Source: Kappaphycus alvarezii (taxonomy: Eukaryota; Rhodophyta; Florideophyceae; Gigartinales; Solieriaceae). From it: a stretch of DNA of 64,000 nt. Shown here piece by piece: positions 1 through 64,000 of this stretch. The DNA is taken from contig NADL03000058.1 of assembly GCA_002205965.3 (NCBI GenBank), forward strand, positions 1 to 64,000, written 5' to 3'. Numbering within the stretch: position 1 is the stretch's first letter; each line of letters starts with the position of its first letter. The position numbers and the translations under genes are program-made. The notes under the pieces are model-generated. The model had not been told where the DNA came from, made no database searches, and was given only the letters and a program-made list of their open reading frames with translations.

Positions 1-245
1 AACTAGAAACCACATACATATGATGGAATCACATAACTGATTTTTGGATGCAGTTGTACAAACCAATATCATAACTAGAAACCACATACGTATGATGGAA
101 TCACATAACTGATTTTGGATGCAGTTGTACAAACCAATATCATAACTAGAAACCTCATACATATGATGAAATCACATAACGGATTTTTGGATGCAGCTGG
201 ATAAAACCCGTAATCATAACTAGAATCCTCATACATAATATAAAT
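1..245 (-). repeat. 72 bp tandem repeat in family A LTR
   Basis: Units start at about 1, 73 and 144, a period of 71-72 bp, followed by a diverged terminal unit. Each unit contains the words AACTAGAAACC, CATACGTATGATGG and TTTTTGGATGCAG. The same array occurs in every family A LTR in the window with a different unit number. Confidence 0.9.
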
Positions 246-753
246 CAAATACCTCTTTCTAGCAGTCATGACAGTATTGCCATAATTGATTCCTACTGTA
301 CAAACTCAAGTACAGTAAGGAGTACAGTACTTGGTATATTACGATGTACAGTGCTAAGTACAGTTCCTCATTTGTCACTAGTACAGTACGTGTACAACAC
401 TGCACAAAAGGTTTCTACTCTTAGCTGTACCACGTGTACATCACAAACACAACTGCCACCACGTACACGTGTACATAGCTTCCCTCAGCATATCTCTCGT
501 ACAGTATACTCCTCATCCACTTATAGTACCCTACCCTACGTAAAATCCCCCCATAAACAAAATTTTACCCTCTAAGTCGCTAACCTCTCAAAATCGTACT
601 TTCGTCCCTGGGACTTTGGATTTCTTCCGAAATGCCTTAGGGCCACCCTTCAATCAACACGTGTGCATGTGTACACGTGGACATGCCTCATGCCTCTCAT
701 GTGGTTTGGCACCGATGTGGAGGTCATGTGATCGTCTTGCCAAATCAACAACA
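1..753 (-). repeat. Family A LTR, cut by window edge
   Basis: Reverse complement of the family A LTR seen complete at 19327-20838. It ends at 753 with the LTR start (TGTTGTTGATTTGG on the minus strand) directly against family C gag, so a family A element or solo LTR lies to the left and is inserted in family C. It carries the GTACACGTGTAC-type palindromes, several CTGTAC/GTACAG hexamers and at least three units of the 72 bp repeat. Non-coding; short open frames here are chance. Confidence 0.9.
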
Positions 754-1010
754 GAAAATGCTCTCGTTCGCCGCTCGTATCTGCCAGCTCGCTGCCACTC
801 TCAAGTCGATGTCCGTCCACATCGAAGACAGCGAAATGGGCATGGCGCTACTTAACGGCCTGCCAGATCGCTTTGATACTCTCATCTCGGCCTTGACGCT
901 GCTCATCTCGATGACGAAAAATTCTCCTTCGAGTTCGTTCAAAGCAGGTGCCACCAGAGGAGCAGCGCCATGCCCAACGAGATCAGGACGCCTTGAGGGC
1001 TTCTGAATCC
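754..1010 (+). pseudogene. gag fragment (UBN2-type capsid), family C
   Basis: Encodes the middle of a copia Gag: words QLAATLKSM, DSEMGMALLNGLPDRFD and LISAL match the conserved helical Gag segment seen in families A, B, D and E of this window. The first third of Gag is absent because the family A LTR is inserted there. The frame runs off homology after about 970. No function expected. Confidence 0.75.
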
Positions 1011-1375
1011 GTGCTCTTCTTGGAAAGCAACGGCCCAAGCTCAAGCGAGACCCTTCCGCTGACATGGCATACACTGTGGAAAGCATCGTGACAGCAGTCG
1101 CTGCTTCAAAAAGTACCCACACCTTGCTCTGTTGGCCACCCAGCTCGAGCCCACTTGAACAAGGGCCGAGATGGAGGAAAAGGTCTGTAACTTCCCAAGC
1201 TTCCCTTGAGAAAGAAGAAGACAGAGACCTCATCTGCTTGGTATCCATGCCTAATCATCGCGTCGCTGATTGCGAGGCTGCAACTCCAGAATGTGAGAAC
1301 GAGATCGTTGCAAGCATGTCACCACCGATCACTCGGTTGATGGAAATAATTGTCACATTGAAGCGAATCCCTTGA
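1011..1375 (+). pseudogene. gag C-terminus with decayed zinc knuckle, family C
   Basis: Around 1070-1115 one frame reads HCGKHRDSSRC, the tail of a CX2CX4HX4C nucleic-acid-binding knuckle whose first cysteine is not preserved. A charged spacer follows (EKEEDRDLICLVSM), which in copia Gag-Pol links the knuckle to the protease. The spacer is also present at 44291-44514. The frame is interrupted. Confidence 0.6.
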
Positions 1376-1742
1376 ACCAAGCCAATGTGGCGCTACAAAC
1401 TATTCGTAGCTCTGTATCCCTTGCTAATGAATGGGTTATCGATTCGGGCTGTACTCCCATGTTACGCACGATCGCTCGGCCTTTGTTTCATACCAAGAGT
1501 CCTCGGCTAACTCAACTCTGGATCTGGGAGCAGATTCTACAGCCTCTATCAAGGGAACAGGTGACGTAGTGCTGACTCTTCGTATAAAAAGGATACCGTT
1601 CAATGCCTACTAAAGAACGTACTTCACGTTCCTACGCTTCGTTACCAGCTGCTGTCGGTATCCGAAATGGCAAAATCGCGGCATTAACTCCCAATTCAAT
1701 CGCAACGCTGTTCTGCTTACAGACAACACCGATGGATCTCTA
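1376..1742 (+). pseudogene. Aspartic protease segment, family C
   Basis: The words EWVIDSGCT give the copia protease active site D-S-G, and a downstream segment (VLHVPTLRYQLLSVSEMA in copy 2) gives the conserved C-terminal part of the protease. In copy 1 the reading frame shifts near 1490 and again near 1670. The protease normally cuts Gag-Pol in virus-like particles. Inactive here. Confidence 0.7.
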
Positions 1743-2054
1743 GTGGCCACCGGCACTCTTGTCAAAGGCCTTTACATACTAGATACCTGTCAAAGTCCAT
1801 CAAAGGCGAATAACTCGGAAGTTTCCTTGCTTACATCTCTGAGGACATGGCACGAGCGACTTGCTCACATTAATACCGCTGAGATCAAGTCGATGGTCAG
1901 TCATGGAGCTGTCACAGGTGTTAAATACGTCAACTCTGGGATCCCTGACTCTTATGTGGATGCATTCTTGGAAAATCTCACCGTGCACCAATCCCAAAGT
2001 CAAGAAAAGGGCGCACTACGAAACCCCTCCAACTGGTTCACTCAGATGTTTTAG
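1743..2054 (+). pseudogene. GAG-pre-integrase domain, family C
   Basis: LVKGLYILDT followed by TWHERLAHINTAEIKSM supplies the two histidines of the integrase HHCC zinc module. The expected CxxC is degraded in the following 60 bases. Copy 2 carries the same domain at 54490-54640 with an additional stop. Confidence 0.75.
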
Positions 2055-2912
2055 GGCCTGTGGAGATTCCATCTCTCGTGGGGCGCGGTACTTCGTGTCT
2101 TTCATTGATGACTATTCCAAATGGACAGTAGCTTATCCTATCACTCATAAATCTAACGTTTGAGAGTGCTTCAAGAAGTACAAGGCCTTCGCAGAAAACC
2201 ACACGAGTCAGTCTCTAGAAGCTATTCACGTCCTTGAGTTCCATAACACCGAAATCCCGTTCGAAAACGATAAGCATCTGGTAAAGGCTTTACGTCGGAC
2301 AACGGAGGAGAATATCTATCTACAGCATTCAAGAACTTCCTGGAGGCGCATGGTATTCAACATCAGCTTACAGTGGCTCATACTCCTCAGTAAAATGGAA
2401 CAGCTGAACAAATGAACCGAACCATTCTCAATCTGGTCCGATCAATGCTGCATCACAAGTCCCTTCCAAAGCACTTCTGGGCTGAAGCGCTTTCTGCCGC
2501 CGTGTATGTACTAAATCGGGTTACATCCAGTTCCCTGCCCGAAAATACTACTCCTTATCAACTTTGGAATGAAACAGTACCAGATATCTCCCATCTGCGA
2601 GTGATCGGTGCGCAATGTTGGTACGTTATTCCTAAGAAGGATCTCAAGAAGTTGGATCCCAGGTCTCGCGAGGCACTGGTGATGGGGTACTCAACCCAAA
2701 GTAAGGGATACAAGCTCTGGGACATTGCAGCTGAGAAAATTGTTGTTTCCGGGGACGTCACATTTGACGAATCTTCGAATGCTCCGCAAGATCACAACTG
2801 CTCAAGCTTTCTCGACGACCACATGGAAGGGAGCACGAATCCCATTGGCAGCGATCGCACTTCCAAGGATCTGCTGATCGACTCACCTTATGGGAGCGAA
2901 CAAGATGAGAAT
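2030..2912 (+). pseudogene. Integrase core and C-terminus, family C
   Basis: Shows the first catalytic aspartate in a LVHSDVLGPVE context (about 2030), the second in SDNGGEYLS (about 2295) and the glutamate in [10 protein letters not shown] (about 2405), spaced as in DD35E. In-frame TGA at 2161 and TAA at 2391 interrupt the core, and both are present at the same places in copy 2. The longest open part (2412 onward) encodes the C-terminal half: [25 protein letters not shown] and GYSTQSKGYKLWD. Family B is inserted at 2912. Confidence 0.85.
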
Positions 2913-3741
2913 TGTTAAACAAATGGATTTGTGGGAAGTGTTGGGAAAGAATTCGGAATGTTGGTCAAGGATTTGGAAGTGGTGCCGAGTCTAGCTGGTT
3001 TACTTTCAATCGCCCGAAGGCAGAGTATATATGCTACTTCATAGTGCTTCATCCAAAGTCACTTTCACAGTCACCGCTAACTCGTTCAACATCCGAGATT
3101 ACAAACTAACCAATCATCAAATGCCTAATAACATCAAGAAGTGGCGGGAAGCATAACATCCAATCACAGCTTACCCCGCGTAAACAATTTGTACGTGCAT
3201 CTGTACGTACACATTACAACAAAGCACAAAACATCACGTAATAAAAATCTACCAATAATATCACTTTCCGCTCGTACAGAAATCTCCCGCCAAGGTAAAT
3301 ATCGTAACCTCTTGACCTCTCTCGATAATTCATAATTTATCGAATTATCTCGAGAGCACATATCACAAACGCCACCATGTAATTTCCCGCCGGAAGTACT
3401 GTACACCTCACGAGAGGTAACAGAAACTGCTTCCACCATTCCCACGAGACAGTGACAGCACTGTGCAGTGCACTGTAATATTCACGTACGCACATCTTGG
3501 AATACTACTGTACAGTCATGAGTACAGTAGAATGTTACTGTACTGGATGTAGTAACGTACAGTAGAATATGTTCCCACTGTAATGGTACAGTAATGTAAG
3601 CAATATCAACAGTGCCCATACATCCAGTTCCAGTGCACACCAGACATTACAGTAGGTTTCCAACACAGTGCGCATCCAGCATACTGTATCAAAGCGGTCC
3701 TACTTTATGTCCCGTTCCACCATTACAGTATGCTTCCAACA
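2913..3741 (-). repeat. Family B 3' LTR
   Basis: 829 bp, TGTTGG...TTTAACA in element orientation. It contains at least seven CTGTAC/GTACAG hexamers clustered in the U3 half (about 3398-3590) and a TATATATGC stretch near 3027. Non-coding. Confidence 0.95.
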
Positions 3742-3750
3742 CCCCCCTCT
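3742..3750 (-). promoter_or_regulatory. Polypurine tract, family B
   Basis: AGAGGGGGG on the minus strand directly before the 3' LTR, overlapping the end of pol by only a few bases. Such tracts prime plus-strand DNA synthesis in LTR elements. The pol stop plus PPT arrangement (CAGTGACAGAGGGG) recurs in families D and H. Confidence 0.85.
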
Positions 3751-3751
3751 G

Positions 3752-5041
3752 TCACTGGCTTAGTTGTCTTAGCCCTACGCGAGAAATGAGCCATTCTAGC
3801 TTCACTCTACCGAGGGCTTTCGTCAGGAGATCTGCGACCATTGTTTCAGTGGGACAGTATTCCAATTTTATTTCCGCCTCCTCAATGGCTTGTCTACAGA
3901 AGTGGTAACGGACGTCGATGTGTTTCGTTCGCCGGTTACTGCTCCCGTTCATGGCCAAGTGCATCGAACCTTGGTTATCTGCGTATATCACCATTGGATT
4001 TTTGCAAAGCACAAGTCCAACTTTAAGATTCGCCACCAATCGCCGTAGCCATACCGCTTCCTTTACACCAGTACTGAGGCTTACGTATTCCGCTTCAGTT
4101 GAGGACAAAGTCACAACTTCCTGCAAACGGGAGCACCATGACACCGCCGCTCCAGCCATCATAAAGACATAACCACTTGTCGACTTCCGTGTAGTGACAT
4201 CACCTGCATAATCCGAGTCCACGTATCCAATTGGATCCAAAGATTCGTTTCCATCGAAACACAATTTGTGGCCGGAAGTGGAGATCAGATATCTCAAAAG
4301 TCGTTTCACACATTGCCAATGCAAATTGGTAGGTGCCTCAACAAACTTAGCTAGGCGGCAAACAGCGAATGCAATATCTGGACGTGTACCGACCATCAAG
4401 TACATTAAACAACCAATTGCCTCACGGTACGGGATCTCAGACGCCACTTCTCCCTCCACACTCAAGTTGATACCAGTCTCCATTGGCGTGTGTGATCCTT
4501 TCGCTGAGCCAAGGCCAAACCGGACTGCTACAGCGCGGGCGTACTTTTCCTGCGACAAGTAAAGCTTCCCCTCAGTGGAATTTCGATAGATCTCAAAGCC
4601 GAGGCAATGGCGAGCTTCGTTCAGGTCTTTCATACGGAAAGACGAGCTCAGGGCTTTCTTTACTTCATCAAGCCGCGCAACATTGCTGCAAGCAATCAAC
4701 AAGTCATCAACATACAACGCAATGACTAAAACCGCTCCGTCAATGCAGCTGCTGAACAGGCAATCATCAGACGGATTCCGCTGTAAGCCCAAATGCTCTG
4801 TCAGGAATTTGTCGATTTTTCTGTGCCAGCAGCGGCTCGCCTGTTTGAGACCGTAGATCGCTTTCCCGAGCTTACAAACGTAATTTTCCTTATTCTTGAT
4901 CCGGAATCCTTCCGGCTGCTCCATGTACACACACTCTTCGAGATCTCCATTTAGAAAGGCCGTCACGACATCCATCTGATGCAACAATAAGTTCAAAGAT
5001 GTAACCATAGCCAGCAGAATACGCACTGAAGTAAACTTCAC
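3752..5041 (-). CDS. pol: reverse transcriptase and RNase H, family B
   Basis: 429 codons covering the RT palm ([16 protein letters not shown]), the catalytic YVDD near 4701-4716, and RNase H (GYVDSDYAGD, STEAEYVSLS, KHIDVRYHF, DLLTKALGR). It ends at TGA ten bases from the 3' LTR, so no env-like gene follows. The frame begins right after ETYAP in the preceding ORF. One missing G in the CCCCG/GTAG run at about 5042 separates them, so this is the same polyprotein in a shifted frame and not a separate gene. Confidence 0.92.
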   Translation of the reverse strand: MKFTSVRILLAMVTSLNLLLHQMDVVTAFLNGDLEECVYMEQPEGFRIKNKENYVCKLGKAIYGLKQASRCWHRKIDKFLTEHLGLQRNPSDDCLFSSCIDGAVLVIALYVDDLLIACSNVARLDEVKKALSSSFRMKDLNEARHCLGFEIYRNSTEGKLYLSQEKYARAVAVRFGLGSAKGSHTPMETGINLSVEGEVASEIPYREAIGCLMYLMVGTRPDIAFAVCRLAKFVEAPTNLHWQCVKRLLRYLISTSGHKLCFDGNESLDPIGYVDSDYAGDVTTRKSTSGYVFMMAGAAVSWCSRLQEVVTLSSTEAEYVSLSTGVKEAVWLRRLVANLKVGLVLCKNPMVIYADNQGSMHLAMNGSSNRRTKHIDVRYHFCRQAIEEAEIKLEYCPTETMVADLLTKALGRVKLEWLISRVGLRQLSQ

Positions 5042-6186
5042 TACGGGGCATAGGTCTCATTGTAGTCAATTCCTTCAACTTGGGAGAAACCACGAGCAAC
5101 AAGCCTAGCTTTGTGGCGTTTCTTAGTTGTACCATCTGGCTGAGGATCGTCTTTTGTCACATAAACCCACTTGCAGGAAACTACATTTTTATCCGCGGGA
5201 CGAGGAACCAACTCCCAGGTGTTGTTCTCTAGGAGAGAGCGATACTCTTTGTCCATAGCCTCTTGCCATTTATCGCTTTCACCGTTGGACAGGGCCTCTC
5301 TGTATGACTGAGGATCATGTGGACAGGAGGCCGACAATAAAGCACTTGGAGTAGCCTTCCACCATTCTCCAGGCTTACGACGGTGCCTCGAAGATTTCCG
5401 AGTTGCGGATACCGGTTCCAATTCAGGCGAATTCGTAGCCGAAACAGATTCCCCTGCCACTCCAGTAGAGGGTGCATTATTCAGATTCGAATTATCAACT
5501 TCCTCAACAGCAGAAGATTCTTCAGACACTTGGTGAGAAACTTCGTCCTCGGTGTCTGAGGGATCGCCGGGCACATCTTTGAGCACCGTAGATGCATTGA
5601 GTTCAGTTTGACTGATCTCATCAAACTTCACATCCCGGGAAATCACCACCTTCTTGGAGGAGACGTCCCATAATTTGTAGCCCTGTGAGCCCTTTGCGTA
5701 TCCAATCATGATCGCCTCTCGAGCTCTAGGAGATAGTTTTCCTTCCCGATTGGCTTTTGGAATTGTGAACCAGCACTTACTCCCAAAGACGCGCATATGC
5801 CCGAGATGCGGCTTTCGCTTAGTCCATAGCTCAAACGGCGTAACATTTCGCCCTAGTGCCCTGGTAGTTACCCGATTTCGGACATACACTGCCACTGCAA
5901 CTGCTTCTGCCCAGAACGCATTCGGAAGATTCTTACAGTGAAGCATAGATCGAACCAAATCGTTTATAGTTCTATTCAAACGTTCTGCGATCCCATTCTG
6001 ATGTGGGTTATACGGAACTGTCGGCATTGATTCTATACCGTGTTCTGCCAGGTACCGTTTGAAAACATTATTAATATACTCGCCACCGTTGTCGAAATGA
6101 ATCCTTTTCAACTTCCTTCCTGTATGACGTTCTGCGTAAGCATGAAACCGTTTGAAGCAATCGAACGTTTCGGACTTTTCTTTCAT
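5041..6186 (-). CDS. pol: integrase core to RT N-terminus, family B
   Basis: 381 codons. HFDNGGEY carries the second integrase aspartate and NPHQNGIAERLNRT the glutamate, with exactly 35 residues between them. The integrase C-terminus follows (FWAEAVAVAVYVRNRVTTRAL, GYAKGSQGYKLWD), then an acidic linker and the RT entry motif (NTWELVPRP, KARLVARGFSQVEGIDYNETYAP). It is separated from the upstream ORF by the loss of one C at about 6247. Confidence 0.92.
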   Translation of the reverse strand: MKEKSETFDCFKRFHAYAERHTGRKLKRIHFDNGGEYINNVFKRYLAEHGIESMPTVPYNPHQNGIAERLNRTINDLVRSMLHCKNLPNAFWAEAVAVAVYVRNRVTTRALGRNVTPFELWTKRKPHLGHMRVFGSKCWFTIPKANREGKLSPRAREAIMIGYAKGSQGYKLWDVSSKKVVISRDVKFDEISQTELNASTVLKDVPGDPSDTEDEVSHQVSEESSAVEEVDNSNLNNAPSTGVAGESVSATNSPELEPVSATRKSSRHRRKPGEWWKATPSALLSASCPHDPQSYREALSNGESDKWQEAMDKEYRSLLENNTWELVPRPADKNVVSCKWVYVTKDDPQPDGTTKKRHKARLVARGFSQVEGIDYNETYAP

Positions 6187-6248
6187 TGTGTAGACGGCAC
6201 AAAACCGTGAGTGGTCATCAATGAAAGATACAAAATACCGTGACCCAC

Positions 6249-7745
6249 CTAGGACGGCGTCTGCACAGGACCATGGACGTCCGAGTGAACCAGATCGAGA
6301 ACCAGCGAGGCCCTGGGTCCAGGCTGCTTAGGAATCGTGGCACGGTGACTTTTTCCATAAATGCAAGATTCGCAAACATTTACGGGTTGTTTGGGATCTA
6401 TTTCGATGCCAAGAACTGTTCCAGTTCGAGCCATGCTTTTGATTCCTTCCGAGTTTACATGGGCAAGTCTTGCGTGCCAAAGCGAGAGGTCTTTGACGGC
6501 GAGAGCGATTCCTCGTTTATCAGTCGGAACCTTCGTAGTCGTATTTAATTCATAAAGACCATTGCGACGTGTTCCTTCGGCAATAACTCGCACGTTTTCG
6601 AGTATACGACATGCACCATTCTCAAACTCAATCTTCCGTCCGCCATTCTCTATTGCCGACACTGAGATGAGATTGAACTTTAACCCCGGGACATACATGA
6701 CATTTGATAACCTGCATTTAACGGAAACGCCTTCAACAAGCAGTTGGACTGTGATCATTCCTTTACCGTGGGCCTTGACAGTAGAGTTATTGCCCATAGA
6801 AACTTCAAATGGGTCCACTGACTCCAAGGTTTCAAACAGTTCCCGGCTCGAAGTCATGTGAGCAGTAGCCCCAGAATCAATGTGCCAGGTGATAGCAGCC
6901 GTGGCACCGGATGCGTTCTCTCCTTGAGCCATCAAACACACGAAATCATCGGCGTCTGAGTTACTGCTTTCGGGCGATGTTGAAGAGGCACTACCAACGA
7001 GACCCGCAGACTTTTCCGAAGCATGGGCTTTTGACCTATTTCGTTCATCTCGCTGCTTCTTCCAGCAGAATTGTTCCTCGTGGCCTCGCTTTTTGCAGTA
7101 GGTGCAGTGTCGCTGTGATTTATTTCTTGCCACCAAAGCATTTGAGCTGTCCGACCTTGAGGCTCCGCCAGTTTTCTCCGCTAGACGCTGTTCTTCTTGA
7201 AGAAGGCGGCTTTTCACAAAATCTAGCGAGAGTGATTTTTCATCTGTCACCGTGTCGATGGCGACTATCAGGTGCTCAAACTTTTCGGGCAATCCACACA
7301 GCACGCTCATAGCAATATCCTCATCCGCTACTGTGACCTCCATGTTTCGCAGATCCGACGCAAGCTGGCGGACACGATTGATATACGCCAAAGCTCGCTC
7401 TCCTTCCATCATAACTGCAGAATAGAATCTACGACGAGCTCTGAGCTTATTGAGTAGTGTACGGCGCTGAAAGACATTCATCAACGCTTTCCACATATCA
7501 GAAGCAGACTTCAGTTCACGAACGTGATCCAAGTGCTCATCGCTCAGCGTCAGACCGATGACAGCCCTCGCTTTGGCATCTCGTTTCTGCCATTCGCGGT
7601 ACCCTTCATCGTTTTCAGGTGGAGCCGCTTCAGTGATCACATTGTCAAGCTCTCGAAATGCCAGGAGATATTCGATTTTCTGCTTCCAGGTATGGAAGTT
7701 AGAGTCACTAAGTTTTTCAATTTTAAAGACGCCTGAGCCGTCCAT
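6249..7745 (-). CDS. gag-pol N-terminus: Gag, protease, GAG-pre-integrase, family B
   Basis: About 498 codons from the chosen ATG (MDGSGVFKIEKL), the usual copia Gag start. Gag helices lie at residues 1-190, the zinc knuckle CTYCKKRGHEEQFC at 214-227 and the protease WHIDSGATAHMT around 287-298. The HHCC module follows (LWHARLAHVN, CESCIYGK), then the first integrase aspartate (LVHSDVHGPV). The frame is open 26 codons further upstream with a hydrophobic stretch, but homology supports the internal ATG. It ends prematurely at a one-base deletion in a CCC run. Confidence 0.92.
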   Translation of the reverse strand: MDGSGVFKIEKLSDSNFHTWKQKIEYLLAFRELDNVITEAAPPENDEGYREWQKRDAKARAVIGLTLSDEHLDHVRELKSASDMWKALMNVFQRRTLLNKLRARRRFYSAVMMEGERALAYINRVRQLASDLRNMEVTVADEDIAMSVLCGLPEKFEHLIVAIDTVTDEKSLSLDFVKSRLLQEEQRLAEKTGGASRSDSSNALVARNKSQRHCTYCKKRGHEEQFCWKKQRDERNRSKAHASEKSAGLVGSASSTSPESSNSDADDFVCLMAQGENASGATAAITWHIDSGATAHMTSSRELFETLESVDPFEVSMGNNSTVKAHGKGMITVQLLVEGVSVKCRLSNVMYVPGLKFNLISVSAIENGGRKIEFENGACRILENVRVIAEGTRRNGLYELNTTTKVPTDKRGIALAVKDLSLWHARLAHVNSEGIKSMARTGTVLGIEIDPKQPVNVCESCIYGKSHRATIPKQPGPRASLVLDLVHSDVHGPVQTPS

Positions 7746-7870
7746 CTTTCCCTTAACAGGATTAAGAGATAAAGAAAGTACAAGGCAAAACAGCAACCCA
7801 AAGTTGCAAATACCAGACCTCAATGGTCTCAGAAGAAGTGTGTGTACAGAGCTTGAGTGCTCAAACTGCA

Positions 7871-8051
7871 GGAAGTCGGACTTCCGGGCCCCTGGTTAGA
7901 CTCTCCAGGTGAGACACGGTTTCTGCGATTGACTAACCTTCCCTTGCGTGAATCAAGGTCCAGCGCAGCGCACCAACACTCTATGTGAAGGATCACTAGG
8001 AGTCGGACTCCCGGCCCCCGGTTAGACTCTCCGGGTAAGACGCGGTTTCAG
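7871..8051 (-). repeat. Duplicated leader stem-loop motif, family B
   Basis: Two diverged direct copies (7871-7937 and 7999-8051). Each contains a GAAGTC-GACTTC or GAGTC-GACTC inverted repeat, a GGGCCC/GGCCCCC block, then TTAGACTCTCC and a conserved tail. A homologous block in the same sense sits in the family D leader at 37403-37470. Confidence 0.7.
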
Positions 8052-8394
8052 CTGCCTCTCCCACCTGTGCGAGTACCACAGGCAGGTGCAAATGATCCCT
8101 ACGAGACGTCCCAAGGAGGCTACTAACACCGGCGAGTGTTCACCCTTAAAGCCAAGCCAGTCTCTTGCAGGAAATTGCGCGGCCAGTTGGATGCTCCCAG
8201 TCACTGTGCAGTACGCTACGACACCCTGTCCAGCAAACAAGTTCGCTTACTACCTGGTTTCACAACCGTCACCGTTATCTGCCCAAGAGGACCGGTGGGA
8301 GCAGCACGTCAACAAGTTCGCCGTTAGTTCAAGTCGCCAAGCTCACGTCCACGGAGTTACCCGCTTCAACCGTTCGTCGCACAGTTTGCACCTA

Positions 8395-8730
8395 GTGGAA
8401 TTCTATGGTACGATGGCACTCCACACCCGTTACTCAAGGCACTGTTCCCAAAAGGGTTCAGCCGTAGTGCAGCGATTCACCGATAGCCAAGACCACCTGC
8501 TAATCCCTGTGGAATTCTATGGTACGATGGCACTCCACACTCGTTACTCAAAGGCACTGTTCCCAAAAGGGTTCAGCCGTAGTGCAGCGATTCACCGATA
8601 GCCAAGACCACCCGCTATTCCCAGTGGAATTCTATGGTACGATGGCACTCCACACCCGTTACTCAAGGCACTGTTCCCAAAAGGGTTCAGCCGTAGTGCA
8701 GCGATTCACCGATAGCCAAGACCACCAGGA
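8395..8730 (-). repeat. Three tandem ~114 bp leader repeats, family B
   Basis: Units start at 8395, 8509 and 8624 with GTGGAATTCTATGGTACG and end near CGATAGCCAAGACCAC. They are nearly identical. A single diverged unit is found at the equivalent leader position of family E (52080-52171 and 61321-61415). Confidence 0.9.
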
Positions 8731-8941
8731 GGTCGCACCAACTGAATTGAAATCAAGATACCAAGCAACCAACAACTAGAGAAAGCAACACACAAGCACA
8801 CAACAAGAATCGCTTTCAAACCGAACAGCGCCCAAAGCGCAAAAAGAAATCAACAGCTCGCAGCGCCCAACGCGCAGAAGGAGAAACAAAAGAGCTGGAG
8901 ACAACAGCAGACCAAACAAAAAAAATGCAGCAATTAGAGTC

Positions 8942-8955
8942 CTGGGCCCATAACC
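8942..8955 (-). promoter_or_regulatory. Primer-binding site (half-tRNA iMet type), family B
   Basis: Reads GGTTATGGGCCCAG on the minus strand, immediately after the 5' LTR. It is complementary to the anticodon arm of eukaryotic initiator tRNA-Met (CTGGGCCCATAACC). Confidence 0.85.
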
Positions 8956-9784
8956 TGTTAAACAAATGGATTTGTGGGAAGTGTTGGGAAAGAATTCGGA
9001 ATGTTGGTCAAGGATTTGGAAGTGGTGCCGAGTCTAGCTGGTTTACTTTCAATCGCCCGAAGGCAGAGTATATATGCTACTTCATAGTGCTTCATCCAAA
9101 GTCACTTTCACAGTCACCGCTAACTCGTTCAACATCCGAGATTACAAACTAACCAATCATCAAATGCCTAATAACATCAAGAAGTGGCGGGAAGCATAAC
9201 ATCCAATCACAGCTTACCCCGCGTAAACAATTTGTACGTGCATCTGTACGTACACATTACAACAAAGCACAAAACATCACGTAATAAAAATCTACCAATA
9301 ATATCACTTTCCGCTCGTACAGAAATCTCCCGCCAAGGTAAATATCGTAACCTCTTGACCTCTCTCGATAATTCATAATTTATCGAATTATCTCGAGAGC
9401 ACATATCACAAACGCCACCATGTAATTTCCCGCCGGAAGTACTGTACACCTCACGAGAGGTAACAGAAACTGCTTCCACCATTCCCACGAGACAGTGACA
9501 GCACTGTGCAGTGCACTGTAATATTCACGTACGCACATCTTGGAATACTACTGTACAGTCATGAGTACAGTAGAATGTTACTGTACTGGATGTAGTAACG
9601 TACAGTAGAATATGTTCCCACTGTAATGGTACAGTAATGTAAGCAATATCAACAGTGCCCATACATCCAGTTCCAGTGCACACCAGACATTACAGTAGGT
9701 TTCCAACACAGTGCGCATCCAGCATACTGTATCAAAGCGGTCCTACTTTATGTCCCGTTCCACCATTACAGTATGCTTCCAACA
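8956..9784 (-). repeat. Family B 5' LTR
   Basis: 829 bp, same length and apparently same sequence as the 3' LTR at a constant offset of 6043 bases, which indicates a very recent insertion. Confidence 0.95.
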
Positions 9785-10193
9785 AAGAATGAGAATACGA
9801 ACCCAGTCCAATCCAGCCCGGATACTCCTACTACCACTCCTCGTCGTTCATCCCGGATTGCGAAGAAGCCTGCCAGGTGGTGGCTCTCCAGGTCGTCTGA
9901 GATGTATCACTTATTGAAGAAACCGCTTCTTGTCTCTACTGGTATTCCAGCATCATACGAGGAAGCTACTTCTTCAGAGAACGTCGACTTTTGGATGCCT
10001 GGAATCAAAAAAGAAGAGGAATCCATACGAAAAATGGAACGTTTGGCTTGTCCCACGAAAGACAGGGATGCACGTCATTCCTTGCCGGTACGTCTTCCGT
10101 GTGAAACCAGACGTTGGTCCCAAAGTCCGCATAGTCGCCAAAGGATTTCGACAAGTTCCAGGTCTCGAGTACAATGAAACCTATGCTCCGTAG
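9785..10193 (+). pseudogene. RT N-terminal region, family C copy 1
   Basis: Resumes family C after the family B insertion: an Arg/Ser-rich linker, SSRIAKKPARWW, then FRVKPDVGPKVRIVAKGFRQVPGLEYNETYAP in a frame that ends at TAG after a lost C. Copy 2 has CTCCCGTAG where copy 1 has CTCCGTAG. Confidence 0.8.
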
Positions 10194-10840
10194 TTTCTCT
10201 CTCTGCCCTACGATTGTTTCTCTGCATCACAAACTTCTTCGACCTTGAATGCGACCAGTGGATGTTGTGACCGCGTTTTAATGGGAGTTGGAAGAGGAAA
10301 TATTCATGGAAGTTCCATCCGGATTCCGCGACCCAGCCAGGCCTAATCTCGTATGCCGGCTTCAAAAGGCCCTGTATGGGCTTAAACAGGCTCCACGTCA
10401 GTGGTATGCCAAGATTCATTAACTACTAACCGCAGAGCTTTATTATTTGAGTAATCCTCATGAACCCTGCCTTTATGTCTCTCGACAGGACTCTTCGATC
10501 TCCATAATTATTCTGTACGTGGATGACCTTCTTATTGCTGGAAACGATCGAGTTACTCTGGAAAACATCAAGACTGAGTTGAAGAGTCGATTCAAGATGA
10601 AGGATCTGGGGCCCGTCAAAGAGTTCCTTGGAATCCAAGTTACTCGCAAGTTCAACAAGGACGTTACATCTCTCCCAGAAATCTTACACTGAGAAAATAC
10701 TTGAAAGATTCAACATGGCCACCGCGAAGCCTGTCGATACCCCTATGGTTCTTTCAAACGGAGGCTCGGACAACAACTAAGAAGCTGATCTTTCCCCATC
10801 GATACCGTATCGCTCCGCAATCGGAAGTCTCATGTATTTA
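10194..10840 (+). pseudogene. RT palm, family C copy 1
   Basis: Includes the fingers/palm motif (FMEVPSGF-like text in shifted frames), [24 protein letters not shown], catalytic LYVDDLLIAG near 10515-10535, and FKMKDLGPVKEFLGIQV. In-frame TAA occurs at 10420 and 10778, both shared with copy 2. Confidence 0.85.
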
Positions 10841-11470
10841 ATGGTATGCACTCGTCCGGACATTGGTTTCGCTATCGGTAAGCTTTCACAACACTGCGAG
10901 AAGCCTCTGGAAAGTCACTGGAAAGCCGTAAAGCGAGTTTATCGCTATCTCAAGGGAACTAGTGACCTCGGAATCTGTTACAGTTCCTTCTGCTCCAATC
11001 ATCATCGGTTACAGCGATTCCGATTGGGCCGGCTGTCAAACAACTCTTAAGTCGACGAAAAGCTACGTTTTTCATGATGTCCAGAGGCCCCATTTCGTGG
11101 CGCTCGAAGAAGCAAGGATGTGTTGCGCTGTCGTCGTGTGAAGCAGAATACATTTCCATTTGCACTGCGTCCAAGGAGGCAATATAGTTGTCCAACGTCT
11201 TGTCTGAAATACTGGGCTCAAATCATTCAGCTCATATCTCAATCTTCGTTGATAACTCGGGATCTATCAGCTCTGCCAAGATCCAGTTCTTTAACGAGCG
11301 CAACAAACATATTGATATTCGATACCACTTTGTTCGTGAGGCCGTGGCAGCAAATCAGGTCCATTTGTCACATTGCCGAACCTAAGATCAAATCTCTGAC
11401 ATTCTGACAAAACCTTTGCTTCGAGTGAAATTTGAAAGATTTCGGAACGAGTTGGGCATTGTTTGTTCAC
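10832..11470 (+). pseudogene. RNase H, family C copy 1
   Basis: YLMVCTRPDIGFAIGKLSQHCEKP, the SDSDWAG active-site context, KHIDIRYHFVREAV and DILTKPLLRVKFERF mark the copia RNase H. TAG at 11185 replaces a residue that is Trp in related families and is shared with copy 2. A few frameshifts are present. Confidence 0.85.
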
Positions 11471-11530
11471 ATCAAAGTAATGTTTGATTTTTTTAGGCCA
11501 AGGGGCGCTATCTTGGTCAATTCTAGTTTG

Positions 11531-11943
11531 AGGGGGGTGTTAGTGCAATTACAGTCTACTGACAATGTAATCGGGGACAGCTACTGTACTTTATTGTACT
11601 TTACTGTTCAACCTAGATCTTGACCGTTACATGTATGCACTGTATTGTGCTGTGAGCTTGATCTGATCTTTTTTCAGATCAGCTCAGATAGGTTTAGGGT
11701 TATTCCTTCACCGTCGTCTACATGGCTTCTGGAAACATCCACAGGTCGTGCCGAAGCATCATCCGACTCGCCCTGAAGTCTATATAAGCCATAGTCTCAG
11801 CCCACCTTGGTCGAACTAAAGCCTCTCACCACTTTCTCTTCTCTCAACTCTCCCTCGGTCGCTCACTCTCTCTATCGCTCTCTACCTCTCTCCTCTCGCT
11901 CTCTCCCTCGTCCGCTCGCGCTCTCTCCCTGCTCCTTATCCAT
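11531..11943 (+). repeat. Polypurine tract and 3' LTR of family C (truncated)
   Basis: The PPT AGGGGGG (11531-11537) is followed by the LTR start TGTTAGTGC at 11538. The LTR has one CTGTAC and ends in a long pyrimidine-rich tract (about 11815-11943, CTCTCTCC-type). Comparison with copy 2 (LTR end TTGTCCAACA at 57342) shows the last few bases are missing here, where family H begins. Confidence 0.85.
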
Positions 11944-12226
11944 CATACTGTATGTCCACGTACATACCTGTCCACTCTGTACTGCACAGCCGTACTGTAC
12001 AGCATAGCCATATGTACTAGCTTTACACGTGTATGCAGAACAACCCACTAGAGCCGCAACTCTTGTACGCACACGTTTCATATGAACATTTGCAGTAGCC
12101 AATCAGAAGCCGTTTCACGTTGAGTTTGAGATGAGGCGCATATGCGCTTTCAAACGGCACCCTCCAAAGCAGCTCACGCTCCCTGCACTTTTGGTTTCAG
12201 TGATAGCACAGGGTCCACAGCCAACA
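11944..12226 (-). repeat. Family H 3' LTR fragment and PPT
   Basis: On the minus strand the sequence GTGACGGAGGGG is followed by TGTTGGCTGTGG, a PPT/LTR boundary with the same CAGTGACnGAGGGG context as families B and D. The LTR contains CTGTAC/GTACAG hexamers near 11975-12005 and stops at the family C junction. Confidence 0.8.
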
Positions 12227-12243
12227 CCCCTCCGTCACTGACT

Positions 12244-12698
12244 TGTAAAGGTAAACGACGTAGGGCAAAGGAAAAGGTTGCTGAAGTTAAAGAAGAAAGT
12301 TGAAATTGTGTAGACGTCGCTTGAGGTTTTACTTGGAACCGAAAGAACAAACGGTATAATACTCTACGAGCTAGAATTCTCGTAACTGAAAGCTATCTAG
12401 AACAATCAAAGGAACAGTATAACTACCAATGGCATTTCGACTCTCCAATCCACAATACTCTAAGCGTCACTGTATTACATCCAAAACGCAAATACATGTC
12501 ACTGTAATCAAGCGTAGAAACAATTCCGCCAAATAATCTGTAAACCTGTAAGTGCATTGTTGTGTCTTTGATTCACATCTCAGCATGCCTGTCGACCGTT
12601 AGTACAACATCATATTGTTTCCTTGTCTGTCCACTCCTCTCAGCATGTTGGAGTTACTTCCACCAGTAACTAAGGCTCAATCGACTGAAACCTCAACA
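12244..12698 (-). repeat. Family I 3' LTR
   Basis: 455 bp, TGTTGAGG...CTTTACA in element sense. It differs from the 466 bp 5' LTR mainly by small indels (ACAAG, CATCAT and A-run lengths). It lacks the CTGTAC hexamers typical of the other families. Confidence 0.93.
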
Positions 12699-12757
12699 CT
12701 CTCTCGATTAGCCTCCAAGTCCAAGTCTTGTCCTGATTCCATCAAGTAACCTTGGAC

Positions 12758-13302
12758 CTAACGGCTTAGTGAGCATGTCAGCGTCGTTTCTTCAGTCGGA
12801 ACGTAGCCCACGTGAACCAGCAACTTCTTGACCAGCCCGCGGATGAAGTGTATACGCACATCTATGTGCTTTGCACGCTTGGACGGGCATTTTTCGGAGG
12901 TTGCCCAGCCAATGGCTGCTTGGTTGTCCGACTTGATTGGCACTCTCTCAGTCACACCTTAAGGCCAGATTCTTGCAATACACGTCCAATCCACAACACC
13001 TCTGGGCTACTTCTGTATTGCATTGTACTCAGCTTCACAAGTAGACAGTGCACAGCAGTCTGCTTCTTGGCTCCCCACATCACTGTTGCTTCGCCAAGTT
13101 TGACCAAGTACCCAGACATCGACTTTCGGTCAACAGTGTCGCCAGCATAATCTGAGTCACGAATGAGAGCATATCCAGACTGCCCGCTGAGTAGAACATG
13201 CCAAAGTCAGTTGTCCCTCGGAGATACCGCAGCACTCTCTTGGTACCACGATGAAGTATGCAGTAGGTGCATTTTGGAATCGAGCCAAAATAAGAACGGA
13301 CA
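12758..13302 (-). pseudogene. RNase H, family I
   Basis: Clear 3' part: KSDNQAAIGWATSEKCPSKR, KHIDVRIHFIR, VGYVPTEE. The upstream half (about 12960-13300) is recognisable as the SDYAGDTVDRKS-type segment but has no long open frame, so several indels or stops are present. Confidence 0.75.
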
Positions 13303-14070
13303 TCAGGATGTCAGGGCGACTGCGTAATGCCAAGTATAGTAGGCACCCATCATTTGCTGGTATTGTTCCACATCCATAACTGTCTTATCATCCTCTGCAT
13401 CCAGACCAGTAAAGAAAGACTCCACCATAGGAGTTAGCGCTGGTTTAGACTCTTGCAAACCAAAGCGCCGTAGAATACTTTCTGTGTATTGAGGCTGGCA
13501 CAGTTTAAGTGACGTAAATGCCCATGTGAGTCCGTTGTCCGTTTCAGTTGCACTCCAGAGGAAGAGCTCAACTCCATCAGCCACTCGAAGCTTGCACAGC
13601 GACTTGAGCTCCTCCACAATGGCGTTTCTGGCGCAACTGCATGAGCGAGCACAACAGATCGTCGACATAAACAAGATGTACTCATGGAGCGTGCCATTCA
13701 CATACTTTCGGCGAAACACATGGTGCGCTGGCAACTCAAGAATCCATGCCATTAAGATTGTGCAAAGCTTTGTATGCATGCTAAATGCGCTTGATTAGTC
13801 CATACATCGCTTTCTTGAGCCGGTAGCCTGCGACTCGATCCAGGTATACCACGAGAGGACATTACCCAGACGGATTCTGCAAGTTCTCCATTTAGGAAAG
13901 CCGTTTTGACGTCCAACTGCGCAATGTGCATTCCGAGGCACATCGCCAAGTAAGGAAGATGCGCACAATTGTGAACGATACACAGGGGCGTACGTCTCTT
14001 TGTAGTTTCGCCGTACTTTGAAAGTTTCCGCCTGCCACAACTCGAGCTTTGAATCGTTCCACAGTTCCAT
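13303..14070 (-). pseudogene. Reverse transcriptase, family I
   Basis: [28 protein letters not shown], the YVDD catalytic box near 13655-13672 (visible in a third frame) and LCQPQYTESILRRFGLQESKPALTPM follow in RT order across three shifted frames. Non-functional as read. Confidence 0.8.
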
Positions 14071-14700
14071 CTGCGTTCCTTTTCACTTCAAAACGGATGC
14101 GTGGATAGAGGCTGCGAAACTGAAGAGTCGTCTCTGTACCAAGTGTCGTTGTCATCCAAAGCCTGAAGTTCTTCATCAATGGCTGACTGCCATAATGCTT
14201 GCTCCTCAGGAGTAGAGCTCAAAGCTTCCCGCAGAGTCGGTTCGTCACTGGTTGTGACCTTGACAACGCTCTGTGAATGAGCCGAAGTTGCCATGTAACA
14301 AGCTGGAGGCTTACGGCGACTGCGTGAAGGATAGCGACGTGTGTTGGCTTTCGTCATCAACGTCGTCTTGAAGCTCAGGCTGAGGAGTTTCATCGTGTGC
14401 ATCCTCGAAATTATCGTCATTTTCATCGTCTCATCGTCGCGGTGCGAGTTGCCATTTGTCTCCTCCAGAGGTGGTAGCCCTTGGTCATCATTGTCATTGT
14501 CACTGTCATGTCGCTCTCGTTATACCGTATGCTTGTCAACAGAGAGTTCAATGGAGGTGTCACTTTCGATGTCACTTTCAGATCCCGAAGGCTCAGCGTA
14601 CGAGCTGGCGTCAGACTCCGCGTCACTATCCATGTACATAATCAAGGCTGGGTGCACCGGGAAACCTAGACTCGTCAAATGTCACATAACGGGACTCGGT
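14071..14700 (-). pseudogene. Integrase-RT linker and RT N-terminus, family I
   Basis: Acid- and Ser-rich linker, then RYPSRSRRKPPACYM, the TLREALSSTPEEQALWQSAIDEELQALDDNDTW entry to RT and a repetitive Asp/Asn-coding GA/TC-rich stretch (14380-14620). Reading frames shift around 14090 and 14425. Confidence 0.7.
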
Positions 14701-15470
14701 ATTTGGGGCATGTCATCGTCATCAATCACAAGTACCCGATACACACATGCTTCAGAGTCTCCAGGTACACACCCTCAATGGCCCGGGCTTCAAACTTAGA
14801 GCCCTTTGGTAGCCGTAGCACGTATGCCATGCACCCAACACCTTACATTCTTTAGTGACGGGTCTTTTCCGGTAAACAGAGAGTATGGTGTTGCATTTAC
14901 CCAGTGAGTGAGGGACTCTGTTCCGTACGTAAATGACATGTTTTATTGCAAACGGCCACAGACGGTAGATCAGCTTGATTAGCATAGACAATGCACTTTC
15001 CACCAGAGTTCGATTGACACGTTCAGCAATGCCGTTGAGTTCCGGAGTATATGGCGGGGAGAATGACTTGTTCTCCTCTCCTCCTCCAAGGAATTCTGCA
15101 AAGCAATATACTCCTTAGCACCGTCCGAGTGTATCTTTCGGATGCTAGCTCCTCCATCTCACGGAACTTGGAAGACACACCATCAAACACCTCAGGCAAT
15201 TCGCTGCGTCGACGCATCATTCCGGCAAACAGGTACCTGGAACGGTCATCTACAAACGTGGAGATGTATCTTAGCCGATCAGGGAACGAGGGCTCGAGCT
15301 TCCACTATGTCTGAGTGAACAATTTCACCAATCTCTGTGGCACGCTCAAAATGACCTGGGAACGGTAGTCTGTGAGCCTTACCGAGGCGACATGCACGAC
15401 AAACGTCGTTCATTTCAGGGAGCTTAGGTACGCCATCTACGTACTTGTGCAAATAGGACAAATCCAGGGT
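14701..15470 (-). pseudogene. Integrase, family I
   Basis: Contains DVCRACRLGKAHRLPFPG (zinc module CxxC), EIVHSDIVEA (first Asp), a TFVDDRSRYLFAGM-like core in broken frame, the glutamate region near 15020-15050 and CYGYQR/GAWH in the C-terminal part. No frame exceeds about 90 codons. Confidence 0.7.
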
Positions 15471-16018
15471 TATGTGAGCAAGGCGGCGATGCCAGAGTGC
15501 TAAGTTTCTAAATCAGTCATAATCATTGCCTTCTCTGTTCCTTCAGGGGCAACCGGTCAGGCAGCATGTACATTCGGGTGTCTGGATCGTGTTTGACCAA
15601 TAAGAAACTCGTCTCCTTCAAGCACGAGGCGGACATTTCTGCGACCAAAGTGTGACTCGATCCCGTTGTCAGCTAACCTACCAGTGGAGACAAGGTTGTA
15701 GCCTAGACCCGAATGTACAGCACATCTTCCAGACGAATGTTGGCATTTTCGAAGGGTAAAATGACTTCACCTGCATGGGCTGCCTGCACAGCCGTCTTGT
15801 CTGCAAGTAGGACAGTACGCCTTTGACACGGCTTTGAGACCCCGACACAAACGCAGAGAGTGTGTGGAAGCAATGTGCAGTTGCTCCACTGTCGGCATAT
15901 GATCGGTGGTCCTGGGGGAGAAATGGTTGTCTTTTCAACTATTGCCCCAGCGAACACAGGCTTAGATTTCTTACCAGACGACTTCTCACCGGCTGTGCCA
16001 GTGCCGCTTGCAGCTGGT
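15471..16018 (-). pseudogene. Protease to GAG-pre-integrase spacer, family I
   Basis: YADSGATAHCFHTLSAFVSG gives the protease active site (DSGATAH), followed by NANIRLEDVLYI and a GLGYNLVSTG-like segment in shifted frames. From 15480 to 15680 the GAG-pre-integrase is detectable only as LWHRRLAHITLDL-type text across frames. Confidence 0.7.
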
Positions 16019-16388
16019 TTTACAGCTTGTGCAGCAAACAGTTGTCGGGCCTTCGGAGGCAGCTTGTTATTGGGTTGTTTGGATTGAGCCAACATCTATC
16101 CTCAGTATGGCCGTCCTTCTCACAGAAATCGCAGTGATACCCATTGGGGTTCTGGCCAGACTTGACAGACTTTAGAGCCGCAGCCAATGCGCGTGCCGTG
16201 GTCTCTATGTCTGAGGAGTTGTTCCTCGGAGTCCGAGGTATCATGCCGAGTCTCACTTTGCGCGGCCAAGTTGGAACCTCGTTTGCTCTTGCGACTGCGC
16301 CTGGACCGACCCTTTCTGGAGCCAGTTGACTGGACATGGACTGTCGAGCATTATACTCGTCGATTAGAGTTGTTGCGACATAGTCCAT
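16019..16388 (-). pseudogene. gag C-terminus with zinc knuckle, family I
   Basis: ALAAALKSVKSGQNPNGYHCDFCEKDGHTEDRCWLNPNN supplies a canonical CX2CX4HX4C knuckle. Open for 122 codons. The upstream Gag frame ends in an overlapping frame, so one indel separates them. Confidence 0.8.
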
Positions 16389-16974
16389 GTCAGATCGGAG
16401 GTATCCTTCGTACGGAGAGCAGCAGCAGTGGACTCAAGCGGACACTTGGATCGATGGACGCAATAGCATAGAGCCTTGTGCGTTTCCGGTATGGCTGCGT
16501 CCTTGCCCATCTGCTCTAGTTGTGCAAACAACGAGGTGTACTTGTCGACATATGACGACATGTTCTGATCGGTATACCTCATGCGAAACAGTTGAGTCTG
16601 CACAGCGATACGGGAAACGGTTCGGTTGGAGGCATAACGTGCATCCAACAGTTGCAACATTCGTTTCGGATCATCGTCGGCTTCGATAACAACACGTAGC
16701 GGGGCATCTCCGAGTGCGGATATGATGATACCGGATGCCTTCTCGCGTTTGACAATGTCACGAGTGCTTCGTACAGTATCATCATCGGGAGTGGTGGTCG
16801 TTGCTGTTGTAGTTGAGGATCCTGACCCTGATTCAACCAACCCCATACACCTTTCACACGACATGGTGCTCGTAAACGAAGGCGCCACACCCCATAGTCA
16901 TCTCCTCGACGTCCATGGAAGCGAGGGATTTTGATGCCACTCGTACCATCCGGTTCGAATTCGGACTCGGACAT
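16364..16974 (-). pseudogene. gag N-terminus, family I
   Basis: Start MSESEFEPDGTSGIKIPRF at 16974, then a DYGVWRLRLRA segment and, in a second frame, MLQLLDARYASNRTVSRIAVQTQLFRMRYTDQNMSSYV. This Gag type (KIPRFHGRRGDDYGVWRLR) differs from the KIEKLxxxNFxxWKQKI type of families A, B, D and E, so family I belongs to another copia lineage. Confidence 0.75.
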
Positions 16975-17173
16975 GTTGATGTCCTAGCGCTGACAAGAAG
17001 ACAGTAGAACTTAGATGACAAAATGAAAACTTGAAAGTAACTTGATGAGGTTGTTGACCTTGATCTTGATCTTGAGGTTAAAAGGAACGTTGAAGTTGCT
17101 GCGAAATGATGAAGGGATCAAGAGCAGTGAAGCGATGAAGTCTGCTTAGATTCGACCTTCTGGGCCCATAACC
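16975..17173 (-). promoter_or_regulatory. Leader and primer-binding site, family I
   Basis: Short leader (about 185 bp) rich in CTTGAT words. GGTTATGGGCCCAG (17160-17173, minus strand) directly follows the 5' LTR, the same half-tRNA iMet site as in families A, B and E. Confidence 0.85.
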
Positions 17174-17639
17174 TGTAAAGGTAAACGAAGTAGGGCAAAG
17201 GAAAAGGTTGCTGAAGTTGAAGAAGAACAAGTTGAAATTGTGTAGACGTCGCTTGAGGTTTTACTTGGAACCGAAAGAACAAACGGTATAAATACTCTAC
17301 CGAGCTAGAATTCCTCGTAACTGAAAGCTATCTAGAACAATCAAAGGAACAGTATAACTACCAATGGCATTTCGACTCTCCAATCCACAATACTCTAAGC
17401 GTCACTGTATTACATCCAACAACGCAAATACATGTCACTGTAATCAAGCGTAGAAAACAATTCCGCCAAATAATCTGTAAACCTGTAAGTGCATTGTTGT
17501 GTCTTTGATTCACATCTCAGCATGCCTGTCGACCGTTAGTACAACATCATCATATTGTTTCCTTGTCTGTCCACTCCTCTCAGCATGTTGGAAGTTACTT
17601 CCACCAGTAACTAAGGCTCAAAGGACTGACACCTCAACA
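17174..17639 (-). repeat. Family I 5' LTR
   Basis: 466 bp. Its outer end at 17639 is followed by TGACT, matching 12239-12243, which proves a single insertion event into family H. Confidence 0.93.
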
Positions 17640-18200
17640 TGACTTCAAAGGTCTAAGTGTCGGACGCCACTCTTCTCACGAAACCTTTCGTGCTTCACAC
17701 GGCAAAGTGGTTTGTTCAACATATCGGCAGTCATCTTATCGGTTGGGCAGTAGAACAACACAATCGACTTGTCGCGTAGAGCTTCTCGAGTAAAGTGGAA
17801 ACGAATGTCGATGTGCTTAGTACGCTTGTTCACAACTCCATTTCGAGCAAGGTCAATGCACCCTTGGTTCTCAACATATACAGGTGTTGGTTCAACAAGC
17901 AACTTTACCGACTTGTCCACTTCAACTCCAATAAAATGCCTATGCCATTCCACAGTCGCCTAAGCCAGATTGCCCCCTTGGTACCACAGCACAGACTCAT
18001 ATATTCAGATTCAGCACTGGACAGTGCAACCACTTCTTGCCGACGTGAACACCATGAAACAGGTCCTCCTGTCATCATGAACAGGTATCCACTGGTAGAC
18101 TTGCGGTTTGCAACATCACCTGCCCAGTCTGAGTCAACGTACCCATGCAGTGTCAAATCAGTGCTTGTGCCATAAGTGATACCAAAGGAACAAGTACCAT
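17640..18200 (-). pseudogene. RNase H, family H
   Basis: HGYVDSDWAGDVANRKSTSGYLFMM, SSAESEYMSLCCGTK, KHIDIRFHFTREAL and DMLNKPLCRVKHERFREK in order, split by one frame change near 17930. The C-terminus HLDL is followed by a stop and then the family I insertion. Confidence 0.85.
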
Positions 18201-18952
18201 TCAGATAGCGCAGTACACGCTTGACTGCCTTCCAGTGAGTATCTCCAGGTTCTCAACATACTTTGCAAGTTTGGACACTGCGTATGAGATATCTGGGCGA
18301 GTTCCCACAGACAAGTACAGGAGACAGCCAATCGCCTGACGGTACGGCACATTCGTAAGTACCTTCTCAATTGCAGACAAGTCTACACCGCATTCCATTA
18401 GAGTGTCAACTGTTTTGGACTGATGCATGCGAAAACGTTCCAACACCTTCTGTGTGTATGTAGACTGAGTCAGATACAACTGTCGCTTCGCTCGGTCACG
18501 ACGATTCTCGAACCCGAGTACCATGCGAGCTTCTTTGAGGTCTTTCATGCGGAAATGAGATGACAGTTCTGCTTTCACGCGATCCATGGTCTGCATGCTC
18601 GGACTTGCAATCAGCAGGTCATCAACGTATAGGGCAATCAGAACCACAAATTCCAATATCTTTCCGGTGTAAACACACTCATCTGCGTCATTTGGCTTCA
18701 GTTGCATCTCCTCAACAAGAAACGAGTATATCTTTGCATGCCACTATCTGGGTGCTTGCTTAAGCCCATAGATGGCTTTCTTCAAACGACACACCAGATT
18801 CTCGTTACCTTGTTGTACAAACCCAGTTAACTGCTCCATTTATACTGTCTCTTCAAGCTCACCGTTCAGAAAAACAGTTTTGACATCCACCTGGTGCGAA
18901 TGAAAGTCCCGCACAGCAGTTACTGACAGAATCATCCTGATAGAGGTAAACT
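18201..18952 (-). pseudogene. Reverse transcriptase (N-terminally truncated), family H
   Basis: [31 protein letters not shown], then LVVLIALYVDDLLIASPS (YVDD near 18617-18631), FRMKDLKEARMVLGFE and VPYRQAIGCLLYLSVGTRPDISYAV. The domain starts abruptly at 18952 where a family E LTR begins. A frame that runs through this junction is a chance fusion. Confidence 0.85.
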
Positions 18953-19326
18953 TGTTTGAAAAGGGATAGAATGCATGCGATCCCATGGTTTTTAGTTGCC
19001 ACCTGGACACGTGTACACTTGTAGCATGAAAAAGCGAGTTGCACCCTTCTTCTGTGCGTACACCTACTACACGTGTAAAATGGGCCAAATCGAAAGTTGC
19101 CTGGGACGAAAGCCCATTTTCGGGCAACTCAAAATCACGGCGCATTTTACCATTTTTCAAACCACTTGGTATTCTGCCCTCTGATTGGCAGCTAGATACG
19201 CCTCCATACCACTCACATCGCTCCAAGGGGCGATGCCTGAGCTGATCATTGTGGAGCATTCTGACACTTGGCATGTTATCGTTGGTTGATGGTTTGTCTC
19301 TATTCTAGGCTCAAAGTACTGTACGC
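18953..19326 (+). repeat. Family E LTR fragment (5' 374 bp)
   Basis: Begins TGTTTGAAAAGGGATAG and matches the first part of the solo LTR at 49672. It stops at AGTACTGTACGC, where the family A array begins. The remaining two thirds of the LTR are not found on the other side of the array. Confidence 0.9.
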
Positions 19327-20838
19327 TGTTGTTGATTTGGCAAGACGATCACATGACCCCACATCGGTGCCAAATCTCATAAGAGGCAGGAGGCATGTTC
19401 CACGTGTACACATGCACACGTGTTGAATGAAGGGTGGCCCTAAGGCATTCCGGAAGAAATCCAAAGTTCCCAGGGACGAAAGTACGATTTTGAGAGATCA
19501 GCGATTTAGAGGGCAAAATGTTGTTTATGGGGTGATTTTACGTAGGGTAGGGTGCTATAAGTGGATGATGAGTATACTGTATGAGAGATATGCTGAGGGA
19601 AGCTATGTACACGTGTACGTGGTGGCAGCTGTGTATGTGATGTACACGTGGTACAGCTAAGAGTAGAAACCTTTTTGCAGTGTTGTACAAGTACTGTACT
19701 AGTGCCAAATGAGGAACTGTACTTCGCACTGTACATCGTAATATACCAAGTACTGTACTCCTTACTGTACTTGAGTTTGTACAGTAGGAATCAATTATGG
19801 CAATACTGTCATGACTGCTAGAAAGAGGTATTTGATTTTATATTATGTATGAGGATTCTAGTTATGATTACGGGTTTTATCCAGCTGCATCCAAAAATCA
19901 GTTATGTGATTTCATCATATGTATGAGGTTTCTAGTTATGATATTGGTTTGTACAACTGCATCCAAAAATCAGTTATGTGATTCCATCATACGTATGTGG
20001 TTTTAGTTATGATATTGGTTTGTACAACTGCATCCAAAAATCAGTTATGTGATTCCATCATACGTATGATGTTTCTAGTTATGATATTGGTTTGTACAAC
20101 TGCATCCAAAAATCAGTTATGTGATTCCATCATACGTATGTGGATTTTAGTTATGATATTGGTTTGTACAACTGCATCCAAAAATCAGTTATGTGATTCC
20201 ATCATACGTATGATAATCTAGTTATATTGGTTTGTACAACTGCATCCAAAAATCAGTTATGTGATTCCATCATACGTATGTGGTTTCTAGTTATGATATT
20301 GGTTTGTACATCTGCATCCAGAAATCAGTTATGTGATTCCATCATACGTATGTGGTTTCTACTTATGATATTGGTTTGTACAACTGCATCCAAAAATCAG
20401 TTATGTGATTCCATCATATGTATGAGGTTCCTAATTATGATGAAGATTGGACCGACTGCATCCAAATCAGTTATGTGATTCTATTATACGTATGACGGAT
20501 TGAGTCCGTTATTTTGGCACAAGGGAATTCGTTTCCGGTAAGTCTGCAAAATAAGGTACTGTATTGATGTGTGTATTGGGCCAACCTATTTACACAAATT
20601 TGTCAACTTTGGAAGCAGTTCCAAATTTGCCCCTAATGACTGTTATCACCGGGCCAAGATCTTGAAATCGCGTTCAAATGGCTCAGTTTGTGGGATTCTG
20701 TTAGTGGACGCAGTGAGTTAGAAAGTAGTTGTAGGTTGTACTTAAGGCCAGGATTTTAGAGTTCCGAGTAAATTCTGGGTAGCCAAGCCCGCAACTTCAT
20801 CCGTCCAGCAAAGTCCTTCACCCTCCCGATTCCCATTA
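19327..20838 (+). repeat. Family A LTR 1
   Basis: 1512 bp. Starts TGTTGTTGATTTGG and ends CCCATTA, so the right end is TA rather than the usual CA; the same end occurs at 26963, 31921 (TCATTA) and 38822. U3 has four CACGTG palindromes between 19401 and 19650, then a cluster of CTGTAC/GTACAG hexamers. A possible splice donor TTCCG/GTAAGT lies near 20535. Confidence 0.9.
19848..20500 (+). repeat. 72 bp repeat array, nine units, LTR 1
   Basis: Nine imperfect units, each with CAGTTATGTGATTCCATCAT followed by ACGTATG and a variable GTGG/GAGG/ATGT word. The first (TTATCCAGCTGC) and last (GATGAAGATTGGACC) units are diverged and fixed in all copies; the internal ones vary in number. Confidence 0.92.
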
Positions 20839-20852
20839 GGTTATGGGCCCAG
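20839..20852 (+). promoter_or_regulatory. Primer-binding site, family A copy 1
   Basis: GGTTATGGGCCCAG immediately after the LTR; complementary to the initiator tRNA-Met anticodon arm. Confidence 0.87.
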
Positions 20853-20880
20853 TTCAACGCCGTCTCTCTCTCTGAACCCC

Positions 20881-20924
20881 GTAAGTCGCCGTGTGTTGCT
20901 GCATTGTTTTCTTGTCTATCTCAG
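20881..20924 (+). other. Candidate 44 bp leader intron, family A copy 1
   Basis: GTAAGT donor at 20881, pyrimidine-rich tract and TCTATCTCAG acceptor ending at 20924, ten bases before the ATG of the zinc-finger ORF. The same sites occur in copy 2 (27006-27049). Very short for an intron, so tentative. Confidence 0.4.
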
Positions 20925-20934
20925 TCTCTTGATT

Positions 20935-21620
20935 ATGTCTACTCGTTCCGGTAAGCTATTTGAATAATTCCATTTCTTTGCACATCGAAGTGATTCTCTT
21001 TGCACCTTTTGGTTGGTCTAAAGACTCATAATCCCAAAAGCTGTTACTGACGATCACTTCCACTTTTGTGCCTGCTTTTGCGGGGTTGTGCTAGACTCGG
21101 AATTAGCCCTGGTGCCCGAGTGCCCAGGGCTGCGACAGTTAGGACTTTGCCATCTGTGGGGAGGACAGTTGTGGAATCGATCGAAGTACTCGAACCAGAA
21201 GGACCGCCGCCAAAGACGCTCGCGCTTCCCTCGTCTAGGGAAAGGTATAGGATCCCTCGTAAGTCAGTACCTCTGGATAAGCCAATAAAGAAAGTTCAAC
21301 GCCTCTCGGCAAAGAAAGCTAAAGCCCTCGCCGATCGAGTTGCCAAGAAGGAACTAAAGGCTAAACGAAGAGTTCCGCCGAGGAACAAGAGGTACTGCAA
21401 GCTCTGTGATATTAGCTGCAATAGCGCACAGACATTCTACGATCACATCAATTCTAAGGGTCATAGGACTAGAGAGAAAAACAAGAAAAAGACCCCTAGG
21501 TGTACTGCTTGTGATAGAGTGTTCGATTCCCACGAGGTTCTCAAGCGTCACGAGAACGGGAAGGAACACTTGAAAGTAGTTTTGTCCAGAGAATTTAAAG
21601 AGATCCATTTGTTTGTTTGA
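20935..21620 (+). pseudogene. Extra 5' ORF (two U1-like C2H2 zinc fingers), family A copy 1
   Basis: Exon 1 20935-20950 (ATGTCTACTCGTTCCG), candidate intron 20951-21094 (GTAAGC...GCTAG), exon 2 21095-21620. The product is basic (KKELKAKRRVPPRNKR) with two fingers of the pattern CX2CX12HX5H: CKLCDISCNSAQTFYDH... and CTACDRVFDSHEVLKRH.... That spacing is typical of double-stranded-RNA-binding U1/JAZ-type fingers. Relative to copy 2 it lacks one C near 21118 and one near 21590, so the frame is broken at both ends. The unspliced reading gives only a ten-codon peptide. Confidence 0.7.
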
Positions 21621-21758
21621 AGCGACGTCTTTGGCCTTTGCTTTAGTCTAGAGTTTCGTGTGCTGTGTTCTTATAGAGGTGGGCTTGCCACTACAAGGGA
21701 CTATCGGTCCCCGGCTTGGGATCTTCGAACAGAACATTAGCACCTCTAGAATATTGCA

Positions 21759-22805
21759 ATGAGTAGCGGAGAAGATCAAGGAGGAGGATCGATGAAGATC
21801 GAAAAGCTCACGGATACCAATTTCTACGTGTGGAAACAGAAGATTCAGCTCCTGTTGGCCCTTCGCGATGTGGAACAGTATATTACTGATGGCACCGTTC
21901 CTGAAGATGAACAATCTTCCACTTACAAGGCATGGAAGCAAGGGGATCGAAAGGCCCGGGCCATCATCGGCCTGTCGCTGTCCGATGATCACCTGGATCA
22001 TGTGAGAGATGCTGTCACAGCCAAAGAAATGTGGGACGCCATCTTGGAAGTTTTTGAGCGCCACACATTACTAAATAAGCTGGCGGCCCGGAGAGACTTC
22101 TACACGGTCACCATGCTAGACAATGAGAAAGTTTTGCCATACATAGGACGTGTGCGACACCTAGCAGCTCGCTTAAAGTCAATGGGAGTCATCATTGATG
22201 ACAAGGAAATGGCTATGGCAGTTCTCAATGGTCTTCCGCAGAGGTTTCAAAATCTCATTGTAGCGCTTGACGCTCTTGGATCCGAAGATAACACGTTCGG
22301 AGTAGAATATGTAAAAAGTCGCCTGCTCCAAGAGGAGCAACGTGCATCGATGAGGCTTACTAGAAGGCAGAATCCGCCAAGTTCTGCTCTTATTGGGCAC
22401 ATCCCTGAGGCAAGGCGTGTTTCGACTTTGACATGCACCAACTGTGGTCACAATGGACACTCCGCTGCCCGCTGCTGGGGAAAGGACATCAACGGAAGGC
22501 GACCACCGCCACCTGACCGGTTCCTACGTAGACAGTCACAGAAGCCTACTGCGATGATTGCTCAAGAGCAAGAAGATCTGGAAATTAATGAAGTCGAGTA
22601 CATATGTCTGATGAACAAGGTAGATAACTCTGGTATCAACATAACCTCAAACACTTGGCTTATCGACTCTGGATGCTCCGCGCACATGACATTTGACAAG
22701 AGACTGTTCTCCGACTACAGGGAGGTCTCAAACAGCCGCGTAGAAATGGGAACAAAAGCGTGTGCAGTAGTAGCTGGAGTCGGGACCGTCCCATTACGCT
22801 TTTAG
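21759..22805 (+). CDS. gag and protease N-terminus, family A copy 1
   Basis: Starts MSSGEDQGGGSMKIEKLTD. Gag helices (NFYVWKQKIQLLLALRD, LLNKLAARRDFYTV, GLPQRFQNLIVALD), knuckle CTNCGHNGHSAARC, then protease WLIDSGCSAHMTFDKRLF. The frame is lost near 22793, where copy 2 has one more C in a C-run. The preceding ORF ends 140 bases upstream; a good acceptor (GTGTTCTTATAG, ending 21676) lies between. Confidence 0.9.
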   Translation: MSSGEDQGGGSMKIEKLTDTNFYVWKQKIQLLLALRDVEQYITDGTVPEDEQSSTYKAWKQGDRKARAIIGLSLSDDHLDHVRDAVTAKEMWDAILEVFERHTLLNKLAARRDFYTVTMLDNEKVLPYIGRVRHLAARLKSMGVIIDDKEMAMAVLNGLPQRFQNLIVALDALGSEDNTFGVEYVKSRLLQEEQRASMRLTRRQNPPSSALIGHIPEARRVSTLTCTNCGHNGHSAARCWGKDINGRRPPPPDRFLRRQSQKPTAMIAQEQEDLEINEVEYICLMNKVDNSGINITSNTWLIDSGCSAHMTFDKRLFSDYREVSNSRVEMGTKACAVVAGVGTVPLRF

Positions 22806-23872
22806 TGAGCGGAGTTCAAAAGTCATGCAAGCTCACCAATGTGCTGCACGTTCCAAGCTTTGCTTTTTCCCTAATCTCTGTACGTAAGATGGTCGATAAT
22901 GGATTTGACGTTGAGTTCGTTCGTGACAAGTGCACTGTGAAGAGGAGTGACTGCATCGTGGCTACTGCCACAAGTCGAGGAGAGCTGTATGTGCTTGACA
23001 CATGTAACGAGGTTCATTCGGCGCACAAAGCCTCTTTGAAGACATGGCATGAAAGATTGGCCCACGTTCACACTCAAGGAATATTGTCCATGGCTCGTAA
23101 GAACGTGGTAAGTGGACTTCATATCTCCTCTTCAGATATAACAAGAGACGCTAGCTCATCTTCTGACTGTGAATCTGTGACATGTGATGCGTGTGTGTTA
23201 GGAAAAGCAACTCGTGCTGTGATTCCTAAACAGCGCTCTGGAGGCAGGGCCAAACATTTGCTAGACTTGGTCCATTCGGACGTCTGCGGCCCACTCCAAG
23301 TACAGTCAGTAGGTGGTGCTAGATACTTTGTCACTTTTATCGATGACCACTCAAACTGGAGTGTTGTCTATCCGATGAAGAGTAAAGATGAAACGTTCCA
23401 TTTTTATCAGAAGTTTGCCCAATATGCCTTCACACACACTGGTCAACGCGTGAAAGTGCTTCGATCTGATCGTGGAGGAGAGTATCTTTCTTCAGAGTTC
23501 CAATCCTTTCTATCGTCACAAGGAACTGTTCATCAAACGACCGCTGCATACACACCTGAACAGAATGGTGTGGCAGAACGGCTCAATCGTACCCTGATTG
23601 ATCTCGTCAGGTCTATGCTGTCCCATATGAAGGTTCCGAAAGCTTTCTGGGCTGAAGCTCTTGATAACGCAGTTTACGTTCGCAATCGTGTCACGACAAG
23701 AGCTTTGGGTGGTCTCGTTACTCCATTTCACCTATGGATGAAGAAAAAGCCCGATGTATCTCACCTACGTGTGTTTGGATGTCAATGCTGGTACAAGGTG
23801 CCTGGTAATGAGGTGCGTAAACTTGACGACCGCGCAACAACGGGAATGTTTGTTGGGTATCCCGGGAACTAA
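22793..23872 (+). CDS. Protease C-terminus and integrase, family A copy 1
   Basis: NVLHVPSFAFSLISVRKM completes the protease. TWHERLAHVHTQGI plus CDACVLGKATRAVIP is the HHCC module. VHSDVCGPL, RSDRGGEYLS and TPEQNGVAERLNRT give the three catalytic residues. The C-terminus WAEALDNAVYVRNRVTTRA is intact up to VGYPG, where one extra C shifts frame. Confidence 0.9.
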   Translation: MTLLVSGVQKSCKLTNVLHVPSFAFSLISVRKMVDNGFDVEFVRDKCTVKRSDCIVATATSRGELYVLDTCNEVHSAHKASLKTWHERLAHVHTQGILSMARKNVVSGLHISSSDITRDASSSSDCESVTCDACVLGKATRAVIPKQRSGGRAKHLLDLVHSDVCGPLQVQSVGGARYFVTFIDDHSNWSVVYPMKSKDETFHFYQKFAQYAFTHTGQRVKVLRSDRGGEYLSSEFQSFLSSQGTVHQTTAAYTPEQNGVAERLNRTLIDLVRSMLSHMKVPKAFWAEALDNAVYVRNRVTTRALGGLVTPFHLWMKKKPDVSHLRVFGCQCWYKVPGNEVRKLDDRATTGMFVGYPGN

Positions 23873-23990
23873 GGCCTACAAAATTTGGGATGACAATTTT
23901 ACATCGCATTGTTATTTCCAGGGATGTGCAGTTCGATGAGTCGAGACCAGGGGCTTGCTCTTACGATGAACATTTTCCGATGATAATGAT

Positions 23991-25859
23991 ATGGACGTTG
24001 ACCCAGTGGAGACGACCGATACTGACGAAATTGAGTCTGAAACATCTAATGGTGATAATGAACATGGCATTGAAACAGGGTCACCGGCGGAGGTTGAGAA
24101 CTTTCAAAGTCAAGGTATTGAGCCCGACTCAACTAATGAGACTTTGCAACCAGAAGAAGTGAGTGGTGAGCAAGATGCTGGTCCCGGCGATGTGGAACCT
24201 CGCCGCTCCACTCGTTCACGACGCCCACCCCGACAGTGGTGGACAGGCCTGGTGGGAACCAGCTTACTCACACCTTCCTGTGGCGACATCAACATACCGA
24301 ACTCCTTTAAAGAGGCGATGGGTGGACCACAACCACAGTTCTGGCAGAAAGCGATTGATAAGGAGCTAGAGTCCCAACGCAAAAACAAAACCTGGGCACT
24401 AGTTCCACGATCGGAAGGTGCCAATATTCTAACTTCTCGCTGGGTATTTACTGTAAAGGACATGCCGGACGATAACGGCACGTTGACTCAAAAGGGAAAA
24501 GGTCGCCTGGTTGTGCGGGGCTTTCAACAAATTGAGGGGATTGATTACTCAGAGACTTTTGCGCCGGTGATCAAATTTACAACGATTCGATTGTTGTTGG
24601 CGATTGTAGCCCACTTCGATTTAGAGCTTCATCAAATGGACGTGGTCACGGCCTTTCTGAACGGTGACTTAGAAGAGGATATTTATATGGAGCAGCCTGA
24701 AGGTATCGTTGACTCTTCCAGGCCCAATCATGTTTGCAAACTTCTCAAGGCTATCTATGGTCTTAAGCAAGCGAGTCGACAATGGCACAAAAAGATTGAC
24801 GATTTCCTTATTCACACGCTTGGCTTCAAGACTACGAGAAGTGACGCCTGTCTATATACAAACATATCAGAAAAAGGTGTTATGCTGATTGCCCTATATG
24901 TGGATGACTTGCTTCTTGCGGGAAGTGACCTGAAAGCCGTGACCTGGATGAAAGGTGAACTGAACAAGAGATTTGAGATGAAAGATTTAGGCGAGGCCAA
25001 AAAGTGCATTGGGCTTGAAATAAGTAGAAAAAGGGTCCCTAGACGGATCTATATCTCGCAGACAGAGTATGCCAAGTCCATTTTGAAACGTTTTGGTATG
25101 GCCAGTTGCAATCCCGTGAGGACTCCGATGGAACAAGGATTACACCCTGAGATGTCAACTAGCCCGTATTGCGATGTACCATATCGACAGATCATTGGCT
25201 GCTTAATGTTTCTTATGGTAGGGTCACGTCCAGATCTTGCATATGTGGTGGGAAAACTGTCCCAACACTGTGAGAACCCTCGCGAGGACCACTGGCAAGC
25301 AGCCAAACGAGTTCTGAGATATATCAAAGGAACGCTCTCACTAGGTGTAATTCTAGATGGAAATCTCCCAGTGCAAACTCTAGAGGGCTTCAGCGATGCA
25401 GACTGGGGTGGTTGCTTGGACTCGAGAAAGTCCACCAGTGGATATGTGTTCAAACTGTGTGGGGGAGCTATTAGTTGGTCATCTAGGAGACAAACGGTCG
25501 TTGCGAAATCCACATGCGAAGCGGAGTATATTGCACTGTGTGAGGCTTGCAAAGAGGCAGCTTGGCTCAGGTGCCTTCTTGCAGACGCATTGGGAAAGTC
25601 GAAAGACAGCACAGTTACAATCGGGTGTGATAATGCTGGTACAATAGCGTTTGCGGGTAACGAAGGAGTGAACAGGCGAAATAAGCACATTGACATATCA
25701 TATCATTTTGTCCGAGATGCTGTGACTCGAAAGATTGTTTCACTGTTTCACGTACCTTCTACAGATATGCCAGCAGATATACTCACCAAGCCTCTTGGTC
25801 GCATTCAATTCATACAATGCATAAAATCTCTAGGCCTCGGAGAGCTGCACGATGCTTAG
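23991..25859 (+). CDS. Integrase-RT linker, reverse transcriptase and RNase H, family A copy 1
   Basis: 622 codons. Acidic linker, RRSTRSRRPPRQWW, RT ([24 protein letters not shown] near 24894-24908; FEMKDLGEAKKCIGLEI), RNase H (GFSDADWGGCLDSRKSTSGYVF, STCEAEYIALC, KHIDISYHFVRD, DILTKPLGRIQF). Ends about 20 bases before the PPT, leaving no room for an env-like gene. This is the longest intact pol frame in the window. Confidence 0.95.
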   Translation: MDVDPVETTDTDEIESETSNGDNEHGIETGSPAEVENFQSQGIEPDSTNETLQPEEVSGEQDAGPGDVEPRRSTRSRRPPRQWWTGLVGTSLLTPSCGDINIPNSFKEAMGGPQPQFWQKAIDKELESQRKNKTWALVPRSEGANILTSRWVFTVKDMPDDNGTLTQKGKGRLVVRGFQQIEGIDYSETFAPVIKFTTIRLLLAIVAHFDLELHQMDVVTAFLNGDLEEDIYMEQPEGIVDSSRPNHVCKLLKAIYGLKQASRQWHKKIDDFLIHTLGFKTTRSDACLYTNISEKGVMLIALYVDDLLLAGSDLKAVTWMKGELNKRFEMKDLGEAKKCIGLEISRKRVPRRIYISQTEYAKSILKRFGMASCNPVRTPMEQGLHPEMSTSPYCDVPYRQIIGCLMFLMVGSRPDLAYVVGKLSQHCENPREDHWQAAKRVLRYIKGTLSLGVILDGNLPVQTLEGFSDADWGGCLDSRKSTSGYVFKLCGGAISWSSRRQTVVAKSTCEAEYIALCEACKEAAWLRCLLADALGKSKDSTVTIGCDNAGTIAFAGNEGVNRRNKHIDISYHFVRDAVTRKIVSLFHVPSTDMPADILTKPLGRIQFIQCIKSLGLGELHDA

Positions 25860-25870
25860 GTCATGTAATC

Positions 25871-25879
25871 GAGGGGGGG
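25871..25879 (+). promoter_or_regulatory. Polypurine tract, family A copy 1
   Basis: GAGGGGGGG directly before the LTR start at 25880. Confidence 0.85.
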
Positions 25880-26963
25880 TGTTGTTGATTTGGCAAGACG
25901 ATCACATGACCCCACATCGGTGCCAAACCTCATAAGAGGCATGAGGCATGTTCCACGTGTACACATGCACACGTGTCGAATGAAGGGTGGCGCTAAGGCA
26001 TTCCGGAAGAAATCCAAAGTTCCCAGGGACGAAAGTACGATTTTGAGAGATCAGCGATTTAGAGGGCAAAATGTTGTTTATGGGGTGATTTTACGTAGGG
26101 TAGGGTACTATAAGTGGATGATGAGTATACTGTATGAGAGATATGCTGAGGAAAGCTATGTACACGTGTACGTGGTGGCAGTTGTGTATGTGATGTACAC
26201 GTGGTACAGCTAAGAGAAGAAACCTTTTTGTGCAGTGTTGTACACGTACTGTACTAGTGCCAAATGAGGAACTGTACTTCGCACTGTACATCGTAATATA
26301 CCAAGTACTGTACTCCTTACTATACCTGAGTTTGTACAGTAGGAATCAATTATGGCAATACTGTCATGACTGCTAGAAAGAGGTATTTGATTTTATATTA
26401 TGTATGAGGATTCTAGTTATGATTAGGGTTTTATCCAGCTGCATCCAAAAATCGGTTATGTGATTTCATCATATGTATGAGGTTTCTAGTTATGATTGGT
26501 TTGTACAACTGCATCCAAAAATCAGTTATGTGATTCCATCATATGTATGAGTTCGTAATTATGATGAAGATTGGACGACTGCATCCAAAAATCAGTTATG
26601 TGATTCTATTTTACGTATGACGGATTGAGTCCGTTATTTTGGCACAAGGGAATTCGTTTCCGGTAAGTCTGCAAAATAAGGTACTGTATTGATGTGTGTA
26701 TTGGGCCAACCTATTTACACAAATTTGTCAACTTTGGAAGCAGTTCCAAATTTGCCCCTAATGACTGTTATCACCGGGCCAAGATCTTGAAATCCGCTCA
26801 AATGGCTCAGTTTGTGGGATTCTGTTAATGGACGCAGTGAGTTAGAAAATAGTTATAGGTTGTACTTAAGGCCAGGATTTTAGAGTTCCGAGTAAATTCT
26901 GGGTAGCCAAGCCCGCAACTTCATCCGTCCAGCAAAGTCCTTCACCCTCTCCGATTCCCATTA
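25880..26963 (+). repeat. Family A LTR 2, shared by copies 1 and 2
   Basis: 1084 bp, bounded on the left by the PPT of copy 1 and on the right by the primer-binding site of copy 2, so one LTR serves two elements. It has only three of the 72 bp units, against nine and eight in its neighbours. Confidence 0.93.
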
Positions 26964-26977
26964 GGTTATGGGCCCAG
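26964..26977 (+). promoter_or_regulatory. Primer-binding site, family A copy 2
   Basis: GGTTATGGGCCCAG, identical to copy 1 and adjacent to LTR 2. Confidence 0.87.
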
Positions 26978-27059
26978 TTCAACGCCGTCTCTTTCTCTGA
27001 ACCCCGTAAGTCGCCGTGTGTTGCTGCATTGTTTTCTTGTCTATCTCAGTCTCTTGATT

Positions 27060-27725
27060 ATGTCTACTCGTTCCGGTAAGCTATTTGAATAATTCCATTT
27101 CTTTGCACATCGAAGTGATTCTCTTTGCACCTTTTGGTTGGTCTAAAGACTCATAATCCCAAAAGCTGTTACTGACGATCACTTCCACTTTTGTGCCTGC
27201 TTTTGCGGGGTTGTGCTAGACTCGGAATTAGCCCTGGTGCCCCGAGTGCCCAGGGCTGCGACAGTTAGGACTTTGCCATCTGTGGGGAGGACAGTTGTGG
27301 AATCGATCGAAGTACTCGAACCAGAAGGACCGCCGCCGAAGACGCTCGCGCTTCCCTCGTCTAGGGAAAGGTATAGGATCCCTCGTAAGTCAGTACCTCT
27401 GGATAAGCCAATAAAGAAAGTTCAACGCCTCTCGGCAAAGAAAGCTAAAGCCCTCGCCGATCGAGTTGCCAAGAAGGAACTAAAGGCAAAACGAAGAGTT
27501 CCGCCGAGGAACAAGAGGTACTGCAAGCTCTGTGATATTAGCTGCAATAGCGCACAGACATTCTACGATCACATCAATTCTAAGGGTCATAGGACTAGAG
27601 AGAAAAACAAGAAAAAGACCCCTAGGTGTACTGCTTGTGATAGAGTGTTCGATTCCCACGAGGTTCTCAAGCGTCACGAGAACGGGAAGGAACACTTGAA
27701 AGTAGTTTTGTCCCAGAGAATTTAA
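27060..27725 (+). CDS. Extra 5' ORF with two U1-like zinc fingers, family A copy 2
   Basis: Proposed gene: exon 1 27060-27075, intron 27076-27219 (GTAAGC to GCTAG, 144 bp), exon 2 27220-27725, about 173 codons. Exon 2 is open throughout but has no usable ATG of its own, which is the main reason to propose splicing. Domain order: Pro/Val-rich N-terminus, basic stretch (KKAKALADRVAKKELKAKRR), finger 1 CX2CX12HX5H, basic linker REKNKKKTPR, finger 2 CX2CX12HX5H, short tail. The family precedent for such fingers is dsRNA or RNA-hybrid binding in the nucleus. A role in silencing suppression, RNA export or packaging is inference only. Confidence 0.72.
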
Positions 27726-27885
27726 AGAGATCCATTTGTTTGTTTGAAGCGACGTCTTTGGCCTTTGCTTTAGTCTAGAGTTTCGTGTGCTGTGTTCTTA
27801 TAGAGGTGGGCTTGCCACTACAAGGGACTATCGGTCCCCGGCTTGGGATCTTCGAACAGAACATTAGCACCTCTAGAATATTGCA

Positions 27886-28711
27886 ATGAGTAGCGGAGAA
27901 GATCAAGGAGGAGGATCGATGAAGATCGAAAAGCTCACGGATACCAATTTCTACGTGTGGAAACAGAAGATTCAGCTCCTGTTGGCCCTTCGCGATGTGG
28001 AACAGTATATTACTGATGGCACGTTCTGAAGATGAACAATCTTCCACTTACAAGGCATGGAAGCAAGGGGATCGAAAGGCCCGGGCCATCATCGGCCTGT
28101 CGCTGTCCGATGATCACCTGGATCATGTGAGAGATGCTGTCACAGCCAAAGAAATGTGGGACGCCATCTTGGAAGTTTTTGAGCGCCACACATTACTAAA
28201 TAAGCTGGCGGCCCGGAGAGACTTCTACACGGTCACCATGCTAGACAATGAGAAAGTTTTGCCATACATAGGACGTGTGCGACACCTAGCAGCTCGCTTA
28301 AAGTCAATGGGAGTCATCATTGATGACAAGGAAATGGCTATGGCAGTTCTCAATGGTCTTCCGCAGAGGTTTCAAAATCTCATTGTAGCGCTTGACGCTC
28401 TTGGATCCGAAGATAACACGTTCGGAGTAGAATATGTAAAAAGTCGCCTGCTCCAAGAGGAGCAACGTGCATCGATGAGGCTTACTAGAAGGCAGAATCC
28501 GCCAAGGTCTGCTCTTATTGGGCACATCCCTGAGGCAAGGCGTGTTTCGACTTTGACATGCACCAACTGTGGTCACAATGGACACTCCGCTGCCCGCTGC
28601 TGGGGAAAGGACATCAACGGAAGGCGACCACCGCCACCTGACCGGTTCCTACGTACAGTCACAGAAGCCTACTGCGATGATTGCTCAAGAGCAAGAAGAT
28701 CTGGAAATTAA
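27886..28711 (+). pseudogene. gag, family A copy 2
   Basis: Same Gag as copy 1. Two C losses near 28021-28026 shift the frame after ITDG, and a 2 bp loss near 28655 (CTACGTACAG against CTACGTAGACAG) shifts it again after the knuckle CTNCGHNGHSAARC. Confidence 0.88.
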
Positions 28712-30122
28712 TGAAGTCGAGTACATATGTCTGATGAACAAGGTAGATAACTCTGGTATCAACATAACCTCAAACACTTGGCTTATCGACTCTGGATGCT
28801 CCGCACACATGACATTTGACAAGAGACTGTTCTCCGACTACAGGGAGGTCTCAAACAGCCGCGTAGAAATGGGAACAAAAGCGTGTGCAGTAGTAGCTGG
28901 AGTCGGGACCGTCCCCATTACGCTTTTAGTGAGCGGAGTTCAAAAGTCATGCAAGCTCACCAATGTGCTGCACGTTCCAAGCTTTGCTTTTTCCCTAATC
29001 TCTGTACGTAAGATGGTCGATAATGGATTTGACGTTGAGTTCGTTCGTGACAAGTGCACTGTGAAGAGGAGTGACTGCATCGTGGCTACTGCCACAAGTC
29101 GAGGAGAGCTGTATGTGCTTGACACATGTAACGAGGTTCATTCGGCGCACAAAGCCTCTTTGAAGACATGGCATGAAAGATTGGCCCACGTTCACACTCA
29201 AGGAATATTGTCCATGGCTCGTAAGAACGTGGTAAGTGGACTTCATATCTCCTCTTCAGATATAACAAGAGACGCTAGCTCATCTTCTGACTGTGAATCT
29301 GTGACATGTGATGCGTGTGTGTTAGGAAAAGCAACTCGTGCTGTGATTCCTAAACAGCGCTCTGGAGGCAGGGCCAAACATTTGCTAGACTTGGTCCATT
29401 CGGACGTCTGCGGCCCACTCCAAGTACAGTCAGTAGGTGGTGCTAGATACTTTGTCACTTTTATCGATGACCACTCAAACTGGAGTGTTGTCTATCCGAT
29501 GAAGAGTAAAGATGAAACGTTCCATTTTTATCAGAAGTTTGCCCAATATGCCTTCACACACACTGGTCAACGCGTGAAAGTGCTTCGATCTGATCGTGGA
29601 GGAGAGTATCTTTCTTCAGAGTTCCAATCCTTTCTATCGTCACAAGGAACTGTTCATCAAACGACCGCTGCATACACACCTGAACAGAATGGTGTGGCAG
29701 AACGGCTCAATCGTACCCTGATTGATCTCGTCAGGTCTATGCTGTCCCATATGAAGGTTCCGAAAGCTTTCTGGGCTGAAGCTCTTGATAACGCAGTTTA
29801 CGTTCGCAATCGTGTCACGACAAGAGCTTTGGGTGGTCTCGTTACTCCATTTCACCTATGGATGAAGAAAAAGCCCGATGTATCTCACCTACGTGTGTTT
29901 GGATGTCAATGCTGGTACAAGGTGCCTGGTAATGAGGTGCGTAAACTTGACGACCGCGCAACAACGGGAATGTTTGTTGGGTATCCGGGAACTAAGGCCT
30001 ACAAAATTTGGGATGACAATTTACATCGCATTGTTATTTCCAGGGATGTGCAGTTCGATGAGTCGAGACCAGGGGCTTGCTCTTACGATGAACATTTCTC
30101 CGATGATAATGATGGACGTTGA
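28656..30122 (+). CDS. Protease and integrase, family A copy 2
   Basis: One continuous frame from just after the knuckle: WLIDSGCSAHMT, the complete protease, HHCC module, DD35E core and C-terminus through VGYPGTKAYKIWDDNLHRIVISRDVQFDE. It lacks the two insertions that break copy 1 here. It ends at a stop after SDDNDGR because of small indels. Confidence 0.9.
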   Translation, partial: QSQKPTAMIAQEQEDLEINEVEYICLMNKVDNSGINITSNTWLIDSGCSAHMTFDKRLFSDYREVSNSRVEMGTKACAVVAGVGTVPITLLVSGVQKSCKLTNVLHVPSFAFSLISVRKMVDNGFDVEFVRDKCTVKRSDCIVATATSRGELYVLDTCNEVHSAHKASLKTWHERLAHVHTQGILSMARKNVVSGLHISSSDITRDASSSSDCESVTCDACVLGKATRAVIPKQRSGGRAKHLLDLVHSDVCGPLQVQSVGGARYFVTFIDDHSNWSVVYPMKSKDETFHFYQKFAQYAFTHTGQRVKVLRSDRGGEYLSSEFQSFLSSQGTVHQTTAAYTPEQNGVAERLNRTLIDLVRSMLSHMKVPKAFWAEALDNAVYVRNRVTTRALGGLVTPFHLWMKKKPDVSHLRVFGCQCWYKVPGNEVRKLDDRATTGMFVGYPGTKAYKIWDDNLHRIVISRDVQFDESRPGACSYDEHFSDDNDGR

Positions 30123-30468
30123 CCCAGTGGAGACGACCGATACTGACGAAATTGAGTCTGAAACATCTAATGGTGATAATGAACATGGCATTGAAACAGG
30201 GTCACCGGCGGAGGTTGAGAACTTTCAAAGTCAAGGTATTGAGCCCGACTCAACTAATGAGACTTTGCAACCAGAAGAAGTGAGTGGTGAGCAAGATGCT
30301 GGTCCCGGCGATGTGGAACCTCGCCGCTCCACTCGTTCACGACGCCCACCCGACAGTGGTGGACAGGCCTGGTGGGAACCAGCTTACTCACACCTTCCTC
30401 TCGGTCGCATTCTATTCATAAAATGCATAAAATCTCTGGGCCTCGGAGAGCTGTACAATGCTTAGGTC
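30106..30468 (+). pseudogene. pol remnant: linker fused to RNase H tail, family A copy 2
   Basis: Acidic linker and RRSTRSRRPP as in copy 1, then a direct junction near 30400 from the RT N-terminal linker to LGRILFIKCIKSLGLGEL, the last ~20 residues of pol. About 1.5 kb (copy 1 24280-25793) is missing. CCT occurs at both breakpoints. Confidence 0.9.
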
Positions 30469-30484
30469 ATGTAATCGAGGGGGG

Positions 30485-31921
30485 TGTTGTTGATTTGGCA
30501 AGACGATCACATGACCCCACATCGGTGCCAAATCTCATAAGAGGCATGAGGCATGTTCCAGGTGTACACATGCACACGTGTTGAATGAAGGGTGGCCCTA
30601 AGGCATTCCGGAAGAAATCCAAAGTTCCCAGGGACGAAAGTACGATTTTGAGAGATCAGCGATTTAGAGGGCAAATGTTGTTTATGGGGTGATTTTACGT
30701 AGGGTAGGGTACTATAAGTGGATGATGAGTATATACTGTATGAGAGATATGCTGAGGGAAGCTATGTACACGTGTACATGGTGGCGGTTGTGTATGTGAT
30801 GTACACGTGGTACAGCTAAGAGTAGAAACCTTTTGTGCAGTGTTGTACACGTACTGTACTAGTGCCAAATGAGGAACTGTACTTCGCACTGTACATCGTA
30901 ATATACCAAGTACTGTACTCCTTACTGTACTTGAGTTTGTACAGTAGGAATCAATTATGGCAATACTGTCATGACTGCTAGAAAGAGGTATTTGATTTTA
31001 TATTATGTATGAGGATCTAGTTATGATTACGGGTTTTATCCAGCTGCATCCAAAAATCGGTTATGGATTTCATCAATGTATGTGGTTTCTAGTTATGATA
31101 TTGGTTTGTACAACTGCATCCAAAAATCAGTTATGGGATTCCATCATACGTATGTGGTTTCTAGTTGATATTGGTTTGTACAACTGCATCCAAAAATCAG
31201 TTATGGGATTCCATCATACGTATGTGGTTTCTAGTTATGATATTGGTTTGTACAACTGCATCCAAAAATCAGTTATGTGATTCCACCATACGTATGTGGT
31301 TTCTAGTTATGATATTGGTTTGTACAACTGCATCCAAAATCAGTTATGTGATTCCATCATATGTATGTGGTTTCTAGTTATGATATTGGTTTGTACAACT
31401 GCATCCAAAAATCAGTTATGTGATTCCATCATATGTATGAGTTCGTAATTATGATGAAGATTGGACCAACTGCATCCAAAAATCAGTTATGTGATTCCAT
31501 CATATGTTTGAGGTTCCTAATTATGATGAAGATTGGACCGACTGCATCTAAAATCAGTTATGTGATTCTATTATACGTATGACGGATTGAGTCCGTTATT
31601 TTGGCACAAGGGAATCGTTTCCGGTAAGTCTGCAAAATAGGTACTGTATTGATGTGTGTATTGGGCCAACCTATTTACACAAATTTGTCAACTTTGGAAG
31701 CAGTTCCAAATTTGCCCCTAATGACTGTTATCACCGGGCCAAGATCTTGAAATCCGCTCAAATGGCTCAGTTTGTGCGATTCCGTTAGTGGACGCAGTGT
31801 GTTAGAAGTAGTTGTAGGTTGTACTTAAGGCCAGGATTTTAGAGTTCCGAGTAAATTCTGGTAGCCAAGTCCTCAACTTCATCCGTCCAGCAAAGTCCTT
31901 CACCCTCCCCGATTCTCATTA
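30485..31921 (+). repeat. Family A LTR 3
   Basis: 1437 bp with eight 72 bp units, preceded by the PPT at 30477-30484 and followed directly by family D gag. The first bases after it (CTTTG) do not repeat the bases before LTR 1 (TACGC), so the array is not a single clean insertion. Confidence 0.9.
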
Positions 31922-32317
31922 CTTTGAACACCTCATCGTTGCAATCGATACCGTCGTTGATGACAAGCCTCTTACGGTGGACTTTGTGAAGAGTTGTTTG
32001 CTCCAGGAGGAACAAACGAATGGACGATCGCCAGAGTGACGCGGGGTCAAGCAAGACGGACTCCGCATTGATGGGCCGTCAGTCCCGGCAGTCGCGCAGG
32101 AATCGCCATTGCGACTACTGCGGTAAGGATGGTCACACCGAGCGATTTTTGTTGGAAGAAACAGAGCGACGAGAAAGAAAAGGCCAACAAGTCGAAGGCC
32201 GTCGTCGGTAATGCCAACAGCAAAGATGATAGCGATGGTGATACTAGTGACTCTGGTGACTTTGTGTGCCTCACGGTATTCTCGCAGAAAGTATCACAGG
32301 CTAGTTCAATGACCTGG
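31922..32317 (+). pseudogene. gag C-terminal half with knuckle, family D copy 1
   Basis: FEHLIVAIDTVVDDKPLTVDFVKS at the family A junction, then CDYCGKDGHTERF (knuckle, last Cys shifted out by an extra T) and an acidic GDTSDSGDFVCL spacer. Copy 2 has the intact knuckle CDYCGKDGHTERFC. Confidence 0.8.
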
Positions 32318-32637
32318 TGTAGGAAAAACACATCGACCACTACGCCACATGCGCTGGCATGTCAAGTGTGCACTGAGTGACACACAGCCCATTTCAACAC
32401 CCCCCTCACTCAGGGACCACAGAGTGCTGTAAGGACTCAGACATCTTACACCTCATTCCTATCACGTATAGGACAGTAAGCAATGCCGAAAACACACAAA
32501 TTAAATTTTCACAACATGCAACCACTTGCGGGCTCGAACCCGCGATGCTACCATGTAGGAAAAACACATCGACCACTACGCCACATGCGCTGGCATGTCA
32601 AGTGGTGCACTGAGTGAACACACAGCCCATTTCAACA
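32318..32637 (-). mobile_element. TRIM element 1 (320 bp, tRNA-like promoter)
   Basis: Terminal repeats at 32318-32399 and 32554-32637 (82 and 84 bp), TGTTGAAATGGG...TTTTTCCTACA in element sense. Perfect target duplication CCTGG at 32313-32317 and 32638-32642. The empty site is seen in family D copy 2 (reverse complement near 42915). The internal part has GAGTGAGGGGGG before the 3' repeat (PPT-like) and TGGTAGCATCGCGGG after the 5' repeat (PBS-like, starting TGG). No coding capacity, so it depends on enzymes of other elements. Confidence 0.9.
32530..32583 (-). promoter_or_regulatory. tRNA-like A and B boxes across LTR/PBS junction, TRIM 1
   Basis: On the minus strand the A box TGGCGTAGTGG (32573-32583) lies inside the terminal repeat and the B box GGTTCGAGCCC (32530-32540) in the internal region, 32 bases apart, as in Pol III type 2 promoters. 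The B box forms a T-arm hairpin (GCGGG stem). A T5 run between the boxes in this copy would tend to terminate Pol III; TRIM 2 lacks it. Confidence 0.6.
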
Positions 32638-33240
32638 CCTGGCATGTCGACTCTGGTGCTACATCGCATATGACCTTTGACAAGTCGTTGTTTCAAGACT
32701 TCGAAGGAACTGCCGCTTTCGATGTTGGCATGGGTAATGACTCGAGTGTGACTGCTCGCGGTCGTGGTTCGGTCATCCTACGTATGAATGTAAACGGCAA
32801 GTGTGCTGTGCGCCATTTGAAGAATGTGTTGTGGGTACCGCAACTCGCCTATCATCTGATTTCGGTTTCGACGATGGAACGTGCAGGCATGAAGATCGCA
32901 TTTGAAGGTGGCACTTGTATCGTCACGAAGGGTTCCACAACCATCCTACAAGCACCACGCACCAACGGTTTATATCGTGTGAGAACGATGTCAAATGCGA
33001 CGACGAACGTCGAGGGTACCACACCAGCGGAGGCAGCACTTGCGACGACCGACCTGCAACTTTGGCATGCACGCCTTGCACATGTACATTTGATGGCATT
33101 CGGAACATGGTCAGCAGACAAGTCGTGAAAGGCATCGACACCAATGTAAAGCAAAAGGTCGACACATGTGAGTCATGCATCTACGGTAAGAGTTGTCGTG
33201 CACCGATACCCAACAAGGGGGGCACGCTCTGCAAACGTCC
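32638..33240 (+). pseudogene. Protease and GAG-pre-integrase, family D copy 1
   Basis: WHVDSGATSHMTFDKSLF (protease DSG), KNVLWVPQLAYHLISVSTM, LWHARLAHVHLMAFG and CESCIYGKSCRAPIP (HHCC). Frame shifts near 33090 and 33215. Confidence 0.85.
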
Positions 33241-33900
33241 TTGACCTTGTACACTCTGACGTTCATGGCCCGATGCAGGTACGATCACTTGGCGGTTCAA
33301 GGTACTTTGCTACATTCACTGATGACCATTCACGATACTGCACTGTGTACGCAATGAAGCACAAGTCAAAGACCTTTGCATGTTTTAAGAAGTGGCTCAC
33401 AATGGTCGAACGTCAGACTGGGAACAAGCTCAAGGCCATCCGTGCCGACAACGGTGGGAGAGTACGTGTCCAAGGAATTTGAGGACTACTTGAGTGCACG
33501 CGGGATCTTGTATAACCCGATGGTGCCGTATAACCCCCACCAGAATGGTGTCGCTGAACGACTAAACCGGACGCTTGTTGAAACTTGTCCGCACCATGTT
33601 ACACCACGGCAAGATGGCGAAGCACTTCTGGGCAGAGGCATTATCGGTCGCCGTGCATGTCCGAAATCGTGTCACAACGAGAGGACTACCTAGCAATGTC
33701 ACACCGTACGAGTTTGTGGACAGGTCACAGCCCGACATGAGTCATATGCGCGTATTTGGTACGAAATGTTGGTACACGATTCGCGATGGGAGCACGAAGA
33801 AACTCGATGCGCGTGTTCGTGAGGCTCTGTCTGATTGGTTACGCCAAGGGGTGAAAAGGGTACAAGTTGTACGACGAAACACATAAGAAGGTAGTGGTGT
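33241..33900 (+). pseudogene. Integrase core and C-terminus, family D copy 1
   Basis: LVHSDVHGPMQVRSLGGSRYF, RADNGG(R/E)Y, NPHQNGVAERLNRT and WAEALSVAVHVRNRVTTRGL, spread over three overlapping frames separated by single-base changes. The DD35E residues are all present. Confidence 0.88.
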
Positions 33901-35035
33901 CACGTGACGTTCGATTTGATGAAGAGGGTACATCGCGCAGTGATGACCATGTCGAGGTGCCTGTTGACGAAGACCGCTGTGAGAACGAGTTTACTTTGAT
34001 AATGCACAGGCCACAGACATCACTGAACCCACGAACGTCACCGATGGTCCTACTGAAGGCGTCAATGATACTACTGATGATCCCAATGACGACAATGGTA
34101 CTGTAGACAATGATGGGCATGGCGAATCGGAGACGTCAAATGACTCGCAGCAACAACCTCAGGCCACTCGCTGGTCAGGTCGTAAGCGTCAGCCACCAAA
34201 GGAATGGTGGAGGACTACTGCGCTCATGTCACCAGCGTGTCCGCCGGACCCAACGACTTATCATCAGGCCAAAGGGATGAACACACCTATGGAGGTCAAG
34301 TTGGACTTAGATGCCGATATCGCTGATGAAGACATCGCGGATGTTCCATATCGCGAGGCCATCGGGTGCTTGATGTACTTGATGGTTGGGACACGTCCGG
34401 ATATTGCATTTGCAGTGTGGAAACTGGCCAAGTACGTTGAACGGCCAGGGGAGGTGCATTGGAAAGCAGTGAAACGCATTAATGCGTTATTTGGTTAGCA
34501 CTATGGAATAATGGACTCTGTTATGATGGAAACGCAGGTATGGTACCATTTGGGTATGTTGATGCCGACTGGGCAGGTGACACTGGCAACCGCAAGTCGA
34601 CTGGCGGATATGTATTCATGCTTGCCGGTGCCGCGATATCATGGTGCTCCCGTCAACAAGATGTTGTTGCATTATCTTCAACTGAGGCTGAGTAATTGGG
34701 TTGTGTGAAGGTGTAAAGGAAAGCGATTTGGCTTAAGCGGCTTGTAGCAAACTGGGTACCGATGAGAATGGCGATATGGAACCGATGATGCTGAAGGTGG
34801 ATAACCAAGGTGCTATGCACTTGGCCAAAAATGCATCGTCAAGCGTCGCACTAAGCACATCGATATCCGGTATCACTTTACGAGAGAGGCACTTTCGAAC
34901 AAGTCGGTGACGTTGGAGTATTGCCCGACCGAAGATGGTTGCAGATGTTCTAACGAAAGTAATTGGACGTGTAAAGTTGGAATCATTTGTTGCATCACTT
35001 GGATTCGAACGTCGAAACCAGTGACAGAGGGGGGG
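33901..35035 (+). pseudogene. Linker joined to RNase H without RT, plus PPT, family D copy 1
   Basis: The linker KRQPPKEWWRTTALMSPACPPDPTTYHQ passes at about 34266-34275 directly into AKGMNTPMEVKLDLDAD, the segment that normally follows RT, then VPYREAIGCLMYLMVGTRPDIAFAV and RNase H pieces to 35030. About 900 bp of RT is missing relative to family B. The PPT GACAGAGGGGGGG (about 35023-35035) precedes the LTR. Confidence 0.88.
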
Positions 35036-36020
35036 TGTTGGATGTACAGTACACTGTGTGCACATACTGTATGGTATGACAAGTGATTACAGTATGTTGG
35101 ATGTACAGTACACTGTGTGCACATACTGTATGGTATGACAAGAGATTACAGTATGTTGGATGTACAGTGCACTGTTGCACATAACTGTATGGTATGACAA
35201 GTGATTACAGTATGTGCGAGTGGAGCTGTATATGTACTGTACAAGTTTGCTGTCACCGGTTGTGTGTGTTGGATGTACAGTACACTGTGTGCACATACTG
35301 TATGGTATGACAAGAGATTACAGTATGTGCGAGTGGAAGTGTATATGTACTGTACAAGTTTGCTGTCACCGGTTGTGTGATTACAGGTTACGGGTGATGT
35401 GAATGTGATGACATGGATGATTACAGGTTACGGTGTAGGAATAACACATTGACCACTAAGCCACATGCGCTGGCATGTCAAGTGGTGCACTGAGTGAATA
35501 CACAGCCCATTTCAACACTCCCCTCACTCAAAGGACCACAGAGTGCTGTAAGGACTCAGACATCTTACACCTAATTCCTATCACCTATAGGACAGTAAGC
35601 AATGCCGAAAACACACAATTAAATTTTCACCAATGCGACCACTTGCGGGGCTCGAACCCGCGATGCTACCATGTATGAATAACACATTGACCACTAAGCC
35701 ACATGCGCTGGCATGTCAAGTGGTGCACTGAGTGAATACACAGCCCATTTCAACATACGGGTGGTGTGAATTGTGATGACATGGATGGATTACAGTGATG
35801 TAGAATGCTACGTACATTCACGTAACTATGATGTGGTGATCACAGTGAATGATGATTAGTGTAATGTCATCAGAATAGGTGAGCTGGACTGTCATGTACG
35901 ATGGTAGAACGTAACCTAGGTAATAGTGTAGTGTGTTGGTGCATATAAGCACCTGAATGTTCGCGGATGAGTAAAGGTAGACTGGCACTACATCCCTTCC
36001 TCCACCTGCCCTTTTCAACA
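35036..36020 (+). repeat. Family D 3' LTR of copy 1
   Basis: TGTTGGATGTACAG...CTTTTCAACA. It starts with nested tandem duplications (units of about 61 and 118 bp beginning TGGATGTACAGTACACTG) and carries TRIM 2. Rich in GTACAG/CTGTAC and TACTGTATGG words. Joined at 36021 to a truncated, inverted family A LTR. Confidence 0.88.
35434..35755 (-). mobile_element. TRIM element 2 (322 bp)
   Basis: Terminal repeats 35434-35517 and 35672-35755, 84 bp each and different at one position. Target duplication TACGG at 35429-35433 and 35756-35760, inside a family D LTR. A box TGGCTTAGTGG (35691-35701) and B box GGTTCGAGCCC (35648-35658), 32 bases apart. The T-arm GCGGG TTCGAGC CCCGC is perfect. Repeats within this copy resemble each other more than those of TRIM 1, as expected for LTR replication. 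Confidence 0.9.
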
Positions 36021-36753
36021 CAAATCAGTATCATAACTAGAAACCTCATACATATGATGAAATCACATAACTGATTTTTGGATGCAGTTGTACAAATCAA
36101 TATCATAACTAGAAACCACATACGTACGATGGAAATTACATAACTGATTTTTGGATGCAGCTGTACAAATCAGTAATCAAACTAGAAACCACATACGTAT
36201 GATGAAATCACATAACTGATTTTTGGCTGCAGACGGACAATCCGTAATCATAACTGGAAATCTCATACGTAATATAAAATCAAATACCTCTTTCTAGGAG
36301 TCATGACAGTATTGCCATAATCGATTCCTACTGTACAAACTCAAGTACAGTAAGGAGTACAGTACTTGGTATATTACGATGTACAGTGCGAAGTACAGTT
36401 CCTCATTTGGCACTAGTACAGTACGTGTACACCACTGCACAAAAGGTTTCTACTCTTAGCTGTACCACGTGTACATCACATACACAACTGCCACCACGTC
36501 CACGAGTACATAGCTTTCCTCAGCATATCTCTCATACAGTATACTCCTCATCCACTTTTAGTACCCTACCCCACGTAAAATCACCCCATAAACAACATTT
36601 TGCCCTCTAAATCGCTGATCTCTCAAATCGTACTTTCGTCCCTGGGAACTTTGGATTTCTTCCGAAATGCCTTAGGGCCACCCTTCAATCAACACGTGTG
36701 CATGTATACACGTGGAACATGCCTCATGCCTCCTATGAGGTTTGGCACCGATG
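36021..36753 (-). repeat. Family A LTR fragment, inverted, truncated at both ends
   Basis: Contains three 72 bp units, the CTGTAC cluster and the U3 region up to GGTTTGGCACCGATG, but lacks the terminal ~35 bp (LTR start) and the U5 end. Flanked on both sides by family D LTR sequence. Confidence 0.88.
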
Positions 36754-37221
36754 TATGGTATGACAAGTGATTACAGTATGTGCGAGTGGAGGTGTATATG
36801 TACTGTACAAGTTTGCTGTCACCGGTTGTGTGTGTTATATGTACAGTACACTGTGTGCACATACTGTATGGTATGACAAGTGATTACAGTATGTGCGAGT
36901 GGAAGTGTATATGTACTGTACAAGTTTGCTGTCACCGGTGTGTGATTACAGGTTACGGGTGATGTGAATTGTGATGACATGGATGGATTACAGTGATGTA
37001 GAATGCTACGTACATTCACGTAACTATGATGTGGTGATCACAGTGAATTGATGATTACGTGTAATGTCATCAGAATAGGTGAGCTGGACTGTCATGTACG
37101 ATGGTAGAAACGTAACTAGGGTAATAGTGTAGTGTGTTGGTGCATATAAGCACCTAAATGTTCGAGATGAGTAAAGGTAGACTCGGCACTACATCCCTTC
37201 CTTCACCTACCCTTTTCAACA
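36754..37221 (+). repeat. Family D LTR fragment (5' LTR of a third copy)
   Basis: Starts inside the LTR at TATGGTATGACAAG and ends normally at CCTTTTCAACA, followed directly by a primer-binding site. It is therefore the 3' part of a 5' LTR. Confidence 0.85.
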
Positions 37222-37668
37222 GGTTACGGGGCCAGCCCGCTAATCGCTCCTTTCGATCCTTTGTTCCTTTTGTGCCGTTGTCTCGTTTCCGGTTGTGTTC
37301 TTTGGGAACCTCCGAATTGTTGTCCTTTGGGGACATCCTTCCTTTCACTTTCGCTGTCGTTCTTCGTCAAGCTTCAAGTCGCTCAACCTTCGACCTTCAA
37401 CTTTAGTCAATCGCTGGAACCGTGAGCTCATCCGGAGAGTCAGACCGGGGCCCGGAAGTCAGACTTCCGTGATTGCGTATTGCTAGCGGCAAGCATCACG
37501 TACTAAGAGAAGATATTGTTTCGTCAACTATTTTGACACCCATTTGACCCGTTTGGTGTTTGTCTGAATCGCTTGTGTGAACCTTTGTGTTGTGTTTTTG
37601 GTGTGCTCTGGGCATACTGTTTCGTGTTTTGACCTAGGATTTGGTGCTAGGCAGAAGATCGAGTTGGT
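37222..37668 (+). other. Primer-binding site and leader, family D third copy
   Basis: GGTTACGGGGCCAG (37222-37235) is a diverged half-tRNA site, two mismatches from the other families. The leader has no coding frame. At 37403-37470 it shares TTAGTCAATCGC, GGAGAGTC and GGGGCCCGGAAGTC with the family B leader, in the same sense. Gag is missing: a family A LTR follows. Confidence 0.8.
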
Positions 37669-38822
37669 TGTTGTTGATTTGGCAAGACGATCACATGACC
37701 CCACATCGGTGCCAAACTCATGAGAGGCATGAGGCATGTTCCACGTGTACACATGCACACGTGTTGAATGAAGGGTGGCCCTAAGGCATTCCGGAAGATA
37801 TCCAAAGTTCCCAGGGACGAAAGTACGATTTGAGAGATCAGCGATTTAGAGGGCAAAATGTTGTTTATGGGGTGATTTTACGTAGGGTAGGGTACTATAA
37901 GTGGATGATGAGTATACTGTATGAGAGATATGCTGAGGAAGCTATCTACACGTGTACGTGGTGGCAGTTGTGTATGTGATGTACACGTGGTACAGCTAAG
38001 AGTAGAAACCTTTTGTGCAGTGTTGTACACGTACTGTACTAGTGCCAAATGAGGAACTGTACTTCGCACTGTACATCGTAATACACCAAGTACTGTACTC
38101 CTTACTATACCTGAGTTTGTACAGTAGGAATCAATTATGGCAATACTGTCATGACTGCTAGAAAGAGGTATTTGATTTTATATTATGTATGAGGATTCTA
38201 GTTATGATTACGGGTTTTATCCAGCTGCATCCAAAAATCGGTTATGTGATTTCATCATATGTATGAGGTTTCTAGTTATGATATTGGTTTGTACAACTGC
38301 ATCCAAAAATCAGTTATGTGATTCCATCATATGTATGTGGTTTCTAGTTATGATATTGGTTTGTACACTGCATCCAAAAATCAGTTATGTGATTCCATCA
38401 TATGTATGAGGTTCGTAATTAGGATGAAGATTGGACCGACTGCATCTAAAATCAGTTATGTGATTCTATTACACGTATGACGGATTGAGTCCGTTATTTT
38501 GGCACAAGGGAATTCGTTTCCGGTAAGTCTGCAAAATAAGGTACTGTATTGATGTGTGTATTGGGCCAACCTATTTACACAAATTTGTCAACTTTAGAAG
38601 CAGTTCCAAATTTGCCCTAATGACTGTTATCACCGGGCCAAGATCTTGAAATCCGCTCAAATGGCTCAGTTTGTGCGATTCTGTTAGTGGACGCAGTGAG
38701 TTAGAAAGTAGTTGTAGGTTGTACTTAAGGCCAGGATTTTAGAGTTCCGAGTAAATTCTGGGTAGCAAAGCCCGCAACTTCATCCGTCCAGCAAAGTGCT
38801 TCACCCTCTCCGATTCCCATTA
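37669..38822 (+). repeat. Family A LTR without internal region
   Basis: Full-length LTR (1154 bp, four 72 bp units) from TGTTGTTGATTT to CCCATTA. The left flank is a family D leader, the right flank a family G pol, and the adjoining 5 bp differ (TTGGT against TTGTC). It is a solo LTR whose flanks have since been rearranged, or a recombinant. Confidence 0.85.
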
Positions 38823-39976
38823 TTGTCACGTGCAGTGATGGTTTTTACATGTCTGCCAGTTTGGTTTTGAACAAACGTGAGCCACTTCACGAAGATCTGG
38901 AACACCTCACTCTTAGTATTTAGCATGCAGAGGAAACAAACCTGCTGTGGTCATCGATGAATGTGACAAAGTAGTGCGAGCCTCCCAAGGATTTCACGTG
39001 TACTGGACCCGAAATATCGGAATGCACAACTTCCAGTACATGTTTCGCTCGTTCCCCCCTTTGCTTGGGAGTCGGAGCACGGCTTGCCTTTCCCACTACA
39101 CATGAGCCACACACATCAACATGCTGCGCAACGTCCACATTCAGACCCGACACAACCTTGTTCCGAGCCATATGCTTGATACCTTCAATGTTTACATGAG
39201 CCATTCGAGCATGCCAAAGAGACAAGTCCGACACAAGTGCGCTGTTGGCATCTGTAAACTGTTCTGCAGCAGTACAGAGGTAGTACAGGCCTTTGACGCG
39301 GCGCCCAATGGCGACCACTTTTGACCCCTTGTAAACACATACATTCTCTTTGTTAAACACTACACTGCATCCCAGATCACCAATCGCTGACACAGACAAC
39401 AAATGGTACCGTAAACTCGGCACATGCACCACTTTGTTCAGTTTGCACTTACGTTTGGACCCATCAACAGTCAGATCAAGCTCAACACTTCCGTGACCAA
39501 CAGACTCTAGTTTGGAATCATTAACGATGCTCACATCAGAAGACCCCTTATTTTCGTACGTTTGAAACATGGAATCGTCAAAAGTCATGTGGGCAGTAGC
39601 ACCAGAGTCAACAATCCAGTCACTTTTCGTGCCTTAGTAGAGCCAGCAACAATGAGGCATACAAAGTCAGAATCGGTGCCACCCATACCTCGCTCATCGC
39701 TGAGCTCAGTATTTACACTTGTGTGAGCAGCATCGACCTGATCCTTGTTAGCCTCATCACGTTGCTTTTTGGAACAGTTCTTCTGGATATGACTCTTCAT
39801 GCCAAAATAATAACAAACCACATTTTGAATGACTTCTTTCGAAACTGATGTCCAACCAGTGCTGCATCACTTTCGAACTCCTCCTTTGCACGATCATTCA
39901 TTCGCTGCTCTTCTTGCAGCAAACGACTGTTCACAAACTGCAGAGTGAGTTCGCGATCGCCGATCGTAGTATCGAA
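38823..39976 (-). pseudogene. Family G gag-protease-integrase fragment, copy 1
   Basis: Minus strand. Gag tail (FVNSRLLQEEQRMNDRAKEEF), a knuckle in which the second Cys is Phe (CYYFGMKSHIQKNC), protease and GAG-pre-integrase open for 222 codons (HMTFDDSMFQTY, VVHVPSLRYHLLSVSAIG, LWHARMAHVNIEGIKHM, CGSCVVGKASRAPTP), and integrase up to FVTFIDDHSRF, then a frameshifted continuation to the family A LTR. The protease DSGATAHM is split by a frame change at about 39590. Confidence 0.85.
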
Positions 39977-40519
39977 TGTTGAAAAGGGTAGGTGGAGGAA
40001 GGGATGTAGTGCCGAGTCTACCTTTTCTCATCTCGAACATTCAGGTGCTTATATGCACCAACACACTACACTATTACCTAGGTTACGTTTCTACCATCGT
40101 ACATGACAGTCCAGCTCACCTATTCTGATGACATTACACGTAATCATCAATTCACTGTGATCACACATCATAGTTACGTGCATGTACGTAACATTCTACA
40201 TCACTGTAATCCATCCATGTCATCACAATTCACATCACCCGTAACCTCTAATCATCCATGTCATCACAATTCACATCACCCGTAACCTGTAATCACACAA
40301 CCGATGACAGCAAACTTGTACAGTACATATACACTTCCACTCGCACATACTGTAATCTCTTGTCATACCATACAGTATGTGCACACAGTGTACTGTACAT
40401 CCAACACACACAACCGGTGACAGCAAACTTGTACAGTACATATACACCTCCACTCGCACATACTGTAATCACTTGTCATACCATACAGTATGTGCACACA
40501 GTGTACTGTACATCCAACA
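39977..40519 (-). repeat. Family D 3' LTR of copy 2
   Basis: 543 bp, TGTTGGATG...CCTTTTCAACA in element sense. It has fewer of the internal duplications than copy 1 but shows its own ~40 bp tandem (ATCATCCATGTCATCACAAT, about 40200-40290). Preceded by a PPT (AGAGGGG). Confidence 0.9.
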
Positions 40520-41900
40520 CACCCCTCTGTCACTGGTTTCGACGTTCCAATCCAAGTGATGTAACAAATGATTCCAACTTTACACGTCCAATTGCTTTCG
40601 TTAGAACATCTGCAACCATGTCTTCGGTCGGGCAATACTCCAACGTCACCGACTTGTTCGAAAGTGCCTCTCTCGTAAGTGATACCGGATATCGATGTGC
40701 TTAGTGCGACGCTTGACCATGCATTTTTGGCCAAGTGCATAGCACCTTGGTTATCCACCTTCAGCATCATCGGTTCCATATCGCCATTCTCATCGGTACC
40801 AGTTTGCCTACAAGCCGCTTAAGCCAAATCGCTTCCTTTACACCTTCACACAACCCAATGTACTCAGCCTCAGTTGAAGATAATGCAACAACATCTTGTT
40901 GACGGGAGCACCATGATATCGCGGCACCGGCAAGCATGAATACATATCCGCCAGTCGACTTGCGGTTGCCAGTGTCACCTGCCCAGTCGGCATCAACATA
41001 CCCAAATGGTACCATACCTGCGTTTCCATCATAACAGAGTCCATATTCCATAGTGCTAACCAAATAACGCATAATGCGTTTCACTGCTTTCCAATGCACC
41101 TCCCCTGGCCGTTCAACGTACTTGGCCAGTTTCCACACTGCAAATGCAATATCCGGACGTGTCCCAACCATCAAGTACATCAAGCACCCGATGGCCTCGC
41201 GATATGGAACATCCGCGATGTCTTCATCAGCGATATCGGCATCTAAGTCCAACTTGACCTCCATAGGTGTGTTCATCCCTTTGGCCTGATGATAAGTCGT
41301 TGGGTCCGGCGGACACGCTGGTGACATGAGCGCAGTAGTCCTCCACCATTCCTTTGGTGGCTGACGCTTACGACCTGACCGGCGAGTGGCCTGAGGTTGT
41401 TGCTGCGAGTCATTTGACGTCTCCGATTCGCCATGCCCATCATTGTCTACAGTACCATTGTCGTCATTGGGATCATCAGTAGTATCATTGACGCCTTCAG
41501 TAGGACCATCGGTGACGTTCGTGGGTTCAGTGATGTCTGTGGCCTGTGCATTATCAAAGTGAACTCGGTTCTCACAGCGGTCTTCGTCAACAGGCACCTC
41601 GACATGGTCATCACTGCGCGATGTACCCTCTTCATCAAATCGAACGTCACGTGACACCACTACCTTCTTATGTGTTTCGTCGTACAACTTGTACCCTTCT
41701 GACCCCTTGGCGTAACCAATCAGACGAGCCTCACGAGCACGCGCATCGAGTTTCTTCGTGCTCCCATCGCGAATCGTGTACCAACATTTCGTACCAAATA
41801 CGCGCATATGACTCATGTCGGGCTTGTGACCTGTCCACAACTCGTACGGTGTGACATTGCTAGGTAGTCCTCTCGTTGTGACACGATTTCGGACATGCAC
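40520..41900 (-). CDS. Integrase C-terminus fused in frame to RNase H (no RT), family D copy 2
   Basis: A single 377-codon frame (41900-40767) runs from VRNRVTTRGLPSNVTPYELWTGHKPDMSHMRVF through the acidic linker and PPKEWWRTTALMSP. At about 41286 it passes without interruption into AKGMNTPMEVKLDLDAD, VPYREAIGCLMYLMVGTRPDIAFAV and RNase H (GYVDADWAGDTGNRKSTGGYVF, SSTEAEYIGLC). The final segment (KHIDI-, DVLTKV-equivalent) is in shifted frames down to 40520. The missing ~300 residues are exactly the RT fingers-palm with YVDD. Confidence 0.9.
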
Positions 41901-42300
41901 GGCGACCGATAATGCCTCTGCCAGAAGTGCTTCGCCATCTTGCCGTGGTGTAACATGGTGCGGACAAGTTCAACAAGCGTCCGGTTTAGTCGTTCAGCGA
42001 CACCATTCTGGTGGGGGTTATACGGCACCGTCGGGTTATACAAGATCCCGCGTGCACTCAAGTAGTCCTCGAATTCCTTGGACACGTACTCTCCACCGTT
42101 GTCGGTACGGATGGCCTTGAGCTTGTTCCCAGTCTGGCGTTCGACCATTGCGAGCCACTTCTTAAAACATGCAAAGGTCTCTGACTTGTGCTTCATTGCG
42201 TACACAGTGCAGTATCGTGAATGGTCATCAGTGAATGTAGCAAAGTACCTTGAACCGCCAAGTGATCGTACCTGCATCGGGCCATGAACGTCAGAGTGTA
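41813..42300 (-). CDS. Integrase core, family D copy 2
   Basis: MQVRSLGGSRYFATFTDDHSRY, FACFKKWLAMVERQTGNKLKAIRTDNGGEYVS, NPHQNGVAERLNRTLVELVRTML. Second Asp and Glu of DD35E intact. A one-base change near 41925 shifts into the next frame. Confidence 0.88.
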
Positions 42301-42729
42301 CAAGGTCAAGGACGTTTGCAGAGCGTGCCCCCCCTTGTTTGGGTATCGGTGCACGACAACTCTTACCGTAGATGCATGACTCACATGTGTCGACCTTTTG
42401 CTTTACATTGGGTCGATGCCTTTCACGACTTGTCTGCTGACCATGTTCCGAATGCCATCAACATGTACATGTGCAAGGCGTGCATGCCAAAGTTGCAGGT
42501 CGGTCGTCGCAAGTGCTGCCTCCGCTGGTGTGGTACCCTCGACGTTCGTCGTCGCATTTGACATCGTTCTCACACGATATAAACCGTTGGTGCGTGGTGC
42601 TTGTAGGATGGTTGTGGAACCCTTCGTGACGATACAAGTGCCACCTTCAAATGCGATCTTCATGCTTGCACGTTCCATCGTCGAAACCGAAATCAGATGA
42701 TAGGCGAGTTTCCGGTACCCACAACACAT
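42301..42729 (-). pseudogene. Protease C-terminus and GAG-pre-integrase, family D copy 2
   Basis: LAYHLISVSTMERASMKIAFEGG, LWHARLAHVHVDGIRNMVSRQVVKGID and CESCIYGKSCRAPIPKQGG in two frames separated near 42410. Confidence 0.85.
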
Positions 42730-43773
42730 TCTTCAAATGGCGCACAGCACACTTGCCGTTCACATTCATACGTAGGATGACCGAGCCACGACCGCGAGCA
42801 GTCACACTCGAGTCATTACCCATGCCAACATCGAAAGCGGCAGTTCCTTCGAAGTCTTGAAACAACGACTTGTCAAAGGTCATATGCGATGTAGCACCAG
42901 AGTCGACATGCCAGGTCATTGAACTAGCCTGTGATACTTTCTGCGAGGATACCATGAGGCACACAAAGTCACCAGAGTCACTAGTATCACCATCGCTGTC
43001 ATCTTTGTTGTTGGCATTACCGACGACGGCCTTCGACTTGTTGGCCTTTTCTTTCTCGTCGCTCTGTTTCTTCCAACAAAATCGCTCGGTGTGACCATCC
43101 TTACCGCAGTAGTCGCAATGGCGATTCCTGCGCGACTGTCGGGACTGACGGCCCATCAATGCAGAGTCCGTCTTGCTTGACCCCGCGTCACTCTGGCGAT
43201 CGTCCATGCGTTGTTCCTCCTGGAGCAAACGACTCTTCACAAAGTCCACCGTAAGAGGCTTGTCATCAACGACGGTATCGATTGCAACGATGAGATGTTC
43301 AAAGCGCTCAGGTAGGCCACACAGGATACTCATTGCGATATCTGAGTCCTCAACATTGACATCCATGGACTTCAGGTCGGATGCCAACTGGCGCACACGA
43401 TTCACAAAGGCCAGTACCTTCTCACCATCGTGCATCTTTGCAGAGTAGAACTCGCGACGGGCTTTGATCTTGTTGAGGAGGGTGCGACGTTGGAACACAT
43501 TTCCAATAGCCTTCCACATTTCGGCAGCAGTGGTGAGTCCGCGGACGTGGTCGAGGTGCTCATCACTCAAAGACAAACCGATAATGGCCTTAGCTTTGGA
43601 ATCCCGTTTCTTCCACTGAACGAGTGCATCACCCTCTGGAGCAGTCGCTGGGGCGTCAATACATCATCGAGGTCACGAAATGCGAGTACCAACTCGATCT
43701 TCTGCTTCCAAACATGGAAGTTGGACTCACCGAGCTTCTCGATTTTGAAGCCGCCATAACTCTTATCGTACAT
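42647..43773 (-). CDS. gag and protease N-terminus, family D copy 2
   Basis: ATG at 43773 (MYDKSYGGFKIEKLGESNFHVWKQKIELVLAFRDLDDVL); one indel near 43650 separates it from the 309-codon main frame. Gag helices (LLNKIKARREFYSAKM, GLPERFEHLIVAID), knuckle CDYCGKDGHTERFC and protease WHVDSGATSHMTFDKSLF are complete. The GETSS-type acid/Ser spacer links them. Confidence 0.88.
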
Positions 43774-43788
43774 AACCTATGTTTCCGG

Positions 43789-44290
43789 TGTTCGAAAAGG
43801 GATAGAATGCATGCATCCCATGGTTTTTAGTTGCCACCTGGACACGTGTACACTTGTAGCATGAAAAAAAGCGAGTTGCACCCTTCTTCTGTGTGTACAC
43901 CTACTACACGTGTAAAATAGGCGAAAATGAAAGTTGCCTGGGACGAAAGCCCATTTTCGGGCAACTCAAAATCACGGCGCATTTTGCCATTTTTCAAACC
44001 ACTTGGTAATCTGCCCTGATTGGCTGCTAGATACGCCTCCATACTACTCACATCGCTCCAAGTGGCGATATCTGAGCTGATCATTGTGGAGCATTCTGAC
44101 ACTTGGCATGTTATGGTTGGTTGATGGTTTGTCTCTATTCTAGGCTCAAAGTACTGTACCCAGTGTGTCATACGTGTACTGTCTCCTATGTGGCATATGT
44201 GTACTGTCTCCTCTCTGTCGTACGTGTACAGTATTATAGGTGTCGTACGTGTACAAGTAAACAGTGGTTTCTATATTTATCCTATAGTTG
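43789..44290 (+). repeat. Family E LTR fragment (5' ~500 bp)
   Basis: Starts TGTTCGAAAAGGGATAG at the family D leader and stops at TATCCTATAGTTGCC, where family C sequence continues. GCCC occurs in both parents at the junction, consistent with a microhomology-mediated or recombinational join. Confidence 0.88.
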
Positions 44291-44514
44291 CCCACTTGAA
44301 CAAGGGCCGAGATGGGGGAAAAGGTCTTGTAGCTTCCCAAGCTTCCCTTGAGAAAGAAGAAGACAGAGACCTCGTCTGCCTGGTATCCATGCGTAACCAT
44401 CGCGTCGCTGATTGCGACGCTGCAACTCCGGAGTATGAGAACGAGATCGTTGTAAGCAATGTCACCACCGATCACTCGGTTGATGGAAATAATTGTCACA
44501 TTGAAGCGAATCCC
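44291..44514 (+). pseudogene. gag tail fragment, family C copy 2 (left part)
   Basis: Matches 1152-1374 (EKEEDRDLVCLVSMRNHRVADCDAATPEYENEIVVSN). It ends in ATCCC (44510-44514), the target duplication of the family E insertion; family C resumes at 54094. Confidence 0.85.
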
Positions 44515-45765
44515 TGATGAAAGGAACAGGGGATGATGAGGGATGAGGAGAAAGAATGAAAAGAGAAGTAGGGAAAGAGTGTAGATGGATAAAAGAAACA
44601 GAAAGGAGATAGAACGGCAAGGTGAGGTTGGTGTTGAATCAAAGGCAAGTCCGTGCCTCTTCTTTACTTGGTGAGCTATTAGACTACAACTATATACTGT
44701 TTGCCGGTACTCACTTCGGCTTCGTGACAGCAAAATGAAAGTAGCAAAATCTACATTTGCAGTACTATCTTTGTTGATCCTATAGCCTACCCAAGCCGAG
44801 ATGCCTCAGAATCCCTGATTTGCATGCGCGGGAAATTCATAATTACCGATATTCAAAACGTAAGTAACATTGCGTGCATGCTAGCCATGCATGTTCTGTT
44901 ACGTAAACGTACACTAAAACAGTCAACCCGTGAATTATGCCTTACGTGACCCGCCAACGCAACTGTAATCTCTCGGCCTGTAACAGAACCCAAAGGCGGG
45001 AACTTAAGGCGGGAACTTAAAATATAAAAGTAGAAAACAATTTTTGGCGGGCTTGTCTCACGTTGTTACGTAACAGTACGTAAATCTCATGCAGGCCGTT
45101 CAACGTGAATTAAGCCTTACGTGCTATACGTGCAATACTGTAAAAGCAACGTGGCTGCATCAACATACTTTGGCTGCATACTTGTGCAAGAGTGATTTGT
45201 ATGCAGCCAGTATAATGAGTATAGTGTAAACTGTATGCAGCCAGTCCAGGCAACTATAGGATAAATATAGAAACCACTGTTTACTTGTACACGTACGACA
45301 CCTATAATACTGTACACGACAGAGAGGAGACATACACGTAGAGAGAGACAGTACACGTATGCCACATAGGAGACAGTACACGTATGACACATTGGTACAG
45401 TACTTTGAGCCTAGAATAGAGACAAACCATCAACCAACCATAACATGCCAAGTGTCAGAATGCTCCACAATGATCAGCTCAGATATCGCCACTTGGAGCG
45501 ATGTGAGTGGTATGGAGGCGTATCTAGCAGCCAATCAGAGGGCAGAATACCAAGTGGTTTGAAAAATGGCAAAATGCGCCGTGATTTTGAGTTGCCCGAA
45601 AATGGCTTTCGTCCCAGGCAACTTTCGATTTGGCCCATTTTACACGTGTAGTAGGTGTACACACAGAAGAAGGGTGCAACTCGCTTTTTCATGCTACAAG
45701 TGTACACGTGTCCAGGTGGCAACTAAAAACCATGGGATCGCATGCATTCTATCCCTTTTTCAACA
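44515..45765 (-). repeat. Family E 3' LTR, copy 1
   Basis: 1251 bp, TGTTGAAAAAGG...CCTTTCATCA in element sense. U3 holds two CACGTG sites and an array of TACGTGTACTGTCTCC-like words. The middle contains the inverted words TTAAGTTCCCGCC and GGCGGGTCACGTAAGG. PPT GATCGGGGAG precedes it at 45766-45775. Confidence 0.93.
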
Positions 45766-45786
45766 CTCCCCGATCACATTGTTTTT

Positions 45787-46650
45787 TTACATTAATTTAT
45801 GCTCCCCCTTACTACCCATCACAATCAGTCTAACAATTTTGGTCATCTGAACTCGCCCTAGTGGTTTTGTCAAAGCGTCAGCAACATTTTCAGTTGTTGG
45901 CACGTACACCAAGTCCACCTCTTTACGCACAACTGCATCTCTTACAAAGTGGTATGCAATATCAATGTGCTTGTTGCGTCTGTTGTGCTGTCTCTCGTTT
46001 CGAGCGAGCTCCATAGCCCCCTGGTTATCGCTGTATATTGTAGTAGCATGATCAATTCCAAGTGCTTTCATGCCCAGCGATGTCCAGGTTTCAAGGATGT
46101 CCCGAACCACGTCTCAGCCATATTGCTTCTTTACTTGCTGCAGTTAACGAAATGTATTCGGCCTCACATGACGAAGCTGCGACAACCGTTTGCTTTCGCG
46201 AGCACCAACTTACCCCACTTCCAGCCATGCGAAACACGAAACCACTCGTCGATTTGCGATCGGACACATCTCCGGCCCAATCCGAGCACAGTATGCAGAC
46301 AAGCCCAGATCAGCATTCCCTCGGAACACAAGACCTAAATCTTTGGTCCCAGCGAGATACCTTAACACTCTTTTTACTGCTAACCAATGCTTCTCTCTTG
46401 GTTCTTCGCAGAAACGTGCAAGTTTGCCAACCGCATAAGATATATCAGGTCGTGTTCCAACAGACAAATACATGAGAGCTCCAATGGCGCTCCTGTATGG
46501 AGCATCTGTCCGAGCATCACTACCCGTATCTACCGACCGATCCACGTTCAACTCGTCAGTGTTTAGATTCATAGGAGTTGGAACAGGTCTACAATTCTGC
46601 ATTCCAAATCGCTCTAAAACGCTGTCTACAAACGTGGCTGGGATAAACAC
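45787..46650 (-). CDS. RNase H, family E copy 1
   Basis: VDSVLERFGMQNCRPVPTPMN, APYRSAIGALMYLSVGTRPDISYAVGKLARF, a GYVDSDWAGDVSDRKSTSGFVFRMAG-type core broken near 46210, then NERQHNRRNKHIDIAYHFVRDAV and NVADALTKPLGRVQMTKIV. Two frames, one break. Confidence 0.85.
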
Positions 46651-47435
46651 AAGGATCGTTCGGATCTCCGGCGAGAAATTTCAAGCCCAACAACCATTCT
46701 CGCTTCGCCCAAATCTTTCATTTCAAAACGGCGGTTCAGCTCCCCCTTCATCCATGCAATCGCCTCCATGTTGTTTCCTGCAAGCAGCAAGTCATCAACA
46801 TACAGGAGGATAATCATGATTGAGTCGGAGGTCGGGTCAAATTTTACATAAACACAGGGATCATTAGTGCTACTTTTGAATTTGAGCCCATCAACAAGAA
46901 AATCATCGATTTTCTGGTGCCACCGCCTATGTGCCTGTTTCAAACCATACAAGGCCTTCAGAAATTTGCAGACATGATTTGGTTTCGAGGCGTCCTTAAA
47001 TCCATCAGGCTGTTCCATGTACACGTCCTCCTCCACATCACCGTTCAGAAATGCCGTCTTAACGTCCATTTGATGCAGCTCCAGGTCCTGATGTGCGACA
47101 AGTGCCAAAAGCACCCGAATTGACGTGAGCTTCACGACAGGGGCGTACGTCTCATTATAATCTACCCCTTTCACCTGTTGGAAACCACGAGCGACAAGAC
47201 GCGCTTCGATTTTCGGGAAAAGCCTCCGTTGGAGTCCTGGGCATCTTTTATTGCAAACACCCATTTTGGAGTCAGAATGTTTGAGGCCTCCAAACGTGGG
47301 ACTAACTTCCATGTTTTGTTCCGAAGATCGAGTCTCGCTCGGACTCGATGGCGGACTTCCAAAAGTCTGCGTCCGGTCCTGTCGCCGCGTGTCGGTACGA
47401 GATGTTGACAACATTTGTAACGAGAGCCGTGTCAT
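46626..47435 (-). CDS. Reverse transcriptase, family E copy 1
   Basis: EARLVARGFQQVKGVDYNETYAPVV, LHQMDVKTAFLNGDVEEDVYMEQPDGF, LYGLKQAHRRWHQKIDDFL, LLYVDDLLLAGNN (YVDD near 46791-46805) and FEMKDLGEARMVVGLEI in one frame of about 230 residues after an out-of-frame start. Equivalent RT of copy 2 stops before YVDD. Confidence 0.92.
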   Translation of the reverse strand: MTRLSLQMLSTSRTDTRRQDRTQTFGSPPSSPSETRSSEQNMEVSPTFGGLKHSDSKMGVCNKRCPGLQRRLFPKIEARLVARGFQQVKGVDYNETYAPVVKLTSIRVLLALVAHQDLELHQMDVKTAFLNGDVEEDVYMEQPDGFKDASKPNHVCKFLKALYGLKQAHRRWHQKIDDFLVDGLKFKSSTNDPCVYVKFDPTSDSIMIILLYVDDLLLAGNNMEAIAWMKGELNRRFEMKDLGEARMVVGLEISRRRSERSLCLSQPRL

Positions 47436-48110
47436 TAGGTGTCAAGGATATGTTTGATCTCCACCAAGCATTTGGGGCTCTTCGAATCCTTTCAGATCTC
47501 CGAGGAGCTACAGACACCTCAGGGGGTCAGGGATTTCGTTATCTGTACCTACGTTTTCGGCGACCGTTGGGTCGTTTCCAACATTAGCCTGGTCATTCCT
47601 TGTCCCTGAATATCTTGTCTCGAAGATGCAGTTATTTCGACTGTGTCCGGTGTAGGAAGCCGGACTTGAGCATCCTGTTCAACGCCGAGACTTACAAGAT
47701 CCTCATCGGAGCTAATTGCGAGATACTCATCTGATTCTTTTCATTTATTTCAGACTGGCAGGTTTCGCTCTCACTGAATCTGACATCTCTGGAAACAACT
47801 ACCTTGTGTAATTCAGGATCCCACAGTTTGTAAGCTTTGCTGGCTTCCGCATATCCAAGCATAATTGCTTCCCGTGCTCGGTTGTCAAGCTTACTCAATT
47901 GACTTGCCGGGACGGTGTACCAACATTTGCTTCCGAACGTACGAAGGTGCGACAAATTGGGCTTGCGACCGTACCATATATGATGCGGGTCGTGTGGCTT
48001 GGAAGTGCGCGAGTTGTAAACTCTGTTTCGGATGTATACAGCAGTCGCCAGAGCTTCGGCCCAGAACTGTTTTGGCAGACTCTTTGCATGTAGCATGGCC
48101 GAACCAGATC
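47436..48110 (-). pseudogene. Integrase C-terminus and linker, family E copy 1
   Basis: LPKQFWAEALATAVYIRNRVYN, HHIWYGRKPNLSHLRTFGSKCWYTVPASQLSKLDNRAREAIMLGYAEASKAYKLWD, then an acidic linker and RRSERIRRAPNAWWRS. Frames change near 47690 and 47980. Confidence 0.82.
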
Positions 48111-49085
48111 CATCAGTGTTCGGTTCAGCCGCTCTGAAACACCATTCTGTTCAGGTGACTCCACTGCACTAAGCTCATGTTTTGTGCCGCGCTCGGCAAG
48201 GTAGTCCTTGAATGCAGTGGACATATATTCTCCCCCTCGATCTGAACGAAGAATGCCAATGCGACGCCCAGTATGGGCTTCGCTACGAGCTTGGAACAGT
48301 TTATATTTATCAAAGACCTCTGACTTTCGCTGCATCATGTAGACGGTAACCCAGGAAGAGTGATCGTCCGTGAAGGTCACAAAGTAGCGTGCCCCTCCAA
48401 CAGAAGAAACCTCCATAGGTCCACACACGTCACTGTGAACAAGGTCTAACATCGCTTCAGCTCTACCAGTCGTGCGTTCCTTCGGCACTGCTGAACGATG
48501 AGCCTTTCCATGAACGCATGAGGAGCATATTTCGGATGTATTCGAGCCACTGATCTGCACGCCGTCCACAACATTGTTCCTTACCATAGATGCAATGCCC
48601 TGCTTGCTTACGAGCCATTCTCTCGTGCCATGTCGAGAGTGTGGTGACTTTCGCAGAGTACAAGGTATCATTGGTATCTTCTGGACTATGTCGATAGCAT
48701 AAAGAAGGCTATTGCACAGCATTTTTCCAGTTGCTACAACTCTCCCATTCTTAGTCATCTGCAAAGATTTGTTCTCAAATACAGTTTTGATCCCTTCTAT
48801 GTCCGCTTTGCCTACAGAGATGAGAGAATATTCGAAACTAGGAACGTGGACAACATCTCGCAGAATACACCGCTTTCGAGAACCATCTACTAATAATGTG
48901 AGCTCCACGTCACCTCGCCCAGCAATCTTAGCCCGGGCTTTAGTTCCCATTTCGACTGAGGCTGCAGAAAATTCGGTATAATTCGTGAAAACACTCCTAT
49001 CGTAAGTCATATGGAAAGTACATGCGGAATCTGCGTACCAAGAGGAAGTTCCGGCCGAAATCCCGGCCTGTTTAATTCGTGACAT
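47895..49085 (-). CDS. Protease, GAG-pre-integrase and integrase core, family E copy 1
   Basis: 396 codons. The protease reads WYADSACTFHMTYDRS: the active-site triplet is D-S-A instead of D-S-G, the same in copy 2. Then VVHVPSFEYSLISVGK, a diverged HHCC (HERMARKQ... in another frame; CSSCVHGKAHRSAVP), VHSDVCGPMEV, RSDRGGEYMS and SPEQNGVSERLNRT. The DD35E set is present. Confidence 0.87.
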   Translation of the reverse strand: MSRIKQAGISAGTSSWYADSACTFHMTYDRSVFTNYTEFSAASVEMGTKARAKIAGRGDVELTLLVDGSRKRCILRDVVHVPSFEYSLISVGKADIEGIKTVFENKSLQMTKNGRVVATGKMLCNSLLYAIDIVQKIPMIPCTLRKSPHSRHGTREWLVSKQGIASMVRNNVVDGVQISGSNTSEICSSCVHGKAHRSAVPKERTTGRAEAMLDLVHSDVCGPMEVSSVGGARYFVTFTDDHSSWVTVYMMQRKSEVFDKYKLFQARSEAHTGRRIGILRSDRGGEYMSTAFKDYLAERGTKHELSAVESPEQNGVSERLNRTLMDLVRPCYMQRVCQNSSGPKLWRLLYTSETEFTTRALPSHTTRIIYGTVASPICRTFVRSEANVGTPSRQVN

Positions 49086-49277
49086 GAGGCAAACAATTTC
49101 ATCATCAACGCTGTCCCCACTATCTGCTGAAGGATGAGAATCAGTCGAATCAAATACATTTGCACCTACAAACGCCTGCTGATCTCTTCTCGGGCGATTT
49201 TCTCGTTTCGATGATTATTAGATGCTCTGCCACTACGAGAACCGGATGCACGATAGCCCCTTGGAGCTTCCGGGCGC

Positions 49278-49671
49278 CTACCGTTCACATCTTTGGCCCC
49301 AGCATCTGTCCGCGGTGTGACCAGAATGACCGCAGTTCGTACAGTGCAGCTGTCTAGCATTACCTCCGTAGTCATTCGGACGGGCATTGGATATGAGTGC
49401 AGCATTGGATTTTGTCCCTTTTGACTCCCTCATTTGAGCACGCTCCTCTTCCTGCAACAACCGGCTCTTCACAAATTCCAAAGTAAACACCCTGTCCTCA
49501 TTGCCGAGCGCATCCAAGGCAACGATGAGATTGTCAAACCGAGGTGGCAATCCATTAAGCACAGCCATGGCTATCTCTTTGTCATCAATAGTCACATCCA
49601 TGGATTTCAGGGTCGCTGCTAGCTGCGTCACACGGTTAACATACTGCAAACTCGCTCGTTACCGTCCATAG
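49278..49671 (-). pseudogene. gag C-terminal half with zinc knuckle, family E copy 1
   Basis: YVNRVTQLAATLKSMDVTIDDKEIAMAVLNGLPPRFDNLIVALDAL and knuckle CTNCGHSGHTADRC. Separated from the gag N-terminus by the solo LTR insertion at 49672. Confidence 0.87.
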
Positions 49672-50934
49672 TGTTGAAAAAGGGATAGAATGCATGCGAT
49701 CCATGGTTTTTAGTTGCCACCTGGACACGTGTACACTTGTAGCATGAAAATGCGAGTTGCACCCTTCTTCTGTGTGTACACCCATGACACGTGTAAAATG
49801 GGCCAAATCGAAAGTTGCCTGGACGAAAGCCCATTTTCGGGCAACTCAAAATCAAGGCGCATTTTACCTTTTTTCAAACCACTTGGTATTCTGCCCTCTG
49901 ATTGGCTCCTAGATACGCCTCCATACCACTCACATCGCTCCAAGTGGCGATGTCTGAGCTGATCATTGTGGAGCATTCTGACACTTGGCATGTTATGGTT
50001 GGTTGATGGTTTGTCTCTATTCTAGGCTCAAAGTACTGTACGCAATGTGTCATACGTGTACTGTCCTATGTGGCATACGTGTACTGTCTCTCTCTGTCGT
50101 ACGTGTATTGTCTCCTCTCTGTCGTACGTGCACAGTATTATAGGTGTCGTACGTGTACAAGTAAACAGTGGTTTCTATATTTATCCTAAAGTTGCCTGGA
50201 CTGGCTGCATACAGTTTACACTATACTTATTATACTGGCTGCATACAAATCACTCTTGCACAAGTATGCAGCCAAAGTATGTTGATGCAGCCACGTTGCT
50301 ATTACAGTATTGCACGTATAGCACGTAAGGCTTAATTCACGTTGAACGGCCTGCATGAGATTTACGTACTGTTACGTAACAACGTGAGACAAGCCCGCCA
50401 AAATTGTTTTCTACTTTTATGATATTTTAAGTTCCCGCCTTAAGTTCCCGCCTTTGGGTTCTGTTACAGGCCGAGAGATTACAGTTGCGTTGGCGGGTCA
50501 CGTAAGGCATAATTCACGGGTTGACTGTTTTAGTGTACGTTTACGTAACAGAACATGCATGGCTAGCATGCACGCAATGTTACTTACGTTTTGAATATCG
50601 GTAATTATGAATTTCCCGCGCATGCAAATCAGGGATTCTGAGGCATCTCGGCTTGGGTAGGCTATAGGATCAACAAAGATAGTACTGCAAATGTAGATTT
50701 TGCTACTTTCATTTTGCTGTCACGAAGCCGAAGTGAGTACCGGCAAACAGTATATAGTTGTAGTCTAATAGCTCACCCAAGTAAAGAAGAGGCACGGACT
50801 TGCCTTTGATTTCAACACCAACTCACCCTTGCCGTTCTATCTCCTTTCTGTTTCTTTTATCCATCTACACTCTTTCCCTACTTCCCTTTTCATTCTCTCT
50901 CCTCATCCCTCATCATCCCCTGTTCCTTTCATCA
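49672..50934 (+). mobile_element. Solo family E LTR inside family E gag
   Basis: 1263 bp complete LTR in plus orientation (opposite to the host copy), TGTTGAAAAAGG to CCTTTCATCA, with perfect target duplication CATAG at 49667-49671 and 50935-50939. Family E copy 2 shows the uninterrupted gag at 60165-60175. Produced by insertion and LTR-LTR recombination that removed the internal region. Confidence 0.95.
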
Positions 50935-51274
50935 CATAGCCGCGGTGTAAAAACCGGCGTCGAGCCGCAAGCTTATTGAGGAGTGTGAGCCTCTCAAACG
51001 TGTTGAGAATAATAGTCCACATCTCCTTTGCAGTTGCCGCAGTGCGCACATGCTCTAGGTGCTCATCAGAAAGGGACAATCCGATGAGCGCCGTGCTTTG
51101 CGGTCGGCCGAGTCCATCATTTGAGAGCCCATCATCCGATTCCTCAGGCGGATCATCCACAATGTAGTCATCAAGCTCCCGGAGAGCGAGAAGAAGCTGC
51201 ACATTCTGCTTCCAAACATGGAAATTATTGTTGGTGAGCTTTTCAATTCGAACTCCCCTCCGCGATCGTCCATG
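50935..51274 (-). pseudogene. gag N-terminus, family E copy 1
   Basis: ATG at 51274 (MDDRGG), NNFHVWKQ-type segment, MQLLLALRELDDYIVDDPPEESDD, LIGLSLSDEHLEHVRTAATAKEMWTIILNTFER and LLNKLAARRRF. Two frame changes near 51250 and 51110. Confidence 0.85.
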
Positions 51275-52810
51275 ACTACGTCTTTATCCAAGACCTTTGT
51301 ATCTGAAACCTCTATTACCACGTATGCAGTAAATATGCAAGTCCTCTGTTCGGGTATCCAAGCCGGCGACCGATAGTCGCTTGTCACGGCAAGCCTTTCC
51401 TATAAGAAGTTTGCAGCGTTTACTCAAAGACACGTGGTGTTTAATTTCCAACTCTTTACCTCTTTAGTTTTCCTCCTTTTACCTCTTACCCCCTCTTTAT
51501 TTGTGCCTTAGGGCGCTACCCCTGTATATCGGCCAGTGCTGGTCTTTCAACTTTGAGCGCAATCCGTGTGCCACGAGTAAGCAAAGCGACTTTACCTGTA
51601 GACGGCCAGGAATTTTCAGCCACTACCCCGAAAGGTCCCGCAGCAAAGGGCGTCTTACCACAATCACAGTCTTTCCGTACTAGCTCAGGTGCGTTTCCTT
51701 CCGGACTGTGTTGCTTGACTTCCGTCGTACTCGTGTGAAAGCACTCAAGGTCACCAATGAAGCCTCGTCCTTCCATGCACAGCACGTATCTACACCTCAA
51801 CAGAAGTATAGCCAGCAGGTACCAAAGTACAAGTGCAGAACACTAGTACCCGGTATGCTACCAGAGTAAGGAATTAGAGACAGTCGTTCCCTCTCCGACC
51901 ACGGGCGATGGTGTTTCGCGTACGTATCGGTCGTTCAAGCGAGGAGCGTCTCTGTCCCGCCGGCGCGCAAAAGGGCCACTGCAACGGACCGACTCGGCTG
52001 GTACACCGTGATTCCCACGGAATCGGGTTCAGTCTTACGACTTCTGATAACTCGCGTTATCGACCGCGTGGGTTTATATGTACGGTCCGTCCAACTCGCG
52101 TTACGCAGAGGCACTGTTCTCAAAAGAGTACAGCCGGTGAGAGGATCACAAAACCGATTGCCAAGACCACGATTCGGCAAAAGAATCGGACAAACTTGGG
52201 CGGACCCCTGGCACTCGGTCTTCTTCTTTTCCGTTGCCGTGAAGGCTTTCCAAGAGTGCAAAGGGTATCAACAACCAGGCCTAGATTCCTCCTCAAACAA
52301 CAAGGCCAATATTTCCAAAAAATAAACTCGAGCTTATCAATTGCCAAATAGCCACAACCACCACAAAAGAGATTGGAAACGAGCCTACAAACAAATGCCA
52401 GAGCAATGACAACACAAAGCACTCAGGATCCTCACACAGATTGCTTGACAACATAAAAATTTGGTCTCAAAGCAGTAGAGCACAAAAACGATTGCTCTGA
52501 TTCAACACACAATGGTTACCACAAAACACTCAGGATCCACACACAGAGTGCTTGGCAACCTTAGAGTTGGTTCGTATAAACAAAAGCTCTCCAACAACAC
52601 GCAATGATAACCACAAAAACACTCGGGATCCACAAAAGAGTGCTTGACAATCACCAAATGGGTCCTAACAAAGACAAGAACCCAACAACAATCACCACAA
52701 AGCAACAAATGACACACCAACAGCACCAAAAACACAGGGAAAGCAATTACCTCAACGTCAACGTCAACGGTTGAGAGACGGATCAAGCGGAAAGAGCGGT
52801 CTAGCGTAGA
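51275..52810 (-). other. 5' leader of family E copy 1
   Basis: About 1.5 kb without a credible coding frame. It contains one unit homologous to the family B leader repeat (52080-52171) and, nearer the primer site, three hairpin repeats (52418-52650). Copy 2 has the same leader at 60508-62048. Confidence 0.8.
52418..52650 (-). repeat. Three leader hairpin repeats, family E copy 1
   Basis: Each unit has an inverted pair CACTC...GAGTG around AGGATCC, at about 52418, 52520 and 52618 (spacing close to 100 bp). The first unit in this copy has a substitution in the right arm. Confidence 0.75.
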
Positions 52811-52823
52811 CTGGGCCATAACC
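52811..52823 (-). promoter_or_regulatory. Primer-binding site, family E copy 1
   Basis: GGTTATGGCCCAG, the half-tRNA site with one G missing relative to copy 2 (62049-62062). Confidence 0.8.
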
Positions 52824-54093
52824 TGATGAAAGGAACAGGGGATGATGAGGGATGAGGAGAGAGAATGAAAAGGGAAGTAGGGAAAGAGTGTAGATGGATA
52901 AAAGAAACAGAAAGGAGATAGAACGGCAAGGGTGAGGTTGGTGTTGAAATCAAAGGCAAGTCCGTGCCTCTTCTTTACTTGGGTGAGCTATTAGACTACA
53001 ACTATATACTGTTTGCCGGTACTCACTTCGGCTTCGTGACAGCAAAATGAAAGTAGCAAAATCTACATTTGCAGTACTATCTTTGTTGATCCTATAGCCT
53101 ACCCAAGCCGAGATGCCTCAGAATCCCTGATTTGCATGCGCGGGAAATTCATAATTACCGATATTCAAAACGTAAGTAACATTGCGTGCATGCTAGCCAT
53201 GCATGTTTTGTTACGTAAACGTACACTAAAACAGTCAACCCGTGAATTATGCCTTACGTGACCCGCCAACGCAACTGTAATCTATCGGCCTGTAACAGAA
53301 CCCAAAGGCGGGAACTTAAGGCGGGAACTTAAAATATCATAAAAGTAGAAAACAATTTTTGGCGGGCTTGTCTCACGTTGTTACCTAACAGTACGTAAAT
53401 CTCATGCAGGCCGTTCAACGTGAATTAAGCCTTACGTGCTATACGTGCAATACTGTAAAAGCAACGTGGCTGCATCAACATACTTTGGCTGCATACTTGT
53501 GCAAGAGTGATTTGTATGCAGCCAGTATAATAAGTATAGTGTAAACTGTATGCAGCCAGTCCAGGCAACTATAGGATAAATATAGAAACCACTGTTTACT
53601 TGTACACGTACGACACCTATAATACTGTGCACGTACGACAGAGAGGAGACAATACACGTACGACAGAGAGGAGACAGTACACGTATGCCACATAGGAGAC
53701 AGTACACGTATGACACATTGCGTACAGTACTTTGAGCCTAGAATAGAGACAAACCATCAACCAACCATAACATGCCAAGTGTCAGAATGCTCCACAATGA
53801 TCAGCTCAGACATCGCCACTTGGAGCGATGTGAGTGGTATGGAGGCGTATCTAGCAGCCAATCAGAGGGCAGAATACCAAGTGGTTTTAAAAAAGGTAAA
53901 ATGCGCCGTGATTTTGAGTTGCCCGAAAAAGAGCTTTCGTCCCAGGCAACTTTCGATTTGGCCCATTTTACACGTGTAGTAGGTGTACACACAGAAGAAC
54001 GGTGCAACTCGCTTTTTCATGCTACAGGTGTACACGTGTCCAGGAGGCAACTAAAAACCATGGGATCGCATGCACTTTATGTCTTTTTCAACA
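52824..54093 (-). repeat. Family E 5' LTR, copy 1
   Basis: 1270 bp. Differs from the 3' LTR and the solo LTR mostly by small indels and by repeat number in the TACGTGTACTGTCTCC array. Confidence 0.93.
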
Positions 54094-55640
54094 ATCCCTT
54101 GAACCAAGCCAATGTGGCGCTACAAACTATTGGTAGCTCTGTATCCCTTGCTAATGAATGGGTTATAGATTCGGGCTGTACCTCCATGTCACGCACGATC
54201 GCTCAGCCTTTGTTTCATACAAGAGTCCTCGGCTAACTCAACTCTGGATCTGGGAGCAGATTCTACAGCCTCTATCAAGGGAACAGGTGACGTAGTGTTG
54301 ACACTCCGTTATAAAAAGGATACCGTTCAATGCCTACTAAAGAACGTACTTCACGTTCCTACCCTTCGATACCAGCTGCTCTCGGTATCCGAAATGGCAA
54401 ATCGCGGCATTAACTCCCAATTCAATCGCAACGCTGTTCTGCTTACAGACAACACCGATGGATCTCTAGTGGCCACCGGCACTCTTGTCAAAGGCCTTTA
54501 CATACTAGATACCTGTCAAAGTCCATCAAAGGCTAATGATTCGGAAGTTTCCTTGCTTACATCTCTGAAGACATGGCACGAGCGACTGGCTCACATCAAT
54601 ACCGCTGAGATCAAGTAGATGGTTAGTCATGGAGCTGTCACAGGTGTTAAGTACGTCAACTCTGGGACCTTGACTCTTGTGTGGGATGCATTCTTGGAAA
54701 ATCTCACCGTGCACCAATCACAAAGTCAAGAAAAGGGCGCACTACGAAACCCCTCCAACTGGTTCACTCAGATGTTTTAGGTCCTGTGGAGATTCCATCT
54801 CTCGGTGGGGCGCGGTACTTCGTGTCTTTCATTGATGATATTCCAAATGGACAGTAGCTTATCCTATCACTCATAAATCTAACGTTTGAGAGTGCTTCAA
54901 GAAGTACAAGGCCTTCGCAGAAAACCACACGAGTCAGTCTCTAGAAGCTATTCACGTCCTTGAGTTCCATAACACCGAAATCCCGTTCGAAAACGATAAG
55001 CATCTGGTAAAGGCTTTACGGTCGGACAACGGAGGAGAATATCTATCTACAGCATTCAAGAACTTCCTGGAGGCGCATGGTATTCAACATCAGCTTACAG
55101 TGGCTCATACTCCTCAGTAAAATGGAACAGCTGAACAAATGAACCGAACCATTCTCAATCTGGTCCGATCAATGCTGCATCACAAGTCCCTTCCAAAGCA
55201 CTTCTGGGCTGAAGCGCTTTCTGCCGCCGTGTATGTACTAAATCGGGTTACATCCAGTTCCCTGCCCAAAAATACTACTCCTTATCAACTTTGGAATGAA
55301 ACAGTACCAGATATCTCCCATCTGCGAGTGATCGGTGCGCAATGTTGGTACGTTATTCCTAAGAAGGATCTCAAGAAGTTGGATCCCAGGTCTCGCGAGG
55401 CACTGGTGATGGGGTACTCAACCCAAAGTAAGGATACAAGCTCTGGGACATTGCAGCTGAGAAAATTGTTGTTTCCGGGGACGTCACATTTGACGAATCT
55501 TCGAATGCTCCGCAAGATCACAACTGCTCAAGCTTTCTCGACGACCACATGGAAGGGAGCACGAATCAAATTGGCAGCGATCGCACTTCCAAGGATCTGC
55601 TGATCGACTCACCTTATGGGAGCGAACAAGATGAGAATGA
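54094..55640 (+). pseudogene. Protease to integrase, family C copy 2
   Basis: VIDSGCTSM (protease), VLHVPTLRYQLLSVSEMANRGINSQF, TWHERLAHINTAEIK, a broken integrase core and a 154-codon integrase C-terminus (55139-55603: [26 protein letters not shown]). In-frame TAA at 55118 as in copy 1. The sequence at about 55630-55645 is the empty family B target site. Confidence 0.85.
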
Positions 55641-57205
55641 GAATACGAACCCAGTCCAATCCAGCCCGGATACTCTACTACCACTCCTCGTCGTTCATCC
55701 CGGATTGCGAAGAAGCCTGACAGGTGGTGGCTCTCCAGGTCGTCTGAAGATGTATCGCTTATTGAAGAAACCGCTCTTGTCTCTACTGGTATTCCAGCAT
55801 CATACGAGGAAGCTACTTCTTCAGAGAACGTCGACTTTTGGATGCCTGGAATCAAAAAAGAAGAGGAATCCATACGAGAAAATGGAACGTTTGAGCTTGT
55901 CCCACGAAAGACAGGGATGCACGTCATTCCTTGCCGGTACGTCTTCCGTGTGAAACCAGACGTTGGTCCCAAAGTCCGCATAGTCGCCAAAGGATTTCGA
56001 CAAGTTCCAGGTCTCGAGTACAATGAAACCTATGCTCCCGTAGTTTTCTCTCTCTGCCCTACGATTGTTTCTCTGCATCACAAACTTCTTCGACCTTGAA
56101 TGCGACCAGTGGATGTTGTGACCGCGTTTCTTAATGGGGAGTTGGAAGAGGAAATATTCATGGAAGTTCCATCCGGATTCCGCGACCCAGCCAGGCCTAA
56201 TCTCGTATGCCGGCTTCAAAAGGCCCTGTATGGGCTTAAACAGGCTCCACGTCAGTGGTATGCCAAGATTCATTAACTACTAACCGCAGAGCTTTATTAT
56301 TTGAGTAATCCTCATGAACCCTGCCTTTATGTCTCTCGACAGGGCTCTTCGATCTCCATAATTATTCTGTACGTGATGACCTTCTTATTGCTGGAAACGA
56401 TCGAGTTACTCTGGAAAACATCAAGACTGAGTTGAAGAGTCGATTCAAGATGAAGGATCTGGGCCCGTCAAAGAGTTCCTTGGAATCCAAGTTACTCGCA
56501 ACCGTTCAACAAGGACGTTACATCTCTCCCAGAAATCTTACACTGAGAAAATACTTGAAAGATTCAACATGGCCACCGCGAAGCCTGTCGATACCCCTAT
56601 GGTTCTTTCAAACGGAGGCTCGGACAACAACTAAGAAGCTGATCTCTTTCCCCATCGATACCGTATCGCTCCGCAATCGGAAGTCTCATGTATTTAATGG
56701 TATGCACTCGTCCGGACATTGGTTTCGCTATCGGTAAGCTTTCACAACACTGCGAGAAGCCTCTGGAAAGTCACTGGAAAGCCGTAAAGCGAGTTTATCG
56801 CTATCTCAAGGGAACTAGTGACCTCGGAATCTGTTACAGTTCCTCTTCTGCTCCAATCATCATCGGTTACAGCGATTCCGATTGGGCCGGCTGTCAAACA
56901 ACTCTTAAGTCGACGAAAAGCTACGTTTTCATGATGTCCAGGCCCCATTTCGTGGCGCTCGAAGAAGCAAGGATGTGTTGCGCTGTCGTCGTGTGAAGCA
57001 GAATACATTTCCATTTGCACTGCGTCCAAGGAGGCAATATAGTTGTCCAACGTCTTGTCTGAAATACTGGGCTCAAATCATTCAGCTCCGATCTCAATCT
57101 TCGTTGATAACTCGGGATCTATCAGCCTGCCAAGATCCAGTTCTTTAACGAGCGCAACACAAACATATTGATATTCGATACCACTTTGTTCGTGAGGCAG
57201 TGGCA
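55641..57205 (+). pseudogene. RT and RNase H (truncated), family C copy 2
   Basis: Linker, FRVKPDVGPKVRIVAKGFRQVPGLEYNETYAPV, RT pieces with YVDD context near 56370, FKMKDLGP, YLMVCTRPDIGFAIGKLSQHCEKP, YSDSDWAGCQTTLKS. TAA at 56274 and 56632 and TAG at 57040 are shared with copy 1. About 480 bp, including the RNase H end and most of the LTR, is deleted after FVREAV. Confidence 0.85.
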
Positions 57206-57342
57206 GTCTTTCACAATTTCCCTTCTCTCAACTCTTCTCCTTGGTCGCTCACTCTCTCTCTTCTCTTTCTTTCTCTCTCTGCACTCATTCCCTCTCCCTC
57301 TCTCTCGTCCTCTCGCGCTCTCTCCCTTCTCCTTGTCCAACA
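57206..57342 (+). repeat. Family C LTR end (pyrimidine tract)
   Basis: CT-rich end of the family C LTR, finishing TTGTCCAACA, and abutting family E pol at 57343. It defines the family C LTR 3' end that is missing in copy 1. Confidence 0.8.
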
Positions 57343-58260
57343 AATTTTACATAAACACAAGGATCATTAGTGCTACTTTTGAATTTGAGCCCATCAACAA
57401 GAAAATCATCGATTTTCTGGTGCCACCGTCTATGTGCCTGTTTCAAACCATACAAGGCCTTCAGAAATTTGCAGACATGATTTGGTTTCGAGGCATCCTT
57501 AAATCCATCAGGCTGTTCCATGTACACGTCCTCCTCCACATTACCGTTCAGAAATGCCGTCTTAACGTCCATTTGATGCAGCTCTAGGTCCTGATGTGCG
57601 ACAAGTGCCAAAAGCACCCGAATTGACGTGAGCTTCACGACAGGGGCGTACGTCTCATTATAATCTACCCCTTTTACCTGTTGGAAACCACGAGCGACAA
57701 GACGCGCTTTCTATTTTCGGGAAAAGCCTCCGTCGGAGTCCTGGGCATATTTTATTGCAAACACTCATTTTGGAGTCAGAATGTTTGAGGCCTCCAAACG
57801 TGGGACTAACTTCCATGTTTTGTTACGAAGGATCGAGTCTCGCTCGGACTCGATGGCGGACTTCCAAAAGCCTGCGTCCGGTCCTGTCGCTGCGTGTCGG
57901 TACGAGATGTTGACAAAATTTGTAACGAGAGCCGTGTCATTAGGAGTCAAGGATATGTTTGATCTCCACCAAGCATTTGGGGCTCTTCGAATCCTTTCAG
58001 ATCTCCGAGGAGCTACAGACACCTCAGGGGGCTCAGAGATTTCGCTATCTGTACCTACGTTTTCGGCGACCGTTGGGTCGTTTCCAACATTAGCCTGGTC
58101 ATTGTCTTGTCTCTGAATATCTTGTCTTGAAGATGCAGCTATTTCGGCTGTTTCCGGTGTAGGAAGCCGGACTTGAGCATCCTGTTCAACGCCAAGACTT
58201 ACAAGATCTCATCGGAGCTAATTGCGAGACACTCATCTGATTATTTTACATTTATTTCAG
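57343..58260 (-). pseudogene. RT N-terminal half and linker, family E copy 2
   Basis: RRSERIRRAPNAWWRS, NKTWKLVPRLEASNILTPK, then KLTSIRVLLALVAHQDLELHQMDVKTAFLNGNVEEDVYM and KIDDFLVDGLKFKSSTNDPCVYVKF, ending at the family C junction. Catalytic YVDD absent. Confidence 0.87.
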
Positions 58261-59584
58261 ACTGGCAGGTTTCGCTCTCACTGAATCTGACATCTATGGA
58301 AACAACTACCTTTGTGTAATTCAGGATCCCACAGTTTGTAAGCTTTGCTGGCTTCCGCATATCCAAGCATAATTGCTTCCCGTGCTCGGTTGTCAAGCTT
58401 ACTCAATTGACTTGCCGGGACGGTGTACCAACATTTGCTTCCGAACGTACGAAGGTGCGACAAATTAGGGTTGCGACCGTACCATATATGATGCCGGGTC
58501 GTGTGGCTTGGAAGTGCGCGAGTTGTAACTCTGTTTCGGATGTATATGCAGTCGCCAGAGCTTCGGCCCAGAACTGTTTTGGCAGACTCTTTGCATGTAG
58601 CATGGACGAACCAGATCCATCAGTGTTCGGTTCAGCCGCTCTGACACACCATTCTGTTCAGCGTGACTCCACTGCACTAAGCTCATGTTTTGTGCGCGCT
58701 CGGCAACGTAGTCCTTGAATGCAGTGGACATATATTCTCCCCTCTATCTGAACGAAGAATGCCAATGCGACGCCCAGTATGGCTTCGCTGCGAGCTTGGA
58801 ACAGTTTATATTTATCAAACACCTCTGACTTTCGCTGCATCATGTAGACGGTAACCCAGGAAGAGTGATCGTCCGTGAAGGTCACAAAGTAGCGTGCCCC
58901 TCCAACAGAAGAAACCTCCATAGGTCCACACACGTCACTGTGAACAAGGTCTAACATCGCTTCAGCTCTACCAGTCGTGCGTTCCTTCGGCACTGCTGAA
59001 CGATGAGCCTTTCTATGAACGCATGAGGTGCATATTTCGGATGTATTCGAGCCACTGATCTGTACGCGTCCACAACATTGTTCTTACCATAGATGCAATG
59101 CCCTGCTTGCTTACAGGAGCCATTCTCTCGTGCCATGTCGAGTGTGGTGACTTTCGCAGAGTACAAGGTATCATTTGGTATCTTCTGGACTATGTCGATG
59201 CATAAAGAAGGCTATTGCCACAGCATTTTTCCAGTTGCAACAACTCTCCCATTCTTAGTCATCTGCAAAGCTTTGTTCTCAAATACAGTTTTGATCCCTT
59301 CTATGTCCGCTTTGCCTACAGAGATGAGAGAATATTCGAAACTAGGAACGTGGACAACATCTCGCAGAATACACCGCTTCGAGAACCATCTACTAATAAT
59401 GTGAACTCCACGTCACCTCGCCCACAATCTTAGCCCGGGCTTTAGTTCCCATTTCGACTGAGGCTGCAGAAAATTCGGTATAATTCGTGAAAACACTCCT
59501 ATCGTAAGTCATATGGAAGTACATGCGGAATCTGCGTACCAAGAGGAAGTTCCGGCGAAATCCCGGCCTGTTTAATTCTGACAT
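58261..59584 (-). pseudogene. Protease, GAG-pre-integrase and integrase, family E copy 2
   Basis: Same domains as copy 1 in at least five frame pieces: YADSAC protease with D-S-A, CxxCV-GKAHRSAVP as MPKERTTGRAEAMLDLVHSDVCGPMEV, the integrase core, FWAEALATA and HLRTFGSKCWYTVP. More small indels than copy 1. Confidence 0.83.
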
Positions 59585-60507
59585 GAGGCAAACAATTTCA
59601 TCATCAACGCTGTCCCCACTATCTGCTGAAGGATGAGAATCAGTCGAATCAAATACATTTGAACCACGAACGCCTGCTGATCTCTTCTCGGGCGATTTTT
59701 CTCGTTTCGATGATTATTAGATGCTCTTCACTACGAGAACCGGATGCACGATAGCCCCTTGGAGCTTCCGGGCGCCTACCGTTCACATCTTTGCCCCAGC
59801 ATCCGCTGTCTCCGCGTCGGGTGACCAGAATGACCGCAGTTCGTACAGTGCAGCTGCTAGCATTACTTCCGTAGTCATTCGGACGGGCATTGGATATGAG
59901 TGCAGCATTGGATTTTGTCCCTTTTGACTCCCTCATTTGAGCACGCTCTCTTCCTGCAACAACTGGCTCTTCACAAATTCCAAAGTAAACACCCTGTCCT
60001 CATTGCCGAGCGCATCCAAGGCAACGATGAGATTGTCGAACCGGGTGGCAATGTTAAGCACAGCCATGGCTATCTCTTTGTCATCGATAGTCACATCCAT
60101 GGATTTCAGGGTCGCTGCCAACTGTGTTACACGGTTAACGTACTGCAAAACTCTCTCGTTACATCCATAGCCGCGGTGTAAAACCGGCGTCGAGCCGCAA
60201 GTTTATTGAGGAGTGTGTGCCTCTCAAACGTGTTGAGAATAATAGTCCACATCTCCTTTGCAGTTGCCGCAGTGCGCACATGCTCAAGGTGCTCATCAGA
60301 AAGGGACAACCCGATGAGCGCCCGTGCTTTGCGGTCGGCCCGAGTCCATGATTTGAGAGCCCTATCATCCGATTCCTCAGGCGGATCATCCACAATGTAG
60401 TCATCAAGCTCCCGGGGAGCGAGAAGAAGCTGCACCTTCTGCTTCCAAACATGGAAATTATTGTTGGTGAGCTTTTCAATTCGAACTCCGCCTCCGCGAT
60501 CGTCCAT
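59585..60507 (-). pseudogene. gag, family E copy 2
   Basis: ATG at 60507 (MDDRGGGVRIEKLTNNNFHVWKQKVQLLL), preceded in frame by MDKDVV. 126 codons open to the site corresponding to the solo LTR insertion, then YVNRVTQLAATLKSMDVTIDDKEIAMAVLN and a knuckle disrupted by an insertion near 59810. Confidence 0.87.
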
Positions 60508-62048
60508 GACTACGTCTTTATCCAAGACCCTTTGTATCTGAAACCTCTATTACCACGTATGCAGTGAGTATGCAAAGTCCTCTGTTCGGGTATCCCAAGC
60601 CGGCGACCGATAGTCGCTTGTCACGGCAAGCCTTTCCCTATAAGAAGTTTGCAGCGTTTACTCAAAGACACGTGGTGTTTAATTTCCAACTCTTTACCTC
60701 TTTAGTTTTCCTCCTCTTTACCTCTTTACCACCTCTTTATTTGTGCCTTAGGGCGCTACCCCTGTATATCGGCCAGTGCTGGTCTTTCAACTTTGAGCGC
60801 AATCCGTGTGCCACGAGTAAGCACAGCGACTTTACCTGTAGACGGCCAGGAATTTTCAGCCACTACCCCGAAAGGTCCCCGCAGCAAAGGGCGTCTTACC
60901 ACAATCACAGTCTTTCCGTACTAACTCAGGCGCGTTTCCTTCCGGACTGTGTTGCTTGACTTCCGTCGTACTCGTGTGAAAGCACTCAAGGTCACCAATG
61001 AGCCTCGTCCTTCCGTGCACAGCACGTATCTACACCTCAACAGAAGTATAGCCAGCAGGTACCAAAGTACAAGTGCAGAACACTAGTACCCGGTATGCTA
61101 CCAGAGTAAGGAATTAGAAGACAGTCGTTCCCTCTCCGACCACGGGCGATGGTGTTTCGCGTACGTATCGGTCGTTCAAGCGAGGAGCGTCTCTGTCCCG
61201 CCGGCGCGCAAAAGGGCCACTGCAACGGACCGACTCGGCTGGTACACCGTGATTCCCACCGGGAATCGGGTTCAGTCTTACGACTTCTGACAACTCGCGT
61301 TATCGACCGCGTGGGTTTGTATGGTACGGTCCGTCCAACTCGCGTTACACAAAGGCACTGTTCTCAAAAGAGTACAGCCGGTGAGAGGATCACAAAACCG
61401 ATTGCCAAGACCACGATTCGGCAAAAGAATCGGACAAACTTGGGCGGACCCCGGCACTCTGTCTTCTTCTTTTCCGTTGCCGTGAAGGCTTTCCAAGAGT
61501 GCAAGGGGTATCAACAACCAGGCCTAGATTCCTCCTCAAACAACAAGGCCAATATTTCCAAACAATAAACTCGAGCTGACAATTGCCGAATGACCACGAC
61601 CACCACAAAAGAGAGAAAACCAAACCAACAAACAAATGACCAGAGCAATGACACCACAAAGCACTCAGGATCCTCACACAGAGTGCTTGACAACAAAATT
61701 GTTCTCAACAGCAGTAGAGCACAAACAACGATTGCTCTGATTCAACACACAATGGTAACCACAAAAACACTCAGGATCCACACACAGAGTGCTTGACAAC
61801 CTTAAAGTTGGTTCGTATCAACAAAAGCTTCCAACAACACACAATGAACCACAAAAACACTCAGGATCCACACACAGAGTGCTTGACAATCACCAAATGG
61901 GTCCTAACAAAGACAAGAACCCAACAACAATCACCACAAAGCAACAAATGACAACACCAACAGCACCAACAACACAGAGAAAGCAATTACCTCAACGTCA
62001 ACGTCAACGGTTGAGGGACGGATCAAGCGGAAAGAGCGGTAGCGTGGA
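60508..62048 (-). other. 5' leader of family E copy 2
   Basis: Non-coding, 1.54 kb. The family B-like leader unit lies at 61321-61415. Three hairpin repeats lie at 61659-61688 (8 bp arms AAGCACTC/GAGTGCTT with a 14 base loop), 61765-61794 and 61855-61882. Confidence 0.82.
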
Positions 62049-62062
62049 CTGGGCCCATAACC
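62049..62062 (-). promoter_or_regulatory. Primer-binding site, family E copy 2
   Basis: GGTTATGGGCCCAG on the minus strand, directly after the 5' LTR. Confidence 0.87.
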
Positions 62063-63298
62063 TGATGAAAGGAACAGGGGATGATGAGGGATGAGGAGAG
62101 AGAATGAAAAGGGAAGTAGGGAAAGAGTGTAGATGGATAAAAGAAACAGAAAGGAGATAGAACGGCAAGGGTGAGGTTGGTGTTGAAATCAAAGGCAAGT
62201 CCGTACCTCTTCTACTTGGATGAGCTATTAGACTACAACTATATACTGTTTGCCGGTACTCACTTCGGCTTTGTGAAAGCAAAATGAAAGTAGCAAAATC
62301 TACATTTGCAGTACTATTTGTTGATCCTATAGCCTACCCAAGCCGAGATGCCTCAGAATCCCTGATTTGCATGCGCGGGAAATTCATAATTACCGATATT
62401 CAAAACGTAAGTAACATTGCGTGCATGCTAGCCATGCATGTTCTGTTACGTAAACGTACACTAAAACAGTCAACCCGTGAATTATGCCTTACGTGACCCG
62501 CCAACGCAACTGTAATCTCTCGGCCTGTAACAGAACCCAAAGGCGGGAACTTAAGGCGGGAACTTAAATATCATAAAAGTAGAAAACAATTTTTGGCGGG
62601 CTTGTCTCACGTTGTTACGTAACAGTACGTAAATCTCATGCAGGCCGTTCAACGTGAATTAAGCCTTACGTGCTATACGTGCAATACTGTAAAAGCAACG
62701 TGGCTGCATCAACATACTTTGGCTGCATACTTGTGCAAGAGTGATTTGTATGCAGCCAGTATAATGAGTATAGTGTAAACTGTATGCAGCCAGTCCAGGC
62801 AACTATAGGATAAATATAGAAACCACTGTTTACTTGTACACGTACGACACCTATAATACTGTACACGTACGACAGAGAGGAGACAGTACACGTATGCCAC
62901 ATAGGAGACAGTACACGTATGACACATTGGGTACAGTACTTTGAGCCTAGAATAGAGACAAACCATCAACCAACCATAACATGCCAAGTGTCAGAATGCT
63001 CCACAATGATCAGCTCAGATATCGCCACTTGGAGCGATGTGAGTGGTATGGAGGCGTATCTAGCAGCCAATCAGAGGGCAGAATACCAAGTGGTTTGAAA
63101 AAAGGTAAAATGCGCCGTGATTTTGAGTTGCCGCGAAAATGAGCTTTCGTCCCAGGCAACTTTCGATTTGGCCCATTTTACACGTGTAGTGTACACACAG
63201 AAGAAGGGTGCAACTCGCATTTTCATGCTACAAGTGTACACGTGTCCAGGTGGGAACTAAAAACCATGGGATCGCATGCATTCTATCCTTTTTCAACA
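62063..63298 (-). repeat. Family E 5' LTR, copy 2
   Basis: 1236 bp complete LTR. Joined at 63299 to family G at a point (TACACATGAGCC) that corresponds to an internal position of family G copy 1 near 39098. Confidence 0.93.
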
Positions 63299-64000
63299 TA
63301 CACATGAGCCACACACATCAACATGCTGCGCAACGTCCACATTCAGACCCGACACAACCTTGTTCCGAGCCATTTGATACCTTCAATGTTTACATGAGCC
63401 ATTCGAGCATGCCAAAGAGACAAGTCCGACAAGTGCGCTGTTGGCATCTGTAAACTGTTCTGCAGCAGTACAAAGGTAGTACAGGACTTTGACGCGGCGC
63501 CCAATGGCGACCACTTTTGACCCCTTGTAAACACATACATTCTCTTTGTTAAACACTACACTGCATCCAGATCACCATCGCTGACACAGACAACAAATGG
63601 TACCGTAAACTCGGCACATGCACCACTTTGTTCAGTTTGCACCTACGTTGGACCCATCAACAGTCAGATCAAGCTCAACACTTCCGTGACCAACAGACTC
63701 TAGTTTGGAATCATTAACGATGATCACATCAGAAGACCCCTTATTCTCGTACGTTTGAAACATGGAATCGTCAAAAATCATGTGGACAGTAGCACCAGAG
63801 TCAACAATCCAGTCACTGTTCGTGGCCTTAGTAGAGCCAGCAAACAATGAGACATACAACGTCAGAATCGGTGCCACCCATACCTCGCTCATCGCTGAGC
63901 TCAGTATTTACACTTGGGTGAGCAGCATCGATCTGATCCCTGTTAGCCTCATCACGTTGCTTTTTGAAACAGTTTCTTCTGGATATGACCCTTCATGCCA
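63299..64000 (-). pseudogene. Family G gag-protease fragment, copy 2
   Basis: Second copy of 39098-39790: LWHARMAHVNIEGIK, VVIVNDSKLESVGHGSVELDLTVDGS and WIVDSGATVHMIFDDSMFQTYENKGSSD (protease DSGAT), continuing to the Gag spacer at the window end. Several small indels. Interrupted on the left by the family E 5' LTR. Confidence 0.87.

Follow-up and report, generated by a model that had tools for sequence, protein, structure and literature searches.

The family A elements and the copia nest around them

Several copia elements are nested across the window (the whole 64-kb stretch of DNA that was analysed). The two copies of family A are laid out LTR-internal-LTR-internal-LTR, with LTRs that start at 19327, 25880 and 30485 and end at 20838, 26963 and 31921. 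The element is assigned to Ty1/copia by its LTRs and by its domain order, integrase lying ahead of reverse transcriptase: the gag of copy 1 matches Retrotran_gag_2 (E 5.1e-35), gag_pre-integrs and rve are found in 22889-23872, and RVT_2 (E 3.1e-70) in 23991-25859 (Pfam). The RT/RNase H part is missing from copy 2. Because gag retains its own CCHC knuckle, CTNCGHNGHSAARC, the idea that the zinc-finger protein described below replaces the nucleocapsid was discarded. The sequence GGTTATGGGCCCAG directly follows the family A LTRs and is also found at the 5' end of the leaders of families B, C and D; we take it to be a primer site of the half-tRNA initiator-Met type, as in Drosophila copia. Drosophila copia and BARE1 both possess a copia-type primer site. 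The features of the family A tandem that concern this report are as follows.

20839-20852, plus strand: copy 1 counterpart of the primer-binding site
About 21095-21598, plus strand: copy 1 counterpart of zinc-finger exon 2, frame-broken
21759-22805, plus strand: gag of copy 1, an open frame
25880-26963, plus strand: LTR common to both copies (3' of copy 1, 5' of copy 2), placed by LTR boundaries
26964-26977, plus strand: primer-binding site GGTTATGGGCCCAG, carrying the first AUG (26968) of a 10-codon upstream ORF (uORF)
27060-27075, plus strand: zinc-finger exon 1 as predicted by the splice model, 16 nt, its AUG with A at -3 and T at +4
27063-27885, plus strand: stretch from the zinc-finger AUG to the gag AUG with no ATG in any sense frame, assessed by dinucleotide shuffles
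27076-27219, plus strand: predicted phase-1 intron, GTAAGC...GTGCTAG, placed by sequence and by junction residues in relatives
27220-27725, plus strand: zinc-finger exon 2, Met-free
27522-27590, plus strand: finger 1, CX2CX12HX5H (zf-met best stretch, 106-129)
27627-27695, plus strand: finger 2, CX2CX12HX5H (zf-C2H2_jaz best stretch, 141-164)
27824-27838, plus strand: hairpin GGGAC-TATCG-GTCCC, common to family A, family C and an outside element (L001), identified by compensatory changes
27886-28711, plus strand: gag of copy 2, frame-broken

The internal parts of the two copies (20840-25870 and 26965-30475) are 99.48% identical across 3444 bp, and gap openings (11) outnumber mismatches (5). 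Owing to this near-identity and to the middle LTR that they have in common, the copies do not count as two independent witnesses. No obvious target-site duplication accompanies the tandem (19327-31921); recombination between copies and an assembly artefact are both possible origins. The family A LTRs hold repeats at a spacing of about 72 bp, the number of which varies by LTR (19797-20497, 26222-26653, 31096-31512 and 38137-38513).

A zinc-finger gene ahead of gag

The interval from the primer site (26964) to the gag AUG (27886) holds a gene for a zinc-finger (ZnF) protein. An earlier note on this DNA had described a basic ORF of about 170 codons at this place in both family A copies. A protein gene does lie there, but it is not one continuous ORF: the frame from the ATG at 27060 stops after 10 codons, and a product of 173 amino acids, ending at 27725 and with a computed pI of 10.5, is obtained only once 27076-27219 is removed. 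In copy 1 the gene (ATG at 20935) is out of frame, with two one-base gaps relative to copy 2. The ZnF ORFs of the two copies differ by only two substitutions, each at a third position and silent. Both one-base gaps sit in runs of C, which suggests that homopolymer sequencing errors may account for some of the broken frames.

The two fingers, CKLCDISCNSAQTFYDHINSKGH and CTACDRVFDSHEVLKRHENGKEH, have the exact spacing CX2CX12HX5H that had been claimed for them, and the proposed comparison with U1-type profiles gave matches above the curated cut-offs of Pfam for both zf-C2H2_jaz (E 2.2e-14; 53.6 bits against a cut-off of 22.6) and zf-met (E 8.2e-11; 42.3 against 21.2). The N-terminal half of the protein has no Pfam match above cut-off. 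A profile of the ZnF family, run against the six frames of the window, detected the gene in the two family A copies (21051-21617 and 27147-27722, E about 1e-70 at each), the next best match having an E of 1.7; within the window the gene is thus confined to family A, as previously stated, and this search did not find it in families B, C and D.

Relatives of the zinc-finger protein

A first protein search with the ZnF sequence returned 7 matches, and a profile built from those 7 returned 67, of which 65 are members of the family (P0001-P0065). P0001 is the window's own protein and was left out, leaving 64 relatives. Their identity with the window protein, taken across the aligned part, is 36-64%, and for 54 of them it falls between 40 and 60%. 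Conservation extends beyond the fingers to the blocks EVxEP and YRIPR and to a basic segment, RLSxKKAxxLAD. With the window protein included, zf-met was found in 44 and zf-C2H2_jaz in 42 of the 46 members scanned; likewise including the window, 39 of the 51 members of at least 150 amino acids have two exact fingers, nine have one and three have none. The sole cellular proteins among the 67 profile matches are two animal ZMAT3 proteins (E 2.7e-4 and 8.7e-4), which leaves the host origin proposed in the earlier note conjectural. Scans of viral contigs with ZnF, gag and RT alignments found no relative, nor did a scan of genome contigs with the ZnF alignment. It is the 64 database relatives, not the two copies in the window, that place the gene beyond chance, and judged by them it is a real accessory gene, old and conserved, rather than a one-off capture.

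The assignment of the fingers to the U1/JAZ/ZFR class was upheld by the Pfam matches to zf-C2H2_jaz and zf-met, although the best matches among solved structures are classical DNA-binding C2H2 arrays. At E up to 0.1 the family profile matched 40 solved structures, foremost among them PRDM9 (E 3.2e-9), through the second finger. Weaker matches to RNA-related structures include ZNF622 (0.0045), the RNA-binding ZFa (0.005), KIN17 (0.0083) and, weakest of those given, the U4/U6.U5 23-kDa protein (0.036). In a PDB search with the single sequence, a match to PSTPIP1 (E 0.01) falls in a lysine-rich stretch and was set aside as noise by its look; ZMAT2 came next (E 0.025). Fingers of the JAZ/ZNF346, ZMAT and KIN17 types have only the finger spacing and core in common with the ZnF protein.

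Whatever the mode of its expression, the ZnF protein might be a suppressor of RNA silencing rather than a factor for export, stability or packaging. The finger type is that of a double-stranded RNA-binding group, of which ZNF346 and rice DRG9 bind double-stranded RNA (PMC10957929), but the structure matches are mostly to DNA-binding C2H2 arrays and only weakly to some RNP proteins, and we regard suppression as doubtful though by no means far-fetched. Specificity for double-stranded RNA cannot be assumed from finger type, and the matches leave room for DNA binding. We infer that the element's own RNA is the target that deserves most weight, for export, protection or splicing control, and give silencing suppression less.

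Linkage to copia gag outside the window

A search with gag returned 182 matches; among the 120 listed, an organism is stated for two, both Chondrus crispus, and five come from the EukProt set. ZnF and gag contigs were paired by exactly equal length and same source rather than by contig name, using all 65 ZnF entries and the 115 of the 120 listed gag entries for which a length was given, in each case that of the longest contig on record for the protein. At least eight ZnF contigs equal a listed gag contig in length, and seven of these share the source 'ena' (5716, 6744, 8095, 8632, 14822, 16251 and 22351 bases); the eighth pair (2858 bp; P0038 from jgi, P0100 from ena) was not counted because the sources differ. 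Among the 22 ZnF contigs longer than 4 kb, at least seven are paired with a listed gag contig, against a mean of 0.07 and a maximum of 2 in 5000 jittered trials. The search was limited to proteins of 0.55-1.75 times the query length, a range outside which intact gag-pol ORFs fall, and since the listed gag matches are 120 of 182, unpaired contigs are not evidence against linkage. Across eight pairs (window included; several sequences truncated) the identities of ZnF and gag correlate (r 0.62, permutation p 0.012); a single pair, P0056/P0132, is discordant. Over 223 residues, the gag on the paired contig of 8095 bases shares 85% identity with a gag of Chondrus crispus, and we therefore take red algae to be the probable host group. 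Linkage of the ZnF gene to copia gag beyond the window is strongly indicated by these pairings, and the earlier description of a copia element with an additional gene ahead of gag is borne out by conserved relatives on contigs paired with copia gag.

The earlier note had also raised the single insertion of an unrelated gene before the two copies were duplicated; in the form considered here, a host gene entered the ancestor of the tandem copies once, by chance, and has no role in the element. The near-identity of the copies, their common LTR and the lack of the gene in the other families of the window fit such an event. It is nevertheless highly implausible in the face of 64 diverged relatives, of the seven or more that are paired with copia gag, including the one akin to Chondrus crispus, and of the correlated divergence of ZnF and gag; moreover, the ORF keeps to the ban on AUG codons that characterizes the leader (see below).

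When the gag alignment was run against genome contigs, one relative (L001, contig JALZUP010000260.1) was found among 509 matching stretches, with 59% identity in gag. No ZnF gene is recognisable in the 465 nt upstream of the L001 gag. As the gene is also missing from families B, C and D, it is optional, or dispensable, in the wider group. The L001 contig is filed under a bacterial metagenome-assembled genome (Robiginitomaculum), yet it is a copia element with one open gag-pol frame of 1388 codons, which points to eukaryotic contamination in that assembly.

The predicted intron

Exon 2 of the ZnF gene is without any methionine, so its AUG must be supplied from elsewhere. A GT-AG intron of 144 nt is predicted at 27076-27219, and both copies have an in-phase donor with an AUG exon. 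A branch-point-like sequence, TTACTGAC, lies at 27169-27176, about 45 nt ahead of the acceptor. Ten candidate acceptors would be in frame; that at 27219 was chosen because its junction is common to the relatives. Where predicted proteins of relatives read through the junction, L, P, T, S or I usually stands just ahead of it and D or V just after it: L/D in the window, P/D in P0005, I/D in P0019, T/D in P0021, S/D in P0025, L/V in P0028 and T/V in P0048. Such residues are compatible with a phase-1 YAG acceptor, the first having a codon that ends in YA and the second a codon that starts with G. P0064, a degenerate member, is an exception (L/H). P0053 and P0064 have LLTI, compatible with TACTAAC, 16-17 codons upstream of the junction; P0046 has LLLTI and no recognisable junction, and P0060 reads through the junction with the branch-point-like LLTI missing. 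The N-terminus of P0052, MSTELVPRV, resembles the one predicted for the window after splicing, MSTRSDSELALVPRV; alternatively, the MST of P0052 may represent the end of an intron. The splice sites are thus predictions drawn from nucleotide sequence and from predicted proteins.

Without splicing, the ZnF protein might instead start at a non-AUG codon near the start of exon 2, in the manner of ORF I of rice tungro bacilliform virus (RTBV), which begins at AUU (PMC5902531). The Met-free exon 2 would suit such a start, as would the coinciding predicted starts of many relatives (MLDLELV or MRSAPG), of which the first codon may be GTG or TTG. Initiation of this kind seems improbable, since the usual junction residues fit an intron end (those of P0064 do not), the LLTI upstream of the junction in P0053 and P0064 fits one too (P0046 offering no junction for comparison), and the AUG exon with its in-phase donor is found in both copies. 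Removal of the predicted intron is the preferred account of how the ZnF frame acquires its start codon.

Leaders without start codons

Between the ZnF AUG and the gag AUG, 824 nt contain no ATG, against 8.5 expected, and none of 2000 dinucleotide shuffles was as low. The equivalent part of copy 1 (20938-21758) has none against 8.4 expected, a count that is not independent of copy 2. The gag gene itself has a normal number (21, with 18.6 expected). Taken alone, the individual parts show a weaker lack (exon 2, P 0.003; intron, P 0.0475). Three other families of the window have leaders of the same kind.

7746-8954, minus strand: family B leader, 1209 nt, its sole ATG that of the primer site; no ZnF gene
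16975-17175, minus strand: family D leader, 201 nt, its sole ATG that of the primer site
60508-62061, minus strand: family C leader, 1554 nt, its sole ATG that of the primer site; no ZnF gene

The 465 nt upstream of the L001 gag (1-465) are likewise free of ATG. Pooled over family A copy 2, family B, family C and L001, the leaders have 0 ATG in 4033 nt against 45.9 expected, and in each of these four, ATG is the only trinucleotide absent among those expected more than three times. The antisense word CAT is not depleted in the pooled leaders (39, against 32.8 expected). Base composition was considered as the source of the ATG-free leader and was ruled out by the shuffle test together with this antisense control.

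The same avoidance is seen in the relatives. Among the 62 ZnF members of at least 100 amino acids (window included), 53 have no internal methionine, and the total is 11 in 10146 residues (0.11%), whereas methionine makes up 3.35% of the N-termini of the 120 listed gag matches and is present in all 120. By our reading, some of the nine exceptions (e.g. P0051, P0054 and P0065) are truncated or frame-shifted. Since leaders that have no ZnF gene are free of AUG too, the avoidance is no proof that the ZnF gene is translated; it is general in these copia leaders and, on the analysis given here, serves gag.

The context of the ZnF AUG is moderate, with A at -3 but T at +4. The primer-site AUG, which lies ahead of it, has a strong context (G at -3 and +4), and in families A to C it starts a uORF of 5-11 codons. 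Owing to this strong context, reinitiation must be assumed in addition to scanning.

The hairpin, which has a TATCG loop, precedes gag by about 47 to 100 nt in family A, family C and L001, with matches to TATCGGT at 60612 and 51375 (both minus strand) and at L001 395; it is flanked by GGCTTGCC and GGCTTGG. In an alignment of four sequences, two of which are near-identical family C copies, three of the five pairs are changed on both sides and all 20 cells are paired. Its presence in elements that lack the ZnF gene indicates that it is not specific to that gene. A search of Rfam with 26900-27960 gave no match at E up to 1. A second block is shared by the family C leader (1179-1318 of 60508-62061, minus strand) and L001 (148-288), 82% identical over 142 columns; with its single-base gaps and its last 22 bases identical, it looks like an RNA element rather than coding sequence.

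The hairpin and some further splice-like sites raise the possibility that translation of gag uses an mRNA spliced separately, or an IRES or ribosome shunt near the hairpin just upstream of gag, while another spliced mRNA encodes the ZnF protein and leaky scanning plays no part. Candidate sites for a gag mRNA are GTAAGT at 27006 and TTCTTATAG, ending at 27803, and both copia and BARE are known to form a gag mRNA by splicing (PMC3735527). The acceptor at 27803 was weakened as a candidate, its AG not being retained in L001 (TATACGG). Under all these routes an AUG-free leader would be needless, yet ATG is absent where 45.9 are expected, and on the sense strand only; such routes to gag are rather unlikely.

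Proposed expression and function

The reading that we favour, and consider reasonably probable, is that the ZnF protein is translated from spliced RNA as the product of a first cistron and that ribosomes arrive at gag through leaky scanning or reinitiation, the gene being an accessory gene whose RNA-binding role is the more conjectural step. The ZnF gene would be a long-standing accessory gene of a Ty1/copia lineage, most likely a red-algal one, with gag-pol as the second cistron. Removal of the short phase-1 intron would join the 16-nt exon that bears the start codon to the Met-free exon 2, and the spliced RNA would yield a strongly basic protein of 173 amino acids with two fingers of the U1/JAZ/zf-met type. 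We infer that ribosomes scan the copia leader. In family A they would meet the AUG codons in the order primer-site uORF, ZnF, gag; those bypassing the ZnF AUG, or reinitiating late downstream of the uORF, would reach gag, its AUG being the next one for them because none lies in any frame between the two. Unspliced RNA should favour gag, since there the ZnF AUG opens a frame of only 10 codons. The ZnF protein may bind structured or double-stranded RNA, most simply that of the element itself, and may aid its survival or its exit from the nucleus.

A more elaborate, and correspondingly improbable, variant would make the ZnF protein a regulator resembling Rev: basic, produced from spliced RNA only, probably nuclear and with fingers distantly like those of splicing proteins, it would bind the element's leader, restrain splicing and direct unspliced RNA into packaging and the translation of gag. 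If this were true, the intron, the AUG-free leader and the protein would form a single feedback switch, with an early phase producing ZnF and a late phase producing gag-pol.

Comparison with known elements

Several known systems resemble parts of the arrangement proposed for family A. In RTBV, ribosomes scan about 900 nt through ORFs without internal AUGs to reach the main polyprotein, and RTBV and the badnaviruses (Caulimoviridae) are like family A in that the ORFs ahead of the main polyprotein are internally free of AUG (PMC5902531). However, RTBV is a pararetrovirus rather than a Copia element; ribosomes shunt past its leader, and AUU serves as the start codon of its ORF I (PMC5902531). In family A, by contrast, the first ORF probably depends on splicing, and it is the leader itself that is free of AUG.

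Accessory ORFs upstream of gag have a precedent in another superfamily of LTR elements, for the MDG1 group belongs to Gypsy. Its members 412, mdg1 and Stalker2 have conserved ORFs, sORF1 and sORF2, between the 5' LTR and gag, and in this respect they are like family A (PMC11952523). The MDG1 elements are found in insects, sORF2 encodes a membrane protein that is FAST-like, and their transcripts gave no sign of being spliced (PMC11952523); family A differs from them also in its pol domain order, which is of the Copia and not the Gypsy type (Pfam).

Within Copia, the RNAs of Drosophila copia and of barley BARE1 are partly spliced, and a 2013 paper on BARE gave these as the only demonstrated cases of splicing in the superfamily (PMC3735527). 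That splicing raises Gag output and yields no accessory protein, unlike the splicing proposed for family A (PMC3735527). Plant LTR elements carry extra conserved ORFs, some upstream of gag-pol and most between pol and the 3' LTR; in the portion covered of the review that describes them, the word 'zinc' is absent (PMC7264820). In those parts of the open-access literature that were covered, there was no description of AUG-free leaders in Copia, or of any Copia element that has a zinc-finger ORF ahead of gag. The earlier opinion that the arrangement is not a standard one therefore holds for Copia within that literature, but not for LTR elements at large, given the upstream ORFs of the MDG1 group (PMC11952523). 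As far as we can tell from these sources, family A combines features of known kinds, and its expression logic is new for Copia.

As far as the searches reach, family A would be the first case in Copia of a conserved accessory protein encoded before gag. The accessory gene comes together with a predicted intron and with a strict exclusion of start codons from leaders that reach 1.5 kb in length. This exclusion extends to four copia families of the window and to the available part of one outside relative, and it bears on the way in which Gag is translated in Copia elements that have a long leader and a single polyprotein ORF. A further suggestion from the family A gene is that accessory genes in the first cistron of LTR elements may escape notice, since a spliced gene that lacks methionine resembles noise to gene finders.
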